NCBI GenBank assembly: GCA_025360125.1 | Contig: JANYCU010000051.1 | Span: forward strand, 1 to 64,000 | DNA length: 64,000 nt | Reading direction: 5' to 3' | From: Armatimonadota bacterium | Lineage (GTDB): Bacteria > Armatimonadota > Fimbriimonadia > Fimbriimonadales > Fimbriimonadaceae | Shown here: positions 1 through 64,000 of the stretch, in pieces | Position numbering within the stretch: the stretch's first letter is position 1 | How the letters are laid out: every line of letters starts with the position of its first letter | Made by a program: the position numbers and the translations under genes | The notes under the pieces: model-generated | The model's input: only the letters and a program-made list of their open reading frames with translations | What the model was told of the DNA's origin: nothing | The model's database searches: none

Positions 1-140
1 TTCGCTGGAAACTTATATCCATGAAATCTACAACCAAGAAAGAATGCACTCGTCACTCGGCTACATCAGCCCACAACAATTCGAGTCGCGTCTAAACGGA
101 GAGACGCGATGAAGGTGTCCGAAATTTTCACCGCATTTCA
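1..140 (+). mobile_element. IS3-family insertion sequence, right end (partial)
   Basis: The window opens inside an IS3-family element. The transposase reading frame ends at 112 and is followed by about 28 bases that look like the terminal inverted repeat, roughly 114-140, ending in CA. The rest of the element lies upstream of the window, so neither the other inverted repeat nor the target duplication can be checked. The boundary at about 140 is estimated from where similarity of the neighbouring fucosidase fragment begins to fail. Confidence 0.6.
2..112 (+). CDS. IS3-family transposase (OrfB, integrase core), C-terminal fragment
   Basis: Only the last 36 residues are in the window. They carry the C-terminal signature of IS3-family OrfB transposases (DDE integrase core): YNQERMHSSLGYISPQQFE, a pattern conserved in the IS3/IS150 groups just downstream of the catalytic Glu. 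The protein would cut and join the ends of its own element. The catalytic residues lie upstream of the window, so whether the transposase is intact cannot be judged. Confidence 0.85.
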   Translation, partial: SLETYIHEIYNQERMHSSLGYISPQQFESRLNGETR

Positions 141-589
141 CGCGAGGAACGAGCTTGGGAAGAGGTGAGGTCGGTATTTCCGCTAATACCGTACATGTGG
201 ATTCTGATATCCCCCAAAGTCTGATAAGACTCGACAGTTGGTGGAACTCCCATCATCGACGAATCCGCTAACTTCGTCGCCTCTTCGTTCTTCCCCTCGA
301 AGATCAACCGCCGGATCTCGGGAAGGGCGGCCAGGGCTTTCGGATTGACACGATCCTTAACCGAACCAGCCCATAGCGTATCGTCGTTCAGCTGGATCCG
401 TTCGTCGGCGACTCCACCAAAAACCATCGCGCCAATTCGACCGTTCCCAATCGGTAACGCCTCATTCCAATTCGCCGCTGGTTGCTCATACCAGAGGGTC
501 AAAGGGCTGTGCTTCGGAGCTTGAGCAGACCCCAACGAAGTGGCAAACAGACATGCCGAAAGGCAAAGGCAAAGGCAAATATTGGTCAT
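141..589 (-). pseudogene. GH95 alpha-L-fucosidase, N-terminal fragment truncated at the IS end
   Basis: The reading frame starts at 589 with a signal peptide (hydrophobic stretch ending SAQA). It then matches the N-terminal domain of family 95 glycoside hydrolases (1,2-alpha-L-fucosidases): an LWYEQPAANWNEALPIGNG motif, then GAMVFGG, ERIQLNDDTLWAG and SYQTLGD. Members of the family have roughly 750-800 residues; here the similarity stops after about 135 residues and the frame runs into the IS end at 128-140. The (alpha/alpha)6 catalytic barrel is missing, so the fragment cannot be an active fucosidase. The residues encoded by about 141-195 no longer look like GH95 and resemble repeat sequence found elsewhere in the window. 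Confidence 0.8.
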
Positions 590-929
590 TCGGTTACATG
601 CACTCGGAAATGAATTCTACTATTAGATAGCAATTATTAGTGTAAGCGATTGAAGTCGTACTGACCCCACTGCCAAATCAAATCAATAAATTGGGCGCGA
701 AAAGGATCGAGGTTTACCCCTAGTTATAGGTCATCTGATAGCTACCGTTTGTCCAGGACCAGCGCCATCGGTGCGGCAATATTCTTAGCCCAGCCAGAGG
801 GTTTTTTGTCGTCTCGGCGACAAAGAGTCCGTAGGGCTGGGTGGGAAGTCGAAATCGTCTTAATTCCAAGGAGCGTTGCGACCCGGCGATTATCGCCGCA
901 TTGCCAATTCCCAAGCACCCTCAAATAAC
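590..929. other. Intergenic stretch with one palindromic repeat
   Basis: I find no convincing gene. Short frames here read through repeat sequence. Around 878-906 lies one copy of the palindromic element whose core is CGGCGA-TTA-TCGCCG, followed on the minus strand by a GGGTCGCAACGCTCCTTGGA-like tail. Related copies are near 2121, 2436, 4558 and 4640. Confidence 0.6.
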
Positions 930-1949
930 TTATTTCCGAATCGGATAACCGCGCCAAACCCACTCAAGTGCCTGCGGCAACGTCTGCCGAACCACTCGAC
1001 CATCCACATGCCCCGAATCCCGGGCAAAAACATACTGGTAATGATATTTCTTCTCCTTCAAAACCGCTGCCGTCCGGTTATTCGCCAGCACCCAGTTATG
1101 GTACGTCGATTCAGGATCGCCGAATCGATTGTCTTGCTCGCCCACGTGCATCCAAATGCGAATCGGCTTCGGCTTGCTCTCCTTGATCAAATGATCATGA
1201 AACTCCCACGCCCCGTGCGGAGTTTCGAGATTAAACGGCGACTGCTGATTCACAAACGTGCCCGAATACGACAAGACTCGATGATACAAATCGGGGTGGT
1301 ACCACGCCATCGCCAGCGCACATGCCCCACCTGAACTTCCGCCCATCGTCATCCGTCCATTAGGATCCTTTGTAAATTCGGCGCCTGTTTCTTTGGTGAC
1401 TCGTGGCAAAACTTCGGTCTCGATAAACTCGGCATACTTGCCCGACATCGTATCGTATTCAAGGCCTCGCTCGCTTCCCTGGGCGTCTCCACCACCCGAA
1501 TTGATCATGATCGCCACCATCGAAGGAATCCGATGATCGAAAATCATATTGTCCAGAATTTTCGGAGAAATGCCATTTCCCATACTGTCCTGAGCCACGT
1601 AAAACGGAGACTTACTCCTCGGCTTGTATTGACTCGGAACGTACACCGTCACATTTCGCATATACGGCACAACCTGACCAGGTGCCGACTTGGCAATACC
1701 CGGATAAATCTTGCTGTCGTGGGAATCCATCGTGAAGTGATACACCTTCCCTTTCGGCACGTCCGGCCGCTCCTTCATCTCAACCGCATCGGCATAGGGG
1801 GCAGTCAGGATGTAATCACCCTCATTCGCCTTTGGCGTATACGGAGTGAACTTCGTGAAATCAATCGGCGGAGCCTGAATCCCCGCCGCGGCAAACACCG
1901 TCATCACCGCCGCAAAACCAAAAATCCCAACCAAAACCCTGTTCTTCAT
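930..1949 (-). CDS. Secreted esterase of the enterochelin-esterase/Esterase D type
   Basis: A secreted alpha/beta hydrolase of about 339 residues, similar to the esterase family that includes Fes/IroE and many carbohydrate esterases (Pfam Esterase). The nucleophile elbow is visible as GGSSGG with the following GACALAMAWYHPDLY helix. The acidic and His residues are probably in the HVGEQDNRFGD and DSGHVDGRV segments. An N-terminal signal peptide follows the Met at 1949 (KNRVLVGIFGFAAV); the longer frame from 1970 adds seven residues ahead of it, which is why I prefer 1949. A missing-gene gap separates it from the decayed fucosidase, so a shared polysaccharide-degrading role is only a guess. The substrate cannot be read from the sequence. 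Confidence 0.8.
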   Translation of the reverse strand: MKNRVLVGIFGFAAVMTVFAAAGIQAPPIDFTKFTPYTPKANEGDYILTAPYADAVEMKERPDVPKGKVYHFTMDSHDSKIYPGIAKSAPGQVVPYMRNVTVYVPSQYKPRSKSPFYVAQDSMGNGISPKILDNMIFDHRIPSMVAIMINSGGGDAQGSERGLEYDTMSGKYAEFIETEVLPRVTKETGAEFTKDPNGRMTMGGSSGGACALAMAWYHPDLYHRVLSYSGTFVNQQSPFNLETPHGAWEFHDHLIKESKPKPIRIWMHVGEQDNRFGDPESTYHNWVLANNRTAAVLKEKKYHYQYVFARDSGHVDGRVVRQTLPQALEWVWRGYPIRK

Positions 1950-2518
1950 CACGATAGATTCACTATACATTCGGACGCAAGTCCAAATACCAAACCACGG
2001 ATTTTACGAAATTATTCTCGAGGGAAATAACCACGCTACGCCCTCGGGGGCGTCGTTGAACAGGCCATAGGTGAACCGGCGGGGGTCAGATTCTTCATCG
2101 TCCCATGCATTTTGGAGACCGACCCGGCGATTATCGCCGCTTCACTATTGCCTGCTTCTTGGCTTCCATGCTTCCCGCGCTTCTTGCGCTTCCCTGCTCG
2201 CGCTTCCCAGCCCGCCCGTACCGCGAAATAATCGTAATGTGCTTCGCACCAACTATGGTCTCAAAGTCCAAGACTTGACCCGGAGGGTCACAGATGGTAG
2301 CCAGGGGAGTTGCGAAGCAACCAACGTAGCGAGGAATGGAGCTGCGAAGCAGCCAAGAAGACCCCTGGAAAGGTCGAAACAGCCAAAGTCCAAGGAGCGT
2401 TGCTACACCCCAGCTCTGGCCTTCTATCAATCAGCGACCCGGCGATTCTCGCCGCTTCACTATTGCCTGCTTCTTGGCTTCCATGCTTCCCGCGCTTCTT
2501 GCGCTTCCCTGCCGGCCT
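1950..2518. other. Repeat-filled intergenic region
   Basis: About 570 bases without a credible gene. The region is dominated by the duplicated block described separately (2121-2250 and 2436-2550), by palindromic copies, and by text such as GGAGCTGCGAAGCAGCC and GAAACAGCCAAAGTCCAAGG that recurs near 4497-4520. Several open frames cross it but consist of translated repeat. Confidence 0.6.
2121..2250. repeat. Direct repeat, copy A (includes a copy of the lactonase gene tail)
   Basis: This segment begins with the palindrome core GACCCGGCGATTATCGCCGC and runs through a Cys/Ser-rich looking stretch (TTGCCTGCTTCTTGGCTTCC) to CGCGAAATAATCGTAATGTG. The same succession occurs at 2436-2550. On the minus strand both copies end with codons for GAKHITIISR, which in copy B are the true C-terminus of the beta-propeller gene. 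Copy A has an extra 15 or so bases before that point. Confidence 0.85.
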
Positions 2519-2550
2519 TTATCGCGAAATAATCGTAATGTGCTTCGCGC
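2436..2550. repeat. Direct repeat, copy B (overlaps the 3' end of the lactonase gene)
   Basis: Partner of 2121-2250. The palindrome has one change (ATTCTCGCC instead of ATTATCGCC). The last ~32 bases lie inside the beta-propeller coding region and give its final residues, so the repeat straddles the stop codon. Confidence 0.85.
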
Positions 2551-3631
2551 CCGTCGGGCTAACCGTGGCCGGACTCTCCGGTGCCAGCAGTCCACTACTC
2601 GTAGCCAAATATTCTGAGATCGTGTGATCCAGGCTATTCACCACAAAAACATAATTCCCAGCAGGCTCCGTGACAACGCTTGTCGACGCATTTCCTGCCG
2701 TTACAAACGCGGGAGTTAATGCCGTCAGCGTTCCGTCCAAGCCTACGCTGAACTGGCTTACCGGGCTCACTCCACCAGAGGCACCATTCAGTGTCGCCAA
2801 ATAACCGTGCTTTCCGTTTGCCGAAACCGAAAAAGCTACGTTCGTATTTCCACCGCCCGACGCACCGACAATTGCGGGCGCGAGTGGTGTCAACGAACCG
2901 TCAAGCCCAATCGAAAACTGAGCCGTTCCCGTCGAACAGGGGCAATAAAAATGAGTTCCATCGGGAGAAATCGTTGCTCCATTTGCACTAATAACCGTGT
3001 ATGTTGGAGTCGATAGCGGCGTCAACTGCCCAGCAACACCAATCGAGTAAGCACTGATCGTATCCGAAGACGGACTGCAGGCATAAAGGAAATTCCCGTT
3101 TGGACTGATGACAAGCGATGCGCCACCCGTTGCGACCGGCACAGTTGCTGGAGCCAGAACCGTCAGTGCACCCGTCAATCCAACCGAATATTGCTGAATG
3201 GAACCGTCAGTTTGGTTCAAACAATAAACGAACTTCGAATTAGGAGTAATTTCAATCGAAACTGGACCAGTACCTGCCGTAACCGTCGAGGGTGTCATCG
3301 CAACCAACGCGCCTGAGCCACTAATCGTGAACTGTGAAATTTTTCCGTCGGTCTTATTGGCTCCGTAGGCATACTTCGCGTCCTTACTTGCAGTAACCCA
3401 AACCGTATTGAGAGCCGCAGGAGCAGCGACGACTTCTGGCGGAGTCAAAGGCAACAACTGACCATTTGATGAAACGGCAAATTCTGCGATACCCGTTCCG
3501 GTCGCAACATAGACAAATTCGGCCGCGAATGGACCACCAATTTTTGCCCCTCCACAACCAGAAACGAGGCTAAGAGCGGCAACTAATCCACCCAACACGA
3601 ACGACTTTGAACCCTTAAACTGCTTGACCAT
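2519..3631 (-). CDS. Seven-bladed beta-propeller lipoprotein (lactonase/YVTN type)
   Basis: A lipoprotein of about 370 residues built of repeated beta-propeller blades. Each blade is marked by runs such as FVYVATG, YAYGANK, FVYCLNQTDG, FLYACSPSSD and YVFVVNSLDH, with intervening ISPNG and QPLTP-like loops. This is the 6-phosphogluconolactonase-like/YVTN family (Lactonase, 7-bladed). The signal peptide ends in the lipobox LVSGC. The start at 3631 is chosen because AAGGAGAG lies five bases upstream; the longer frame to 3676 has no such site. Many secreted relatives are not lactonases, so enzyme activity is uncertain. The last ten residues (GAKHITIISR) come from a repeat that also occurs at 2230-2250. 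Confidence 0.8.
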   Translation of the reverse strand: MVKQFKGSKSFVLGGLVAALSLVSGCGGAKIGGPFAAEFVYVATGTGIAEFAVSSNGQLLPLTPPEVVAAPAALNTVWVTASKDAKYAYGANKTDGKISQFTISGSGALVAMTPSTVTAGTGPVSIEITPNSKFVYCLNQTDGSIQQYSVGLTGALTVLAPATVPVATGGASLVISPNGNFLYACSPSSDTISAYSIGVAGQLTPLSTPTYTVISANGATISPDGTHFYCPCSTGTAQFSIGLDGSLTPLAPAIVGASGGGNTNVAFSVSANGKHGYLATLNGASGGVSPVSQFSVGLDGTLTALTPAFVTAGNASTSVVTEPAGNYVFVVNSLDHTISEYLATSSGLLAPESPATVSPTGAKHITIISR

Positions 3632-3788
3632 TGAACTCTCCTTAACCTCGGCTTTGCGTACGAGTATACATTCCAACGCCTCATCGTCCCCATAGTTTTG
3701 TCAGGATTCAAAATTCGAAAAACTTTTATCCATAAGAATTCCGTCACCAACCGCAATCAACCCGAACATCGACACGTAAATGATAGGG

Positions 3789-4202
3789 ATGAAGCGAAAC
3801 GCAACCGCCGTTTGGAACGGCTCCGGCAAAGAAGGAAACGGCACCTTAACCACCCAAAGCACCGTCCTCGACAAAACCCAATACTCGTTCAATTCCCGAT
3901 TCGCCGAAGGCATCGGCACCAACCCCGAAGAACTCATCGCCGCCGCCCATGCTGGCTGCTTTACGATGAAACTTAGCTTTGTGCTGAATGAAGCTGGCTT
4001 CACCGCCGAAAGCCTTGAAACGACATGCACAATCACCTTTGAAGGCGGAGTCCTGACCGAATCTCACTTAAACGTAACCGGAAAAGTTCCAGACCTAAGT
4101 GAAGACATTTGGACCGCAAGCGTCGAAAACGCCGAAAAGAACTGCCCCATAAGCCAAGTGCTCAAATGCGCAATCTCATCAGATGCCACGTTGTCTGTCT
4201 AA
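3789..4202 (+). CDS. osmC: OsmC-type organic hydroperoxide reductase
   Basis: A 137-residue OsmC/Ohr-family thiol peroxidase that reduces organic hydroperoxides and peroxynitrous acid in the cytoplasm. The two redox-active cysteines stand in the expected contexts, AAHAGCFTM and KNCPISQVLK, and the GTNPEELI motif of the OsmC subfamily is present. Length matches E. coli OsmC. I prefer the ATG at 3789 because it aligns with the family start (KRNATAVWNG); the ATG at 3780 would add three residues. It stands alone, head to head with the beta-propeller gene. Confidence 0.9.
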   Translation: MKRNATAVWNGSGKEGNGTLTTQSTVLDKTQYSFNSRFAEGIGTNPEELIAAAHAGCFTMKLSFVLNEAGFTAESLETTCTITFEGGVLTESHLNVTGKVPDLSEDIWTASVENAEKNCPISQVLKCAISSDATLSV

Positions 4203-4694
4203 GCAAGATCAAATGGCTCACTAATCCGACCTTGTCCAAGCAAGGATAATTGTCATTGTCGAGAGTCAAAAACAAAAACCGACACCTCGAAAGGTGAGGA
4301 GAGTAAAGGTCTCGTCGATTCGAAGGTACAAAGGGTCGATCCCGTGGACCATGAATAGCCCAGTTACTCCGACATACTTTAATTACCACGAGCCCTCCTG
4401 GGGCCCGAAGGGTCATATAGAGTTCAGCCCAGGTTGAAAGGTTTTGCGACTGGACGAAGTCCCAAGCAAATCCTTGAGGCCTGGGTAGGGCAAACGAAAC
4501 AGCCAAAGTCCGAGGAGCGTCGGCACTGCCAATATTAGGAATACCCAAAAAACCGCGACCCGGCGATTATCGCCGAAAGATGAAACTCTGCCAGGGAGCG
4601 TCGGCACTGCCAATATTAGGAATACCCAGAAACCGCGACCCGGCGATTATCGCCGAAAGAAGAACTCTGCCAAGAGGCTAAATCCCAACAAAAC
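4203..4694. other. Intergenic region with two palindromic repeats
   Basis: About 490 bases with no supported gene. The right half contains the tandem 81-base repeat listed separately. The left half shows nothing I can name apart from the recurring phrase GAAACAGCCAAAGTCCGAGG near 4496-4515, which also occurs near 2378-2400. Confidence 0.55.
4515..4672. repeat. Tandem duplication of an 81-base palindrome-bearing unit
   Basis: Two head-to-tail copies (about 4515-4595 and 4596-4672). Each reads GAGCGTCGGCACTGCCAATA, continues to a short C/A-rich stretch, then GCGACCCGGCGATTATCGCC and ends near ACTCTGCCA. The hairpin core CGGCGA-TTA-TCGCCG is perfect in both. It is the same core as at 885 and 2124. 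Confidence 0.9.
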
Positions 4695-6155
4695 CTACTT
4701 CAACAAATCTTTCACCACATTGCCAAAGACGTCCGTCAACCGGAAGTCTCTTCCCTGATACCGATACGTCAGCCGCGTATGGTCGATGCCAAGCTGGTTC
4801 AGCAACGTCGCGTGCAAATCATGAACACTCACCGGATTCTCGACCACGTTGTAACCGTAATCGTCCGTCTTACCGTATCCAATTCCGCCCTTAAAGCCGC
4901 CGCCCGCCATAAACATCGTAAAGCATCGAGGGTGGTGGTCTCGCCCGTAATCCGTCGCCGAAAGATCGCCTTGCGAGTAAACCGTTCGTCCAAATTCTCC
5001 GCCCCAAACGACCAACGTGTCATCGAGCATTCCCCGTTGCTTCAGGTCCTTAATCAGAGCAGAAGTCGGCTGGTCTGAGTCATAAACCTGTCCCGCAATC
5101 TGCTTCGGCAAGTTAAAGTGCTGGTCCCAGCCCATGTGGAAGAGTTGGACAAACCGAACTCCGCGCTCCGCCAGTCGCCGCGCCAACAAACAGTTATAGG
5201 CATAGCTTCCCGGCTTCTTCACTTCCGGACCGTACATCTCAATCACGCTCGACGGCTCTTTTGAAATATCCGTCAATTCAGGAACGCTGGTCTGCATCCG
5301 AAACGCCAATTCATACTGCGAAATCCGCGTCGCAATCTCCGGATCGCCCATTGCGTCGAGCTTGAGCTTGTTCAATTCTCCCAGGTCGTCCAACATGTCG
5401 CGTCGAGTATTTCGGTCAACACCATCGGGGTCCGAAAGATACAAAACCGGATCGCCCGAGTTTCGGAACTTCACGCCCTGGTGTGTTGTCGGCAAAAATC
5501 CAGAACCCCAAAGTCGGTCATAAATCGGCTGATCGTCCTTTCGCCCCGTTCCAAACGAGGTCAAAACAACGTACGACGGCAAATCTTTGTTTTCTGTACC
5601 CAATCCGTAGGCGAGCCAAGCACCCATGCTCGGGCGTCCCGCCAATTGAGATCCCGTCTGCAAGAACGTAATCGCTGGGTCATGGTTAATCGCCTCGGTC
5701 TCCATCGAATAGATGAAGCACAGTTCATCAGCGATCGCGCCTAAATGTGGCCAAAGCTCGCTCAACCACAAACCGCTTGAGCCATGCTGATTGAACTTAA
5801 AGATCGTTGGCGCAACGGGAAACTTCTTCTGACCGCTGGTCATCCCCGTCAGCCGCTGACCATTCCGAATCGAAGCCGGAAGGTCCAATCCTCGTTGCTC
5901 GGCCAACTTAGGCTTGTAGTCAAACAAGTCCAATTGGCTCGGAGCACCAGACTGGTGAAGGTAAATAACCCGATTCGCCTTCGGCTTAAAGTGCGGAAGC
6001 GAAGGTATCCCGCCGACTCTATTATGTTTCGGACCCTGGGCGCCAAATGCCTCTGTGCCAAGCATCGAAAACAATGCGGCAAGCCCCATGCCACCGCTGA
6101 CTTTCAAAAATGTACGGCGGTTAAGCTCGTCTTGAATCGAGAGTATTGGGTCCAT
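4695..6155 (-). CDS. DUF1501 sulfatase-like protein, Tat-exported
   Basis: A 486-residue member of DUF1501, an alkaline-phosphatase/sulfatase-fold family almost always encoded beside DUF1549/DUF1553 cytochrome-type proteins. The N-terminus carries a twin-arginine signal (NRRTFLK, residues 12-18), followed by a hydrophobic stretch, so it is probably exported folded. Motifs seen: YLHQSGAPSQLDLFDYKP, WGGEFGRTVYSQG, GRDHHPRCFTMFMAGGGFKG and the C-terminal HDLHATLLNQLGIDHTRLTY, all typical of the family. Its ATG follows directly after the stop codon of the DUF1553 gene, so the two are translated from one mRNA. The biochemical role of the pair is not established. Confidence 0.9.
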   Translation of the reverse strand: MDPILSIQDELNRRTFLKVSGGMGLAALFSMLGTEAFGAQGPKHNRVGGIPSLPHFKPKANRVIYLHQSGAPSQLDLFDYKPKLAEQRGLDLPASIRNGQRLTGMTSGQKKFPVAPTIFKFNQHGSSGLWLSELWPHLGAIADELCFIYSMETEAINHDPAITFLQTGSQLAGRPSMGAWLAYGLGTENKDLPSYVVLTSFGTGRKDDQPIYDRLWGSGFLPTTHQGVKFRNSGDPVLYLSDPDGVDRNTRRDMLDDLGELNKLKLDAMGDPEIATRISQYELAFRMQTSVPELTDISKEPSSVIEMYGPEVKKPGSYAYNCLLARRLAERGVRFVQLFHMGWDQHFNLPKQIAGQVYDSDQPTSALIKDLKQRGMLDDTLVVWGGEFGRTVYSQGDLSATDYGRDHHPRCFTMFMAGGGFKGGIGYGKTDDYGYNVVENPVSVHDLHATLLNQLGIDHTRLTYRYQGRDFRLTDVFGNVVKDLLK

Positions 6156-9100
6156 TTATTCCTTCGTAATTGTTTCGTCGAGGTTGAGAATCGTACTCGC
6201 AACCAATGTATAAGCCGCCAGCGTCGCCACATCGACCGATGCCGGATTCTTAAAGTCACCTTGAGAAATCAGCTTTTCGGCATCGGCCTTATGAGATTGA
6301 TAGTGAGCTAAGCGTCGAGCCAGACCTGAGGTCAAAATCCTTTGCTCTTGAGCCGAAGGATCACGGGACAGCACCACCCGAAACGCGTATTTTAGCTTAG
6401 AATCCGTCGATTTCCCACCTTCGAGCAACATCCGAACGCCAAGAGCCCGCGCCGCTTCAACATAGGTCACATCATTCAACATATTCAGGGCTTGAAGCGG
6501 GGTATCCGTTCGTGCCCTCCGAACTCGACACGTTTCCCGAGTCGACATGTCAAACAGGGTCATATTGGGCGGAGCCGCCGTGCGCTTCCAAATCGTGTAC
6601 AGGCTCCGACGGTGAAGATTTTCGTCCATATCGTGCTTGTAATTCTTAAGGTTGCCGTAAACGTTCATCTCGTCCCATACGCCATCCGGCTGATAAGGAC
6701 GAACCGATGGTCCACCAAGCTTTTCCGTCAACATATTGCCAAAGAACATCGCTTGATCACGCAGGACTTCGGCGGTAAGGCGGAAGCGCGGGCCGCGGGC
6801 AATAAGCCGATTTTGGGGATCGAGCTTGACCAACTCAGGAGTGACCTTCGAACTTTGTCGATACGTCGCGCTCGTTACCATCTCCTTCCAAAGTGCTTTC
6901 TGATTCCACTTCAAACGAATCATTTCGGTAGCTAGCCAGTCCAACAGCTCCGGGTGCGACGGGAACGATGCCCGGGTTCCAAAGTCTTCACTGGTCTCAA
7001 CTAGTCCAACTCCAAAAAGTCTTTCCCACATTCGGTTTACCGTAACCCGGCCCGTCAGCGGATTCGATGGATCAACCAGCCATTTCGCCAATCCAAGTCG
7101 GTTATTCGGAACTCCCTTTGGTAAAGGAGGCAAGAAACTAGGCGTTGACATCGAAACATTTTCGCCCTTATGGTCATATTGACCGCGAACCAAAACGAAC
7201 GCCTGCCGTGGCTTCGCCATCTCTTCCATCACCATAACGGTCGAAATCTGACCATCCAACATATCTCGCTTTTGGCGAGTTACGTCGATCTCGTCGTCAA
7301 CCGCTCGATACTCTTTGTCATGATCTCGCGACCACAATCGTATCAGCAATTTCGTCTGATCCGCAGTTCGCTTTTCAGCTGGCAAGGCCAAAATCCCTGC
7401 CGCGGCCAACATCGTGCTGTTGTGCTCAACTTCGCTTCGCTGCAAAGCCCGGTCATAAAACTCCAAGTCCTCAACCTGACCTCGGAAGAAGTCTCCGCCC
7501 GTTCGTCGGCCAATTTTACAGCTAGCTTTGGTGCGAGTAGAACCCATCAGCGAGTTCGCTTCTGTGTCCGATCCAGAGTCAACGCCATTCACATAGATAC
7601 GCGCTCCTTCCGCCTTGCCTGAACCATCATAGGTAACAGTGATCTGGTTCCAAGTCTTGTTGCGCATCGTCGCCCGCGATGTAATCTTCATCGCGCGGTC
7701 GGGCCAAGCACTAATCAAGTGAAAAGCTGGCTTACCACCTTGAATAAACAAATCCCAACCTTGATACATTTGAGGAGAATCCATTTTCGAGACAGGCGAA
7801 CCGTTTCCATCTTCCGAATAAATCCACAACGAATAAGAAAATGGCTTCTGTCCATCAAAGTCGGCAACCTGACCTAGGTCAACGTAGCCCTTTTCGCTTA
7901 CCATGACCGAACCATTCATTCGGCCCGGAGCGTCCTTCGCTTCACCCATATATTGAGGCGGCGCAATATTTCCATTGGCGGCTTTCGGCTGCTTTCCAAA
8001 TTGATACGACGCCACTCGACCTGGAAGAGCCGGAAGCTCCTTCGGATCGACTTTCCAATTCGCAATCTCTGCGGAATTCTTTTGTCCAAATGCCTGAAGT
8101 CTGGCATTAAGTTGGCCAAGCTTTGAGTCATAATCCCTCATCGCCGCTGCCTGAACCGCATCCGGAGCCTTAACTACCGGAGGGTGATTGACAGGTCGCT
8201 CTTCACCTGTTCCCGACTCGGGAACGTTGTTGAAGTACGAATACATACTGTAAAACTCTTTCTGGGTCAGTGGGTCATATTTATGATCGTGACATCGCGC
8301 ACAACCTGCCGTAAGTCCGAGCCAAGTGTCCGAAGTCGTTTCAACTCGGTCAATAACGTTTTCGACCCGCCACTCTTCGGCAATAACGCCGCCTTCAGTG
8401 TTAATCCGGTGATTTCGATTAAAGCCCGTCGCGACTCGATCATCAGTCGTCGCGTTCGGCAACAGGTCACCCGCAAGCTGCTTGATCGTAAATTGGTCAT
8501 AAGGCATTCCACTGTTAAACGCATCAATAACCCAATCACGCCATCGCCATTGGAACCGCTGCCAGTCGCCCTGGTATCCATTCGTATCCGCAAATCGAGC
8601 GTAGTCAAGCCAATCCATCGCCATTCGTTCGCCATACCGTGGCGAAGCCAACAATCGATCAACAACCTTCTCATAGGCTTTGGGCGATTTATCGCTCATG
8701 AATGCCGAAACTTCCGCAGGCGTCGGTGGTATTCCCGTCAAATCAAGGCTAACCCGTCGAATCAGCGTCCGCTTGTCCGCCTCTGGTGACGGCTTTAGAT
8801 GATTCTCTTCCAGAGTCGCCAAAACAAACGAATCGATCGGGGTCTTTGCCCAAGTCTTCAACTTAGTGACTGGTGGAGCCATCCGAACTGGAGCAACAAA
8901 TGCCCAGTGCTGCTTGTATTCCGCGCCTTCCAGAATCCATACCTTCAAAAGCGACTTCTCGTCCGCGCTCAAAATCTTGTGGCTGCTTGGAGGCGGCATG
9001 ATGTCGTTCTGATTGGTCGTCAAAACTCGACGCATCATTTCGCTCTTTCCTGGGTTGCCCGGCACGATCGCTGCCCGACCATCAGCCAGCTTCTTCGTCG

Positions 9101-9314
9101 CACCTTCACGGGTATCCAGGCGTAATCCAGCCAAAACCGTTTTCGGATCGTGACCATGACAAGCTAAACACTTATCAACGATAGGACGAATGTCGCGATT
9201 GAAGTCAATTTTCTTCTTCGCCTTAACTACCTTCGAACCTGAAGGCAAGGCATAGAGACCCGTTGCAAGAATCGTAATTGAACCAAAAACTAGGAGGTGC
9301 CGACCGAGCGCCAT
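6156..9314 (-). CDS. Planctomycete-type cytochrome c / DUF1549 / LamG / DUF1553 protein
   Basis: A 1052-residue exported protein. Order of parts: signal peptide (1-22); PSCyt1 haem-binding segment with CLACH at 49-53; DUF1549 (PSCyt2) about 155-365, which includes a second haem-like site AGCARCHDHKYDPL; a LamG/concanavalin-like insertion about 435-640 (FSYSLWIYSEDGNGS, KIGRRTGGDFF); and DUF1553 (PSD1) about 735-1000, with NRMWERLFGVGLV and TPLQALNMLND. The architecture is common in Planctomycetes, Verrucomicrobia and Armatimonadota, where such proteins have been suggested to act in polysaccharide breakdown. It forms a zero-gap operon with the DUF1501 gene downstream. Confidence 0.9.
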   Translation of the reverse strand: MALGRHLLVFGSITILATGLYALPSGSKVVKAKKKIDFNRDIRPIVDKCLACHGHDPKTVLAGLRLDTREGATKKLADGRAAIVPGNPGKSEMMRRVLTTNQNDIMPPPSSHKILSADEKSLLKVWILEGAEYKQHWAFVAPVRMAPPVTKLKTWAKTPIDSFVLATLEENHLKPSPEADKRTLIRRVSLDLTGIPPTPAEVSAFMSDKSPKAYEKVVDRLLASPRYGERMAMDWLDYARFADTNGYQGDWQRFQWRWRDWVIDAFNSGMPYDQFTIKQLAGDLLPNATTDDRVATGFNRNHRINTEGGVIAEEWRVENVIDRVETTSDTWLGLTAGCARCHDHKYDPLTQKEFYSMYSYFNNVPESGTGEERPVNHPPVVKAPDAVQAAAMRDYDSKLGQLNARLQAFGQKNSAEIANWKVDPKELPALPGRVASYQFGKQPKAANGNIAPPQYMGEAKDAPGRMNGSVMVSEKGYVDLGQVADFDGQKPFSYSLWIYSEDGNGSPVSKMDSPQMYQGWDLFIQGGKPAFHLISAWPDRAMKITSRATMRNKTWNQITVTYDGSGKAEGARIYVNGVDSGSDTEANSLMGSTRTKASCKIGRRTGGDFFRGQVEDLEFYDRALQRSEVEHNSTMLAAAGILALPAEKRTADQTKLLIRLWSRDHDKEYRAVDDEIDVTRQKRDMLDGQISTVMVMEEMAKPRQAFVLVRGQYDHKGENVSMSTPSFLPPLPKGVPNNRLGLAKWLVDPSNPLTGRVTVNRMWERLFGVGLVETSEDFGTRASFPSHPELLDWLATEMIRLKWNQKALWKEMVTSATYRQSSKVTPELVKLDPQNRLIARGPRFRLTAEVLRDQAMFFGNMLTEKLGGPSVRPYQPDGVWDEMNVYGNLKNYKHDMDENLHRRSLYTIWKRTAAPPNMTLFDMSTRETCRVRRARTDTPLQALNMLNDVTYVEAARALGVRMLLEGGKSTDSKLKYAFRVVLSRDPSAQEQRILTSGLARRLAHYQSHKADAEKLISQGDFKNPASVDVATLAAYTLVASTILNLDETITKE

Positions 9315-9391
9315 AGAAGCGTAGGTTACCCCTGAGGCATAAATTTGGTTCCTCTTTTTACGGGTTGGTCGTATATAACGTACAAGAAAAT

Positions 9392-9416
9392 GTCCCCGCG
9401 AAACGTTTGCGGGGAC
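9392..9416 (-). terminator. Rho-independent terminator after the NTF2-like gene
   Basis: The inverted repeat GTCCCCGC ... GCGGGGAC (8-bp stem, 9-base loop) lies ten bases past the stop codon of the minus-strand gene ending at 9426. On that strand it is followed by ATTTTCTTGT. Confidence 0.75.
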
Positions 9417-9425
9417 AGCCTGACT

Positions 9426-9905
9426 CTAGCCTTTGCCTTGGAGTTTGCCCTTCTTCGTCTTCGGCATCGTCACGTCGAACTTGGAATCCACGGTTTTAAC
9501 CATAACCCACTGCTTATTGACCATTTTCCATGTGTCAACGCAGACTTCGTGGACCACGGTTGTTCCGCCAGCCCCTTTCAGGTTCACCACCAAGTCGGTC
9601 CCAACGTCGACCATGCCATCATGCTTCTTTGAGCTCAAGAATTTTTCCGTAACCGTGGCGCTCTTGTTCGCAGCAAAGAGCGGCTTGACACCGGCCAAGA
9701 ACTCTTTTCGATCTGCAGATTTGCCAGATGGGTCAACATTTACAAAATCTTTCGCGAAGAAACCTTCAAACTTAGTGAAGTTGAGGGATTTCATCACCGA
9801 GTGAAGGCTCATGTATCGTGCGTGGATTTCGAGTGGAACAGTTGCCGCAAATGACGCTGCAGTCGATCCAATTACGACTGCTGAAAGAATGATTTTAATA
9901 TTCAT
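9426..9905 (-). CDS. Secreted NTF2-like (SnoaL-fold) protein
   Basis: A 159-residue exported protein with a signal peptide ending near SFAA and a mature part resembling the NTF2-like superfamily (DUF4440/SnoaL): an N-terminal helix with HSVMKSLNFTKFEGFFAKDFV, then a curved sheet ending in DTWKMVNKQWVMVKTVDSKF. No catalytic set can be assigned. The start at 9905 is favoured by GAGGGGGA five bases upstream. The Lys-rich tail (PKTKKGKLQGKG) is unusual. Directly upstream lies what appears to be a decayed relative of the same gene. Confidence 0.7.
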   Translation of the reverse strand: MNIKIILSAVVIGSTAASFAATVPLEIHARYMSLHSVMKSLNFTKFEGFFAKDFVNVDPSGKSADRKEFLAGVKPLFAANKSATVTEKFLSSKKHDGMVDVGTDLVVNLKGAGGTTVVHEVCVDTWKMVNKQWVMVKTVDSKFDVTMPKTKKGKLQGKG

Positions 9906-9923
9906 AGTTTTCCCCCTCACAAC

Positions 9924-10230
9924 TCAAGTCCGTGAGATTCCCTTATGAAACCACGGAAACATGAATAAGTCAACGAAATTCAATGAACAATGACTTAAAC
10001 CTAAGTCGTGCTTTCCTGCTTTGCCCGGCTGCAATGGCTGGGCCGATCCACTTGGTTTGACTTTCGTCGTCTTCATTCCGCTTACCAACACGCTTCCATC
10101 CGAGATCTTGGTTTTGACCATCAGCCATTACTTGCCAACGAACCCCGCGTCTTTTGCATACACTTTCATGAAAACAGCTTGGTTCACTCATTTCGCCGCC
10201 AAAGCAATGCTGTTATATTGCAACTTAGCC
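9924..10230 (-). pseudogene. Decayed relative of the NTF2-like gene
   Basis: The minus strand encodes GK-stop-WLMVKTKISDGS followed by LVSGMKTTKVKPSGSAQPLQ, which lines up with KQWVMVKT...MPKTKKGKLQ at the C-terminus of the neighbouring gene, with a stop codon where a Gln would be expected. Upstream in the same frame another stop follows AAK. No intact start or N-terminal half is visible. I read it as the remains of a tandem duplicate. The similarity is short, so the call is tentative. Confidence 0.45.
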
Positions 10231-10387
10231 ACCTCCGGAACGGCTACTGTTTAAGCTGGGTTCGCAGAGACAATAGTGACAAATCCAATAGTGACTCGAC
10301 AATTCATGATTCCAACTTTTGCCCTATCTCAGGCTTATAATGTCAAATCGTCATTCATTCGCCGAAGTTCCAAAATAGCTCTGCCTT

Positions 10388-11248
10388 CTATTTGTCCCCG
10401 TCCACGACCTCAAACATCTTCCGAAGACGTTCTTTCTCGTCCCGTTCCTTCTCCCTGGCCCGAACCTCGTCTAGGTAGGCGCCGCTTCGCTCTTCTTCAT
10501 GCTTCTTATCCGCCAGCAATTGGTGCTTAGCTTTCCGATCATCAAACGCTTCTCGAAATCTTATTCCGCCCGAACTAAGCAGAGTCATCACCGAGCTAAA
10601 GATGCCCATGATACCGAATAAGAAAATGAACTTCTGGCCACTCCAAACCGAATAGAGCAAAACAATTGGTGAAACGATTAACCCGATGTGGCCAACAAGT
10701 CGGGTTGACTTGAGAAACGTCATTTTTCGATTCAGAATCGCTTGAAGCGAGTTGCCACCATCAAACGGGAAACTTGGAATGAGGTTCAAAACACCCATCG
10801 TGACATTGAAAGTCCCAAGGTAGTCAATCAGTAAAACTTGGATGCTTACTTCATTTGCACTGCCATTATCCCCAACAACATAGGCAATTCCATGACAAAG
10901 GTAGCCCAAAGCAAATGTCGCCGCTGGACCCGCCAAGGAAATCATCAAGGCCTGAGTTGGATTTCGAGATCCGCTCGATGTGGCGAATCCGCCAAAACCA
11001 TGGAGCATGATCGAAAGCCCAGTTAGCTTAAAACGCTTCGCCACCAACGCATGTCCAAGTTCGTGAATGAGAATCGACAAGATAACCAAGATTACGAACT
11101 CGACCGTGTGGGGAATGTCGATGAAATGGCGGTTCATCACCGGCCATAAAAAGAAAATCAGCGTGATGTGAATGCTGATCGGAATCTTGAACAACTTGCC
11201 GACGCGCACCGACCAGTCGAGAATATTGTTAAGCTTGGAGAAATCCAT
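10388..11248 (-). CDS. M50 site-2-type membrane zinc metalloprotease
   Basis: A 286-residue integral membrane peptidase of family M50 (site-2 protease, SpoIVFB/Rip-like group). The zinc ligands are HELGH (H62, E63, H66) in the second hydrophobic segment and Asp163 in NLIPSFPFDGGNSLQAI, the family's second motif. About five membrane segments are predicted by eye. There is no CBS or PDZ domain; the C-terminus (residues 235-286) is a highly charged, probably coiled tail. Such proteases cut substrates within membranes, but no substrate gene is adjacent. It is transcribed divergently from the RidA gene. Confidence 0.88.
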   Translation of the reverse strand: MDFSKLNNILDWSVRVGKLFKIPISIHITLIFFLWPVMNRHFIDIPHTVEFVILVILSILIHELGHALVAKRFKLTGLSIMLHGFGGFATSSGSRNPTQALMISLAGPAATFALGYLCHGIAYVVGDNGSANEVSIQVLLIDYLGTFNVTMGVLNLIPSFPFDGGNSLQAILNRKMTFLKSTRLVGHIGLIVSPIVLLYSVWSGQKFIFLFGIMGIFSSVMTLLSSGGIRFREAFDDRKAKHQLLADKKHEEERSGAYLDEVRAREKERDEKERLRKMFEVVDGDK

Positions 11249-11336
11249 AAGGTGGTCGCCAGGAACGTCCTAATTATAGGCGACCGGAAGGGATTCTCAA
11301 GCCAAAGGCTAGCTCCTCGGTACAATTGGACAAAAT

Positions 11337-11726
11337 ATGTCAGGTTACGAGACACTCCATTCCGCGTCCGCACCACCCGCCCTCGGACCCTATTGTCCAA
11401 TGATCCGCACCGGAAACATGATCTGGGGTTCGGCCCTCGCTGGAGTCGATCCCGCCACCGGATCCCTCGTCGGCGATAGGCCTTACTTGCAGACTCAACA
11501 AGCCCTAAAACTCATGCGAGAAATGCTCGAAGAAAACGGGTCCGACTTAAACCACGTCGTCAGCATGACAATCTTCCTCAAAGACATGGCCGACTTCCCC
11601 GAACTCAATCGAGCCTTCATCGAAGCTTTTGGCGACCACAAACCAACGCGCTCCGTCGTCTCCGTCATCGATGTCCCCAAACAGGGCGCGCTGCTCACCA
11701 TGAACTTCGTCGCGGTAATAATTTAG
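11337..11726 (+). CDS. ridA: RidA/YjgF family enamine-imine deaminase
   Basis: A 129-residue RidA-family protein, a trimeric deaminase that hydrolyses reactive enamines and imines made by PLP enzymes. The conserved end TRSVVSVIDVPKQGALLTMN holds the substrate-binding Arg105 and the usual C-terminal strand; GPYCPMIRTGNMIWGSA is the typical N-terminal motif. Length is normal. The ATG overlaps the end of the preceding intergenic sequence without an obvious strong ribosome site. A PLP-dependent transsulfuration enzyme is encoded 16 kb away, but there is no operon link. Confidence 0.9.
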   Translation: MSGYETLHSASAPPALGPYCPMIRTGNMIWGSALAGVDPATGSLVGDRPYLQTQQALKLMREMLEENGSDLNHVVSMTIFLKDMADFPELNRAFIEAFGDHKPTRSVVSVIDVPKQGALLTMNFVAVII

Positions 11727-11778
11727 TTGCTTAGCGTCCTCAAGGTAACTGTGCAGGAAAGGATTTTTTACTCTAATT

Positions 11779-11829
11779 AAGGGGTGGCCTGTTTAACCGA
11801 CCATCTGCGGAGCTGCGAGTTTAAGCAGG
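11779..11829. repeat. Interspersed repeat, family B
   Basis: Sequence AAGGGGTGGCCTGTTTAACC followed by GACCATCTGCG and a GAGTTTAAGC end. A second copy starts at 17299. The half-sites (TTAA-CGACC-TCTGCG-CAGCTGCGAGT-TTAA) form an imperfect palindrome that also recurs, more diverged, at 15541, 15718, 17440 and 17703. Confidence 0.6.
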
Positions 11830-11842
11830 AACTAGCGACGAC

Positions 11843-12400
11843 TCATTTGCTTAATGGCTTAAAAATACCTCTCGCCTGCAATGCCCGAAGATCCATGCGA
11901 AGGTCCTCATCGCGAGTCGACTTTCGCATCTTGCCGTGATCTCGGATGGCCATATGACCTCCATTTTCACCGCTCATAATTACGATCGATACCAAGCACG
12001 GAACAATCGGATGAATGCACAGAAACACAAGCGAGAATCTTCGAAACGAAGGTCGATGCTTTCGAAGCTCAATGTAAGCCAAGCTGGCTTCGCGGTCGCC
12101 ACCGATCGCTGCAAGCCGATAGGGCCGAAGGTCCCTACCAAACTTTCCAGCGAGTATCAGAGTCGAAGTCATCGCCCAAGCGCCAACCAAAGATAGGATG
12201 ACCAACACAAGCCATGGGACTAGGCCATTCGAGGCAAAAGTAAATGTCCACAAAAAGAAATAAAGGGATGGGAAAATCCAAAAAGGCACAGTCAAAGCCA
12301 CCAAAATCGTCGTAACAATGAGCGGATGAGTCAATTCTCTCCGCATGGCCCGCCAAGCGTCCCGCTTATCAACCTTCAAAGTGACCGGATCGCTGGTCAT
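11843..12400 (-). CDS. Hypothetical membrane protein with about three membrane segments
   Basis: A 185-residue protein I do not recognise. Hydrophobic segments lie near residues 27-50 (PLIVTTILVALTVPFWIF), 58-85 (GLVPWLVLVILSLVGAW) and 130-150 (RFSLVFLCIHPIVPCLV). The N-terminal 25 residues and C-terminal 40 residues are charged and soluble (DPVTLKVDKRDAWRAMRREL; RMDLRALQARGIF). It is flanked by a repeat and by a broken HNH gene, with no operon partner. Confidence 0.6.
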   Translation of the reverse strand: MTSDPVTLKVDKRDAWRAMRRELTHPLIVTTILVALTVPFWIFPSLYFFLWTFTFASNGLVPWLVLVILSLVGAWAMTSTLILAGKFGRDLRPYRLAAIGGDREASLAYIELRKHRPSFRRFSLVFLCIHPIVPCLVSIVIMSGENGGHMAIRDHGKMRKSTRDEDLRMDLRALQARGIFKPLSK

Positions 12401-12418
12401 ATCTCAATATACAACGTT

Positions 12419-13075
12419 TCACGGACTTACGTTTCGAGCCTTCACATACTCCCGCCAGTCCCAGTTCTCTGCATCATCGCATACCCGAATCGCATCTTCC
12501 GCCCAAACCCGAGCCACCAACACATCCAATCGCCCCAAAAACGCCGAACTACTCCGAAACGCAAGGTCCGAGTACAACTTGGTCCTATTGCAAAACGCGC
12601 ACACGGCGCGCAAATTGATCGGCCTGTTTCAGCCACTACCCGAGTGGTCAATCGTGGTCGCCTTTGCCCCGCACTGCTGGCACTTGCCCCCTTCCCGCTC
12701 AATCACTTTCAGCCGAACTTTAGGTGGAACCAGCACGTCTCGACGAGGATATCCTCCGCCTAACACATACCAAAGTTTCTGCCCCAAGGCCGCCTGCTTG
12801 TCTGGAATCGCAATCGAACCCTCCCGAACCGCACTCCGAAATTGACGAACAAAAGCCGCACCCTCCCGACATTCATCCGAGCAATAGGGACTTCGAATCG
12901 ATTCAACCATCGAACCACAATTGGGGCATGATGAAGGACTTGGCGCGATCAACTCACCCTCATTAAAATCACGCCCGACAAGTAGAGACAGCACCGCACG
13001 AGTTTGTTCTTCGATGTCTGATCCAACATCGAGCGACGGCAAATCCGGAAGTATGTTGCCAAACTTCTCCGTCAT
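12419..13075 (-). pseudogene. HNH endonuclease gene interrupted by an in-frame TGA
   Basis: From the ATG at 13075 the frame encodes an N-terminal part with a Cys4 zinc finger (CPNCGS ... YCSDEC) and then the beginning of an HNH domain (CQQCGAKATTIDHSGSG). It stops at a TGA (12631-12629) and continues in the same frame with NRPINLRAVCAFCNRTK, exactly the second half of the HNH motif, to 12419. Members of this family encode the two parts as one protein of about 218 residues. A single-base change of the TGA would restore it. GGGAAGGGCGGTA precedes the ATG at 13075, which is why I choose that start over 13090. The N-terminal product alone would lack the catalytic second His/Asn and the second CxxC. 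A sequencing error is also possible. Confidence 0.75.
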
Positions 13076-13190
13076 TACCGCCCTTCCCATAACCTACTAT
13101 TGTATCGCCAGAGAGTCAAATCGTATGACTGCTTACTGCCAGATCCAACATTTCCGTGAGTGAGAGTCCCCGTTGGTGTGAACCTGTGCT

Positions 13191-13832
13191 CTATTTCTTC
13201 GTTGGTTTAGCCCAGTCATAAAGGGCTCGGCTCATCGCAATTTGAACCGCTCGCTCTTCATGAGGTGCGGCAGGACCACCGCTAACGGCCGAGACAAGTG
13301 GTGTAACTAAAACGTCGCCAGCGATTTTCAGAGCGCCGTCCTTCTCATCGCTTCTTCCTTGAACATCAAGTTTCTCGTAAACGGTGGTTCCGGTGGCAAC
13401 ATCTAATACGTAGACGCTGAGGGTTGCAGTTGATATTGTTTTCGGCCCGAGGTTAACCCAAATGCTTCGAGTGTGCCAAGAGACCGAGCCGCACAAGACA
13501 AAATTCGCGTTTACGGAACGGCCGTATTCCACCAATGTTTCCCGACTAGATGGATGACCAATGGTCGGTAATCTTCGATCCGTTCGTCGCCACTCTGAGC
13601 TTGAAGTATCCCCCGGTACGACATCATATCCCGCCTTCTTTGCGATTTCGCTAGCACTGCGGTGAACGGAGGCCTTCGCACTGTCGGTTGACTTGTCAAG
13701 TGCCCAAGGATAGGCGACAACCGTTCCCAGTTTATGTTCGCTGTTTCGCTCCTGAGCGAAGCTCGGCGTAGGGGCAGCAGCAAGGGCAATTGCCGCTGCT
13801 ATCATAGTTGCAGAAAAAATTCGGTATTTCAT
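13191..13832 (-). CDS. Hypothetical secreted protein
   Basis: A 213-residue exported protein (signal peptide ending PSFAQ). The body alternates strands and helices: LGTVVAYPWALD, ASEIAKKAGYDVVPG, YGRSVNANFVLCGSVSWHT, TATLSVYVLDVATGTTVYEKLDVQG. This succession (a value fetched by name, then compared with a status such as metabolic cost) resembles the CsgG/TolB-N or DUF799-like fold, in which a family member senses or binds at the envelope, but I cannot assign it. It stands alone between the broken HNH gene and a small hypothetical gene. Confidence 0.6.
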   Translation of the reverse strand: MKYRIFSATMIAAAIALAAAPTPSFAQERNSEHKLGTVVAYPWALDKSTDSAKASVHRSASEIAKKAGYDVVPGDTSSSEWRRTDRRLPTIGHPSSRETLVEYGRSVNANFVLCGSVSWHTRSIWVNLGPKTISTATLSVYVLDVATGTTVYEKLDVQGRSDEKDGALKIAGDVLVTPLVSAVSGGPAAPHEERAVQIAMSRALYDWAKPTKK

Positions 13833-13978
13833 TTGTTAGTCTCCTCATTGATCGGGACATTCCGAATCAAGTTCTCTAATGGTTCTAACTCCGATTAGCC
13901 GAGGAGCATCGCGGCGGCCAAAAGAATTGAGGCTAATGGCCGTGGAAGTTTGACTTTGAGAATCGTTGCAGATAGAAT

Positions 13979-14293
13979 TTGTTCGTGAAGAAGCTTAAGG
14001 CGTACGTACCACCAAAGGTCGTTGACCAAATAGGCATTTCTCAGTTCAGCCGAACAGAATTTGACCTTTTGAAGCAAACTTCGAAAGATCGAGATGGTCT
14101 CGACGATAACTATGAGGAATATGTTGCTAACGTTGCAAATGTAAAAAGGAACATGAAAAAAATGGGATTTGAAACAGTTGATGTTCCACTGACCGTCGCT
14201 GAGATTGAAAACTTTTGCCAAACCAATGGCCTTGAAAATATTGGTGCAACGCGTGCTCAAATAGTTCAAATGAAATTATCCGGACAACTTTAA
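13979..14293 (+). CDS. Small hypothetical protein
   Basis: About 104 residues from a TTG at 13979, or 102 from the GTG at 13985 (which begins KKLKAYVPPK). The product is charged and predicted helical (RTEFDLLKQTSKDRDGLDDN, YEEYVANVANVKRNMKKMGF), with the base composition of a real gene rather than repeat. It has no recognisable family. The last four bases overlap the 3' end of the convergent beta-helix gene. There is no clear ribosome site, so the start and even the gene itself are uncertain. Confidence 0.5.
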   Translation: MFVKKLKAYVPPKVVDQIGISQFSRTEFDLLKQTSKDRDGLDDNYEEYVANVANVKRNMKKMGFETVDVPLTVAEIENFCQTNGLENIGATRAQIVQMKLSGQL

Positions 14294-15507
14294 TGTCTCA
14301 GTCTTGGCCCTACCTCAGCACTTGGCTCGAAATCCGGGGTCATGGAGATCAACATTTCGTCGCCATCAAGCCATGTAAAGGTCGGCAATTCTTGCGTTGC
14401 CGTGGCCGCGCTTCGACGATAAGTGGGCAGCACAAGTCCCAAAAGGTCTGTTCGCTTTGTCGCTGTCGAATTAGTCCCGCCCAATGAACCATAGCCTGGA
14501 CTCAGATGGTTGCTTGTTGCAAATATTTTTGGACTTGTACCAACCCAATCCCATAGCTGGACCGTGCTTTGCTCGCTATTCAAAAAGATATTTCGGTCAG
14601 CAATTACTTTGTCAGTCCTGCCAGTTATAGACAGCATTGGCGAAGAAAACGGAGTGACAATGGTATTCAGGAACAGAAAGATATTGCCAACCCGGGTTCC
14701 TTTTTCCTGACCAAAGTGAATTACGCCGCGATTGCCAAGACACTGAGGGTCCTTAACGATTCGATTGCCGATGAGCACCGCGTTGGAATTCGGTCTCGTC
14801 GTATCCCATGCCTCGGGAAGGTCTATTTCGCGGTTAACGGCATCATGAATAAAGCAGCCGATGATCTCAATATAGTGCGCACGACTCTTGACGTTATGGC
14901 CCGTCGTCGAGTTGCGAATCTCGCAATGCAAGAGCGTTGCACTAGTGCCGCCCAGATACAAATTGTGGTTATAACCAGGATCCTTCATATTGCCGTTACG
15001 CTCAATTAAGCAATACTCAATTCGCTGATTGGAACCCGCTTTCGCGTCACCTGCCTTCCCGTTCGACATAATTCCCATGTCGTTGTCGTGAATGATGCAA
15101 TCACTGACCATGACATCGTTCGCGCCCTGGATTCGAACCCCCGCGCCATTAAAACTCAAATTATGCGAGCCAGATAAATTGAGATTCTCGATCTTCGAAC
15201 CAGTCCCGCTTGGGTCAATTTGGAAAATCGCCCTTGGCACCGAACCCGAACCCGAATAGTCAAAGCCATCTCCCTTAACCTCAACTGGCTTTTGCCCAAC
15301 TCCGCGTATCGTCAACAAAGGGGTCCGAACCCGAACCGCCGTCTTTACGTACCCGTCTGGACTCGGAAAAACCGAAATGACATCCCCGCTCTTTGCCAGA
15401 TCAACCGCGTCCTCAATTCGCGCAAATTGCTTCCCCGGCCCAACTTCCCAAACCTTGCCCCGATCAATTTGACTAAAAACCGTCAACGCAATTATCGAGG
15501 TAAGCAT
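14290..15507 (-). CDS. Secreted right-handed parallel beta-helix protein
   Basis: A 405-residue exported protein of the pectin-lyase-like fold. A short signal peptide (LTSIIALTVFSQ) is followed by GPGKQFARIEDAVDLAKSGD, the standard entry of beta-helix proteins, and then many short coils with Asn/Gly ladder motifs (GAGVRIQGANDVMVSDCIIH, NGNMKDPGYNHNLYLGG, IFLFLNTIVT). This architecture is shared by polysaccharide lyases, epimerases and bacterial adhesins; no lyase active site can be picked out. A second, truncated copy of its N-terminal 70 codons lies at 17800-17989, and the bases just upstream (15509-15520) match the end of a DUF1801 gene, so this gene took part in a segmental duplication. 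Confidence 0.8.
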   Translation of the reverse strand: MLTSIIALTVFSQIDRGKVWEVGPGKQFARIEDAVDLAKSGDVISVFPSPDGYVKTAVRVRTPLLTIRGVGQKPVEVKGDGFDYSGSGSVPRAIFQIDPSGTGSKIENLNLSGSHNLSFNGAGVRIQGANDVMVSDCIIHDNDMGIMSNGKAGDAKAGSNQRIEYCLIERNGNMKDPGYNHNLYLGGTSATLLHCEIRNSTTGHNVKSRAHYIEIIGCFIHDAVNREIDLPEAWDTTRPNSNAVLIGNRIVKDPQCLGNRGVIHFGQEKGTRVGNIFLFLNTIVTPFSSPMLSITGRTDKVIADRNIFLNSEQSTVQLWDWVGTSPKIFATSNHLSPGYGSLGGTNSTATKRTDLLGLVLPTYRRSAATATQELPTFTWLDGDEMLISMTPDFEPSAEVGPRLRH

Positions 15508-15540
15508 TTCTCAATCTTAGACGAAATCTCTACTCACTTG

Positions 15541-15674
15541 CTTAGCCGACCACTACGCAGTTGAGAGTCTAAGCATAATCGTGGCACTGGCTCCGACCTC
15601 TGCGTCGAATGGAGTGACGTCGCGAGGAACGAGTACAGACGGAAGCGGAATGACGCTGGGAGAAGCCAGTGTCT
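15541..15674. repeat. Composite repeat, family B palindrome plus family C hairpin, copy 1
   Basis: Begins CTTAGCCGACCACTACGCAG (family B half-palindrome) and runs on as GTGGCACTGGCTCCGACCTC to GCTGGGAGAAGCCAGTG. The ends ACTGGCT and AGCCAGT pair, so the family C part can fold into a long hairpin. Copies: 15718-15799 (partial) and 16233-16289 (inverted). Confidence 0.8.
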
Positions 15675-15717
15675 TAAATTTAGTAAAGATCAAAGGCGGG
15701 AACACTCTCGTGGCATG

Positions 15718-15799
15718 CTTAGCCGACCACTACGCAGTTGAGAGTCTAAGCATGTTCGTGGCACTTGCTCCGACCTCTGCGTCGAATGGAGTGACGTCT
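15718..15799. repeat. Composite repeat, copy 2 (partial)
   Basis: Same succession as 15541 (CTTAGCCGACCACTACGCAG, then GTGGCACTTGCTCCGACCTC and GTCGAATGGAGTGACGTC) but it stops before the second hairpin arm. The start-to-start distance from copy 1 is 177 bases. Confidence 0.8.
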
Positions 15800-16020
15800 T
15801 TCCGACTCATTCTAGCCGAAAAACCAAGAAATGTCGACTTCCGACCAATCATCTAAACGACCAAGGAAGAAATCTCCGACCGGCTGCCAACCATATTCGC
15901 CAGAAATGCAATCCATGCAACACCCTCCGCAGGCCTAGGTAGAAAATCGAATCCGTCCTAAGTCCGAGATTTCGAAGAAATCCCGGTTGTTACAACCGCC
16001 ATGATCGCAAAGCCAGACCT

Positions 16021-16135
16021 AAACCGCACCGTCAAATGCCGCCTGCAAAACCGAACACTCGATCTTCTTTATTTGCATCATCGCCTCCATCACCGCCTGA
16101 GACCTCGCCGGATTTTCGTCGCTTAACGTCAAAGT
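16021..16135 (-). pseudogene. 3' fragment of a VOC (PhnB-like) gene
   Basis: On the minus strand this encodes NPARSQAVMEAMMQIKKIEC followed by SVLQAAFDGA and a stop, nearly the same as the last 35 residues of the intact VOC gene at 18421-18879 (NPAKAQAVMGAMMQMKKIES, SVLQAAYDGA). The rest of the gene is missing and the frame upstream runs into unrelated sequence and a family C repeat. It is the 3' remnant of a duplicated gene. Confidence 0.85.
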
Positions 16136-16232
16136 AGTATCAAACCGATATGACAGACGACATAAATTGTCATCACATTCAAGAGTTCTGGTGTTAGAAT
16201 GCAGATAGGTCAAGATGAACGCAGTCTCCTTT

Positions 16233-16289
16233 CCACTGGCTTCTCCCAGCCTCACTTCGTTCAAGGCAGAGGTCGGAGCCAGTGCCACA
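16233..16289. repeat. Family C hairpin repeat, inverted copy
   Basis: Reverse complement of the family C repeat: CCACTGGCTTCTCCCAGC at the left and GAGGTCGGAGCCAGTGCCAC at the right, so oriented opposite to 15541. With that copy it brackets the VOC gene fragment. Confidence 0.8.
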
Positions 16290-16304
16290 CCAAGCTCACT
16301 CTTT

Positions 16305-16395
16305 TATGATAGATTTAACCCTGCCCACTAAGTGGCTCGCCATACCAAGCTTTCTGTCTATGATAGATCTAACCCCGCCCACAAAGTGGCTCGCC
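16305..16395. repeat. Tandem repeat, family D (two units, 54-base period)
   Basis: Two units reading TATGATAGATTTAACCCTGC then CCACTAAGTGGCTCGCC (16305-16341) and again at 16359-16395 with small changes. The core GCCCACnnAGTGGCtcGCC recurs at 17786 and, inverted, three times at 17197-17291 beyond the orphan gene. Confidence 0.85.
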
Positions 16396-16430
16396 CTAAG
16401 ATGCTTCATTACATCAACGACAGGTACATT

Positions 16431-17138
16431 ATGAATTCATTAACTCGATATTATTTCACTTGTATGTGGTTAGTCGCCACAGGTACAGCACATGCACAAA
16501 AACTAGATTCAAATGCCGTAATACGCAGCAATAATAGCATTGTGGTAAAAAATCTAATTTTAACACAACCAAGAACTGTTTTTGCTGCAGTATTTGAACG
16601 AGGTGGCAATAAACGTGCGGAGCGAATTGTTACGAATATCAATTGGACTCTCCATGTGTCGCCAAATGGTGGATTTTCTAAAGAAGATTATGGGAATCGA
16701 TTTGAAGTTGCTAAGGAATTATTAAGAATTAAATGGCGAAAAAGCGTTTCCTCGGAATTAGTTTCTAATAACGCCTACGCAACAGGGCTTCTACTGAAAA
16801 TTTCTGATAAATCTCCAGACAAATCGGTTCGCGGAGGCCATTCCTTACTGAAAGCGGCGCTTAATGGCAAGTCTGAATACAATAAAGGATTTGCGCTTAA
16901 GGTGCTCTGTTCAATGTGGACGCCTGAATATTATGATTTGCTGCGAACATATTTATTAAACGAAAAATCGAAAGACTTTTGTATAGCAGTTCACGCTTAC
17001 CGGATGTGGCTGGAGGGTGGAGTAAGAGCCAACAATGATTTAGAGATCACGAATCAATTAAAGAGAATCGCAGGCTCCATGAAATCAGGGCAAGCATGTT
17101 ATGAGGATGTTCATAAGGTTTTGGGCTTTTTTAAATAA
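16431..17138 (+). CDS. Orphan secreted protein in a repeat-flanked AT-rich segment
   Basis: From the ATG at 16431 the frame encodes 235 residues beginning with a signal peptide (NSLTRYYFTCMWLVATGTA, then HAQ). I do not recognise the mature part. It is helical and basic, with possible HEAT-like helix pairs near the C-terminus (GGHSLLKAALNGK, FALKVLCSMWTPEYYDLLRT, FCIAVHAYRMWLEGG). The ATG at 16332 would add 33 residues of translated repeat, so it is rejected. The segment is clearly richer in A+T than its neighbours, uses codons such as TTA and AAT heavily, and is bracketed by family D repeats facing each other. This suggests a recently gained gene. Confidence 0.6.
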   Translation: MNSLTRYYFTCMWLVATGTAHAQKLDSNAVIRSNNSIVVKNLILTQPRTVFAAVFERGGNKRAERIVTNINWTLHVSPNGGFSKEDYGNRFEVAKELLRIKWRKSVSSELVSNNAYATGLLLKISDKSPDKSVRGGHSLLKAALNGKSEYNKGFALKVLCSMWTPEYYDLLRTYLLNEKSKDFCIAVHAYRMWLEGGVRANNDLEITNQLKRIAGSMKSGQACYEDVHKVLGFFK

Positions 17139-17196
17139 TATTTACGAGTAAAAGCTGATAGTACGACGAGTATTAAGTGTGAATTAGATAGTCTTT

Positions 17197-17291
17197 GGCA
17201 AGCCACTGACGTGGGCGGGGCTATTTGTGGCCAGCTACTGCGTAGGCGGGGTAATTTTGCGGCAAGCCCCTAGCGTGGGCTGGGTAAAACT
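17197..17291. repeat. Tandem repeat, family D inverted (three units, 32-base period)
   Basis: Three units starting at 17197, 17229 and 17261: GGCAAGCCACTGACGTGGGC, GGCCAGCTACTGCGTAGGCG and GGCAAGCCCCTAGCGTGGGC, each followed by GGGG-T-A. Their reverse complements match the GCCCAC-n-AGTGGC core at 16321, 16378 and 17786. Confidence 0.8.
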
Positions 17292-17298
17292 TCAAAGG

Positions 17299-17350
17299 AA
17301 GGGGTGGCCTGTTTAAGCGACCATCTGCGTCAGCTTCGAGCTTGACCTGT
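17299..17350. repeat. Interspersed repeat, family B
   Basis: AAGGGGTGGCCTGTTTAAGC, then GACCATCTGCGTC, matching the copy at 11779. Between 17350 and 17790 I see only weaker family B half-sites (about 17440-17490 and 17697-17745) and no gene. Confidence 0.6.
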
Positions 17351-17799
17351 CCGTCCAAGTGCTCCCGACGACCGACAAATCATTCCGACAAGTCACTGTG
17401 TGAACTAGGTAGTTTTGGAAAATGAAACCGGGTGGCACTGGTAGCGACGTCTGCGCAGCTGAGAGTTACCTGTGTTCAAGTGCCAGTGTAATGAAGGTAA
17501 AACCATGCGATTGTGAGTCAAGGCAAGACGAGAAAGACTCGCAAGTTTATCAATGAGTTTGGCCACTTTCACTATCTGACGTTTTCCACCTACCACCGAA
17601 GGCCCTAGCTCTAGAACGATCGAATCTGCCAGGGGTGATATCGAATGTCACTCTTGGCTGAATTGGAGCTAGAATAAGCGAAGTGGTCGGCACTCTCTCA
17701 GGTTTCTCACGGTTAACTCTCAGCTTCGCAGAGGTCGCTAACCGTGCCACCCGGGTAAGGCTTTCATTAAGCAAAAGTACCCTGCCCACGCAGTGGCTC

Positions 17800-17989
17800 G
17801 CCGAACCCGAACCGCCGTCTTTACGTACCCGTCCGGACTCGGAAAAACCGAAATCACATCCCCACTCTTAGCCCGATCAACCGCGTCCTCAATTCGGGCA
17901 AACTGCTTCCCCGGCCCAACTTCAAGCCCATCACTCTTGATTTGGTTACTTTGACCAAATATGGCAAAGGCCATGAACGTGGAAACCAT
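17800..17989 (-). pseudogene. 5' fragment of the beta-helix gene
   Basis: The minus strand from 17989 encodes a signal-like start (MVSTFMAFAIFGQS) and then GLEVGPGKQFARIEDAVDRA and KSGDVISVFPSPDGYVKTAV, almost identical to residues 20-62 of the beta-helix gene at 14290-15507. It ends abruptly at codon ~64 where a family D repeat (CTGCCCACGCAGTGGCTCGCC) begins. The remaining ~340 codons are absent here. Confidence 0.9.
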
Positions 17990-17998
17990 GCTTTCATC

Positions 17999-18385
17999 TT
18001 AGACGAACCGAATCCATTCACGCATCAATTCTTTGATTGCTCCTTCCTTCGCCCTCAAATCCTCCGCATCAACAATCGTCAACATGCACCGATCCTTGGC
18101 CAGCTTCTTTAACAATCCCGCCGGATCAGCAATGGTATCAACATCCGCCCCTTCCTTTTTCTTAGCTCCAAAATGCAAAACGATCTCAATCCGCTTCGTC
18201 TCGCGCTGGTTGAACGTCGCAAACCAATCCGAAGTCTGAAAACTCATCGAATTCCACTTGATCCCCTCTCGAATATCAAGACTTGAATCCAAAATCATCT
18301 TACGCAACGACCGAAGCTCCTCTTTCAGGTGATGATCAGACTCTGCCAGAAACTTTTCAACTTCACGATCCTTTTGCAAACTCAT
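17999..18385 (-). CDS. DUF1801 (YdhG-like) protein
   Basis: A 128-residue cytoplasmic protein of DUF1801 (YdhG/Fe-S-scaffold-like fold): LRSLRKMILDSSLDIREGIK, KWNSMSFQTSDWFATFNQR and the family's hydrophobic VLHFGAKKKEG strand. The function of the family is unknown. I use the ATG at 18385 (SLQKDREVEKFLAE); the frame is open to 18394. The bases of its stop codon and last residues recur at 15509-15520 beside the full beta-helix gene, marking one edge of the duplication. Confidence 0.8.
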   Translation of the reverse strand: MSLQKDREVEKFLAESDHHLKEELRSLRKMILDSSLDIREGIKWNSMSFQTSDWFATFNQRETKRIEIVLHFGAKKKEGADVDTIADPAGLLKKLAKDRCMLTIVDAEDLRAKEGAIKELMREWIRFV

Positions 18386-18420
18386 CCCCTGCATCTCTCA
18401 CCGCGTAATTCTACACAAAC

Positions 18421-18879
18421 TTACGCTCCGTCATATGCCGCCTGCAAAACCGAAGACTCTATCTTCTTCATTTGCATCATCGCGCCCATCACCGCCTGCG
18501 CCTTAGCCGGATTTCCGTCGCTCATCAGCGTCATTAACAACTTCGGAATAACCTGCCAACTCAACCCAAACTTGTCCTTCAGCCACCCGCATTGCTGAAT
18601 TTCACCACCGACGGTCAATTGCTCCCATAGGTAGTCGACCTCTTCTTGCGTGTCGCAGGAAATGAAGAACGAAACGGCTTCCGTAAACTTGTACATCGGA
18701 CCACCGTTGAGGCCCATAAACTCTTGGCCCTGAATCTCAAAGTTCGCGAAAAACGCTGGACCTTCTGGTCCCTGCCGGGAAATGTTGGTGATCTTTGCGT
18801 CCTTAAACGTGGCCGCATAGAAGTTAATCGCTTCTTCGAGATTGTTGTCGAACCATAGAAATGGCGTAATTGTTTGCAT
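18421..18879 (-). CDS. VOC-superfamily PhnB-like protein
   Basis: A 152-residue protein of the 3-demethylubiquinone-9 3-methyltransferase-like (PhnB) branch of the vicinal-oxygen-chelate superfamily: TPFLWFDNNLEEAINFYAA, GQEFMGLNGG, FISCDTQEEVDYLWEQL, CGWLKDKFGLSWQVIP. These are small metal-binding paired beta-alpha-beta-beta-beta folds; the substrate is unknown. A 3' fragment of a second copy is at 16021-16135. Confidence 0.85.
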   Translation of the reverse strand: MQTITPFLWFDNNLEEAINFYAATFKDAKITNISRQGPEGPAFFANFEIQGQEFMGLNGGPMYKFTEAVSFFISCDTQEEVDYLWEQLTVGGEIQQCGWLKDKFGLSWQVIPKLLMTLMSDGNPAKAQAVMGAMMQMKKIESSVLQAAYDGA

Positions 18880-18938
18880 ATCTATTTTCCTAAACTGTAA
18901 TGTACCGCTCTAAATTGTTGAACGCGCTAAAATGAACC

Positions 18939-20273
18939 ATGACCCACCTGGCGCTACTGCTCTCCCTACAGTTTCACCAACCCGACCTGGCGCCACTCAT
19001 TGACCAAGTCCGCGATCCAATCGTTCGCCAAGGCTTCCAATCCGCCGTCAACAAAAACCTTCTCGCCGCCGCAACCGAACGCGTCTACACCGGCCACTTC
19101 ACCATCAATGCCGACGGCGGCGGCTATGGCAACGACACAACCTGGCCCGGCCTCGATTCGTGGCAAATGGCCGGAGCTTATCTCCTCCTCGGTCGAACCC
19201 GAATCGTCACCGATTACTTCGATTTCGTCCAGGCCTCACAACGCTCCGACGGAAACATCCCTTTCGCCATCTTCTCCGGCGATACTCAACCCGGCGACAC
19301 CTATCTGCGCGGACTCCGTGTACCTCAAGACATTTTCACCTACCGCCCTCCAATCCGAAACGACCTTCCCGAATCCAGCCATGCTATCCGAAAATGGGTT
19401 GGGTTGTTCACTCACTGGGAAACGATTTCCAAACCCCTCAACACCCTCGGCCCCATCTGCTACCTCTTGACTGCCTCCGAGATCTTTCAGACAACCCGCG
19501 ACAAAGCCTGGCTCCAACTGCACTTACCATCGGTCGAACGGACGGGCAACTACCTAGTCAGCCAAATAACCGAAAACGGCCTCATGCAAGGCTCCGGATT
19601 CTACACCGAACTCCCTCCCCGCTACGGCTGGGACGGCGTCACCCAATGCTATGCCGTCGAGGCCTTCCACGATCTTGCTCGCCTTGCCGAAGCGGCGGGG
19701 GAAAAGAAGCACGCGAAGATCTGGAACAGCTGGGCCAACAACCTCGCCAAGTCGTTTCGTAAACAATTCTGGAACCAAGATCACTTCGTCGAGTACATTC
19801 ACATCAAACGGGGTCCTGTTGACCTTCACGGCCTATCCGACACCAACTGGGCCGCCATCGCTTTCGGCCTCGCCGACTCAGCGCAAACCAAAGTTCTCTG
19901 GACAAAACTCATCAACACCCCCGAGTTTTGGCCCGGCAACATGCCAACCCTCACCACCACCAAACCAGACAAATATGAAGCTTGGGAACACGAGTCCGTC
20001 CCGTTCAATACTCCGCCGCCCACCCACGACGTCGCCTCCATGGGCCGAACGTGGTATCTGGAAGCCTTAGCTTGCAAACGACTCCACGAAAAAGATCGAT
20101 TGCTCCTATCCGCTCAGTTGGTTGCCAAAATGGCCAAAGATGGCTACTGGCGCGAGCGATACAATCCAACAAAAGATGGGGGAGTCGAACCATCCGGATC
20201 GGAAAAGTACTGCGAATATGCCGCCGTCTTCGCCAGGGTCGTCCTCGAAAACAAATCCGTCTTCTTCAAATAA
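18939..20273 (+). CDS. Secreted (alpha/alpha)6-barrel glycosidase-like protein
   Basis: A 444-residue protein with a short hydrophobic N-terminus and a six-hairpin glycosidase fold of the type found in GH63/GH78/GH95-related enzymes: ADGGGYGNDTTWPGLDSWQM near residues 58-77, WVGLFTHWETISKPLNTLG, LPPRYGWDGVTQCYAVEAF, FRKQFWNQDHFVEY, and SGSEKYCEYAAVFARVVL at the end. Acidic residues in the first and middle motifs are candidates for catalysis, but I cannot name the family with confidence or infer the substrate. It is the first gene on the plus strand after the decayed zone, divergent from the VOC gene. Confidence 0.65.
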   Translation: MTHLALLLSLQFHQPDLAPLIDQVRDPIVRQGFQSAVNKNLLAAATERVYTGHFTINADGGGYGNDTTWPGLDSWQMAGAYLLLGRTRIVTDYFDFVQASQRSDGNIPFAIFSGDTQPGDTYLRGLRVPQDIFTYRPPIRNDLPESSHAIRKWVGLFTHWETISKPLNTLGPICYLLTASEIFQTTRDKAWLQLHLPSVERTGNYLVSQITENGLMQGSGFYTELPPRYGWDGVTQCYAVEAFHDLARLAEAAGEKKHAKIWNSWANNLAKSFRKQFWNQDHFVEYIHIKRGPVDLHGLSDTNWAAIAFGLADSAQTKVLWTKLINTPEFWPGNMPTLTTTKPDKYEAWEHESVPFNTPPPTHDVASMGRTWYLEALACKRLHEKDRLLLSAQLVAKMAKDGYWRERYNPTKDGGVEPSGSEKYCEYAAVFARVVLENKSVFFK

Positions 20274-20759
20274 CTAGTCCCATGAATACGGATCGTTTCC
20301 ACACGCCCACAAATACGAAACCAACTGCCCGGTGTGGTACGCCTCATGGCGGATCAGCATCCGAAACATCTCGCTGCAAGGAACAAACTCAAGTCCCAAA
20401 TACTCGGCATATCCTTCGGAAACCTCAACTTGAGCGCTCAGCCCTTCTTCGTCCAAGGACGACAAAAGCTCTAGCGTCAAATGCCGCGTAACAATCAAAG
20501 CCCGAATCAACTCAGCGACGGAGTCCAGCTTCTGAAACTCCGCGTCAATCTCCTGGTAAGTCCGCTTCGGTTTCTTCATCATTGGCTCCATCATTGAAAC
20601 CTCGGTGCCCAAAATCTCCACAAATTGACCTTTGATCGTCCGCATTCCCGCAGCAGGGGCCCAGTTAAGCATTTCTTCCGTTAGATGCGGGAGAACCTCC
20701 GCCAACTCATTGCGGGTCGACTGCAAACTGGCGCGAATTAAATAGGATTGAGTAATCAT
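20274..20759 (-). CDS. DinB-like four-helix-bundle protein
   Basis: A 161-residue DinB/YfiT-like protein: a putative metal-dependent hydrolase fold with four helices. The His triad is recognisable in RHLTLELLSSLDEE and the C-terminal FRMLIRHEAYHTGQLVSYLW motif. The function of this branch is unknown; some members act as thiol transferases. The start at 20759 overlaps the stop of the upstream gene (ATGA), showing translational coupling. The frame continues to 20783 inside the neighbour. Confidence 0.85.
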   Translation of the reverse strand: MITQSYLIRASLQSTRNELAEVLPHLTEEMLNWAPAAGMRTIKGQFVEILGTEVSMMEPMMKKPKRTYQEIDAEFQKLDSVAELIRALIVTRHLTLELLSSLDEEGLSAQVEVSEGYAEYLGLEFVPCSEMFRMLIRHEAYHTGQLVSYLWACGNDPYSWD

Positions 20760-21241
20760 TTGACTGAAGCCTTCCCTACCCAAGTGATGTCGGCTCCCGC
20801 CTGCAAAAGTCGCTCTCCCAACTGACCCGCGTGCTCCTGCACATGACGAATATTGACCATCACATGATCAAGCTTGGGCATCGAGTACCAAGAAAACCCA
20901 CTCTCTTGGCTTTCCAAATCTAAAGCGTCGATTTGACCATCAATCATGGCATCAACAAATTCGATGTACTCCAAGACATCACTCTTGGAACAAGCGGGAA
21001 ATTCAGCAACCTCTCCGTAAATCCGCTGGTGATCCGACTGATACTTCGGCCATGGCTCAAAGTCCTCCATCGCCTGCATCAAATACAAATGGCCGTAATA
21101 CGTCGCGTGATACGCAATCCGCCAGAACTTGCGAGGATGTTCACCTGCATCCCAAAGGGCATCCGGGCAATTCTCGACAACGATCCGAAGCATCGCAAAC
21201 GAAGCATGAAGTTGGCTCTTAAGCGCGCTTCTGATATTCAC
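20756..21241 (-). CDS. DinB-like protein, upstream partner
   Basis: A 161-residue protein of the DinB superfamily, related to but distinct from its downstream neighbour: LHASFAMLRIVVENCPDALWD, AYHATYYGHLYLMQ (first His pair) and the C-terminal NIRHVQEHAGQLGERLLQAG (third His). Two such genes translated in tandem suggest a heterodimer or two related activities. This is inference; no substrate is known. Confidence 0.8.
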   Translation of the reverse strand: MNIRSALKSQLHASFAMLRIVVENCPDALWDAGEHPRKFWRIAYHATYYGHLYLMQAMEDFEPWPKYQSDHQRIYGEVAEFPACSKSDVLEYIEFVDAMIDGQIDALDLESQESGFSWYSMPKLDHVMVNIRHVQEHAGQLGERLLQAGADITWVGKASVK

Positions 21242-21270
21242 GAAGGGCAGAATACCATTCGAACCGAAAT

Positions 21271-22341
21271 CTATCCGATCACCGCGCGAACTTCTTCCTT
21301 CCCTTTCTTATTCACTCGCCAAATATACGCATCCAAAACATAATGCGTGACCTGGGGCATCGTCAAGAGAGGAATCAAAACAACTAAAACCGCGTTCGTG
21401 GCATTCCAGTGGAACGAACCAAATATCCCCGCATGCTCACGCCAAACAAACCAGTCCCAAATACCTTCTTCAAAGTAAGCAAGTACGACGAGCGCAAGAA
21501 TATAAAACGGCACATATTTCAGCTGAAAGAATTTCAAGAACCGATTTTCAGAGTGAGCACTGTTCGATCGCTTCCGATATTGGTAGATCCAGATTAGAGC
21601 CATGTACGGGATCCCGTGCGAAATGATGTTGATCAGCGAAAACGTCAAGTCTCCGTTGAAAAGAATAATTCCAGTTCCCCACGCGGCCGCCGTCGCGAAG
21701 AGCAGCAAACACTTCCCTACATTCAGCGACCCGGTCACTCGCCATCGATTGAGCTCCCTCACCAAAAATGCACCAAGCGCCAGGACATAAACTGCTCGAC
21801 AAATGTACTCCGGCCAAACCCATGGAATCCGAATAACTTCAAATTCGCTAAACCACTGAAAGTTGCGGGAATAAGTGTGCCAATATACCAACGGATAGAC
21901 GGTCGCTATGTAGATTGCCAACTGATCTAATCGGTATCCAAGGTCTCCCACGGGCTCACCCCGGCGATACAGCATCAAAAACCCGTACTGTTGCCTCACG
22001 AAGTGATAGATAGCAAAATAGGCAACGCACGACCAAAAAACCACCGGACCCAGGATCGCGTAAATTCCAATCCCTCCGAGCCAAGTCACCGTCGGCACAA
22101 TCAAATAAAGCGATTTTCGACGCTTGAACTCTTCTCGGTCAAAGTAGGTTCGAAAAAGTGAGCTGTACACGTGGGCGACGTCAATAAAAAGAACCAGAAA
22201 CACCCACAACCACGGCGGGGTATCGAGTTTCGCAAGCTTGTTACCCCACGCAAGCACGATCGCCGTGATGACAACGGGCGGACCGATGATTGCCGCGAGG
22301 TCAAACTTCGAAGAGTAAATCCAGGGAGTGGCGACTCGCAT
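21271..22341 (-). CDS. Polytopic membrane protein with conserved-looking histidines
   Basis: A 356-residue integral membrane protein with about nine hydrophobic segments. Histidines sit inside or next to them in a regular way: FIDVAHVYSSLF, FAIYHFVRQQYGF, INIISHGIPYMALIW and PQVTHYVLDAYIWRV. This spacing recalls membrane carotenoid oxygenases of the Brp/Blh type or other di-iron membrane enzymes, but the similarity is a pattern judged by eye. Its ATG abuts the stop codon of the GyrI-like gene, so the two are probably co-transcribed. Confidence 0.65.
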   Translation of the reverse strand: MRVATPWIYSSKFDLAAIIGPPVVITAIVLAWGNKLAKLDTPPWLWVFLVLFIDVAHVYSSLFRTYFDREEFKRRKSLYLIVPTVTWLGGIGIYAILGPVVFWSCVAYFAIYHFVRQQYGFLMLYRRGEPVGDLGYRLDQLAIYIATVYPLVYWHTYSRNFQWFSEFEVIRIPWVWPEYICRAVYVLALGAFLVRELNRWRVTGSLNVGKCLLLFATAAAWGTGIILFNGDLTFSLINIISHGIPYMALIWIYQYRKRSNSAHSENRFLKFFQLKYVPFYILALVVLAYFEEGIWDWFVWREHAGIFGSFHWNATNAVLVVLIPLLTMPQVTHYVLDAYIWRVNKKGKEEVRAVIG

Positions 22342-22809
22342 TTAAGCCAATGGCATGAACAAATCGGTGATGAGTTGCGATGGTGGAGTATCGCTCGGAT
22401 CGTTGACGTAAACCTCAAAAGCCGGGTTCTCGCTGATCGCTCTTCGCAATGTTTGCTCAACATATGAAGTGAGTTCTCCCCAAACAGGGCCAAGGTTCTC
22501 GTAAGGTCCCACATATCGAGTTGTGGCGTAGTCACCCGGCGCTAACTGATCCAAAATGAGGCTCAAACCTCCACTGTCAGTGATCTGATAGCTATCAGGA
22601 ATCTCAACGCACGCTGCTGATCTTAGTTTCTCGGTCGGAACTTCGTCTGGGTTGTCCCAGTAGATGCCGATCGTTCGCTGGACTGGCACATTGTGAGATG
22701 AAACCCAAGTCCAAAGCTTGTCAAATACGTCGCCAATTCCGTCATAGGAACCTGTGTGGCGAAGCATGACGATTCGAGCAGCAGGGAGATTATTGACCTG
22801 GATGTTCAT
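22342..22809 (-). CDS. GyrI-like small-molecule-binding protein
   Basis: A 155-residue stand-alone effector-binding domain of the SbmC/GyrI superfamily, the domain that binds drugs in BmrR, Rob and MarA-type regulators: RIVMLRHTGSYDGIGDVFDK, GIYWDNPDEVPTEKLRSAAC and APGDYATTRYVGPYENLGPV. No DNA-binding part is present. Relatives have been reported to bind or hydrolyse small hydrophobic toxins. Downstream by zero bases is the polytopic membrane protein. Confidence 0.85.
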   Translation of the reverse strand: MNIQVNNLPAARIVMLRHTGSYDGIGDVFDKLWTWVSSHNVPVQRTIGIYWDNPDEVPTEKLRSAACVEIPDSYQITDSGGLSLILDQLAPGDYATTRYVGPYENLGPVWGELTSYVEQTLRRAISENPAFEVYVNDPSDTPPSQLITDLFMPLA

Positions 22810-22842
22810 GTTGAATATGTTATCTCATCGCAATGTTCTGAA

Positions 22843-23394
22843 TCACATCGTGGCAAGTAAATTGGCGGTAGACATGACTTCGGCAAACTCGTTGTGGAGG
22901 CTCGCCAGCGCAAGGTCATGCATTTCATCTCCCGAATAATGCTTGCCATTCGGCCCCGTTCGATCAAACGTTGCCGTTGCATCCGAAACCAACTTCACTC
23001 CAAATCCGAAGTTTGCCGCCATTCTGGTGGTCGTCGAAACACAATGGTCAGTTGTTAACCCGACAATGACCAAATCAGTAATTCCGCGGTCTCTCAGCTC
23101 GCTCTCGAGATTGGTACCGATGAACCCGCTATTCACCCGCTTTTGAAAGACTGACTCACCTGCAATTGGTGCAAATTCCGGCTTTACAGAGCTGCCTGGA
23201 TGATTGGGGTGCAACGGAGAGATTTCATTTTGTGAGTGATGATGAACGTGAATGATAGGCCAACCTTTGGCGCGCCACTTGGCTAACAATTTCGAAATAT
23301 TTTCTTCCGCCCCTGGGTTATTTCTCACTCCCCAATACGGTTCGTCAAATCCAATTTGGAGATCAATGAGAATCAGTGCTGGTGCTTTCGTCAT
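22843..23394 (-). CDS. Isochorismatase-family cysteine hydrolase
   Basis: A 183-residue hydrolase of the isochorismatase/nicotinamidase superfamily. The triad is clear: Asp11 in LILIDLQIGF, Lys85 in FQKRVNSGF, and Cys118 in GLTTDHCVSTT, with the adjacent cis-peptide TTDHC pattern. The substrate may be an amide or an isochorismate-like ether; the active-site loops do not decide. The start at 23394 is supported by GAAGG nine bases upstream. The longer frame to 23436 lies inside the neighbouring gene. Seven bases separate it from the DUF1801 gene upstream, so they form an operon. Confidence 0.88.
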   Translation of the reverse strand: MTKAPALILIDLQIGFDEPYWGVRNNPGAEENISKLLAKWRAKGWPIIHVHHHSQNEISPLHPNHPGSSVKPEFAPIAGESVFQKRVNSGFIGTNLESELRDRGITDLVIVGLTTDHCVSTTTRMAANFGFGVKLVSDATATFDRTGPNGKHYSGDEMHDLALASLHNEFAEVMSTANLLATM

Positions 23395-23401
23395 GTTTTG
23401 T

Positions 23402-23836
23402 CTACCTTCTTTTTGGCCCTTCGTACACCTTGACAATTTTTTTGAACTCTTCGAAAACCTCGGGTTTAGCGGCTTTTGCTGATGCTTCGTGGATCAACGT
23501 TTCGATGTAAGGATCATTCAATATTTCTGGAGGCACCAATCGGAAATGTCGCACCTGCTTTCCTTCGCCCTTTAGTCGTTTTTCGGGGTCGCTTAGCTCA
23601 ACACCCCACGGGAAAACGAGGGTGACATGCTTCGGATAAACCGCGATGTTGACAAAGGCTTCTTGCCACTTCGAAGTGTAGCCGTACGCAACACAGACTG
23701 CACTCGTCGCGTCGAACACGAACTCGTTTGCTGGCCCAACAATCTTAGCCAACCGAACACCGGATTCGAGCGCAATCTTCTGAACGTCCGGATTGTATGC
23801 AGCTAAAAACCCTTCCAGTTCTACAGTATCGAACAT
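23402..23836 (-). CDS. DUF1801-like protein
   Basis: A 144-residue protein distantly like DUF1801: VRLAKIVGPANEFVFDATSA, WQEAFVNIAVYPKHVTLVFP and the C-terminal EVFEEFKKIVKVYEGPKRR. It is transcribed with the isochorismatase gene. The function is unknown. Confidence 0.65.
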   Translation of the reverse strand: MFDTVELEGFLAAYNPDVQKIALESGVRLAKIVGPANEFVFDATSAVCVAYGYTSKWQEAFVNIAVYPKHVTLVFPWGVELSDPEKRLKGEGKQVRHFRLVPPEILNDPYIETLIHEASAKAAKPEVFEEFKKIVKVYEGPKRR

Positions 23837-23893
23837 GATTTCGCAATGTTACCACCTGGTTCCAAAGTCTCTCAAACTTAACCAAGACTCATA

Positions 23894-23928
23894 AATGGCT
23901 CTAGACTCTTTCGGGTCCAGAGCCATTT
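23894..23928 (-). terminator. Terminator after the tandem VOC gene
   Basis: The inverted repeat AAATGGCTCT ... AGAGCCATTT with a 15-base loop lies eight bases past the stop codon of the minus-strand gene ending at 23936. Confidence 0.7.
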
Positions 23929-23935
23929 TATTCCC

Positions 23936-24706
23936 CTACATTGTTGGCGGTTGGTGCAGACCGAAAACTGCTCCACAACAGTCAGCGGCGATCGCGATTC
24001 GTCCAAATTGACCAATATCCATCGGGGGGCTCATAACTTGTCCACCAGCCACTATGACCTTGTTGCAAGTTGCTTCTAAATCGTCAGAGTGCAAATAAAT
24101 CAACCAATTTGGCGGCATCTGGCCCCCGCCAACTGTCATACAACCAGCGACTGGAGTCTCTCCAGCAAGAAACATTGAATAAGTTCCGACTGGCTCGCCC
24201 ATTTCCATATCCATCGAGCCCCATCCGAAAAGCGACGTGTAAAACTTTACGGCACATTCGCGATTTGGACCCATGTGCTCGACCCAATTGACGGCGCCCT
24301 TGGAGATATCCTGGCGCTGACCCGAAGGCTGGTGCACATTAAAATGCGCTCCACAGCAGTCGGTGAACCCGGCAACTGTGCCAATATCAGGAATATCCAT
24401 TGGCCCGTAAACCACCGTCGCACCAAGTTCGGCTGCTTTGGCAATCGTGGCAGCGCAATCGTCCGTATGAAGGTACAGACCCCAATGTGGGGGCACTCCC
24501 TCCAAATTTGGATGATTGAGATCCATGACTCCAGCGAAGGTCGTCTCGCCACTCTTGAGCATCCAATAAGTCATATCTGGGCCCATGGGCATCGGTTCTT
24601 TGCTCCAACCAAAGACGGAAGTGTAAAAATTGATCGCTGATTCGGTATTGGGGCTGTAAACCTCGAACCAATTGGTGATTGATGTTGGCATCGCTTCTGA
24701 ACTCAT
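23936..24706 (-). CDS. Two-domain VOC protein (glyoxalase-fold)
   Basis: A 256-residue protein with two VOC domains in tandem (about 8-125 and 135-255). Each domain has the same ordered motifs: NWFEVYSPNTESAINFYTSV and NWVEHMGPNRECAVKFYTSL, GETTFAGVM and GETPVAGCM, PPHWGLYLHTDDC and PPNWLIYLHSDDL, and TDCCGAHFNVHQP and ADCCGAVFGLHQP. It is the architecture of CFP-30B-like hydrolases. The metal-binding His/Glu residues are likely kept, but the substrate is unknown. Confidence 0.88.
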   Translation of the reverse strand: MSSEAMPTSITNWFEVYSPNTESAINFYTSVFGWSKEPMPMGPDMTYWMLKSGETTFAGVMDLNHPNLEGVPPHWGLYLHTDDCAATIAKAAELGATVVYGPMDIPDIGTVAGFTDCCGAHFNVHQPSGQRQDISKGAVNWVEHMGPNRECAVKFYTSLFGWGSMDMEMGEPVGTYSMFLAGETPVAGCMTVGGGQMPPNWLIYLHSDDLEATCNKVIVAGGQVMSPPMDIGQFGRIAIAADCCGAVFGLHQPPTM

Positions 24707-24750
24707 TTTCTTATCCTCGCACGAGCGCGTTCTATGGTGCTCCTATTTTA

Positions 24751-25743
24751 CTAAATTCGTTTGAAAGAAGTTCCAAACTTGATGGCCGCCTGATCAAGAG
24801 ATTGTCGGATAGCCTCGTGGCGAACAACATCGTGGGGTGAGCGCCGTTGGTTATCAAGGCTGAAGGGGTTTGCACCTCGGTTTAGCAAAAGGTTCACCAT
24901 TGGTTCTTGGCCACAATTGACGGCTCGGCGAAGAGGAGTTTCTCCTTTTGAGTCTCTTATTTCAATGTCTGCACCTGCGCCGATTAAAACTTCAGCCAAG
25001 AACACATGGCCTCTTCGCGCCGTCATGTGGAGTGGCGTAGACTTTCCTGGCCCGCTTGGCTTATTGATATCTGCTCCGAATAAAATGAGGAGCTGAACGG
25101 TTTGTTTTCCAGCCTCGTCTGGACCTGCAATGCTGGAATTCACGGCTCGATACAAAGGTCCGTGGCCAAGAAGTTCTTCCGAGTTAGGGTCAGAGCCTGC
25201 CTCTAGCAGAAGCTTTGCCCGGGGTGCATCCCAATGACTCACAGCATCCCTTAAGAGACTATGTCCGGCTGGAGAAACTTCAAGAAGGCTCGGATCCGCA
25301 ATGATCTTGGCCTTTAACTTTTCAAGGGGCAATCGATAAAGCGGTAAAAACGGGTCAGTGAGCGATTTAGCGGTCTCGACGAAGTGCTCACGAAGTTGTT
25401 GACGGGCAGGTTCATCAATTCCAACATCGTCAATTGCCCCAAACATATGACCGAGCCATCGATCTGCTTCGTCAGTCGAGATCGAGAGGTGAGCATGACG
25501 ACAAATAAGGCTTTGCTTCCCTCGCTTTGTCGTATAGTCAGCCGGACCACCCATCCGCTCACATAGAAACATCGCGAAATGCTCGCTGAGGCGGGTCATG
25601 TCCTTAGGGAATATTTCCCGTAACCGAGAATCCTGCTCGACCCGCATATGGAATTGGTGAGACAATCGCTGACACGCTTCAAGACCACCAACCGCGTCGA
25701 TGACGCCACTCAAAATCGTCGAATCCGTTTTCGATTTCCGCAT
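24751..25743 (-). CDS. Truncated haemoglobin fused to ankyrin repeats
   Basis: A 330-residue protein in two parts. Residues about 12-130 form a group II (trHbO-like) truncated globin: FPKDMTRLSEHFAMFLCE, MGGPADYTTKRGK, and LICRHAHLSISTDEADRWL, with His83 as the probable haem ligand and Trp96 at the position conserved in group II. Residues about 145-330 carry four ankyrin repeats (GHSLLRDAVSHWDAPRAKLL; GPLYRAVNSS; STPLHMTARRGHVFLAEVLI; GETPLRRAVNCGQEPMVNLL). Globins of this group bind oxygen or nitric oxide; ankyrin repeats bind proteins. The combination suggests a haem sensor or a tethered globin. It stands alone 44 bases from the M1 peptidase gene. Confidence 0.88.
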   Translation of the reverse strand: MRKSKTDSTILSGVIDAVGGLEACQRLSHQFHMRVEQDSRLREIFPKDMTRLSEHFAMFLCERMGGPADYTTKRGKQSLICRHAHLSISTDEADRWLGHMFGAIDDVGIDEPARQQLREHFVETAKSLTDPFLPLYRLPLEKLKAKIIADPSLLEVSPAGHSLLRDAVSHWDAPRAKLLLEAGSDPNSEELLGHGPLYRAVNSSIAGPDEAGKQTVQLLILFGADINKPSGPGKSTPLHMTARRGHVFLAEVLIGAGADIEIRDSKGETPLRRAVNCGQEPMVNLLLNRGANPFSLDNQRRSPHDVVRHEAIRQSLDQAAIKFGTSFKRI

Positions 25744-25786
25744 GGCTTTAACTCTTTACGACTTCCCTAGAGCATTAGCTAAGCTT

Positions 25787-27397
25787 CTATTGCCTCATGA
25801 CCCAACCCTTCGGATCAATGACCGGTTCTGCACCCGTAAACGGCACCGTTCCTTTGCCACCAGTCATTGGAACCCGGATCGTTTTGCCATCAACCACGAC
25901 GTCGATCGGCATCGCAAAAGGAAGATTATCAGGTGTGATCCATTCCAATTTAAGCACTCCGTTCGATGATTCAGACTTCAACATCGGAAGTTTGGCTTGC
26001 CGAATATACACTTCAAAGAACCAGCGAAGGTCCTGCTTTGACTCGCGAGAAGCGACAGAAACATAGTCGTCGGTCGTGACGATACGCTGAGCCCGACCAT
26101 CAGCCCACTTCTCCGATTCGGGAGTAAGATACGCCATCCTTCGAATTGACCGAAGAAAGGCGTCATCACCAATAAGGTAGCGCAAAGCATGAAGAGTCAG
26201 AGCGCCTTTATCGTAGATGTCGCCACCATATGCTTCGCTGGAAGTTTGTTCTCGCGGGGCAACTGGAGCCTTATTGGTGACACTGCGCCGTCGACCTTTC
26301 ATCGCCGTAAAGTACGCATCCTTGCCTCTAATCTGTTCGATGTAAAAGGTATCCATAAAGCTCTGGAATCCTTCGTGTATCCACATGTCTCGCCAGTCAT
26401 TATTTGAAACAAGGTTTGCCCACCATTCATGGCCGAACTCGTGCAATAGGAGCCAATCAAGCCCGTCGGCGGCGAAGCGAAACTTGTTGCCGTAAGCAAT
26501 GGACGTTGAGTGCTCCATGCCGAGGTGGGGAGAATCAACGATCCCAGCCTTTACCGCTCGAAATGGAAAAGGACCGCAGTACTTTTCCATGAATGCCATG
26601 TATTTCTTTTGCTCAGCGATGAGCTTTGGCGCTTTGTCTTTGTTTTCGGGCAGGACATAGTAATTGATTGGAATGGATTGACCTGCAACGGACTTGATGG
26701 AATCCGTAACTAATTCGTAGGGTGCCGCGTTAAACACGAGCGAATAGTTGTTGATCGGCAACGCCATATGCCACACGAAGGTCGAGGTCCTATCGCCGTT
26801 CCGTTCCTTTTTCTCTAACAATCCCGGCCCTACAGCAATCAATGGGTCTGGGACGGTGAGTCGCATTGTTGCGTGGTTGGCATGATCAGACGGATGGTCT
26901 TTGCAAGGAAAGAGGAGATCTGCCCCGGCCCCTTGGAGAGCGACCGAAATCCAATCTGCTCCGCTGGGGGTCTTTGACCACATGAATCCGCCATCCCACG
27001 GGGCATTTCTTGCAACATGGGGCGTGCCTGCATAAGTAACTTCGGTATGAATGGACTCACCAGGCTGCTTTGAAAGGGGGAAAAAGACTCGAATCGCACC
27101 TTTCAGCCGATCAAATCTCAGGGCATCCATTCCATCCGTTATTTTCGATACGTTGTACGGATCATCCAGGTCGAGCAAGATACTGATCGTGGGAATCACG
27201 ATCTTCGCGTCCATCATCGTCATCCCTGAGATTGTCTTCTTGGCGGGATCAACCTTGATGGATATATCGTAGGCCTGAACATCGAATGCAGCCTGCTCAA
27301 GCTTGAGCACCCCTCCGGAAATTTCGGTCTGCTGAAATGCGATCGCGGAAGCGAAGATAGATATCGTGGCGAACATGAGTGCAAGCAGTTTACGCAT
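25787..27397 (-). CDS. Secreted M1-family aminopeptidase
   Basis: A 536-residue exported zinc aminopeptidase (gluzincin family M1). The signal peptide covers the first ~21 residues. The zinc site is HEFGH at 319-323 with the third ligand Glu342 in DMWIHEGFQSFMDTFY. The exopeptidase motif GxMEN appears in altered form as HLGMEHSTSI (293-296), His for Asn. The family's N-terminal saddle and catalytic thermolysin-like domain are present; the long C-terminal helical domain of PepN is missing, as in short secreted members. It probably trims peptides in the periplasm. Confidence 0.88.
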   Translation of the reverse strand: MRKLLALMFATISIFASAIAFQQTEISGGVLKLEQAAFDVQAYDISIKVDPAKKTISGMTMMDAKIVIPTISILLDLDDPYNVSKITDGMDALRFDRLKGAIRVFFPLSKQPGESIHTEVTYAGTPHVARNAPWDGGFMWSKTPSGADWISVALQGAGADLLFPCKDHPSDHANHATMRLTVPDPLIAVGPGLLEKKERNGDRTSTFVWHMALPINNYSLVFNAAPYELVTDSIKSVAGQSIPINYYVLPENKDKAPKLIAEQKKYMAFMEKYCGPFPFRAVKAGIVDSPHLGMEHSTSIAYGNKFRFAADGLDWLLLHEFGHEWWANLVSNNDWRDMWIHEGFQSFMDTFYIEQIRGKDAYFTAMKGRRRSVTNKAPVAPREQTSSEAYGGDIYDKGALTLHALRYLIGDDAFLRSIRRMAYLTPESEKWADGRAQRIVTTDDYVSVASRESKQDLRWFFEVYIRQAKLPMLKSESSNGVLKLEWITPDNLPFAMPIDVVVDGKTIRVPMTGGKGTVPFTGAEPVIDPKGWVMRQ

Positions 27398-27493
27398 AAG
27401 GCGGGGAGTTAAGACAACTACATAACCCGAGCATTTGACACTATCAGGGACAAGAATTTGTATTTGTTAGTCAGAAATCGAATCCGTCACAAA

Positions 27494-27922
27494 TTAAAGT
27501 CGAGCGTCAAACGCGTTGGGGCGGTGGTTCATTGCGAATATTCCATGCAAGAGCATTTCGACAAAAAGGAATCCAAAGCCTCCTAGAAGAGGACTTGGCA
27601 TGGGTGGTAGCGATGGAGCAATTACATGGATCGTGTAAAACGCCGGAAAAATAATGACGAAACCCCACGCCCACCAATAAATCAGCCGAAGCGCAACCAG
27701 GATTGGTACCTTCGGCTTCAATCGCTTGCGAATCAAGTTGAGCCAGAGGAGCTCAATCCAGTGGCCGCCAACCGATGGCCACAACGCTCCCAACCCAATA
27801 GCAAAACCCATCCGAATGTTGTGAGTCGCAAAGCTTGCAACTACTCCAACAACGACCGCAATCGTCAAGGTTCGAGACAAGGTTACACGCAGCGGCTCGT
27901 CGATTTCTTCAAATTTGATCAT
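27494..27922 (-). CDS. Hypothetical small membrane protein
   Basis: A 142-residue protein with about four hydrophobic segments: TLTIAVVVGVVASFA, MGFAIGLGALWPSVGG, LRLIYWWAWGFVIIFPAFYTI, GGFGFLFVEMLLHGIFAM. I place the start at the ATG at 27922 (IKFEEIDEPLRVTLSRT), because the longer frame to 28033 overlaps the transsulfuration gene. It is not recognised. It lies downstream of, and on the same strand as, the PLP enzyme gene. Confidence 0.6.
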   Translation of the reverse strand: MIKFEEIDEPLRVTLSRTLTIAVVVGVVASFATHNIRMGFAIGLGALWPSVGGHWIELLWLNLIRKRLKPKVPILVALRLIYWWAWGFVIIFPAFYTIHVIAPSLPPMPSPLLGGFGFLFVEMLLHGIFAMNHRPNAFDARL

Positions 27923-27983
27923 ACATCTATGAGGACAGTACGCAGAGAGCCCGACATTCGCTGCAATCAAAACCGACTCAGGG

Positions 27984-29108
27984 TTATGAAGCGCGAAGAG
28001 ATTGATCCAAGTCAGCCCATATATCCTGGACATTCTCGATTCCCACGCTCAGGCGGAGAAGCGTGGGCGGCAAGTGCTCCTGCCCTGGAATGCATGCCCG
28101 TCGTTCAATGGTTGACTCGACTGCACCGAGACTCGTGGCATGTTGGATGAGCCGTACCCCCGTGCAAACGGCGTCAGCCACTTGAGCATCTCCTCGCACA
28201 TCGAATGATATGATTGTGCCATACCCCTTTAACTGGCGCGATGCTGCCTCATGAGTCGGATGGCTAGGTAGGCCGGGATACCGAGCTAGAGTGACATTTG
28301 GGTGATCGGAAAGATGCTCAGCCAAGATCATCGCACTTTCTTGACTCCTTTGAAGTCTTAATGCCAGGGTCCGCACTCCCCGAACAGCGAGAAACGTCTC
28401 GAGGGTGCCGGGAGTCGCGCCACCAAGATCTCTTGATCGCTTTAATGCTGCGAGCAGAGCGGGATTTCGAGCGGTGACGACACCACTGAGCAGGTCAGAG
28501 TGACCGCCGATGAACTTCGTCACGGATTGCACCGAGACATCAGCACCGAGGTCCAGTGGCCGTTGATTGAGGGGAGTGGCGAAGGTATTGTCCACACATA
28601 AAATTGCTCCGGGCTTCCGAGGTGCAGCGCAGATGATGTCCAGATCGCCGACAGTCAGCAACGGATTTGATGGCGATTCAAGCCAGATCAAATCGGCTTG
28701 CTCACACGCTTTGAGCCAAGATGCGGTGTCGGTTACACCTAAAGGATGGATTTTCCAGCGACCACGTTTTTGACCATCGAATGCGAGTGCCGCGACGCCT
28801 TGATAGCAGTCGTCAGGTAAGACAACGACCGAGCCCACGGAGAGTAAATCAAAGATCGCGGCAATGCCTGCCATCCCGGAAGCAAAGGCGAGCGACGAAC
28901 CCCCTTCGAGCCCACCAACGATTTCCTCAAGCGCTTCCCAACCGGGAGCCCCGTCGTTTCTCGTATAGGCACGCTGTCCTCCCCTCACAAAGTTTGATGC
29001 AGGAACTAGAGGCACATTCAGCGGCGAACCAGGCTGTCCATCCCGACCTGCCGATACTAGCCACGATTCAACTGAATTTGAGGCGTGGACCTTGCTTGCT
29101 TTCATCAT
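27984..29108 (-). CDS. PLP-dependent transsulfuration enzyme (cystathionine synthase/lyase type)
   Basis: A 374-residue member of the Cys/Met metabolism PLP-enzyme family (cystathionine gamma-synthase, gamma-lyase, O-acylhomoserine sulfhydrylase). PLP is bound by Lys198 in SVQSVTKFIGGHSDLLSG; Asp173 in CVDNTFATP stacks on the ring. The C-terminal FDVRGDAQVADAVC and LLRLSVGIENVQDIWADL follow the fold. Which reaction it catalyses cannot be settled from motifs. It stands divergently from the dienelactone-hydrolase-like gene, with 96 bases between. Confidence 0.88.
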   Translation of the reverse strand: MMKASKVHASNSVESWLVSAGRDGQPGSPLNVPLVPASNFVRGGQRAYTRNDGAPGWEALEEIVGGLEGGSSLAFASGMAGIAAIFDLLSVGSVVVLPDDCYQGVAALAFDGQKRGRWKIHPLGVTDTASWLKACEQADLIWLESPSNPLLTVGDLDIICAAPRKPGAILCVDNTFATPLNQRPLDLGADVSVQSVTKFIGGHSDLLSGVVTARNPALLAALKRSRDLGGATPGTLETFLAVRGVRTLALRLQRSQESAMILAEHLSDHPNVTLARYPGLPSHPTHEAASRQLKGYGTIISFDVRGDAQVADAVCTGVRLIQHATSLGAVESTIERRACIPGQEHLPPTLLRLSVGIENVQDIWADLDQSLRAS

Positions 29109-29204
29109 TGCCTAGTTTAGCTTGATCAGGTTAGATCGCTAAGGTCCGCCGACAATATCGAATTCTCGATTGCCTCAGGAGTCAAAGTGGGATAAAGTAG
29201 AAAT

Positions 29205-30062
29205 ATGTGCGATCAAGATCATTTTGAAGACGACAAACTTGAATTCGAGCGGCGAGGGCTCGTAACCCGAAGGCAATTTGGCGTGATAGTTGGAGCCGGG
29301 GTGGCGCTTTTGCTTCCAACCGTGGCCAACGCTGCGACGGTAACCGAATCGGAAGTAAACATTACGACCCCTGACGGAACAGCTGACGGCTATTTTGTGC
29401 ATCCGTCCACTGGCACGGCCCCAGCAGTTATTATTTGGCCGGACATCTTTGGCCTTCGACCAGCTTTCCGCGATATGGCTAAGCGGCTCGCGGAATCTGG
29501 CTATGCAGTCCTGGTCGTCAATCCTTTCTATCGCAAGCAAAAGGCTCCGACAGCGTCGAAAGGCAGCCAGACCCCAATCTCGGAATTAAGACCCCTGATG
29601 GCTGGCTTCAGCGATGTGACGGAAATGTCGGACGCCAAAGCTTTCGTCGCATGGTTGGATACCCAATCCTGCGTCAACAAGAAGAAAAAGATCGGCACTC
29701 AGGGTTATTGCATGGGCGGGCCGTTTGCATTTCGCACCGCTGCTGCGTCTGACCGGATCGGAGCTGTGGCCACGTTCCACGGGGGTGGGCTCGTCACCGA
29801 CCAACCTTCAAGCCCTCACCTCGGCGCCGCAAAGAGCAAGGCCCAGTTCCTCGTCGCAATCGCTTCTAACGATGACGCACGTTCGCCAAAAGACAAAGAC
29901 ACCCTGAAGGAAGCGTTCGCGAAAGCCGAGAGACCTGCCGAGATCGAAGTTTACGAGGGTGCCGCCCACGGCTGGTGTCCCCCAGATTCTTCCGTCTATA
30001 ACGAACCACAAGCCGAGAAAGCGTGGAAAAGGCTTCTCGCTCTTTACGGTAAAGCTCTGTAG
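29205..30062 (+). CDS. Dienelactone-hydrolase family protein, Tat-exported
   Basis: A 285-residue alpha/beta hydrolase of the dienelactone hydrolase family. Its catalytic Cys169 sits in QGYCMGGPFA, the acid probably in ASNDDARS, and His255 in EGAAHGW. The N-terminus has TRRQFGVIVGAG (residues 21-32), a twin-arginine signal, so it probably acts outside the cytoplasm, unusual for the classical chlorocatechol enzymes. Many exported relatives have no known substrate. A strong terminator follows. Confidence 0.85.
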   Translation: MCDQDHFEDDKLEFERRGLVTRRQFGVIVGAGVALLLPTVANAATVTESEVNITTPDGTADGYFVHPSTGTAPAVIIWPDIFGLRPAFRDMAKRLAESGYAVLVVNPFYRKQKAPTASKGSQTPISELRPLMAGFSDVTEMSDAKAFVAWLDTQSCVNKKKKIGTQGYCMGGPFAFRTAAASDRIGAVATFHGGGLVTDQPSSPHLGAAKSKAQFLVAIASNDDARSPKDKDTLKEAFAKAERPAEIEVYEGAAHGWCPPDSSVYNEPQAEKAWKRLLALYGKAL

Positions 30063-30082
30063 GAATTCGGGAGACAAAGTTT

Positions 30083-30112
30083 GCTGGCAGGTGGAAAATT
30101 CCACCTGCCAGC
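30083..30112 (+). terminator. Rho-independent terminator
   Basis: The perfect inverted repeat GCTGGCAGGTGGAA-AA-TTCCACCTGCCAGC, 14 bp with a two-base loop, is followed by TTTGCCTTT. It ends the dienelactone-hydrolase transcript. Confidence 0.85.
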
Positions 30113-30185
30113 TTTGCCTTTGGATGTAACATTCCTCAAAATCTCTGTCGATCTTGACCATGGTAAATCGACGAACGAGTGAATA

Positions 30186-30662
30186 ATGAATCCAGCAATT
30201 GAATTAGGCAAATTGACCGCCGTGCAGGGCATGGACATGTTTCTGCGGAACTTCTCAAAAGTGCCCGATGACAAGCTGACTTGGTCGCCGACTCCGACCT
30301 CCAAGTCGGCACTCCGCATCGCCGCACATGTGGCGGTGACAAATGCCAATTTCGCCGACTTCATCCGAAACCGCAAGCTTCCGACAGAAGACGAAGTGCC
30401 TGATTTCGTGGCTAGGACCACCGCTGCAGAACTTGCGATCACGAGCAAAGAAGAGATGGAGCGAGTGTTCCGCGAAAACACGCAGAAGGTACTCGATGCA
30501 CTCGACACATTAACCGACGAAGACCTCGATATTGTTTTCGGCTCCAGCCATATGTCGATGAAGTTCTTGACGAGATTGGCGGGTTGGCATGCGACCTTGC
30601 ACTTGGGTCAGATCGACTACTTACAAACCTGCTGGGACGATCAGCAAATCTACACGGGCTGA
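30186..30662 (+). CDS. DinB-family protein
   Basis: A 158-residue four-helix bundle of the DinB superfamily: AHVAVTNANFADFIRNRKLP, VFRENTQKVLDALDTLTDED and the C-terminal GWHATLHLGQIDYLQTCWDD with the third metal His. It is the third DinB-like gene of the window and not closely similar to the pair at 20.3-21.2 kb. Unknown substrate. It converges on the DUF899 gene with a shared terminator. Confidence 0.85.
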   Translation: MNPAIELGKLTAVQGMDMFLRNFSKVPDDKLTWSPTPTSKSALRIAAHVAVTNANFADFIRNRKLPTEDEVPDFVARTTAAELAITSKEEMERVFRENTQKVLDALDTLTDEDLDIVFGSSHMSMKFLTRLAGWHATLHLGQIDYLQTCWDDQQIYTG

Positions 30663-30687
30663 CCCAATTCCTTGAGTCCTCGGCAAA

Positions 30688-30713
30688 CAAGGACGACCGG
30701 TCGGTCGTCCTTG
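30688..30713. terminator. Bidirectional terminator hairpin between convergent genes
   Basis: The inverted repeat CAAGGACGACC-GGTC-GGTCGTCCTTG has a near-perfect 11-bp stem. It lies 26 bases past the DinB stop and 13 past the DUF899 stop, and so can serve both. Confidence 0.8.
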
Positions 30714-30725
30714 TTCGTGAACTGG

Positions 30726-31436
30726 TTAACCGTAAGTCGGATGTTGGGGCCAACCTTCTGGCGACTTTTCGAAGTCCTCTTGGCGGCCATACGGAGTGAG
30801 GTCGAGGAAATCGTAGGAATCGGTAACCGACTCTAATCCTCGGGCGAACACCGAGTAGGTGTGGTAAATCTCGTCACCGATTCGGAAGAAGACACTCATT
30901 CCTGGCCCTTCTCCTTCGGTTTCTTCACCTCGCGGCGCGAAGTTGTAAATCGCGTCTTTGTCGCCTTCCTTAAACGAGACATTGAAGTCATAGTTGAAAT
31001 CGCCTTCACCAGCCGAGTACCACGGACGGTCCCAACCCTTCAGCTTCTTGTAGGCTTCGAGCTTTGACAATGGCGCCCGCGAAACGATGACGTACCGCGT
31101 GTCGAGGCGGTCAAGAGAGTCGATCTTGCCGATGGCGTCGACGTGCCCCGTACAGCCCGGGCACCCTTTTTCCCACTTCGGATTGAACATGAAATGGTGG
31201 ACAATGAGCTGTCGTTTGCCCTCAAATAGGTCGAGCAGGCTCACTTTTCTGTTTGGCCCATCAAACATGTATTCCTTGGTTACCCGGATCATTGGCTGGC
31301 GGCGGCGTTCGGCATTCACGCGGTCCTTTTGGCGGGTTAGCTCTTTTTCTTGCTTGAGCAAGTCCATTCGGCGAGTGTGCCATTCGTCAAAGTCGACGAT
31401 TGGTGGGTGAGGAATTTGATCGGTTTCGGTACTCAT
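30726..31436 (-). CDS. DUF899 thioredoxin-fold protein
   Basis: A 236-residue protein of DUF899, a thioredoxin-like family: DLLKQEKELTRQKDRVNAER helix at the N-terminus, FEGKRQLIVHHFMFNPKWEK, a GCPGCTGHVDAIG redox-type motif, YVIVSRAPLSKLEAYKKLKG, and the C-terminal DSYDFLDLTPYGRQED. The CPGC pair is expected at the thioredoxin active-site position. The ATG at 31436 has AAGGA nine bases upstream; the ATG at 31445 is too close to it. Function of the family is unknown. Confidence 0.85.
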   Translation of the reverse strand: MSTETDQIPHPPIVDFDEWHTRRMDLLKQEKELTRQKDRVNAERRRQPMIRVTKEYMFDGPNRKVSLLDLFEGKRQLIVHHFMFNPKWEKGCPGCTGHVDAIGKIDSLDRLDTRYVIVSRAPLSKLEAYKKLKGWDRPWYSAGEGDFNYDFNVSFKEGDKDAIYNFAPRGEETEGEGPGMSVFFRIGDEIYHTYSVFARGLESVTDSYDFLDLTPYGRQEDFEKSPEGWPQHPTYG

Positions 31437-31614
31437 GGTGGTCATTCCTTATTTACTGACGAAGGTTCGCGCAAGGCGACCTCGCCCGAGCCTAAAAGTC
31501 GGTCGAACAAACTAGACCGATTTCGACATACGGCAGAAAAGATTTTTCGCAATATTGAACTTTTTTGGCCTTGCCTGTCGAATTTTAACTCTGTCAATCG
31601 ATCATTAGTCAGCA

Positions 31615-32211
31615 ATGAGTAAAGAACTGATCCTCAAAATGTCAATGTCGATTGACGGGTTTGTTGGAGGGCCTAACGGCGAAACAGATTGGTTATTCCG
31701 ATCGATGAGCGATGCCGGTCGGGAGTGGACTACCGAATTGATAGGGAGCGCAAGCTTGCAGGCCTTCGGTCGCAAATCCTACGAAAGCATGGCTGCGTTC
31801 TGGCCAACCTCTCCTATTCCCATGGCGAAGCATATGAACGAAATTCCCAAAGTTGTGTTTTCCCGAAGTGGTCAAATTACACCAGTGGTTGTCGATCCTT
31901 CCGCCGACGCGCTCGCCATCGAAACCTGGCAAAACCCGATCGTTCTTGGTGCGGATTTGGTCACTGACATTCAACGACTAAAAGCTGAAGACGGGAAACC
32001 AATATTGGCTCATGGCGGGGCCGGTTTTGCCTCAAGCTTGATTGCCGCCAATCTCGTCGACCTATTTCACCTCGTCGTCCATCCCGACGCCATCGGTCGC
32101 GGACTTCCGATTTTCGCTGGACTTGAGAAGCCGATCCAGCTAAAGCTCGAAGACGTAAAGCAATTTGAGAGCGGTGTCGTCGTCAACACTTACCGACCCG
32201 TACAGGCATAA
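31615..32211 (+). CDS. RibD/dihydrofolate-reductase-fold protein
   Basis: A 198-residue protein of the RibD C-terminal (dihydrofolate-reductase-like) superfamily: LKMSMSIDGFVGGPNGETDW at the N-terminus, then LQAFGRKSYESMAAFWPTSP, IPKVVFSRSGQ, ILAHGGAGFASSLIAANLVD and HLVVHPDAIGRGLPIFAG. These are NAD(P)H-dependent reductase folds; most small stand-alone members have no known substrate. Its stop overlaps the start codon of the next gene. Confidence 0.85.
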   Translation: MSKELILKMSMSIDGFVGGPNGETDWLFRSMSDAGREWTTELIGSASLQAFGRKSYESMAAFWPTSPIPMAKHMNEIPKVVFSRSGQITPVVVDPSADALAIETWQNPIVLGADLVTDIQRLKAEDGKPILAHGGAGFASSLIAANLVDLFHLVVHPDAIGRGLPIFAGLEKPIQLKLEDVKQFESGVVVNTYRPVQA

Positions 32212-33062
32212 TGAGAAACACAATGAAAATTCACAAAATCGCGTCTATCGCACTACTTGCAGCGGCACTTATTTCGTCTGCCTCAGCCCAATCTCGCGTT
32301 ACGGACATCGTTTATATGAAGTCGGGCGGAGCCGCGTTTACCATGGATGTCGCTAAGCCAGCCAAGCCGAACAGAGCCGCCGTGATCTTCATGGTTAGCG
32401 GCGGATGGGTCTCAGACCATTCGATGATTGGCTCATTCGGAGCCGCGGTTGAAAAGCCCTTCTTGGAAGCCGGATTCACCGTTATCGAAGTCGTTCACGG
32501 CGCCCAGCCCCGATACAAAGTCACCGAGATTGTCGAGCAGGTTCGAACTGCAGCCCGGTTCGTTCAAGTCCACGCCAGCGAGTATGGCTTCGATCCGAAA
32601 CGTATCGGCGTTACCGGAATTAGCTCTGGAGGTCACCTTTCTTTGATGATTGGAGGAATGCCAGATTCTCCCGTGAGCGCGGTCGCGGCAATCGCTCCGC
32701 CAACGGACCTTAACAACTGGGGACAGCCAGATTCCTTGTTCACCGACAAACCCGAATTGGCCACATTCGTTCCCGCGCTAGGCCTCGATCCGAAAGCCAC
32801 GAAGAGTGACATTGGAGCCTTGGCTCAAAAGCTTTCGCCGATCAATCTTGTGACGGCTAAATTCCCTCCGACCCTAATCGTTCAGGGCGACGATGACAAG
32901 ATTGTGCCATTGCAGCAAGCCCAAATCATGGATAAGGCGCTGACAAAGGCTGGCGTGTCGCACAGGTTGGAGGTGATTCCGGGCGGCGGTCACGATGATA
33001 AGACCTTCACGCCAGGCGTGATAAAGGCAGTTCAATGGTTCAAGGACAAACTGCTGAATTAA
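32211..33062 (+). CDS. Secreted alpha/beta hydrolase
   Basis: A 283-residue exported alpha/beta hydrolase, signal peptide ending SASAQ. The nucleophile elbow is TGISSGGHLSLMIGG; the acid is in VQGDDDKIVPLQQ and the His in PGGGHDDKTF, matching prolyl-oligopeptidase/DLH-like esterases (BD-FAE type). The ATG at 32211 overlaps the stop of the upstream gene (TAATG), and a second ATG at 32223 is the alternative start. A strong terminator follows. Confidence 0.85.
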   Translation: MRNTMKIHKIASIALLAAALISSASAQSRVTDIVYMKSGGAAFTMDVAKPAKPNRAAVIFMVSGGWVSDHSMIGSFGAAVEKPFLEAGFTVIEVVHGAQPRYKVTEIVEQVRTAARFVQVHASEYGFDPKRIGVTGISSGGHLSLMIGGMPDSPVSAVAAIAPPTDLNNWGQPDSLFTDKPELATFVPALGLDPKATKSDIGALAQKLSPINLVTAKFPPTLIVQGDDDKIVPLQQAQIMDKALTKAGVSHRLEVIPGGGHDDKTFTPGVIKAVQWFKDKLLN

Positions 33063-33085
33063 ATCTCACGCGGTCCAACCGAAGA

Positions 33086-33128
33086 CAAAAATAGGGCAAC
33101 ACCAAACAGTGCAGCCCTATTTTTTTTT
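33086..33128 (+). terminator. Rho-independent terminator
   Basis: AAAAATAGGGC pairs with GCCCTATTTTT across a 17-base loop and is followed by a run of ten T. It ends the transcript of the alpha/beta hydrolase pair. Confidence 0.9.
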
Positions 33129-33130
33129 GA

Positions 33131-33213
33131 TACTCCGGACGGGATACCGCAAAGTGGCGCTTCGCTAACGAACCCCAAGAGCTGCGCTCTTGGCAAATTC
33201 TCACCCTGCCACT
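33131..33213. other. Partial copy of the tRNA-Glu 3' end with nested inverted repeats
   Basis: Positions 33131-33145 (TACTCCGGACGGGAT) are identical to the 3' end of the tRNA-Glu gene at 33267-33281, in the same orientation. The 65 bases after it form nested stems: GTGGC (33154-33158) with GCCAC (33208-33212), and CCAAGAGC (33175-33182) with GCTCTTGG (33186-33193) over a three-base loop. It is not a complete tRNA. It may be an attachment-site scar or a small structured element. Confidence 0.6.
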
Positions 33214-33218
33214 ATGCC

Positions 33219-33264
33219 AAATTAAGAAAGCCCTTCGCACTTTGGCGAGGGGCTTTCTTAATTT
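33219..33264 (-). terminator. Terminator after tRNA-Glu
   Basis: AAATTAAGAAAGCCC pairs perfectly with GGGCTTTCTTAATTT across a loop that itself contains CGC/GCG. It lies directly downstream of the tRNA on the minus strand and gives a T-rich tail. Confidence 0.85.
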
Positions 33265-33340
33265 GGTACTCCGGACGGGATTTGAACCCGCGATCTTCGC
33301 CGTGAAAGGGCGATGTCCTAAACCGCTAGACGACCGGAGC
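33264..33340 (-). tRNA. tRNA-Glu (anticodon UUC)
   Basis: Read on the minus strand, the gene begins GCTCCGGTCGTCTAGCGG, folds to a normal cloverleaf with the anticodon loop CTTTCAC (anticodon TTC), a T-arm GCGGGTTCAAATCCCG and acceptor end CCGGAGT-A, with an encoded CCA. The acceptor stem contains one G-U pair at 1-72. Confidence 0.95.
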
Positions 33341-33388
33341 AAGCAAGGCATTATTATGACTCAGATAGAGCCTTAATTGCCAGTGAAA

Positions 33389-34888
33389 CTAATCTCTTCG
33401 ATTTGCAGTGCCAGCTCGTGAGATTTCAACCTTGTTGTCATCTCGATCCTCGGCCTTTTCAGCCGGGATTTCGCCCGGGCTTGGCAGATCAAGCTTTTTG
33501 ATCTTGCTGGCCGAAAGGATTCGTGACCCAAACAAGAATTTCTTTCCGTAATAAGCCTCATTTAGCGAACTCTCAGTAACGTGACCCTTGCCCGAAGAGG
33601 CGTGAATGAATCGATCGTTTCCGATGTAGATGCCAACGTGGCTGACAAAGCCAAGGGTGTTAAAGAAGACGAGATCGCCAGTTTGCAACTGGGTTCGCTT
33701 GACTCGCGTTCCGACCTTGCATTGCTGGGCCGCGGTTCGTGGCAAGTTGATTCCCATCGACTTGAACACTTGCAGGGTGAATCCACTGCAGTCAGTCGCG
33801 CCACGACTGCTCGATCCGTAGGAGTATCGAACTCCATTGAATTCTCGGGCTCGTGAAATCACTCGACCAGCGGTCTCAGGATTGCTCGACGCTATTGGGA
33901 TCGGAGGTGCTTCGGCAATAATGTGACCAGGGTAGCTAACGTAGTTTGCGTGGACCCAACCAATGGTTCCATGCTCAAATCGAAGCTGGTAAAAGTCGCC
34001 GCGATGATCGATGATCGTTGCATGACCGCCGTTTACCTTGGTGAAAGCGGAGTTTGTTTTGGATGGACCTTTTCGAACTGCGACACTGTCACCAATGACC
34101 GTTGCCATGACAGCATTGGATCGTGTTTCGTGGCTTTCGGTATCGGTCGACTCGCTTGGTACGCCAACTCTTTCGCCAGTTGAAGCATTTTCAACCGTAT
34201 TATCTGGCAATTGGTTGGTGATCTGAGCTTTTGGCTTTGGAGTAGTCTTGGTCGCAACTACCGTTTCAGCCTTGGACAGAACAATTGCCTTTGTTTTTGA
34301 ATTCTTAAAGTCGAAATTGCTAGGGAAAACAATGGCATCTGACTTGACCCAGCCTTTGGTTCCGTAATGGAACTCTACTTCGAACCAATCGCCGCGGTGA
34401 TCCGTGACCAGAGCCTTACCGCCTTTAACTTTCCCGGCGACCGAATTTGATGCTGAAGGTCCGCGGTGAATATTAACAGTTCTATTGACGAGTGAAGCGT
34501 ATCGGGTTAACTTTTCAGCAGTAGCTGATGAAACTTTGGTGTTGCCACTGGATGTGGTCTTTGATGCCAATACTGGCGTGGGATCCAGTTTGATTGGGAT
34601 CATTTTCGCGGCAGATTTGCCAGTAATCTTGAGAAAGTCTTGTCGAACCCAGCCGACAGTACCGTACATGAATCGAACTTTGTACCAGTCACCCGATTGG
34701 GCAAGGATAATGCCCGATGCACCGGATACTTTTTGTACAAGTGAAGCATCAGAGCTTGGCTTTGACCTTACATTGACATTTGCGCCTATTACGGTCGCTT
34801 TGGCTTTGGCCGATCCTCGATCTGGATCCGCCAATCCTTGTGAAATTAGCGCTACGGATAACGCGGCAACGAGTACGCTCTTGTTCAA
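33389..34888 (-). CDS. SH3b-repeat NlpC/P60 peptidoglycan endopeptidase
   Basis: An exported cell-wall hydrolase of about 499 residues. After a signal peptide (SVLVAALSVALISQGLA) come three bacterial SH3 domains (roughly 40-97, 142-197 and 270-328 in the longer frame), each with NVRSKPSS/NIHRGPSA/AVRKGPSK and GDWYKVRF...GTVGWV motifs. An NlpC/P60 domain follows, with catalytic Cys376 in GATDCSGF, His426 in SHVGIYIG and His438 in FIHASS. The frame has only TTG starts; I take the TTG at 34888, preceded by GAGG and GAGGG, over the TTG at 34915. It cuts stem peptides, probably gamma-D-Glu-mDAP bonds. Confidence 0.9.
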   Translation of the reverse strand: MNKSVLVAALSVALISQGLADPDRGSAKAKATVIGANVNVRSKPSSDASLVQKVSGASGIILAQSGDWYKVRFMYGTVGWVRQDFLKITGKSAAKMIPIKLDPTPVLASKTTSSGNTKVSSATAEKLTRYASLVNRTVNIHRGPSASNSVAGKVKGGKALVTDHRGDWFEVEFHYGTKGWVKSDAIVFPSNFDFKNSKTKAIVLSKAETVVATKTTPKPKAQITNQLPDNTVENASTGERVGVPSESTDTESHETRSNAVMATVIGDSVAVRKGPSKTNSAFTKVNGGHATIIDHRGDFYQLRFEHGTIGWVHANYVSYPGHIIAEAPPIPIASSNPETAGRVISRAREFNGVRYSYGSSSRGATDCSGFTLQVFKSMGINLPRTAAQQCKVGTRVKRTQLQTGDLVFFNTLGFVSHVGIYIGNDRFIHASSGKGHVTESSLNEAYYGKKFLFGSRILSASKIKKLDLPSPGEIPAEKAEDRDDNKVEISRAGTANRRD

Positions 34889-34993
34889 AGTCCCTCTTTC
34901 CTCCCCTGGTGTCAATCGATTTCTCGATCAATCCCATCTACTATACCCAAAACGTTCAGTTTCCGTTCCAGACCCCGGTAAAATTGTCAGGAA

Positions 34994-35848
34994 TTGAAGC
35001 TAAGTATTGTCATCGTAAATTGGAATACCGCTTCATTTCTCAACGATTGTCTTGCGTCGATCGAACTCAATCATGTGAGCGGCGATTTTGAAACAATTGT
35101 TGTTGACAACTTGTCGAACGACGGCAGCGTGGAGATAGTTCGGCAGAACTTTCCCAAGGTTATATTGTTGGCTGAGCAACACAATCACGGCTACGCGAAA
35201 GGCAACAATCTTGGGATTGCCGCATCGAAAGGCGAATTCGTTTTGACTCTCAACTCCGACACAGTCCTTGACGATTCCGTTTTGCAACGGGCAGTCTCAT
35301 TGCTTGAATCTATGCCCCAGTACGGTTGCCTCGCGGTTCAACTTGTTGGCACCGACGGAAGACCTCAACGGTCCGTGCGAGGGTTTCCAAGCATTGCCGG
35401 AATCTTTGGCGATATCACTGGGCTCGGTAAATTGTTTCCTTACTTCGATTCATACCGCCTTACCAAATTTGACTATGAACGCTCACAGGATGCACAGCAA
35501 CCCATGGGAACTTTCCTCCTGTTTCGAGGGTCGATTTTGAGAGAGATTCCGGGTCCATTTGATGAGCAATTCCCGATTTTCTTCAATGAAGTGGATTTAC
35601 TGCGACAAATGCAGAGAATGGGATGGAAGTGCTGGTACGAATCAAAATTGTCCATCAAACATTTTGGCGGCGAGAGTACAAAGCAAGTGAAGAAAAGTAT
35701 GGTTTGGGAATCACACCGCAGCCTCATTCGGTACTTTTCGAAGGACTTGCGCGGAATGGCTCGAATCTCGCTCCCTTTTCTTACTCTAGCCATCTGGCTT
35801 GGAGCATTTGCACGCGCACGAGGATTTCATGAAGGATTTCGACCTTAG
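34994..35848 (+). CDS. Family 2 glycosyltransferase (first of two)
   Basis: A 284-residue GT-A glycosyltransferase of family 2, rhamnosyltransferase-like: SIVIVNWNTASFLNDCLASI, FETIVVDNLSNDGSVEIV, NHGYAKGNNLGIAASKGEFV and the metal-binding LNSDT. The start is TTG (34994) with AGGA just before it. No membrane segment is obvious except a short hydrophobic C-terminus. It heads a three-gene operon with another GT2 and an O-antigen ligase-like protein and so probably builds a surface glycan. Confidence 0.88.
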   Translation: MKLSIVIVNWNTASFLNDCLASIELNHVSGDFETIVVDNLSNDGSVEIVRQNFPKVILLAEQHNHGYAKGNNLGIAASKGEFVLTLNSDTVLDDSVLQRAVSLLESMPQYGCLAVQLVGTDGRPQRSVRGFPSIAGIFGDITGLGKLFPYFDSYRLTKFDYERSQDAQQPMGTFLLFRGSILREIPGPFDEQFPIFFNEVDLLRQMQRMGWKCWYESKLSIKHFGGESTKQVKKSMVWESHRSLIRYFSKDLRGMARISLPFLTLAIWLGAFARARGFHEGFRP

Positions 35849-36731
35849 CATCACCATCTGCAGTTGGAACACCGTCGACGACCTTCGTGCGTGCTTGGCC
35901 AGCTTGTCCGAGATTCGATCGGAGGCCAATTTTGAGGTGATCGTCGTCGACAATAATTCCGAAGATGCCTCGCCCACAATGGTCGCCGAAGAGTTTCCTT
36001 GGGTTCGACTAGAAGCCATGAAAGTAAACCTTGGGTTTGTTGAGGGCCAAAATCATGCCGCCGCCATTCGAAAAGGCCGGCATGTCCTTCCGCTAAATTC
36101 GGATACCGTGGTTCACCCGGGGGCAATCAAAGGATTAGTTGAATATTTAGAGGCTAACCCTGAAGTGGCGGTCGTTGCTCCGATGCTTCTCAACCCCGAC
36201 GGATCTCTTCAATTTAGCTGCCGTCGCTTCCCTAACCCGTTGGCGGCCCTTTTTCGGAATACTCTGCTTGGAAGGTTGTTCCCCAATAATCGCTTTACCA
36301 AAGAGTATTTGATGCAGGATTGGAATCATGAAGGTCCCCGCGAAGTCGATTGGGTTTCGGGAGCCGCATTGCTGGTACGCGATACGTTTGTTGAAGAGAA
36401 CGGCTTGTTTGACCCGAATTTTGTGATGTTCTGCGAGGATGTTGATCTCTGCTTCCAAGCTTGGAAGAAGGGAAAGAAAGTAATCTATCTGCCGGAGCTC
36501 CAAATCACTCACGCCATTGGCCGGAGTACAGATAAAGCTCCGAACCGAATGATTGGGAGGTTTCATCGCTCTATGTACTTGTTTTACTGTAAGAATATCG
36601 TGCCAAGTATGAATCCGATTATTCGTCCTTTTGCGATGGCAATGGCGGGATCTGCGCTACTGGCACGCGCTTCACTTTTCGTCGTACGCAATAAGTTTGA
36701 TGGAATCAAACGGCGGTTTTCCAAGGCATGA
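35829..36731 (+). CDS. Family 2 glycosyltransferase (second)
   Basis: A 300-residue family 2 glycosyltransferase of the same type: DLSITICSWNTVDDLRACLA, VDNNSEDASPTMVAEEFPWV, GFVEGQNHAAAIRKGRHVL, PLNSDT and FCEDVDLCFQAWKKGKKVIY. The ATG at 35829 is preceded by GAGGATTT and overlaps the first gene by 20 bases; the ATG at 35799 would reach further back without a ribosome site. The paired genes suggest successive sugar additions. Confidence 0.88.
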   Translation: MKDFDLSITICSWNTVDDLRACLASLSEIRSEANFEVIVVDNNSEDASPTMVAEEFPWVRLEAMKVNLGFVEGQNHAAAIRKGRHVLPLNSDTVVHPGAIKGLVEYLEANPEVAVVAPMLLNPDGSLQFSCRRFPNPLAALFRNTLLGRLFPNNRFTKEYLMQDWNHEGPREVDWVSGAALLVRDTFVEENGLFDPNFVMFCEDVDLCFQAWKKGKKVIYLPELQITHAIGRSTDKAPNRMIGRFHRSMYLFYCKNIVPSMNPIIRPFAMAMAGSALLARASLFVVRNKFDGIKRRFSKA

Positions 36732-38824
36732 AGATTCCTCACTGGACGATTATCTGCATCGCAATTGGAGCATTCTTGCTTCCTATTGTTGGCGGGTATC
36801 CCAGTCTCGATGGACAAAGGATATTGGCCGCCGACAGCTTGTTTGTCTCGGTAATCAGTGGCGAGAAAGCTCCATTCCTCACTCATTTTCTCGTGTCACT
36901 GCTGTTCTTTATCCCAATTTGTGCGACCTTATTTGCCAAGAAAATTTCGCATGTCGTCAACCTAAGGATCTCAATATGGCTCGCCGTTTTGGGAGCCTGT
37001 ATAGGCGCGTCGGTTATTTCGACAAGCTTCCCTTCCGTTACCATCGGAGTAATTTTAGAGTGGGCAATGATGTCCTTGGCCTTTTTTGCCGTCACGCTTT
37101 GTTGCGGTCGAAAGCAGTCAACCATTCCAATTATTAGCTTTCTCGCGGGTTCAACGTTTGCCGCAATATTGGGCATCCTCGAGTTTGGTCAAGCAAGGCA
37201 ATTTGACCCCCATTACCGAATCTCTGCTTTACAGATTGGGCCAAATCAAGCTGGTGCCTTGTTTGCGGCTGGAACAGTTCTTTGCCTGGCCATGTCGTTC
37301 CGGTATGAGCGAATTGGCAAGCTAGCATTCCTTCTTAGCGCGATCATGCAATGTTTCGCAATGGTGCTCACGCAATCGAAAGGTGCGTTTGTTTGTTTAC
37401 CCATTGGCCTACTAGTCTTGTTTGTTGCTCTTTTGGTGTTGAAGTCGGTGAAACCGACGGCCCTAATGGCTGGAATCATGATCCCCATATTGATTACGGG
37501 TGGGCTCGCGATTGTGATGCAAAAGGGTGTTGCAAAACAATCGGGCCAACAAGCGATGTCTCGAGTTTTCAACTCAAATGCGGAAGCAAACCAGTCAGCA
37601 GGTTTCCGAAAGCTTCTTTGGTCATCTGCCATTGAACTCACGGCGAAACGCCCGATGGGTTGGGGAATGGGTTCTTTTTGGTATGAATCCACCCGTCCTG
37701 GCAAAGTCACTCAGACTGCCCTCGCTCACCAAACTTTTCTACAACTTGCTTGTGAAGCTTCTCCTGTCGCTCCGATCGCTTTATTTGGATTTTTGGCCGC
37801 CGTCGTCATTTGGGGTCTTAGGGGAATCAAAACTCAAACTGCTGATGGCCAGATTTTGTTGGTGGGGATTCTCGGCACATTAGTCGTTGCAATTGCCCAT
37901 AATTTTGTCGATTCAGACATGTATGTTTTTGGTTTGGGCAGTCTCGTGTTTTTGTTGTGCGGAGCGTTTGTTGCTTCATCGTCAGACTCTCAGGCACCGG
38001 AATTCATCTTTGCCCTGCCAAAGATCATCTTTGCTGGAGCGGCGGTCATCCTTATACCGATTTGCTTCGCAATTGGCATGTCTGAGTTCTTCCGTGCGGT
38101 TGCTAGGGGCGCAAATTACGAGCGAGATCGATCGCTCGTAATTCAGGCTACAAGTTCAGCTATCGCCTTCAATTTTCTTGATGGCCAATCCTACGCACAG
38201 CGAGCTTTTGCCACGAGAGCGGAGGAAGATTTAGTTGCAGCGACCAAATACCATCCATCGCCAAAGTCTTTTCGAGCCCTGGCTGAATACTATTCCGAGA
38301 AGAAAATGGTCCAAGAGAGTTTTAGAGCCTTAACAGGTGCCCTCGAACGGGACCCAAACAATGCCCAAGCCCTCCTTATGTACATGGAGGAAGCATTTCA
38401 AGCCGGAGATATCGAACTCGGAAAATCAAAGGCACGGCTCCTGATTGCCACAGAAAATACTGAATATTTCACAGTCAGAAGTCAGCCAGAATTTATCCCC
38501 ACCGAAACTTACGTGGCAAGGATATTTTTGTCAAAAACTACGACTGATCCAAAAGAACGGGTCAAACTCTTGATCGATGCGATCAAGGGCTTTTCCCTGT
38601 ACCGAGAAAAGACGGGCCCAGTAGTGTTAAGAGCTCTTGGCGATGATCCAAATGCAAGCCTGGGCGGTCAAGACCGGAAATCACTGGCGGATAACTACAA
38701 AATGGGGCAGGAAGCCTGCTCCGACTTAGTCAAGCTTCAGGGCTTGGAAGCAACTAAGCTGGATTTCAACTTGCCAGAGGAAGCGGCTAAGTTTGCCGCG
38801 GCTTTGGGCGCACTGAACAAGTAG
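36728..38824 (+). CDS. O-antigen ligase/polymerase-like membrane protein with TPR tail
   Basis: A 698-residue polytopic membrane protein. Residues 1-430 contain about ten to twelve hydrophobic segments and the Wzy/WaaL family pattern: QSKGAFVCLPIGLLVL, RPMGWGMGSFWYESTRPGKV, TALAHQTFLQLACEASPV, VAIAHNFVDSDMYVF. Residues about 480-580 form TPR-like helices (SPKSFRALAEYYSEKKMVQE; LERDPNNAQALLMYMEEAF). Such proteins polymerise or ligate glycan repeat units in the outer leaflet of the inner membrane. It overlaps the upstream gene by four bases (ATGA) and the convergent PBP2 gene by 88 bases at its 3' end. Confidence 0.85.
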   Translation: MKIPHWTIICIAIGAFLLPIVGGYPSLDGQRILAADSLFVSVISGEKAPFLTHFLVSLLFFIPICATLFAKKISHVVNLRISIWLAVLGACIGASVISTSFPSVTIGVILEWAMMSLAFFAVTLCCGRKQSTIPIISFLAGSTFAAILGILEFGQARQFDPHYRISALQIGPNQAGALFAAGTVLCLAMSFRYERIGKLAFLLSAIMQCFAMVLTQSKGAFVCLPIGLLVLFVALLVLKSVKPTALMAGIMIPILITGGLAIVMQKGVAKQSGQQAMSRVFNSNAEANQSAGFRKLLWSSAIELTAKRPMGWGMGSFWYESTRPGKVTQTALAHQTFLQLACEASPVAPIALFGFLAAVVIWGLRGIKTQTADGQILLVGILGTLVVAIAHNFVDSDMYVFGLGSLVFLLCGAFVASSSDSQAPEFIFALPKIIFAGAAVILIPICFAIGMSEFFRAVARGANYERDRSLVIQATSSAIAFNFLDGQSYAQRAFATRAEEDLVAATKYHPSPKSFRALAEYYSEKKMVQESFRALTGALERDPNNAQALLMYMEEAFQAGDIELGKSKARLLIATENTEYFTVRSQPEFIPTETYVARIFLSKTTTDPKERVKLLIDAIKGFSLYREKTGPVVLRALGDDPNASLGGQDRKSLADNYKMGQEACSDLVKLQGLEATKLDFNLPEEAAKFAAALGALNK

Positions 38825-40557
38825 TGCTTGACGATGTCGCCCGCGATCGGCGCTGCGTGGTCGCCGCCGTGCCCAACTCCCTCCGCAAGAACGCAGATTG
38901 CGATTTTTGGATTATCTCGCGGGGCAAAGCCAACAAACCAACTATGGGTCCGGCCTTCAGCATTGACACCATGCTCTGCGCTTCCCGTCTTTCCCGCCCA
39001 GATCAAACCGTCAACGTGAGCCTTCTTGGCGGTACCAGAAGTGATGACCCCGCACAATGCTTCGTGCATCATATCCCAAAACCAATCCTCGGCCTTCACT
39101 GTGTGAATGATTTCGGGCATAACAAATGTGTTCTTTTGGGTCAAAGGATCTCTCATCGCATGTAAGAGATGGGGACGATATTGGACGCCGCGATTAGCCA
39201 CGAGGGCAACTAAATTGGCCATCTGTAGTGGTGTCGTGGCAGTAAATCCCTGACCGACCCCCATTTGCGGCAAGTTACCCGGATAGAAGGTGTTCTTAGT
39301 GACCTTCAACCAGGTGTCGGTGGGAATGATTCCGCGAACCTCCCCAAAGAGGTCGATGCCGGTTTTCTCACCAAACCCGCAGTCAAGTGCGGTCTGCATC
39401 ATTTGTTCGCGGCCAGCCCGAACAGCCAAAGTGGCAAAATAGGTGTTGCAGGATTTCTCAAGAGCCGTCTCATACCCGATCGTGCCGTGAGCACTAAGAC
39501 ATTTCATTTTTGCATTACCACCCAAATGGTATGCACCGTCACAAAAAATTGGTGTATCCCGCTTAAGGACACCAGCCCGATAAGCCGCAATCGAAGTTAA
39601 GAGCTTGAAGGTTGAGCCTGGGGCATATTGCTCCATAATGGCGCGGTTCCGCGCTGGTTTGGCTTCATCATCCATTAGTTTCTTGTAATCCGAAGTGCTG
39701 ATGCCGCCTTCAAAAATGCTCGTGTCATAAGTTGGATTCGAAACGAGCGCCAAAACTTCGCCAGTTTTCGGATCAATTGCAACCACCGAACCCTTAAACC
39801 CAACCAAGCGTCGTTGGGCGAACTCTTGTAGCGAAGCATCCAGCGAGAGAATCAACTTCTTGCCTTCGATCGCGGGTTCTTCGGTTTCTACTTTTGACTT
39901 TTTGGTGCCTTCAGTAATGTCTTTACCGGGCGTCCCCATCAACTCTCGCTCGTAATACTTTTCGATTCCATTCTTGCCAATGTACTCACCGGGCGTGATT
40001 CCCTTTGCTTTCAGGTTGTCTTCTTCATCGTCGCTTGGCGTCCAAACGTAGCCGAGCAAGTGAGAGAAATTCTTCGTGTCTGCATACTTGCGCATGGGCT
40101 TTTCATCGATCTGGACACCGGGAAGATCGACGGCTTCAGCGATTTGGGTTGCCGTTTCTATGCTGACCCCTGCTTTGATGACAGCGGGGCGGTTTCGCCA
40201 CTTCTCTGTATCAATTCGATCAAGAATTTCATCCTTTGGCAGACCGAGTAGATCGGAGAGCTTTTGAATGATTTCGGGATGCTTTTTGGCTTCGGACGGC
40301 TTTACAGTTACAACCAGTTGGCCTTGCACTCCAGCGATGATCCGGCCCTTTCGGTCATAAATGGTTCCTCTCGGAGCGAGCTTCGGTACCACCGATTTGC
40401 CTACTTTGTTGGCGGACTCAAGCAATTGGGGAGCGTCGACGATTTGCAAGTACCAGAGCCGCAACGCAAGGCCGATTAGTAGCGAAATGAAGAGGAGGGG
40501 AAACCAGTAAAGGCGTCGATCAATTTCTGGGCGTCGAGGAGCGTGGAGTACGCTCAT
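38737..40557 (-). CDS. mrdA: Penicillin-binding protein 2 (elongation transpeptidase)
   Basis: A 606-residue class B penicillin-binding protein that crosslinks peptidoglycan with the rod complex. One N-terminal membrane segment (LLFISLLIGLALRLWYLQIV) is followed by a pedestal domain (APRGTIYDRKGRIIA). In the transpeptidase domain the three motifs are SxxK 315-318 (PGSTFK), SCN 369-371 (KSCNTYF) and KTG 523-525 (AGKTGSAEHG). Length and the RGTIYDR motif match PBP2 rather than FtsI. It overlaps the PBP1A gene by four bases at its start, and its 3' end overlaps the convergent O-antigen ligase gene by 88. Confidence 0.9.
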   Translation of the reverse strand: MSVLHAPRRPEIDRRLYWFPLLFISLLIGLALRLWYLQIVDAPQLLESANKVGKSVVPKLAPRGTIYDRKGRIIAGVQGQLVVTVKPSEAKKHPEIIQKLSDLLGLPKDEILDRIDTEKWRNRPAVIKAGVSIETATQIAEAVDLPGVQIDEKPMRKYADTKNFSHLLGYVWTPSDDEEDNLKAKGITPGEYIGKNGIEKYYERELMGTPGKDITEGTKKSKVETEEPAIEGKKLILSLDASLQEFAQRRLVGFKGSVVAIDPKTGEVLALVSNPTYDTSIFEGGISTSDYKKLMDDEAKPARNRAIMEQYAPGSTFKLLTSIAAYRAGVLKRDTPIFCDGAYHLGGNAKMKCLSAHGTIGYETALEKSCNTYFATLAVRAGREQMMQTALDCGFGEKTGIDLFGEVRGIIPTDTWLKVTKNTFYPGNLPQMGVGQGFTATTPLQMANLVALVANRGVQYRPHLLHAMRDPLTQKNTFVMPEIIHTVKAEDWFWDMMHEALCGVITSGTAKKAHVDGLIWAGKTGSAEHGVNAEGRTHSWFVGFAPRDNPKIAICVLAEGVGHGGDHAAPIAGDIVKHYLFSAPKAAANLAASSGKLKSSLVASKP

Positions 40558-42890
40558 GTACCGTCACCGTTCTCATTTGGAGCTTTGTGCAGCGTGCACC
40601 TTCTCTTCGGCTTCTTCGATTTCAAGAAACGCTTGTTGATCGTTTCAGGGCAATATCGAGTGACGAGCATGCCTGTATCGGCACAAACTTCGACTTCGAC
40701 GAATTCCTCTTCAGTCTTATCTTTCTTTTTTGACTTGTCGTCTTTTGGCTTTTTTGGTTCAGTTGCGGGATTATCCGGGTTCGTTCTACCATCGGACGCT
40801 GGGTCTCGTTGAGGCTCAGTATTGGTGTCACCCGTCTTGTTCGGGTCAAAGACAGGGGGAGCATTTTGCGTGTCTGGTTCGATCGGAGTGTTGTTGGCAC
40901 CGTCATTAGCGGGCTCGGCATTGTTCGCATCATTGGTATCTTCAACTGGCTTTCGGCGCTCACCTGGCTGGATTTCATCATTTGGCTTGATGTCGCTGCC
41001 ATATTTCTTCGTGGCAGAGATCATTGCGTCCGCCCAAATTGGTGCGGCAACGTCACCTCCATAGGTCCAAGGAAGGTCATGTTGAAGCCATTGCTTACGT
41101 TTTTTATCGTAAAATTCCCGGCCAGCCCAGGCAATACCGACGACGCCTTTTGCATATCCACAGAACCAACCATTTTTTCCGTCGTTGGTAGTTCCGGTCT
41201 TTCCGTGGGCATCCTTACAATCGCCAGCTCGACGTCCGGTTCCGCTGGTTACGACCGCTCGTAATAGGTGATCCATGACAGTGCAAACATCGGGTCCAAT
41301 TCTCGTATTAACATAGTCCATCTTCCCTTGATAAAGAAGCTCTCCGGTCGGACCCGCAATTTCTTTGATTCGGTAGGGTTGAACTCGCTTTCCGTCGAGC
41401 ATGAACACTGAGTAAGCCTCTAGCATCTCTTGCATTCGAACCTCACACGCTCCTAGGGCAGTAGACGGGTAAGGGTGAATTGTTAGAGAAAATCCGAAGT
41501 CCTCGATGATATGGCCGACCGCAGTTGGCATCCCCATATCGACAAACGTATGAACCGCAGGAACGTTAATCGACGAGGCAAATGCCCGGGTAAGGCTTAC
41601 CGTTCCGCCGTATCCACCGTGGTTTTTGGGCGTATAAACATCGCCACCCTTGGGACTCCACGTATATTTTTCGTTGCTCAGTTCAGAATCCTCGCCAATT
41701 CGGTTTTCTTTGAGGGCTTCGGCATAGATGAACGATTTAAAACTTGATCCCGGCTGGAGAATACTTTGAGTAGTGTAGCTGTACTGATTTTTGGAAAAGT
41801 CCCGTCCGCCGACATCGGCCAAAATGCGGCCCTGACTATCCATGCAGAGGAATGCTCCAACGTTCACTCCATCGCCTCTCCCTTCTCGAACATGCTGTCG
41901 GACCGAATCCTCAGCATCCTTTTGAAGGTCAGAATCGAGGGTTGTCGTGACTGAATATCCCCCTTCGGAAATATTGACCCCTAGTCGATCCAGGTCTCGG
42001 CGGACTGCGGCTACATAGTACGGCGCCATATAGGTCTTGATCTGGCTTTGATGGGAAGTGCTGCGAACCTTGGGCTTCTCGGCCTCGGCTTTATCATATT
42101 CGGTTTGGGAAATCCACCCTTCCTCTCGCATGGTCTTGAGGACCACAAGCTTGTTCGAGTCGGCCAACTGGTAGTTTTTGACTGGATTTTCTTTACTTGG
42201 GGTTCGAATACAACGCGCGATCATCGCCGCCTCGGCGATATCGAGGTCTTGGGCTTTTTTGCCAAAGTAAATATTTGCCGCTGCATTGAGGCCATAAGCC
42301 TGCTCGCCGTAGTAGATCTGATTGAGATAGAGCTCTAAAATTTGGTCTTTGGTGTATCGTTTTTCGAGCTGAATTGCGATTGCAATATCTTGAAGTTTTC
42401 GTTTGCCCGTCTTTTCACTCGCAGAAAAAAGCTTCTTAGCGAGTTGCATGGTGATGGTGCTGCCACCAGTTGTGCCCTTATCGGACCTTGACACAAATCG
42501 AACAACGATTCGGCCAAGCGCCCATGGGTCGACCCCTGAGTGCTCATAAAATCGCTTGTCTTCGGCGGCAAGAATGGCGTGGATGACATGTTTGGGGAGA
42601 TCGGAAACGTTGACGGGTTCTTCGAAAATCGGATGAATTTCGAACAGCTTTTTGTGGTCGGCACTGTAAATGATCGACGGAGCCGAGTTGTATTCCTTGA
42701 GGTGCTCGCCAATGTGGTCAACAAGCGGTTCGACATCTTTTACGCTTTTGCCAATGATCACCATTCCGGCAATGATCGAGACCAGGACCACGCAGGTTCC
42801 AATGGCAAAGCTCCATTTCAGAAACTTCTTGAAAGGCGAGCTTGCGGGCCGAGACCGCGCCTTGTTCATCGTGCGTTTTACGGTTCCCAC
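40554..42890 (-). CDS. mrcA: Penicillin-binding protein 1A, bifunctional glycosyltransferase-transpeptidase
   Basis: A 778-residue class A PBP. After an N-terminal membrane segment (FAIGTCVVLVSIIAGMVIIG) comes the GT51 domain, with the catalytic Glu110 in ILAAEDKRFYEHSGVD and GGSTITMQLAKKLF. The transpeptidase has SxxK 382-385 (QPGSSFKSF), SIN 440-442 (FASSINVP) and KTG 564-566 (HGKTGTTND). The C-terminal 130 residues are an Asn/Asp/Pro/Lys-rich disordered tail. The start codon may be GTG at 42890 or ATG at 42869; neither has a clear ribosome site. It precedes and is co-transcribed with PBP2. Confidence 0.9.
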   Translation of the reverse strand: MGTVKRTMNKARSRPASSPFKKFLKWSFAIGTCVVLVSIIAGMVIIGKSVKDVEPLVDHIGEHLKEYNSAPSIIYSADHKKLFEIHPIFEEPVNVSDLPKHVIHAILAAEDKRFYEHSGVDPWALGRIVVRFVSRSDKGTTGGSTITMQLAKKLFSASEKTGKRKLQDIAIAIQLEKRYTKDQILELYLNQIYYGEQAYGLNAAANIYFGKKAQDLDIAEAAMIARCIRTPSKENPVKNYQLADSNKLVVLKTMREEGWISQTEYDKAEAEKPKVRSTSHQSQIKTYMAPYYVAAVRRDLDRLGVNISEGGYSVTTTLDSDLQKDAEDSVRQHVREGRGDGVNVGAFLCMDSQGRILADVGGRDFSKNQYSYTTQSILQPGSSFKSFIYAEALKENRIGEDSELSNEKYTWSPKGGDVYTPKNHGGYGGTVSLTRAFASSINVPAVHTFVDMGMPTAVGHIIEDFGFSLTIHPYPSTALGACEVRMQEMLEAYSVFMLDGKRVQPYRIKEIAGPTGELLYQGKMDYVNTRIGPDVCTVMDHLLRAVVTSGTGRRAGDCKDAHGKTGTTNDGKNGWFCGYAKGVVGIAWAGREFYDKKRKQWLQHDLPWTYGGDVAAPIWADAMISATKKYGSDIKPNDEIQPGERRKPVEDTNDANNAEPANDGANNTPIEPDTQNAPPVFDPNKTGDTNTEPQRDPASDGRTNPDNPATEPKKPKDDKSKKKDKTEEEFVEVEVCADTGMLVTRYCPETINKRFLKSKKPKRRCTLHKAPNENGDGT

Positions 42891-42930
42891 GTGTTAATTA
42901 TAGACCGTTACGGTCGGTTCACCAGGTTGC

Positions 42931-43899
42931 CTAATCGGACAATTGGTTTGAGAGGGTTCGGAGTCGTTCTTCAGGTTGATCACCCATCAATACTATTGTT
43001 ATTCCGTTCAACGTCCTCAGGTAGGAAACAAGTTCCCCACGATTACTTCTTCGAAGATCCGATGCGTTTAGAATAGACTTTGTCATAAAGACGGTTATCC
43101 GAGACTCATCGCTTCCATAAGACTGAACTAAGACTTTCGACCCCTTGACGTCTCGAACATAAACGCTCTCCAAAAGGTATCCAGAGGCCTTTGGCAATGC
43201 AAGAGCGGGGATGCCCAGTTCCTTTGCTTCCTTCCTTAAATCATCGGATGGACGAATGACGGTCGCGCCTTTCCGGAAAATCTTAAATGCTCCTGGCTGG
43301 ATCCTTGGATCTAAAGTCAGAGATACAAATTCGTATGAACCTGCAATATTTCCAGTTTGGTCAAAAATGACTCGCTTCACTGTCATTCCCGATCGTGGTT
43401 CAATGTAGACCTGAGCAACCGGATTGTTACTCGCGTCTGAGAGTTGATACTTGGTGCATCTTAAACCAGCGATGACACCGCCAGTACTCGTATCGAAGTG
43501 CATCGATCCAGGTTTGCTTCCTCGGCTAAAGGATCGAAAGCCTTCGAACTGCTTTTTGCTGAACGACGGGTATTCGCGAATTTCGTTTTTGTCGGGAAAA
43601 TAGTGTCGTCTGTTTTTGTCCGTTTCGATGATGATCTGGCCCGAATATGGAGACCCAGTTGCGAATTCAATTCTCAGATTTGAACCATCTTTGGTGACAT
43701 ATTCATTGTGGGTTTCAACTTTTCCGGCACGAACGACGGTTACCGTTCGCGTTCCGCTAAATCGAATAGTTTTGGCTCGCTCAAAGCTTTCCTTTAGCTC
43801 AGTTGGTAGCTCTGGTCGGCGACCTTTGCCTGAATCCTGGGCTGACGACAAAGCCGTCATAACAAGCATTAACCCAATTCCAGCAAAAGCTTTGTTCAT
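42931..43899 (-). CDS. Secreted RseB/LolA-type protein, anti-sigma partner
   Basis: A 322-residue exported protein with a LolA/RseB-like beta-fold at about 45-200: RAKTIRFSGTRTVTVVRAGK, EYVTKDGSNLRIEF, RRHYFPDKNEIREYP, SYEFVSLTLDPRIQPGAFKI. The C-terminal part (NASDLRRSNRGELVSYLRTL, NGITIVLMGDQPEERL) resembles MucB/RseB domain 2. It is the third gene of a sigma factor / anti-sigma / RseB order, overlapping the anti-sigma gene by four bases. By analogy with E. coli RseB it may bind the anti-sigma in the periplasm and adjust its cleavage. Confidence 0.75.
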   Translation of the reverse strand: MNKAFAGIGLMLVMTALSSAQDSGKGRRPELPTELKESFERAKTIRFSGTRTVTVVRAGKVETHNEYVTKDGSNLRIEFATGSPYSGQIIIETDKNRRHYFPDKNEIREYPSFSKKQFEGFRSFSRGSKPGSMHFDTSTGGVIAGLRCTKYQLSDASNNPVAQVYIEPRSGMTVKRVIFDQTGNIAGSYEFVSLTLDPRIQPGAFKIFRKGATVIRPSDDLRKEAKELGIPALALPKASGYLLESVYVRDVKGSKVLVQSYGSDESRITVFMTKSILNASDLRRSNRGELVSYLRTLNGITIVLMGDQPEERLRTLSNQLSD

Positions 43900-44324
43900 A
43901 GCAATTCGTCTTGCCCATCCATTAATTCGTCGGCTGGGGCTGACTCTCGAGCAGCCGAACTTGTACCCGAAACGCTCAAAGCAACCAAAGACTCTTGATG
44001 AGTTCGGACTAATTCGAACGCGAATCCAGATGAATCAATTTTACCAACTGGGGCAACAATACTGTTTGCATTTGACATGAACAGGGCATAACCAGCGACC
44101 GCAACAGCGGCTGAAAGCGAAGAACCGAAAGCAAAGAAACGCTTGGTGGACTTTCGTTTAGACTTCGCATTTTGAATTTCCATCAGCTTGACGTTCAACT
44201 CACTTCGCCAAGATAGACTTAAATCTTCCTCTGGCATTGACTTGATCAAGGAAGCAACTCGCATTTGGGATGCCGAGTTCAATTTGGACTCGTCAATCAA
44301 CTCTTCTTTCTTAAATAAATTCAT
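43896..44324 (-). CDS. Membrane anti-sigma factor (predicted)
   Basis: A 142-residue single-pass membrane protein. The first 60 residues are cytoplasmic and resemble the N-terminus of anti-sigma factors (DLSLSWRSELNVKLMEIQNA), then FFAFGSSLSAAVAVAGYALF spans the membrane, and a 55-residue exterior tail follows. No zinc motif (HxxxCxxC) is visible. The assignment rests mainly on its place one base after the ECF sigma gene and just before the RseB-like gene; sequence evidence alone is weak. Confidence 0.7.
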   Translation of the reverse strand: MNLFKKEELIDESKLNSASQMRVASLIKSMPEEDLSLSWRSELNVKLMEIQNAKSKRKSTKRFFAFGSSLSAAVAVAGYALFMSNANSIVAPVGKIDSSGFAFELVRTHQESLVALSVSGTSSAARESAPADELMDGQDELL

Positions 44325-44325
44325 T

Positions 44326-44934
44326 TCAATTCTCCACTAAATCTTTGACGGCATTTTGCAGTTGTGTCCTGGCTAAGAATAATCGGCTTTTCACGGTGCC
44401 GATTGGGATGCTCAGGGAAATTGCAATTTCTTCGTAACTCATATCTTCTTTGTCGTGCAAAAGCAAAACGCTGCGTAGTTTTTCACTCATCAAACCAATT
44501 GCCTTATCTAAACGGCCTCGAAATTCGGCATCCTCTAATAAAGCATCGGGTTGCCAGCGTGTATCTGGAACATCAATTTCTTCTTCGATGTCTGGGCTGA
44601 TTTGCAGTGATACTTGCTGAAGGCCACGATTAGACTTTCGAGCGCGGTCGACACAAAGGTTGTAGGCAATCCTGAACAACCAGGTTCTCACCGATGCTCG
44701 AGCGTCATATCGATCAAAGCTTTGAAATGCCCGAATGAAGACTTCTTGAGTGATATCCTCAGCGTCCTCGCCAGTTGGAACCATCCTTCGGACGAAGCCA
44801 AACACTCGGTTTTGATAGGTATCTATCATTTTCGAGAAAGATTCAGCACTACCCGGTTTAATGAATTCGTTTTCTTCCGAGCGAGTCTGCATCGTTCGCG
44901 TACCTATTTTCCAGGTTCCGACATTGGCATTCAT
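44326..44934 (-). CDS. ECF-type RNA polymerase sigma factor
   Basis: A 202-residue group 4 (ECF) sigma factor. Region 2 (about 32-100) is SFSKMIDTYQNRVFGFVRRM, EDAEDITQEVFIRAFQSFDR and WLFRIAYNLCVDRARKSNRG. Region 4 (about 140-195) is LRSVLLLHDKEDMSYEEIAI followed by SIPIGTVKSRLFLARTQLQN. No region 1.1 or 3 is present. ATG at 44934 starts the longer form; ATG at 44892 is possible. It is followed by the anti-sigma and RseB-like genes, so it probably responds to an envelope signal. Confidence 0.9.
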   Translation of the reverse strand: MNANVGTWKIGTRTMQTRSEENEFIKPGSAESFSKMIDTYQNRVFGFVRRMVPTGEDAEDITQEVFIRAFQSFDRYDARASVRTWLFRIAYNLCVDRARKSNRGLQQVSLQISPDIEEEIDVPDTRWQPDALLEDAEFRGRLDKAIGLMSEKLRSVLLLHDKEDMSYEEIAISLSIPIGTVKSRLFLARTQLQNAVKDLVEN

Positions 44935-44982
44935 GCAATAGAATTGAACGAATTATTGCCTTGTTTGTTCAGTAATACGCAG

Positions 44983-45010
44983 AAAGACCCAGCGACTGCG
45001 CTGGGTCTTT
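44983..45010 (-). terminator. Terminator between the beta-barrel gene and the sigma operon
   Basis: AAAGACCCAGCG pairs with CGCTGGGTCTTT across a four-base loop, nine bases past the stop codon of the minus-strand beta-barrel gene ending at 45019. Confidence 0.75.
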
Positions 45011-45018
45011 CAAAAAAA

Positions 45019-45519
45019 CTAGAATCGAATACCGTAGTAGAGACCTAATGTATTGAGTTCTGACAATTCGCTTCCAAAGTATTTAACTTCGACGAATGAT
45101 GCAGTTGGACCTGAGCTCAGGTTCATTCCGACGCTAGCTTGGTAAGCAAGTCGGCCAACGCTCTCGGTGCCACCAATGATTGGTCGCTTGATGAAACCAA
45201 AGCCGCCACCAATGCTCCAGAACGAATCGCCTTTCTTGGAATAACCGACATAGTTCGCAAGAATAGGAATGTGTCGATAGTCTCCTCGACCGTAGTAGTC
45301 GATTGAGATTTCTAGATCGGTGTTGTAGTGATCAGAGCTGTTAATGGTGCTGACCTTGCGTTGCAAGCCAAAACCATAGAACTCTTTAGCCGAACCACGT
45401 GTTACCGAGCTTGTTGGATAATCGACGCCTAGTCGAAACGAAATAGGTGCCGAAGTGTCCTCGGCGATTGCCATCGCACCAAGTAAAACGACTGTAAAAA
45501 CTGCCAATTGCTTTTTCAT
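45019..45519 (-). CDS. Small outer-membrane beta-barrel-like protein
   Basis: A 166-residue exported protein (signal peptide ending AIAE). Amphipathic strands follow: ISFRLGVDYP, EFYGFGLQRKVST, DLEISIDYYGRGDY, SFWSIGGGFGFIKRPI, AYQASVGMNLSS, FVEVKYFG, TLGLYYGIRF. The terminal Phe is the usual sorting mark of outer-membrane barrels. The start at 45519 has GGGGAAG three bases upstream; the longer frame to 45564 has none. Its function is unknown. It lies upstream of the sigma operon but is separated by a terminator. Confidence 0.7.
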   Translation of the reverse strand: MKKQLAVFTVVLLGAMAIAEDTSAPISFRLGVDYPTSSVTRGSAKEFYGFGLQRKVSTINSSDHYNTDLEISIDYYGRGDYRHIPILANYVGYSKKGDSFWSIGGGFGFIKRPIIGGTESVGRLAYQASVGMNLSSGPTASFVEVKYFGSELSELNTLGLYYGIRF

Positions 45520-45570
45520 ACTTCCCCAGTTTCCACTCCAAAAATTTGAGAGCTTCAAAATCATAGCACC

Positions 45571-46707
45571 TTACAGCGCAGTTCGGCTCATTTTTGCGAC
45601 CACTCGTAAAATTTCTAGGCTCAATTCTGCAGTTTTTATGAGTTCTTGCCTTGAAATGAACTCGTCATGGGTATGAATCTTCTCCATTCCCGTTGCTACA
45701 ACGACGCTTGGAACTCCTTTCGCGTTGTAGATATTGGCATCGCTTCCGCCAAGAGTTGTTCTTAAGGCGGGATCGAGCCCCAAGTTTCGACTCGCAGTTT
45801 GCGCGGCGGATACAACTGGACTCGCAGGATCAATGTTATAAGATATGTAGTGGCGAACATGATCAAACGTGACTTCTGCACCCCACTTTTTGGCTGACTC
45901 CTCAAATCGTTGTTTCATGTGGGCGATTTGTTCATCCAAAGCATTCGGGTCAGTTGACCTTGCTTCAGCTTTGAGTTTAACAAACGAACACACAACGTTG
46001 GTGCCCGAGCCACCTTGGATAACGCCAATATTCGCGGTGGTTTCGTCAGCAATTCTTCCCAATTTCATTCCATGCACTGCGTCAGCCACGACTTGGATTG
46101 CATTGACTCCTTTTTCAGGATCTTTGCCTGCATGTGCAGGAATTCCCTTGATGAAAATGTCGAGCTTGTCGTGGTTCGCGGTTCGGGTGACAAAAGAGCC
46201 CACTGGCGGGCCAGTATCCAAGACAAAGCCAAAATCGAGCCCTAACTCTTCAATTTTCAGGGCATCGGCACCCTTAAGCCCGATCTCTTCGGCGACCGAG
46301 AGCAGAAGATAAACATCACCGTGGGCTTCCCCAGATTCCCGAAGGCTTAATAGTGCTTCAATAGCTGGCGCCATCCCTCCTTTGTCGTCGGCACCAAGGA
46401 TCGTGTCTGATTTGCTGGAGAATACTCCGTCAATTTCTTGAATTTCTAAGCCTTCAGTAGGTTCAACTGTGTCGAAATGAGCCGAAAGATAGACTCTCGG
46501 GGCATCCTGCAATGTGCCTGGAAGTTTGACAATAATGTTATTGGCATTGCCGCCAATTTCCGCTCCCGCCGAATCTTCAACGAACTCAAGGCCATTTTGG
46601 GAAAGATAGTTTTTGGTCCATTCCACCGATTCTCGCTCTCCAAGCGAAGGTGCGTCGACCATACATAAGTCGAGAAAGAGTTGAACCAGTCGGCCCTCAT
46701 TGATCAT
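45571..46707 (-). CDS. M20-family tripeptidase-like metallopeptidase
   Basis: A 378-residue dinuclear-zinc peptidase of family M20, closest by eye to the PepT (tripeptidase) group: VYLSAHFDTVEPTEGLEI holds the first zinc His and the catalytic Asp, ILGADDKGGMAP the bridging Asp, SVAEEIGLKGAD the general-base Glu plus second ligand, and EKIHTHDEFISRQELIKTA the last His. The dimerisation domain occupies about 185-295. It cleaves small peptides in the cytoplasm. Confidence 0.88.
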   Translation of the reverse strand: MINEGRLVQLFLDLCMVDAPSLGERESVEWTKNYLSQNGLEFVEDSAGAEIGGNANNIIVKLPGTLQDAPRVYLSAHFDTVEPTEGLEIQEIDGVFSSKSDTILGADDKGGMAPAIEALLSLRESGEAHGDVYLLLSVAEEIGLKGADALKIEELGLDFGFVLDTGPPVGSFVTRTANHDKLDIFIKGIPAHAGKDPEKGVNAIQVVADAVHGMKLGRIADETTANIGVIQGGSGTNVVCSFVKLKAEARSTDPNALDEQIAHMKQRFEESAKKWGAEVTFDHVRHYISYNIDPASPVVSAAQTASRNLGLDPALRTTLGGSDANIYNAKGVPSVVVATGMEKIHTHDEFISRQELIKTAELSLEILRVVAKMSRTAL

Positions 46708-46774
46708 TTCACCAGTTTATCCGAGCGGTAATACTTCCCTGCCGAAAGCTGCCATGCGGTAGCATTTACTTCTC

Positions 46775-47101
46775 ATGGGCAAACACACAATTACCGTAGA
46801 AGGATACGAACCGTTTGAGGTTGAAAGCGACACAAAACTGGTTAAAGCAATCGAGAATTCTGGCGTTGACATCAGTCACCGATGCGGTGGGAATGCTCGT
46901 TGTACGACTTGTCGAGTTAAATTCAGTTCGACCGAGCCAGCAATGGGTGATATTGAAAAGGACTGCCTTGAAGAAGATGGTGTTCTTGGCGAATTTCGGC
47001 TTTCCTGCCAAGTTCGAGTTGATCGAGACATGAGCGTCGAGGTTTTGATGCCAGTTAGCTCGGCTGATTGGGATAACCCTGGCGGCGACGTCGAGGATTG
47101 A
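46775..47101 (+). CDS. 2Fe-2S ferredoxin
   Basis: A 108-residue plant/adrenodoxin-type [2Fe-2S] ferredoxin. The cluster ligands are Cys37, Cys43, Cys46 (HRCGGNARCTTCRV) and Cys78 (RLSCQVRV); the spacing CxxxxxCxxC...C is correct. The C-terminal tail (DWDNPGGDVED) is acidic. It stands alone, 68 bases from the divergent peptidase gene, so its electron partner is not shown. Confidence 0.9.
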   Translation: MGKHTITVEGYEPFEVESDTKLVKAIENSGVDISHRCGGNARCTTCRVKFSSTEPAMGDIEKDCLEEDGVLGEFRLSCQVRVDRDMSVEVLMPVSSADWDNPGGDVED

Positions 47102-47177
47102 TTCCCTTGTAATTTGACCAGTTCAACTTTTTGCTGAGCTTATTACCGGGGTCTATCTTATTCCGCAAGGGAATAAG

Positions 47178-47462
47178 TTGACTATCATGGTTGATCAGAA
47201 CGACTTTAGAGGGCAACGGATTGCCCGGACGGAATTCGCCCGACGAGGGGTTGATATTTCCCGAGCAGACCTATATGTCATGCATGGGATTATGTATATG
47301 CGAGGCGAGGTCAAGCCGATGCCCAAGGCCCTCATTACCGACATGGCCAGTGAAATGGGAATAATCACCAAGATCTTGCGTCAACGGCCCGAGATTCGAG
47401 ACATAGTTCTGGACATTAAAACTCACAATAACGAGCTTATTGAGACTGAATTTGCCGCTTAG
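47178..47462 (+). CDS. Small conserved-looking protein, BON-like
   Basis: A 94-residue protein: RTEFARRGVDISRADLYVMH, GIMYMRGEVKPMPK, MGIITKILRQRPEIRDIVLD. The order of a strand with a G-x-RG turn, a helix and a final strand ending in D-V/I-D recalls the BON domain, found in periplasmic and membrane-binding proteins, but there is no signal peptide. The TTG at 47178 has AAGGGA five bases upstream; ATG at 47187 is the alternative. Its last 26 bases overlap the convergent folC gene. Confidence 0.6.
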   Translation: MTIMVDQNDFRGQRIARTEFARRGVDISRADLYVMHGIMYMRGEVKPMPKALITDMASEMGIITKILRQRPEIRDIVLDIKTHNNELIETEFAA

Positions 47463-48714
47463 TTTCGCCTACTAGGTAGAAACTTCCACATATGAGGATG
47501 TCTTCAGCATCTGACTCTTCACAGGCTGCCGCAATGGCGGCCTGAACTGTTTCTAAGACTTTGACCCTTGACCCTAATTGCTTAAGTTCGTCGGCGAGAG
47601 CATTGGGATCCATTGATCGATGAAAATCGATCGGAACGACGTAGTATTCAAGGTCAAAATCCTTTAATTTGCTGTAGAAATCCCTTGCGGTATGTCCGGT
47701 CAACATTCCAGTAATGCAGATTTTTGGATTCGTGTTAGACTCTTGGAGCATTTTCGCTAAGACGGCAGCTGAGTCTGCGTTGTGGGCACCGTCCAATATG
47801 AAATTCTTGGATTTGAATTGCAGTCGTTCAAATCGCCCTGGAATAGTCGCGGTCGAAAATCCGCGACGTATACCTTCGAGGTCCCGATTTGCACCCGCAA
47901 CTTCGAGACTGGCATATGCAACGGCAGCATTGTGCAGCTGGATCTCACCAAAAAGGCTCGGATCAACTTGAATAGTCGAGTATGGAGTCGAAATGTTGAC
48001 TCCAGTTCGGATTCGCTCCCATTGAATTTCCTTGCCGACTCGCCAGATCTGAGCTTCAAGCTCAGCCGCAGTTCTTTCGATTTCTGATAAGGCTTCTTCA
48101 GGCATTTGTCCTACGATCACGGGCTTGCCCGGTTTGATGATTCCCGCTTTTTCATAGGCAATTTCTTTGAGGGTTGAACCAAGAATACTCACGTGATCGA
48201 GTCCGATACTGACAATTGCGCATGACGTCGGTGTGATGATGTTTGTCGCATCGAGTCGTCCGCCAAGTCCGACTTCAAGCGCTACCCATTCACAATTTTT
48301 CTGCTTCCAAAATTCAAAACCCATGGCCATTTTGAATTCGAATTCGGTAACTCCTCCAAATTCAGTTTCGCTGAGAGTCTCACCGATTGGTTTCAGGTGG
48401 GTCGCAATTTCTGCCAAGTCGGATTCAGAAATCATTTCCCGTCCGAACTGGATCCTTTCTCGCGGCTCGACAACGTAGGGGCTAAAAAAAGCTCCGGTTC
48501 TCAGCCCCTGCTCGATAAGACAGTTCTGGATCATAGCGGTCACTGAGCCTTTGCCATTGGTGCCTGCCACGTGAATGAACTTGGGCGATGGTCCATCCCC
48601 CAGTGAACCAGCGAGCTTAGCTCTGTTTGCAAATTCGGCCATACGGTCTAGCCCGAGCCGCCACCCGCGCTGAGCTAGCGAGGCAATATATTCTTGAGCT
48701 TGTTCGTAATGCAC
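47437..48714 (-). CDS. folC: Folylpolyglutamate/dihydrofolate synthase
   Basis: A 425-residue bifunctional synthase that joins glutamate to dihydropteroate and to folates. The Mur-ligase signature FIHVAGTNGKGSVTAMI contains the P-loop; other motifs are RIQFGREMIS, VALEVGLGGRLDATNIITPT and SIGLDHVSILGSTLKEIAYE, and ILDGAHNADS near the C-terminal domain. The frame is open to 48843, but that part would overlap the tRNA-Pro gene on the other strand and does not match the family. I therefore take the GTG at 48714, beginning HYEQAQEYIASLAQRGWRLG. Confidence 0.9.
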   Translation of the reverse strand: MHYEQAQEYIASLAQRGWRLGLDRMAEFANRAKLAGSLGDGPSPKFIHVAGTNGKGSVTAMIQNCLIEQGLRTGAFFSPYVVEPRERIQFGREMISESDLAEIATHLKPIGETLSETEFGGVTEFEFKMAMGFEFWKQKNCEWVALEVGLGGRLDATNIITPTSCAIVSIGLDHVSILGSTLKEIAYEKAGIIKPGKPVIVGQMPEEALSEIERTAAELEAQIWRVGKEIQWERIRTGVNISTPYSTIQVDPSLFGEIQLHNAAVAYASLEVAGANRDLEGIRRGFSTATIPGRFERLQFKSKNFILDGAHNADSAAVLAKMLQESNTNPKICITGMLTGHTARDFYSKLKDFDLEYYVVPIDFHRSMDPNALADELKQLGSRVKVLETVQAAIAAACEESDAEDILICGSFYLVGETKRQIQSQ

Positions 48715-48801
48715 CGAACATTGATTATCCTGAGAAGAGCCGCAATTTAGTTGTGCGTCGCAGACAATCGTCGGAATAAGGTATCTTTTACGTTCGCAAT
48801 T

Positions 48802-48877
48802 CGGGGCGTAGCGCAGTTGGTAGCGCGCGTGTTTTGGGAACATGAGGTCGCAGGTTCGAATCCTGTCGCCCCGACCA
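48802..48877 (+). tRNA. tRNA-Pro (anticodon UGG)
   Basis: Begins CGGGGCGTAGCGCAGTTGGT, anticodon loop TTTGGGA (anticodon TGG), T-arm CGCAGGTTCGAATCCTG, acceptor end CGCCCCGACCA with CCA encoded. All stems pair. It lies between the folC and cyclase genes, on the opposite strand to both. Confidence 0.95.
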
Positions 48878-48884
48878 AGAAGAG

Positions 48885-49943
48885 TTATTTCGGTTTCTTA
48901 AATTCTTCTGCGAAAGCCTTAATGGCCACAGCCAAGCTAGGATCACTTGTTTTTTCGAGGGCTTGGACAATCTCGTCTGGGGTTGACTTGGACCCTGCGA
49001 TCTCCCTTCCTTTGTTCATGGCTGTCAGCACTAAAGTCCAATGTTCTATTTCGCGCTTGCCTCGTTCCCTTTGTCCCAGCGGATTTAACTTGAGCCAATC
49101 GAGAACTCGTTGGGGGTCAACTTGTTCAACCGCCTTCGTTTTGACTGAGTCATACTCTTCAATTTCTTGCAAGACTTCATCGTAAGCTTGGTCGAGGATT
49201 TCGTCAGCGGTCACTGCTACGCTAGTATCTCCTGGTGTTTGCTTTTTCGAAGTTAAATGGCTATTCCCTTTAGACTTCGCTATTTGGTCGGAGGCAGCTC
49301 TACTCGTGAAAGCAATATATCCTCCAATGATTGCAACTCCAGCGGCGATTCCACCGATTCCGAGAATTCGCTCACGCCAAATCTTGCCGATTCTCGTGGT
49401 ATCTCCCCAGCTAAACATTTCAATCGGAAAATCCACGCCTTTGAGTTGAATTTTTCCTCCTTTCGAAGGTTCAGGCAGATTTTGAGACCGAATGAGATCG
49501 ATAACGATCTTGCTTGCGGATACCGTTCCCGGTTTAGTAATCGCTTCCAAGCGGGCACAGATATTCACCGTGTCGCCATAGGCATCACCTCCGCTCACCG
49601 TGACTTCGCCAGCGTGAATGGCAATTCGATGCTTTAAAGATGAATGACTTAGTTCGTGTTGGGAGTCAATGCACGCTCGCACCGCTTTGGGCGCACTCTC
49701 AAATAGTGCGAGGATGCCATCGCCGGACACTTTAATGACTTCACCGCCGTATTGGGAAATTTTTGTGCGCAAGACTTCCATATCCGCTGCCAGGAGCGAA
49801 AGAGTGTGAGGTTCATTCGCACGCATGAGTTCGGTAAACCCTGCCACATCTGTCATAACGACAGTTCTTAAAGATTGATGCCCCTGCACTTGATGAAATA
49901 GCATAACGAACATTGGTATGAATTGGTTCGACAGCGGTAACAT
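48885..49943 (-). CDS. Class III adenylate/guanylate cyclase, membrane-anchored
   Basis: A 352-residue protein. The N-terminal half is a class III cyclase domain: [20 protein letters not shown] (first metal Asp), [20 protein letters not shown] (second metal Asp), [20 protein letters not shown] with the NxxxR-type Asn/Arg, and a transition-state Arg in AIHAGEV region. A membrane segment ([20 protein letters not shown]) follows, then a 130-residue charged tail. The catalytic domain is thus cytoplasmic and N-terminal, opposite to the common order. Start ATG 49943 has AAGG eight bases upstream; longer frames overlap the divergent carboxylase gene. Confidence 0.85.
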
Positions 49944-49952
49944 TTCTTTACC

Positions 49953-51560
49953 TTGGAACAAATTCTTTCCCAGATATCCATCACTGATGATGAGCACCGC
50001 CTAAACCGTGAGCGGATGGATGGCATTCTCAATGACTTTCGAACCAATGTCAATCGAGTACTTGAGGGTGGCGGAACGGATGTAGTGGCGAAACATAAGG
50101 GGCGAGGGAAAATGCTTGCCCGAGAGAGAATTGACGGCATTTTGGACGTCGGAGCTCCATTCCTTGAGTTTTCAACTCTTGCCGCTCACGGCATGTACGA
50201 CGACGGTGCTCCAGGTGCAGGGGTCGTCACCGGGATTGGAAAGGTTAGCGGAAGAGAATGCGTCATTGTGGCCAATGACGCCACAGTGAAGGGCGGGACT
50301 TATTTCCCAATGACGGTGAAGAAGCACCTTCGGGCCCAGGAAGTAGCCCTCGAAAACGGGTTGCCTTGTATCTATTTGGTTGATTCTGGCGGTGCTTTTC
50401 TGCCGTTGCAGGCCGAAGTATTTCCCGATAAGGATCACTTTGGACGTATTTTCTACAATCAGGCTCAACTCAGTTCGAAGCGTATCCCCCAAATTGCAGC
50501 GGTTATGGGCTCTTGCACTGCAGGCGGAGCCTATGTTCCGGCCATGTGCGACGAATCGATCATCGTCAAAGGCACCGGGACCATTTTCTTGGGAGGACCA
50601 CCTCTCGTCAAGGCAGCTACGGGCGAGGACGTCACCGCGGAAGAATTGGGCGGTGGCGACGTGCATACGCGTCTTTCCGGCGTGGTTGACCACTTAGCCG
50701 AGGATGATGCCCATGCGCTTGAACTCGTGCGTAGCATAGTTGAAACCTTCGGCAATTCGACTAAGCGAGCTACTGATCAAATCGAATCCCAAGAGCCCGC
50801 CTATTCACCCGAAGAATTGTATTCGCTGGTGCCAAGTGATTCGAAGCAGCAAATGAACATGCGCGAAGTTCTGGCTCGCTTAATTGATGGCAGTAAATTC
50901 CACGAATTTAAAGCCAGATACGGAACGACGTTGATTTGCGGATTTGCCCGGATTCATGGCCACCTTGTTGGAATCATTGCCAACGATGGGATTCTCTTTT
51001 CTGAGTCCGCGCTTAAAGGTGCCCATTTCATCGAACTCTGTTGTCAGCGAGAAATTCCGATCGTGTTTCTCCAAAACATCACAGGTTTCATTGTGGGAAA
51101 GAAATACGAAAACGAAGGAATCGCAAAGAACGGAGCAAAGTTGGTGACCGCAGTCAGTACTGCCAATGTTCCGAAGTTCACCGTCGTGGTCGGGGGCAGT
51201 TATGGAGCAGGAAATTATGGAATGTGTGGGCGAGCTTTTGGCCCTCGCCAGCTTTGGATGTGGCCTAACGCACGAATCAGTGTGATGGGTGGCGAACAAG
51301 CCGCCAACGTCCTCCTGACGGTCAAAAAAGACCAACTAGCGGCGAAAGGAACCGAGATGGCACCAGCCGAGCAAGAAGCCTTCAAAGCTCCGACCTTAGC
51401 AAAATATGAGGAAGAATCGTCTTGCTACTACTCGTCGGCCCGAATTTGGGATGATGGAATCATTGATCCGGTCGATACGCGACGTGTCCTCGCGCTCGGC
51501 ATAGAGGCATCTCTTAACGCGCCAATTCCTCCTGCAGGATTTAGTCTCTTTCGAATGTAA
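49953..51560 (+). CDS. Acyl-CoA carboxylase carboxyltransferase (beta) subunit
   Basis: A 535-residue biotin-dependent carboxyltransferase, most like methylcrotonyl-CoA carboxylase Mcc[113 protein letters not shown] and [16 protein letters not shown]. It would form an octamer or hexamer with a biotin-carrying alpha subunit that is not in the window. Start TTG at 49953 gives the family's usual N-terminal helix; only nine bases separate it from the divergent cyclase start. ATG 50016 is the alternative. Confidence 0.9.
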
Positions 51561-51589
51561 ACCGCACTTTCTCGGCCAAAGGGCTGGCT

Positions 51590-51619
51590 TGACAATTCGT
51601 TTCTTGCTAAGATACATTC
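51590..51619 (+). promoter_or_regulatory. Promoter candidate for mscL
   Basis: A perfect -35 (TTGACA, about 51590-51595) is followed 17-18 bases later by TACATT (about 51613-51619). The predicted transcription start falls within a few bases of the GTG start of mscL, which has no ribosome-binding site, so the mRNA may be leaderless. Confidence 0.5.
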
Positions 51620-51625
51620 TTCCCT

Positions 51626-52087
51626 GTGGAAATCAAGACAGTCGAAGAGAAGGCTACTTTGCTTAAAGAATTTAAAGAGTTTATAAATAAGGGCAATATG
51701 CTCGATCTGGCCATCGGAATTGTCGTTGGCGCAGCGTTCACTTCGTTTGTCAACGCATTCATGACAAACCTGATCAATCCCCTCGTTGGAATGCTGACAG
51801 GTGGAGCCGACTTCGCCAACAAATTCATTGTTCTGAAAGCTGGTCCCAAGGCACCAGAGCCTTATGACAGTTTGAAGGCGGCCACGGACGCAGGAGCGAA
51901 CGTCCTCTCCTACGGTGCGTTCATTAGCGCGATCATCAACTTCCTTATCGTCATGTTCGTCATGTTCCTGGTGGTTAAGGCATACAATAAGATGAAGGCA
52001 AGTAGCGCAGCGGAAGAGCCAGAAGCTCCTGCCAAGCCCGATGACATTCTTCTTCTCGAAGAGATTCGCGACCTTTTGAAGAAGTAG
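51626..52087 (+). CDS. mscL: Large-conductance mechanosensitive channel
   Basis: A 153-residue MscL: pentameric inner-membrane channel that opens under high membrane tension. EFKEFINKGNMLDLAIGIVVGA is the N-terminal helix and first membrane segment, followed by the GAAFTSFVNAFMTNLINPLVG pore-lining part; the second membrane segment is GAFISAIINFLIVMFVMFLVV. The C-terminal helix DDILLLEEIRDLLKK is the usual bundle. A periplasmic loop of about 50 residues is longer than in many homologues. The start is GTG; the promoter lies just before it. A strong terminator follows directly. Confidence 0.95.
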   Translation: MEIKTVEEKATLLKEFKEFINKGNMLDLAIGIVVGAAFTSFVNAFMTNLINPLVGMLTGGADFANKFIVLKAGPKAPEPYDSLKAATDAGANVLSYGAFISAIINFLIVMFVMFLVVKAYNKMKASSAAEEPEAPAKPDDILLLEEIRDLLKK

Positions 52088-52109
52088 CAATTCCCCGAGA
52101 AAAAAATTG

Positions 52110-52146
52110 AAATGATACGTCCCTTGAGGGCGTATCATTTTTTTGT
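52110..52146 (+). terminator. Terminator of mscL, reaching into msrB start region
   Basis: AAATGATACG-CCC pairs with GGG-CGTATCATTT across TTGA, with one bulged T, followed by seven T. It lies 22 bases past the mscL stop. The GTG start of msrB follows the T run immediately, so the same element may act on both genes. Confidence 0.85.
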
Positions 52147-52549
52147 GAACGACGAAAACCAAATTCCGCAAACCGAAGAAGAATGGAAAGGCATTTTAAC
52201 CCCGGAGCAGTTTCACGTTTTGCGCCAAAAAGGAACTGAGCGAGCATTTACGGGCGAGTATTTCGACCATAAGGGAGAAGGAATTTACCGTTGTCGAGGC
52301 TGTGGAACTGAACTCTTCCAATCAGCAGCAAAGTTTGATTCTGGTTGCGGTTGGCCATCTTTTTATGAAGGGTTGAACAAGGAAGTGATCGAAGAGCATG
52401 AAGACATCACCCATGGAATGCGCCGGGTTGAAGTCACCTGCAAGAAGTGTGGCGGCCATCTGGGCCATGTTTTTCCTGATGGTTATGGAACCCCTACTGG
52501 CCTTCGCTACTGCATCAACAGCGCCAGTATTAAATTTGACGGTGAATGA
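52145..52549 (+). CDS. msrB: Methionine-R-sulfoxide reductase
   Basis: About 134 residues: MsrB, which reduces methionine-R-sulfoxide in proteins. The catalytic Cys lies in RYCINSASIKFD near the C-terminus; zinc is held by CRGCG and CKKCGGHLGHVF, and FDSGCGWPSFYEGL contains the third conserved motif with an additional Cys. The open frame reaches an ATG at 52112, but that codon is inside the terminator hairpin, and its extra residues (IRPLRAYHFF) are not family-like. I therefore take the GTG at 52145 (NDENQIPQTEEEWKGIL), though a weak ribosome site is visible only inside the hairpin. Confidence 0.9.
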   Translation: MNDENQIPQTEEEWKGILTPEQFHVLRQKGTERAFTGEYFDHKGEGIYRCRGCGTELFQSAAKFDSGCGWPSFYEGLNKEVIEEHEDITHGMRRVEVTCKKCGGHLGHVFPDGYGTPTGLRYCINSASIKFDGE

Positions 52550-52590
52550 TTCCGAAACGAAAGTAACCTCTGTCGCGTAATTACGGTGGA

Positions 52591-53340
52591 ATGGTTCGTA
52601 CTGAAGAGCTTCGGAAGGTTTTTGTCGATGGAAAGCGGGGAGAGGTTGTTGCCGTTACTGGCGCAACTTTCGAAGCAAAAGAGGGGCAGATACTTGGCCT
52701 GTTGGGAAAGAACGGAGCGGGTAAATCGACTCTGCTACGGATGTTATCGACGGTATTGACTCCAACTTCTGGTCGGGCCTGGGTGAATGGGATCGATACT
52801 CAAGTCGACTCAAGCCAAGTTCGCCAGCAATTGGGATTTATGTCGGCATCTACCGCCCTGTATGGCCGAATGAGCCCGCGCGAAATCTTTCGCTACTTTG
52901 GTGAGCTTTACGGTTTAAAAGGCAACCAGTTGACAAACCGAATGAATGAACTCATCGAGAAGTTGGAAATTGGTCCTTACGCCGATGGACTTTGCGACAA
53001 GCTATCGACGGGCCAAAAGCAGAGAGTCAATATTGCAAGAACTCTGCTGCACGATCCACAAGTGCTCTTTTTTGATGAACCTACTTCGGGTCTCGATGTG
53101 GTGATGAGCCAAGACGTCATGTCGTTTGTCGAAGATGAACGAAAGCGGGGGAAAACAATTATTTACTGCACCCACATCATGAGCGAGGTTGATCGTCTGT
53201 GTGACCGAGTTATCTGCATCCACGATGGCGAGTTGATGGGTCAAGGCACCGTCGAAGAGCTGAAGGCTCAGACGGGCAAAGACACTTTGGAGCAAGCCTT
53301 CCTCTCAATTGTTGGATATAAGCGAGAGGTGTTGGCATGA
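52591..53340 (+). CDS. ABC transporter ATP-binding protein (exporter, NatA-like)
   Basis: A 249-residue ABC ATPase. Walker A is GKNGAGKST (39-47); the Q-loop follows, the signature is [16 protein letters not shown], and Walker B with the catalytic Glu is [15 protein letters not shown]; the switch His is in [14 protein letters not shown]. The subtype is that of NatA/CcmA-like drug or sodium exporters. Its stop overlaps the start of the permease gene (ATGA). Confidence 0.9.
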
Positions 53341-54536
53341 ACTGGACAATGATCGTCTTCAAAAAAGAATGGCGCGAAATGCTTCGCGATAAGCGCGTGA
53401 AGAAGGCGATGCTTTTTGGCCCGATTTTCAGCGTTGTCTTAATGATGATGATGTTTGGCGTCATCTTTTCGAGCGTCGAAAAAGCCAGCAAGACCACGGT
53501 TTACGTTGTCAAGGGCAACCGTGATAAGGCGGTTACTGGGTTCATTGACATGCTCGATAAGGGCGGCATGAAAGTCATTGATATTGACTCGGTGGATGCC
53601 GCCAAGAAAGGGATTACGAAGGGAGACGTTCGACTCGCGCTTGATTTTGGCAAGGGTATGGCCGCGAGCCTCGCTAAACCAGAACCATTTATCCTCAATG
53701 CTTACTATGACCCTCAAGAGCAAAAAGCCCAAATTGCTTTGTCCGTTGTCGAAAAAGAGTCAGGAATGCTGAGCGAAGGAATTCTCAAAAGCATTCTGAA
53801 GGAAAAGGGCGTGGACGAGACATTTATCAAGCCGCTGAGCGTGAAGCGAAACGAGGTGAAAGTCGGTGAATCGAGTTCGAGCCAATTTCTGGTTCAACTG
53901 CTTCCCTACTTCATTGTTATCTGGGCATTTTTTGGAGCGTTGAGCTCGGCCAGTGACTTGGTTAGCGGCGAAAAGGAACGGCAAACGCTGGAGACTTTGC
54001 TGATTTCTCCGGCACCGAGGAACCAGATTGCGATCGGAAAGCTTCTGGCCCTGATCGCTGCAAGCCTTACGGCAACATCGGTTTCGGTCTTGGCGATCTT
54101 TGTGATGTACTATCTGAAGCTCCCGTTTCTGCAAAAAGTGTTTGAGAATGGACTCGGACTGACTCTGTCAGGACTATTCGTGATTATCATCACCCTGGTA
54201 CCGACCTGCGCCCTGTTTGGCTCGATCCTCTTAGCCATTAGCTCATACGCTAAGAACACCCGGGAGGCGCAAACGTACCTCTCGCAAGCGTCGATGTTCG
54301 TGACAATGCCAGCAGCGTTTAGCCAGATCATCGGATTTACGGATTTTGCTCAGTCTGAGGTGGTTTACGCGATTCCAATCCTGAATACGGCGAACGTCAT
54401 TCGAAATGCCCTGATGGGTCGCTACGACGCCCTTGGCATCGTGATAACGATCTCGACAGGAGTCCTAATCGCGACCTTCGCAGTTTGGTACAGCGTGAAA
54501 CTATTCAATAAAGAGACCATTTTAAGCCGGATCTAG
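53337..54536 (+). CDS. ABC transporter permease (NatB/ABC-2 type)
   Basis: A 399-residue ABC-2-type permease with an N-terminal membrane segment (MLFGPIFSVVLMMMMFGVIF), a large exterior domain of about 150 residues and five C-terminal membrane segments, with VSGEKERQTLETLLISPAPR between TM segments as in NatB and YhaP. Together with the ATPase it should form a 2:2 exporter; the substrate (sodium, drug or glycan) is not evident. It converges on the orphan gene at 54552, only 15 bases away. Confidence 0.88.
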   Translation: MNWTMIVFKKEWREMLRDKRVKKAMLFGPIFSVVLMMMMFGVIFSSVEKASKTTVYVVKGNRDKAVTGFIDMLDKGGMKVIDIDSVDAAKKGITKGDVRLALDFGKGMAASLAKPEPFILNAYYDPQEQKAQIALSVVEKESGMLSEGILKSILKEKGVDETFIKPLSVKRNEVKVGESSSSQFLVQLLPYFIVIWAFFGALSSASDLVSGEKERQTLETLLISPAPRNQIAIGKLLALIAASLTATSVSVLAIFVMYYLKLPFLQKVFENGLGLTLSGLFVIIITLVPTCALFGSILLAISSYAKNTREAQTYLSQASMFVTMPAAFSQIIGFTDFAQSEVVYAIPILNTANVIRNALMGRYDALGIVITISTGVLIATFAVWYSVKLFNKETILSRI

Positions 54537-54551
54537 TTGGGAGACGAAATC

Positions 54552-55265
54552 TTAGCCGCCGCCCTCGGCTTTGGCCAGGATCTTTTCCCATCTTTTGCAA
54601 AACTTCTTCATGTGATCCATGGCACCCGGCCTTGGATCCATAGCTGCGGCCTTGTACCAATGGTCAATTGCTAACTTCAGAGCTTTAGGGTCTTTCTTAA
54701 GTAGGTAGTAATGAAACTGGTAGCCGCCTTCCATTTCGTCAGGGAAATTCTTAAAAATCGGCACTTGTAAGACTGACTCTTTCGCTAATTTCATAAGTCG
54801 AAGCGACTCGTCAGTGGGGAGCAAACGCGGTCCCCACATCATCATTGTTGCCATGGCAACCACACTAGACTTTTGAATTGCTTTTTCAGAGAAGATAGTT
54901 GGCTCGGTGGCAACGTCCTGCCGGAAGATCATAAAGTCCAGAGCTTCTCTTTCTGCCCCCGGACTAAGATCCTTGAGATGAGTCTGGAGCCATTCCTTTA
55001 TAGCCCACTTTTCCTTGCTGTCGGACTTGCCCAGATGAAACCACCAAGGTGCAATATAGCCAGCACCCAAATCCAAGATTTGACTAGCCGAGACCGATTT
55101 CTTTCCTTTCACCAATGCAAAGCTTTGGTTCCATTTCAGTTCAATTTTCTTTGGATCCAGATTGTAGGCAATGATTGATTGATCAAGTTGATCATCATAG
55201 CGTAATTCTAGCTGAGCGGGTTTCCGAACCTGGATTGCCAAAGATAAGCAAAGTGCCGAAATCAC
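54552..55265 (-). CDS. Hypothetical exported protein downstream of the secreted orphan
   Basis: A 237-residue protein starting with GTG that overlaps the last base of the previous stop codon (TAGTG). It begins with a short hydrophobic stretch (ISALCLSLAIQV) and has a helical body (WAIKEWLQTHLKDLSPGAER; ALDFMIFRQDV; LKLAIDHWYKAAAMDPRPGA) resembling TPR-like helices near the end. I cannot name a family. The coupling indicates that it works with the 626-residue protein encoded upstream. Confidence 0.6.
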   Translation of the reverse strand: MISALCLSLAIQVRKPAQLELRYDDQLDQSIIAYNLDPKKIELKWNQSFALVKGKKSVSASQILDLGAGYIAPWWFHLGKSDSKEKWAIKEWLQTHLKDLSPGAEREALDFMIFRQDVATEPTIFSEKAIQKSSVVAMATMMMWGPRLLPTDESLRLMKLAKESVLQVPIFKNFPDEMEGGYQFHYYLLKKDPKALKLAIDHWYKAAAMDPRPGAMDHMKKFCKRWEKILAKAEGGG

Positions 55266-57142
55266 TACCCTGGTCCTCCATTTGTTAGGGGCGGGTTATA
55301 TTTGAAGTGATACCATCTTTGGTAATTGCGTCCCGCGCTATTTAAGGTTGGAGCATCCCAGTATCCACCCTTGCCCCTCGATCTAAATCCTTCGGTGTCA
55401 TAAAGGTTTCTTGACTGAACATGGAGAGTCGCATTTGGTGCGGCACAAAGCATCCAGTCACTCTCATCTAGTAACTCTTCAAAACTTGTTGCGCTAAGAT
55501 CAACTAGTTTCAAGGAATCATAATTATCCATTGTCCACCATTGGTCGGTTTCAACATTTACCGTTCGTGAAACTCGCCCATAGATTGAAGTCGAATCCAA
55601 ATAACTTCCAAGGCCACAGTCAATAATAGAAAGGATAACACCAACGGCCGGGCACAAGGCATCTGTTGCAGCGAGATAGATCATTGCACCGCCAACGGCC
55701 CCATTAGTGAGCATGGCGGTGTCCTGGTGACCAGGTTGATCAACGATTTCAGCGTCGTCGGAAGAAGTCCAATCTGTCGCGGACTTAAAAGTACTCGTAA
55801 CTGGACCAGGTACGAAACACCTTGCTTGTGTTACTTCTTCGTCTAAGTCAGAGGCATGCACATTGTGAATCGTCCACTTTGTTTCACCCTTTACGCCATC
55901 GCTCCACGTAAAAGCACCAGTGTAAGTTCCCGATTCTTCGCCGAGCGTAGTTGTTGAAACAGGAACAATTGGAACTTGATCCTTAAGGACGCAATCGACT
56001 TTAATTGGCACAGTTACCCCAACACTCCCATATACGCCGTTGAGCGTAGCAGAATTCGAAGCTGAATTATATGTGACGCTAGCAATCGTAGGTCGCATCG
56101 CCTCGTCCGTTGCGCCAGCGAACAAAGCCGAAAAATCGATGTCTCTAGTATCTTGCCCAACAGTCCGGATCCCACCCCAGCCACCTGGACTGTCATCGAT
56201 ATATCGCCTCATTGCAGTGGGAGGATAGGCAACTTTGCCGTCCATAAACAGTGATAAAGCATCAGTAGATATGGGCTCATTGAAAACTCGGTCGGCTTTG
56301 TGAAATGTCAGCGTTTTTGTATGAGTAACACCCAGCGGCTCCTTAGCCCAAACAACCGATTGGTCGCCGTCTGGAAAATGGATGAGTTTGGTCCTTTCGG
56401 TAGTGCCATCCAGTGACATATAATCTATTGAATTGGTGTCCGTTACAGAAAGCGGTTTTGCCTTGAAATTTGCTGGCAAACTCACGCTTCTGGGGTCTAA
56501 CCACATAGAGCAACCGACGCTTCCCTCCATCGTCGCATTTGTTGCCGAAGCCTCACCATGGGCATCAATTGAAACTGTATAGTGCCCTATGCCATTTTCG
56601 TCAAGAGTGACTTTTTTAAGGTGTTTACCATGACTGTCTTGCCATGTGCCGTTTCCTATAGCCTCGTCACCTAAGCCGTCATCCGCATGGATCGAGGAAG
56701 CCCATGCATAAAATGAGACTGTCGCAGAACTGTTCAGACCAACCCAAATGGTTTGACCTGCCATCCCGGAGCCGCCATATAAGTTGAACTTTATTGTACC
56801 AGTAAGGGCAATTGAACCAGTATTGCAATAAGAAGGTGCAGATGACCATTGAGTCGGAATTCCTGGAGCAGTATTTCCGGGTGTAGGTAGTCCATCCTCG
56901 TACCACTTTCCAAATCCTGCAACACCCTCATCAAAATTGCAGACTATAATTTTTTGATGCCAACTAATACCGTCGTACTTTGGTACTTTCCACGTATTTG
57001 AGCCAGTACGTATTGGCTCAATAACGAATGATCCTAGTCCTCCACCTCCACCTCCCCCAACTGTTTGGGAAAATAGCTGGCACGACGTCAGCAAACAAAT
57101 CGACAAAATTATAGGCTTTAGTTGCACTCTCGAATGATACAA
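55265..57142 (-). CDS. Large secreted protein of unknown function
   Basis: About 625 residues. Exported, with a signal peptide that may carry a lipobox (ICLLTSC). A Gly run (VGGGGGGGLG) follows it. The mature part looks beta-rich with Ig-like stretches (IKFNLYGGSGMAGQTIWVGL, SATVSFYAWASS, VTVPIKVDCVLKDQVPIVPV, YTGAFTWSDGVKGETKW). A conserved domain is not recognisable. TTG at 57142 is preceded by GGAG at seven bases, and the ATG at 57175 has no such site. The gene is poorer in G+C than its neighbours and is coupled to the 54552-55265 gene by a one-base overlap. Confidence 0.6.
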   Translation of the reverse strand: MYHSRVQLKPIILSICLLTSCQLFSQTVGGGGGGGLGSFVIEPIRTGSNTWKVPKYDGISWHQKIIVCNFDEGVAGFGKWYEDGLPTPGNTAPGIPTQWSSAPSYCNTGSIALTGTIKFNLYGGSGMAGQTIWVGLNSSATVSFYAWASSIHADDGLGDEAIGNGTWQDSHGKHLKKVTLDENGIGHYTVSIDAHGEASATNATMEGSVGCSMWLDPRSVSLPANFKAKPLSVTDTNSIDYMSLDGTTERTKLIHFPDGDQSVVWAKEPLGVTHTKTLTFHKADRVFNEPISTDALSLFMDGKVAYPPTAMRRYIDDSPGGWGGIRTVGQDTRDIDFSALFAGATDEAMRPTIASVTYNSASNSATLNGVYGSVGVTVPIKVDCVLKDQVPIVPVSTTTLGEESGTYTGAFTWSDGVKGETKWTIHNVHASDLDEEVTQARCFVPGPVTSTFKSATDWTSSDDAEIVDQPGHQDTAMLTNGAVGGAMIYLAATDALCPAVGVILSIIDCGLGSYLDSTSIYGRVSRTVNVETDQWWTMDNYDSLKLVDLSATSFEELLDESDWMLCAAPNATLHVQSRNLYDTEGFRSRGKGGYWDAPTLNSAGRNYQRWYHFKYNPPLTNGGPG

Positions 57143-57175
57143 GATAAACTCCGTTTTTATGCACATGTTTTTCAT

Positions 57176-57551
57176 GTTTTGTTTGATTGCTATATGAAGA
57201 CATCGATTTTTCTAAATGAAATAAGTGCTTATCGTGCCGCTAAGTGGGTCAAGAATCGGTTTACGACTCAGTTTCCAGATATCAATGTTCTTGATTCAAC
57301 CCATCTCCTTTCCCACATTTTCATTCGATCTGAATACGTTTTGATGGTCCAATTGCAGTTCTCGAATCACCTATCAAATGTACATTTATGAATTTAAGCG
57401 CATGCTAATCAATTGCGTGAAACTTGGCTACGCAGCAATTTAAATACACTCCTACGCTTCAGCGTCGTTGCGACAGATTTCCACAGAATTTTGCACACTG
57501 ATCCCCAAACGGTCCTTAGGACTGGCTTGGCGGGTCATAATCACTTAGTCT
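57176..57551. other. Intergenic region before dnaB
   Basis: About 375 bases, A+T-rich. An open frame at 57122-57391 (plus strand) has no family and no ribosome site and overlaps the secreted gene's start, so I do not call it. Just before dnaB there is a short imperfect inverted repeat around CTACGC...GCGTCG (57450-57467). A sequence TTTCCACAG at 57478 resembles a DnaA box with one mismatch; I regard it as chance. No promoter is evident. Confidence 0.5.
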
Positions 57552-58955
57552 GTGAGTTCAGAATCTTCTCCCCGAATACCCCTGCATAGTATCGAAGCCG
57601 AAATGAGCGTTTTGGGTTCGATGTTGCTTGCTCAGCGAGCGGCGGAAGAGATCGTCACGATTCTGAACGAAGATGACTTCTTTCGCCCGGCTCACCAGGT
57701 CGTTTTTCGGGCCTTGCGGCAACTGATCACTTCGCATAAAGAGATCGATATTGTCACCCTGAGGACCGAGCTCACCGAGCGGGCGATGCTCAATGACGTT
57801 GGCGGAGTTGACTACTTGCTTCAACTCGCCGAATACGTTCCGAGCGCGGCTAACGCAAAATACTATGCTCAAATCGTCCTGGATAAGGCGACGATGCGAC
57901 GGCTGGAGCTAGCGGGCCGCAACATCATCGACATTGTTCATGATCCCGAACTCGAAGGGGCAGACGACCGCATTGATAAGGCCGAGCAAGAAGTTTTTGA
58001 AGTTGGCAGAAAGCAGCTTGGTAAGTACTTCCAGCACGTATCCAATCTCGCCAAAGAGTTTTTTGTTGACGTCGACAAGATTGTTGAAACTGGCAAGCCA
58101 ATGTTTGGCCTTCCGACCGGGTTTATTGACCTCGACAAGATCACTTCTGGCTTCTATCCGGGAGATTTTGTCATTATTGGTGCCCGTCCTGCAATGGGTA
58201 AGACTTCGCTTGTTTTAGATCTGGCACTCAACGTCGCGATGGGGCGAGGACGAGAAGGTAAACGCGGTGCGGTCGCATTCTTCTCGCTCGAAATGAGCTC
58301 AATTCAGCTCGTTCGTCGTATGGTTAGCATGATTTCGGGCGTTTCGATGGGCGTTCTCAAGTCAGAAAAGGGGCTTAGTGAAAAGCAGTATTTGGCTTTG
58401 GCCGACGCATGCGAAAACCTCTATTCCCTTCCCATTTTTATTGACGACGGCAGTGACATCTCGCCCATGGAGATGCGCGGAAAATGTCGGCGGTTAAAAG
58501 CGGAACATGGTCTCGAACTAGTTGTCGTTGACTATTTACAGTTGATGCGAGGATCTCGTCGCACCGAGAACCGAGTTCAGGAAATATCGGAAATTGCTCG
58601 GTCCTGCAAGGCAATGGCCAAGGAACTCGAAGTTCCAGTCATTGCCCTCAGCCAACTCTCGCGGGCGGTCGAAGGTCGTGACGACAAACGTCCGCAACTG
58701 TCTGACATCCGAGAATCGGGTTCGATCGAAGCGGAAGCCGACCTGGTCATGTTCATTTACCGCGACAGTTATTACAAGGCAAAGGAAGAACATCGGCATG
58801 AGAATGAATCCTACGACGACGTTCAAGAGGCAGAAATCTTGATCGCCAAGCACCGGAATGGTCCGGTCGGAAAGGTGTTGCTGGGCTTCCAGCCTGCCTA
58901 CGCGCGGTTCAGAAACCTTGATCGCGGTAATACTTATATGCAACCGGAAGATTAG
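57552..58955 (+). CDS. dnaB: Replicative DNA helicase DnaB
   Basis: A 467-residue DnaB, the hexameric helicase of the replication fork. The N-terminal helical domain (LHSIEAEMSVLGSMLLAQRA, NDVGGVDYLLQLAEYVPSAA) is joined by a linker to the RecA-like domain. Walker A is GARPAMGKTS (210-219). The H2 motif is VAFFSLEMSSIQLVRRM, Walker B LELVVVDYLQLMRGSRR, and the H3/H4 region LSQLSRAVEGRDDKRPQLSD with SIEAEADLVMFIYRDSYY. The start is GTG, as judged by the alignment; no strong ribosome site is visible. Confidence 0.95.
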   Translation: MSSESSPRIPLHSIEAEMSVLGSMLLAQRAAEEIVTILNEDDFFRPAHQVVFRALRQLITSHKEIDIVTLRTELTERAMLNDVGGVDYLLQLAEYVPSAANAKYYAQIVLDKATMRRLELAGRNIIDIVHDPELEGADDRIDKAEQEVFEVGRKQLGKYFQHVSNLAKEFFVDVDKIVETGKPMFGLPTGFIDLDKITSGFYPGDFVIIGARPAMGKTSLVLDLALNVAMGRGREGKRGAVAFFSLEMSSIQLVRRMVSMISGVSMGVLKSEKGLSEKQYLALADACENLYSLPIFIDDGSDISPMEMRGKCRRLKAEHGLELVVVDYLQLMRGSRRTENRVQEISEIARSCKAMAKELEVPVIALSQLSRAVEGRDDKRPQLSDIRESGSIEAEADLVMFIYRDSYYKAKEEHRHENESYDDVQEAEILIAKHRNGPVGKVLLGFQPAYARFRNLDRGNTYMQPED

Positions 58956-58985
58956 CCTAGCGCAAGTTCGTTAAACTGAGGGTAC

Positions 58986-59459
58986 GTGTTGGACATTCAG
59001 CCTCTGGATATGACTGTCTTCGCCATGATGAAAAGCGAAGGTACGTTCGAGCGGATAGGGAAAAAATTTCCCCTTCTAGGTCGGTTGATTTCCAACCGCA
59101 CCTGGACACTTTGCCACCGACCAATCAAAGAATCGATTGTCCAGATACTTGCGAGTCGGCCAATAATTGATGCTTCCATTTGGGGCGACGTACTCCATCA
59201 GGAAGTAGCTCTCTTTTTGTGTTTAAAGGTCAAAGAAGAAATCGGCTGGCCCAATGGTCGGTTTATTCCGACTGACTCGGTGGAAGTGATTCTGTGGATG
59301 TGTGAAGACGACCTTGAAATAGTGGAAATAGTTTTGGATATTGAAGACCGTTTCAAAATCAAAATCTCCGACGATCGAATTCAGAGTATCTGCAAAGGCA
59401 CAATGAATGACTTTGTCGATCAAATAGCTTCGCTTATGCTGGCTGCAGAGCCGGAATAG
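58986..59459 (+). CDS. Acyl-carrier-protein-like protein without the attachment serine
   Basis: A 157-residue protein from a GTG at 58986 with GAGGG a few bases upstream. The C-terminal 55 residues have the helix pattern and charge of an acyl carrier protein (DDLEIVEIVLDIEDRFKIKI, then SDDRIQSI and TMNDFVDQIASLML), but at the place of the DSL motif the sequence reads EDDLE, so the phosphopantetheine-bearing Ser is Asp. A DUF1493-like family has this kind of domain. The N-terminal 90 residues are mixed helix and strand and unassigned. The gene lies between dnaB and nuoG; its 3' end overlaps the convergent nuoG gene by 26 bases. Confidence 0.65.
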   Translation: MLDIQPLDMTVFAMMKSEGTFERIGKKFPLLGRLISNRTWTLCHRPIKESIVQILASRPIIDASIWGDVLHQEVALFLCLKVKEEIGWPNGRFIPTDSVEVILWMCEDDLEIVEIVLDIEDRFKIKISDDRIQSICKGTMNDFVDQIASLMLAAEPE

Positions 59460-61440
59460 TCGCCAGCAAGTCCTTCGCCATCATGATTGGTCTTCGCGGA
59501 GCGACTCGCAAGCTCAGCTCTTCGAATACTCGCCAGACTGGCTTGGATTCGCCCGGAGCTGGGATCGCTGCCTTGAGTTCCTGAATTGTTCCTTCCATGT
59601 TGGTAAAGCTACCGTCGCTTTCTGCCTGCAACGCCATCGGGATTGCGGCACTGGAATAGTAGAACGTTTCGGTTCGGCTTGAATCCTGTACTACGAGGTA
59701 TTCGATGTTCTCAAGTGCCTGGGTTACCAAGTTGCGGTCGAGACCTTGCTCGAAAAGGTCAACGCCGATGAGCCAGAGAGCTTTGAGCTGACCATTGGCC
59801 GCGGCTTGAATCATTTGATGAGTGTTGAGTCCCGAGGCGTTCGGAACGGCATCCATGAGCTGAAGTCCGCGCTCATTCGCGCCCCTTGCGTAGCAATTGA
59901 ATGATCCGCCTGTTAAGCTTGCGATTTGGTTAAGACTATTGAGCGCGCTGGCTCCTCCCTTTTCGTTGGCAATGCTACTCGATGTCACGACCGGACAACC
60001 GGAGATGAGAGTTACGGCTTTTGTAAGTTCAGACAAGTCTAGTTCGCACGTTTCGGCGACCTTGCTTAAGTCAAAACCAGGAGTTGCGACCGCACTTTGG
60101 AGGGCAGCAGCCAAGGTATCGGCGGTGCCGGACTTGTACCGCAATGCCACTTCGGCGAAGTCTTCGACCTCGTTTGCTCGGTCGAATGCAACGACGACTT
60201 TTGCCTTGTTGCGGAACCAGGCCTTTCGGATGCGAAGGAATAGCATCGGGAGATCATCGGCGAGCGACGTTCCGAATACCAACACACTCTTTGCTCCTTC
60301 GAAGGATGCAATAGAGCTTTGGACCTTATTGGCGATATCATCGCTCTTAGCAATGAGGTGAGTCTCAAATCGGTGATCAATATTGTCGGTTTTGACTTGA
60401 TCGCGGAAGAACTTGAGGGCATTCCAAACTCCTTCGTTGGAAACACCGTGTCCGAGAATTAAACCCGCTTCATTTCCGCGGCCAACAAATTCCTTCATGA
60501 CATCGGCACTGACGGTTGACCATTCCGACTTGATCAGTTCATCATTGACGCGTACAAACGAGTTGACCAGTCGCTTGTCATCGTTATAGTGGCCGTGGCC
60601 GAACTTGCCTTTGTCGCAGGTCCATTCTTCGTTGATCGCCTCGTTGGTACGACCGTTAATTCGGGCCATTTTGCCGCCTCGATGGTCGAACCAAATCGCG
60701 CATCCAGCGCTGCATTGGGTGCAAATCGCTTCACTGGATTCAAGGTCCCAGGGACGGGCTCTGAACCGATACTTTCGGTTTGTCAAGGCACCAACCGGGC
60801 AGATTTCGATGACGTTTCCGCTGAACTTCGACGTGAACTTGGTTTCGCCAAAGGTGATGGGCTGCATGTCGGCTCCGCGGAATCGGAAACCGAGTTGGGC
60901 GTCACCAGAAATTTCTTCGGTAAACCGAACGCAACGGGCGCATTGGATGCATCGTTCAAGGTCGAGCGTGACGTAATCGCTGAGTGGGTAAGCCTTTGGC
61001 GCGTGCCGTTTCATTTCGATGAAGCGACTGGTGCTTGGGCCGTAGAAAAGGGTGTTGTTTTGGAGCGGGCATTCGCCGCCTCGGTCACAGATTGGGCAGT
61101 CGAGCGGGTGGTTGACCAGCAGAAATTCGAGGACGCCCTTTCGATCCTTTTTAACCGCGTCGGATTCGGTGTCTACCACGAGGCCCTCGCTCACTGGCAT
61201 GGTGCAAGCCGCTTGCGGCTTGGGGAACATTCGGATTGTCCCGTCCGGCTGCTTGGCACCCGTGAGGACGAGGCACATTCGGCACATGCCGACTGGCTTC
61301 ATGCGCGGGTGGTAGCAGAAGATGGGGATTTCGAAGCCGACTCTTTTTACCGCTTCGACAATGAGTTCACCTTTCGGCACCGCCAATTCAATCCCGTTGA
61401 CGATAATGTTGACGGTTTCGACTTCGGTTACGGCGGCCAT
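59434..61440 (-). CDS. nuoG: NADH-quinone oxidoreductase subunit G
   Basis: A 668-residue iron-sulfur subunit of complex I (NDH-1). Cluster sites: [2Fe-2S] with Cys42, 53, 56, 79; N5 with His111, Cys115, 118, 124; N6b/N4-type CIQCARC (164, 167, 170, plus Cys214 in ICPVG); and a further C240-x2-C243-x3-C247...C275 set (CTQCSAGC, WTCDKGKFGHGH). The C-terminal molybdopterin-like domain is retained but shortened. No other nuo gene is nearby, which is unusual, since most bacteria keep nuoA-N together. The Met at 61440 matches the start. Confidence 0.92.
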   Translation of the reverse strand: MAAVTEVETVNIIVNGIELAVPKGELIVEAVKRVGFEIPIFCYHPRMKPVGMCRMCLVLTGAKQPDGTIRMFPKPQAACTMPVSEGLVVDTESDAVKKDRKGVLEFLLVNHPLDCPICDRGGECPLQNNTLFYGPSTSRFIEMKRHAPKAYPLSDYVTLDLERCIQCARCVRFTEEISGDAQLGFRFRGADMQPITFGETKFTSKFSGNVIEICPVGALTNRKYRFRARPWDLESSEAICTQCSAGCAIWFDHRGGKMARINGRTNEAINEEWTCDKGKFGHGHYNDDKRLVNSFVRVNDELIKSEWSTVSADVMKEFVGRGNEAGLILGHGVSNEGVWNALKFFRDQVKTDNIDHRFETHLIAKSDDIANKVQSSIASFEGAKSVLVFGTSLADDLPMLFLRIRKAWFRNKAKVVVAFDRANEVEDFAEVALRYKSGTADTLAAALQSAVATPGFDLSKVAETCELDLSELTKAVTLISGCPVVTSSSIANEKGGASALNSLNQIASLTGGSFNCYARGANERGLQLMDAVPNASGLNTHQMIQAAANGQLKALWLIGVDLFEQGLDRNLVTQALENIEYLVVQDSSRTETFYYSSAAIPMALQAESDGSFTNMEGTIQELKAAIPAPGESKPVWRVFEELSLRVAPRRPIMMAKDLLATIPALQPA

Positions 61441-61522
61441 GGCTTTTTTTGGGTGGTCAGAATCCCTTCCAACTTGGATTGGAGTCTACCTATTTCAGGC
61501 TTCAACTATCAGGTATCAGAGT

Positions 61523-62032
61523 TCAGATTTTGGGTCTTAGTGTGCGTTCAATGTCTTTCATTAAATAGTACAAGTGAAAACTATTCTCAGGACACTCTTG
61601 CATCCCAAAGCGTAAATACAATTCTCTCGCTTCTTCGTCCTTAGCGTGAACCATGAATGCACGCACAGCTGCCTGCTGCGAAATGTTTAAGCAGCGAGCA
61701 ATTGCATCCTTGAATAGCCCTTTTCCAATCCCTTTTCCTTGAAAATCCTTGTCCACCGCGAATCTGGCCATCAACAAAATTGGCACTGGGTGCCGAGCGA
61801 GACCTTTCGTCATCCGCTCAGGAGCTTCATCATATTTGATTGCGCTGACCGCAAGGCTATAATAGCCGACGACTCTGTTATCTTCCAGACCGACAAATGT
61901 TCTGGCACTATCGTTGGCTTGATTTGCCAAAGCATGACGGATCAGAAAAGTATTGAGTGGCTCCTTGCCACAATCGAACCCAAGGTAATCGTGAGCCTTG
62001 GTCAGAAGGACCGGGCCATGAATGATACTCAC
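61523..62032 (-). CDS. tacT: GNAT-type toxin of a TacT/AtaT-like system
   Basis: A 169-residue GNAT acetyltransferase of the type that acetylates aminoacyl-tRNA and blocks translation: LTKAHDYLGFDCGKEPLNTF, RTFVGLEDNRVVGYYSLAVS, the acetyl-CoA site LLMARFAVDKDFQGKGIGKG, AAVRAFMVHAKDEEARELYL and ECPENSFHLYYLMKDIERTL. The start overlaps the upstream DUF1778 gene by four bases. The pair is complete, so it can be functional. Confidence 0.88.
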   Translation of the reverse strand: MSIIHGPVLLTKAHDYLGFDCGKEPLNTFLIRHALANQANDSARTFVGLEDNRVVGYYSLAVSAIKYDEAPERMTKGLARHPVPILLMARFAVDKDFQGKGIGKGLFKDAIARCLNISQQAAVRAFMVHAKDEEARELYLRFGMQECPENSFHLYYLMKDIERTLRPKI

Positions 62033-62304
62033 TTCTCAAAGACACTCGGAGTAGAAAATAATTCGCGAAGCTGAGGAATGTCTCTCGGTTCTTCTTCTAG
62101 TTTTGCAAGCAGCCAATCATATTCCTGTAACGAGACACCAATCACACGCTGATCATCAATGACCGTTCGCGCCGCATCTAAAGATCGAGTCAAAACAAAT
62201 TGACTTACATTCATGTTTTGAAGGCGAGCAGCTTCGGCAAGCATAGCTTTCTGGATTGCCGAAGCTCGAATGTTCAATGTTTCTGCTTTAGGTGACGAGT
62301 GCAT
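62029..62304 (-). CDS. tacA: DUF1778 antitoxin of the TacA type
   Basis: A 91-residue ribbon-helix-helix antitoxin: ETLNIRASAIQKAMLAEAAR, LQNMNVSQFVLTRSLDAART and a C-terminal SLQEYDWLLAKLEEEP tail that in TacA wraps the toxin. It would hold the toxin inactive and repress its own operon. ATG at 62304. It is in the usual order, antitoxin first, with four-base overlap. Confidence 0.88.
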   Translation of the reverse strand: MHSSPKAETLNIRASAIQKAMLAEAARLQNMNVSQFVLTRSLDAARTVIDDQRVIGVSLQEYDWLLAKLEEEPRDIPQLRELFSTPSVFEK

Positions 62305-62367
62305 ATTAATTTACCAACTAGTTGCATTATACCACATTGTACACACAACGTGAATACATAACGCATT

Positions 62368-63753
62368 TTAAACAGTTGCCAATCGATAGAGAATCGCCGC
62401 GTAGATTCGCGATGCCTTCTTCAATGATTCGATCGCGATTCGCTCATCGGTTTGGTGGGCTTCTCCGTCGCCAAGCCAGCAAGTTCCGACTGAGATGGTG
62501 TTCGGCACTGCTCGGGCGTAGGTTCCGCCCCCCATGGTCGCAGGTTCGGTCATATCGCCAGTTTGCTCCCGATAGACATCGACAATGATCTTTACGAGCG
62601 GATGGTCGAGCGGGAAGTACAGCGATGGTGAGTCGCGATCGACCGTGAATGACCAGCTTGCTCCGAGCTTCGTCATCTGGGTTTGACACAAAGCGTGAAG
62701 GTGCTCCCCTTTCCAGGTGGCGGGGTATCTGACGTTAGCGAGCAAATGAACCGCGCCATCGGAAAACGAAACAACGCCAATGTTGCAGGTTAAGTCTCCG
62801 GTAGCGTCATCGCGACCGTGAATGCCGAGCCCAGTTCCACTTGGTTGAAAAGCCATGAGTAGGTCATCGAAGAATTGGCGTTCGGCTAATGGAGCGATGG
62901 CGAGCAGGAGTCGGACAATTCGCTCAGCCGCGTTGTCGCCGTAAAAGGGACCCGCTCCGTGGGCAGCCTTGCCGATTGCTTCAATGTTGAGGACGTCTCC
63001 CATCCATGAAAATGTAACGTTTCGATCCCAATTGTCGGCCAGTTTTACTTCGACTTCGGCTTTTGCAGAAGGGCCAACTTTAACCGTAGCGGTAGCAGAG
63101 TCAATAACGATGTTGGGGCGTTGACCACCTGCGAATGACAGGACTTGAAAATCACCCATCGGCACTTTGGCGGAAACGAGCAAGTCACCAATTCCCTTCT
63201 CGCCGTGATAGCAGGGCCATCCTGAATCGGGCGCGATGCCGTATGTCGGCGCTTCTTCGGTCTGGACATATCGCTCGACACAGCCAAATCCACTTTCTTC
63301 ATCGCAGCCAAAGGCTACGCGGAATCGGCAGTTCAAATCAGGGAAACACTCTTTGATCGCGCGCATGGCGTAAAACGACGCGATGGTTGGGCCTTTGTCG
63401 TCGGTTGCTCCCCGTGAGTAAATGTATCCGTTGTCAATTTCGGCCCCAAACGGGTCGTGCTTCCAGCCTGGACCGACGGGGACGACGTCGAGGTGGCCGA
63501 GGGTCATGACCAAGCGTTCGCCCTGGCCAAAATCTGCGTAGCCAAGATGCCCTTCGAGATCCGTGGTCTTCATCCCCACGCTCTGAGAAAGATTGAGCAT
63601 GTAATCGAGGGCTTTTCGGTTCCCTAGGCCATACGGAGCGTTCGGTTCGGCTGGTTCTTCGATGGTATCAATTCGCAAAATATCGCGGGTTGTATTGATG
63701 AGATCTTCCTCGTGGGAAGCGAGCCAATCGTGGAGCTTTGAGATGTCGGACAT
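62368..63753 (-). CDS. M20-family dipeptidase (PepV/carnosinase-type)
   Basis: A 461-residue zinc dipeptidase: MTLGHLDVVPVGPGWKHDPF holds the first ligand His, YIYSRGATDDKGPTIASFYA the bridging Asp, CDEESGFGCVERYVQTEE the Glu residues, and MGGGTYARAVPNTISVGTCW the C-terminal region with the last ligand. Its lid domain (about 180-380) is large, as in PepV and DapE relatives. Substrates are probably dipeptides with broad specificity. It is transcribed divergently from galK. Confidence 0.88.
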   Translation of the reverse strand: MSDISKLHDWLASHEEDLINTTRDILRIDTIEEPAEPNAPYGLGNRKALDYMLNLSQSVGMKTTDLEGHLGYADFGQGERLVMTLGHLDVVPVGPGWKHDPFGAEIDNGYIYSRGATDDKGPTIASFYAMRAIKECFPDLNCRFRVAFGCDEESGFGCVERYVQTEEAPTYGIAPDSGWPCYHGEKGIGDLLVSAKVPMGDFQVLSFAGGQRPNIVIDSATATVKVGPSAKAEVEVKLADNWDRNVTFSWMGDVLNIEAIGKAAHGAGPFYGDNAAERIVRLLLAIAPLAERQFFDDLLMAFQPSGTGLGIHGRDDATGDLTCNIGVVSFSDGAVHLLANVRYPATWKGEHLHALCQTQMTKLGASWSFTVDRDSPSLYFPLDHPLVKIIVDVYREQTGDMTEPATMGGGTYARAVPNTISVGTCWLGDGEAHQTDERIAIESLKKASRIYAAILYRLATV

Positions 63754-63782
63754 TTGCCAACATTCTACTTGGGATTAGTGAG

Positions 63783-63826
63783 GCGGTGCGAGGCGCAGGT
63801 TGATGGATTTCTCACCTCAGCACCGC
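63783..63826. promoter_or_regulatory. Inverted repeat between the divergent dipeptidase and galK genes
   Basis: GCGGTGC (63783-63789) pairs with GCACCGC (63820-63826) across about 30 bases, close to the middle of the 170-base intergenic region. It could be an operator or only a weak hairpin. No match to a known operator is claimed. Confidence 0.35.
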
Positions 63827-63923
63827 TCATCCCATTGATTCCACCAGGATCGATACAAATACCTAGTAACTGTGACAGACTTAGGAGAAATACCGTGTCT
63901 CGATTGGGTATCACCTAACATCA

Positions 63924-64000
63924 ATGTCTGCCGAACTCGCTCTGGAACTGCACAAGAAGTACTTTGGAATCACTCCCAAAGTGCTGACGTTTGCTCCTGG
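63924..64000 (+). CDS. galK: Galactokinase, N-terminal fragment (continues past the window)
   Basis: The first 25 codons from the ATG at 63924 read SAELALELHKKYFGITPKVL and TFAPG, the beginning of the GHMP-kinase galactokinase signature (usually followed by RVNLIGEH). The enzyme phosphorylates galactose at C1. The rest lies beyond the window, so the identification rests on this short match. Confidence 0.7.
   Translation, partial: MSAELALELHKKYFGITPKVLTFAP

Follow-up and report, generated by a model that had tools for sequence, protein, structure and literature searches.

The cellular roles of truncated globins are still largely open, because most of these proteins stand alone. The window analysed here, a stretch of 64,000 nucleotides from a soil-type bacterium of a Fimbriimonas-type genus (Armatimonadota), contains a gene that appears to join such a globin to ankyrin repeats. 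This raises the question of whether the fusion is genuine and, if so, what its haem pocket and its second domain are for. The gene lies on the minus strand at 24751..25743, exactly as the preliminary description had placed it, and both the frame and the two-part division given there are correct. It encodes 330 amino acids (stop codon included in the coordinates) from an ATG four codons past the previous in-frame stop, and an ORF check across this interval found no internal stop codons. In Pfam, residues 15-126 match Bac_globin (E 1.6e-24); five ankyrin models also exceed their cut-offs (best E 3.7e-18), several of them over residues 213-298. A whole-protein AlphaFold model based on an alignment of 46 fusions reaches a mean pLDDT of 91.7 and a pTM of 0.80, the latter being no proof of a fixed domain orientation. 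It lays out globin helices at 15-129, a junction at about 132-138 and ankyrin-type helical pairs up to residue 327. The Pfam matches, the uninterrupted ORF and the model thus bear out the earlier claim that globin and ankyrin array are both whole and share a single frame. An origin by chance or frameshift is rejected because the same two-domain ORF is found in 45 other non-redundant homologs; all 46 proteins, a set that is a lower bound (at least 46), match both Pfam families. NCBIfam and PADLOC provide no family name for the fusion, only weak ankyrin matches.

The fusions form two clades, type I, which includes the window protein, and type II. Eleven of the 20 genomes of the window genus carry a fusion, four of type I and seven of type II; the zero overlap between the types is not significant (p about 0.15), and mutual exclusion is therefore not claimed. 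Across the Armatimonadota, the fusion is complete or nearly so in 22 of 291 genomes, with 11 for each type; one further genome has the ankyrin half alone at a contig end, and two additional matches are stand-alone globins. All counts per phylum are lower bounds, because few candidates were scored in each genome. Type I was not found outside the Armatimonadota among the genomes searched. Type II extends to Eremiobacterota, to one Chloroflexi MAG and to many MAGs of the Acidobacteriota. The fusion is rare beyond the Armatimonadota: at least 2 of 149 sampled Eremiobacterota genomes contain it, and in a sample of 396 Acidobacteriota genomes it was found in the central genome alone, again a lower bound. 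A first contig search with the window protein as the only query returned no relative. The preliminary description had left it undecided whether the combination is recorded elsewhere; as a sequence it is, in at least three phyla, but without a known role. An occurrence in Pseudomonadota was rejected: the title of one MAG (G299) names Rhodanobacteraceae, which we distrust because phylum sampling around this genome returns the set drawn for an Acidobacteriota genome. In this MAG (L061/L112), the type II halves lie in two overlapping frames, so that either the gene is genuinely split or the assembly contains a frameshift. The viral contigs, phages and plasmids searched contain unrelated ankyrins only and no fusion, and an origin from these sources was rejected on this basis.

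The phylogeny of the ankyrin part separates the fusions from other ankyrins as one clade (98/86), in which each type forms a clade of its own (99/92 for type I, 100/95 for type II). The globin tree likewise separates the types cleanly (100/96 for type I, 100/99 for type II), but their placement on one side of a branch, as sisters relative to the single-domain globins, has a support of 76/27, too little to decide between one origin and two. A single origin of both fusion types is favoured by the ankyrin tree over separate origins. Two stand-alone group II globins of 143-147 amino acids (L128 in G118, L145 in G115) have good scores against the type I fusion profile and are candidates for the unfused ancestor. 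Furthermore, purifying selection acts on both the globin and the ankyrin domains in the pairs tested: dN/dS (NG86) is about 0.10 and 0.11 for two type I pairs (L005/L006 and L005/L077) and 0.18-0.22 over the whole gene for three type II pairs. These pairs are relatives of the window gene, which is itself too divergent for a usable estimate.

What kind of globin is it? The domain (residues 12-131; 25351..25710, minus strand) is identified as a 2/2, group II-like truncated globin by Pfam, by PDB sequence matches, which are to group II truncated haemoglobins (E down to 4.7e-23), and by fold. The AlphaFold model of the isolated globin (pLDDT 86.3) matches 5d1v best (Z 19.0, rmsd 1.5 over 120 residues). 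The top 14 structural matches are all group II truncated haemoglobins, and 3/3 globin folds reach Z values of about 11 at most. Comparison of 75 globin domains, i.e. both fusion types and single-domain relatives, shows that the proximal F8 histidine is present in all of them. In the window protein it is H83, which settles a check called for in the preliminary description, and it lies within a CRHAH motif (residues 81-85; 25489..25503, minus strand) that is invariant in type I, including the flanking Cys81 and His85 (10/10 each). Trp96 at G8 (25456..25458, minus strand) is also invariant in 75/75 domains. Ser78 is common to both fusion types; single-domain globins have Arg, Lys or Met at this position.

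The distal side is different. The PheB9-TyrB10 pair is common, not universal, in group II truncated haemoglobins; the window globin retains PheB9, and Tyr is replaced by His32 at B10 (25648..25650, minus strand), which aligns with the FY of 5d1v, 2bkm and 2bmm. Histidine occupies B10 in 10/10 type I domains; the single-domain relatives all have Tyr there (29/29), as do 34/36 type II domains. CD1 is Phe in 10/10 type I domains (Phe45; 25609..25611, minus strand) and mostly Tyr among single-domain globins. E7 is Leu in 9/10 type I domains (Leu52; 25588..25590, minus strand) and Ala in 36/36 of type II. Apart from the one exception at E7, this type I signature is fixed (10/10 rows) across four Armatimonadota families. 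In truncated globins generally, the ligand is set by B10, CD1, E7, E11 and G8, about 80% carry TyrB10, and a basic HPRLRxR stretch in the EF loop and F helix is typical of group II (PMC4720485). The window globin has GKQSLICRH instead of this stretch and retains only its Leu and last Arg. Because the stretch is absent, the protein should be called group II-like rather than a standard member: the group II assignment made earlier stands as the nearest class by sequence and fold, for a divergent globin that lacks both HPRLRxR and TyrB10. Type I would accordingly be a group II globin in its working, yet without two usual marks of the group. With the single-domain group II (O) globins of Chloroflexus (5d1v), Thermobifida (2bmm), Geobacillus (2bkm) and M. 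tuberculosis (HbO, 1ngk) it shares the 2/2 fold (Z 17-19), PheB9, the F8 His, the G8 Trp and a GG motif; it departs from them in the rebuilt distal and EF-loop positions just described and in being fused to ankyrin repeats. Shewanella benthica HbN was considered as a precedent for His B10 and rejected, the pocket histidine there being B13. In addition, contig C25 of the window genome contains, beyond the window (about 68200-71560; L002), an ORF of 289 aa that begins like a signal peptide and has two tandem globin-like halves (Bac_globin, 29.7 bits), the first seemingly without the usual F8 His; it is possibly a secreted double truncated globin.

The ankyrin domain (residues 139-327; 24763..25329, minus strand) consists of a helical N-cap, four repeats and a C-cap according to Pfam, the AlphaFold model and the fold match (Z 24.1, rmsd 1.9 over 183 residues against solved and designed ankyrins). 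Its tandem 33-residue repeats show the TPLH...AA...LL..GA core. Contact positions are numbered as in designed ankyrins, a scheme that we take to apply here. The target-contact positions, normally variable in ankyrins, are nearly invariant over both fusion types: H194 at position 5 of repeat 2 (25162..25164; 45/46), N202 (39/45), R243-R244 at positions 13-14 of repeat 3 (25012..25017; 45/46 and 40/46) and N276-C277 at positions 13-14 of repeat 4 (24913..24918; 42/46 and 44/46), all on the minus strand. R273 at position 10 of repeat 4 (24925..24927, minus strand; 46/46) replaces the usual core Leu. As a control, 38 repeats were inspected from 15 ORFs of the phylum that encode unrelated ankyrins: their contact positions are variable, with many residues sharing the counts, and the Arg10/Asn13 pair does not occur in any of them. 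Scored against their own ankyrin profile, fusions reach 141-216 bits and other ankyrins of the phylum 41-74 bits. A contact surface that stays unchanged across phyla suggests that the groove binds a fixed ligand, and this ligand would probably be a partner protein; the groove could instead hold a segment of its own protein or a small molecule. The two domains are joined at residues 132-138 (25330..25350, minus strand), and D130, P131, Y136 and P139 in and around this junction are invariant in type I. Type II has an additional segment between the domains and therefore a different geometry.

The genomic neighbourhood was examined for such a partner. The gene had been described as isolated; this is wrong, since it is part of a minus-strand run between an upstream Peptidase_M1 gene (25787..27397, gap 43 bp) and a downstream gene for a glyoxalase-fold (VOC) protein (23936..24706, gap 44 bp); past VOC come DUF1801, isochorismatase and GyrI-like genes. 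Neither of the two gaps contains a minus-strand terminator-like site, and co-transcription with the Peptidase_M1 gene is possible. In the other carriers different genes adjoin the fusion, and a conserved operon partner was rejected: nothing recurs widely over 14 type I or single-globin regions and more than 30 type II loci. The neighbours are not conserved with the family and therefore do not identify the partner. One exception is G126 (L056/L120), from another genus of the family, where the same M1 gene precedes a fusion of type II; in G015 the M1 gene is present with no fusion behind it. The M1 site may be a long-standing location of the fusion gene, two cases being few. Several smaller observations concern the surroundings. 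In the interval 21270-30660 of the window, genes for small enzymes or binding proteins are clustered (GyrI-like, isochorismatase, DUF1801, VOC, DinB_2), DinB-like genes lie immediately downstream of type II fusions in G002 (L113) and G016 (L118), and DUF1905 adjoins fusions in G009 (type I), G003 and G016 (type II). In G068 (L103, 1-7075) candidate haem-biosynthesis genes, hemA/C/D/B/Y-like by eye, are located near a type I fusion on the opposite strand.

How would such a protein work? We lean, somewhat beyond an even call, towards a soluble haem-globin adaptor or sensor in which the conserved groove of the ankyrin arm would hold a single, likewise conserved partner protein; the haem sensor with a protein-binding arm that was proposed from the outset is still the best reading of the fusion. 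According to this model, the product would be a soluble two-domain globin-coupled adaptor. Its N-terminal 2/2 globin would bind haem b via His83 and would sense or chemically handle O2, NO, peroxide or redox state; the groove (H194, Y198, N202, R243, R244, R273, N276, C277) would bind the partner, and the short conserved junction would pass the state of the haem on to binding by the arm. With its rebuilt distal side, type I may be expected to have a weak six-coordinate His-Fe-His resting state, or to use His B10 as a hydrogen-bond donor in place of Tyr. The input chemistry would differ between types I and II, and the output would be partner binding. No catalytic second domain was found in the fusions, which together with the absence of a recurring operon partner fits a partner encoded elsewhere. 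A bolder version – a new class of globin-coupled sensor in which a His-B10, possibly bis-His, 2/2 globin switches the groove, while type II reads a different signal for the same partner across phyla – is a tentative idea that we consider rather unlikely.

The pocket could also serve catalysis rather than sensing. A haem enzyme, i.e. an NO dioxygenase or peroxidase, tethered by its arm to a reductase or client and taking no part in signalling, is conceivable, if on the improbable side: NO/O2 and peroxide reactions are a known activity of group II truncated globins (PMC4720485, PMC4319818), and a conserved groove without an effector domain would suit tethering equally well, but type I lacks TyrB10 and TyrCD1, common holders of bound ligand in the 2/2 fold (PMC4720485), and no reductase gene recurs beside the fusions. 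We regard as quite improbable a role in haem storage or transfer, or as a six-coordinate electron carrier, in which the B10 and F8 histidines clamp the iron and the arm docks a donor or acceptor. The constant His B10 of type I, with Cys81 and His85 beside the proximal His, would suit it, as would endogenous six-coordination in other truncated globins, though via E10 (PMC11904497); yet we found no precedent for ligation by B10, and type II, with the same arm, retains Tyr B10. That the groove contacts its own globin or drives oligomer formation, so that the arm would be structural, as the short, fixed type I junction with its four invariant residues might suggest, is very unlikely, given that type II keeps the same groove residues in its different geometry.

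The adaptor or sensor reading has partial parallels among known systems. Globin-coupled sensors and flavohaemoglobins likewise combine an N-terminal globin with a C-terminal output or redox domain, but their globins are 3/3 and are joined to methyl-accepting, cyclase or flavin domains; the window protein has a 2/2 globin, not the 3/3 domain of the globin-coupled sensor lineage, and its ankyrin arm is non-catalytic. The chimeric globins described in a 2006 census are these two families, with 3/3 domains (PMC1457004), and some 2/2 globin fusions are known, e.g. the raphidophyte nitrate reductase cited in PMC3820574. LOV2-DARPin fusions (7tbn and others) also combine a sensor, a short junction and ankyrin repeats of closely similar structure; they are designed and light-sensing, unlike the natural, haem-type window protein. 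General bacterial ankyrin proteins, phage-borne and secreted effectors included, share the canonical fold and have no globin, and effector models match the fusion weakly, far under cut-off. A search of openly available papers found none that connects ankyrin repeats to a truncated globin of bacteria; the architecture may already be on record elsewhere, in subscription papers or database pages. Because the design recurs in several phyla and no description of it was found, the fusion is probably a little-known coupling of haem gas or redox chemistry to protein binding. For the truncated globins, a natural and selected fusion offers a handle: the binding target of the ankyrin arm would reveal the purpose of the haem, and the two sister classes, which share the arm and differ in the haem pocket, provide a built-in comparison.
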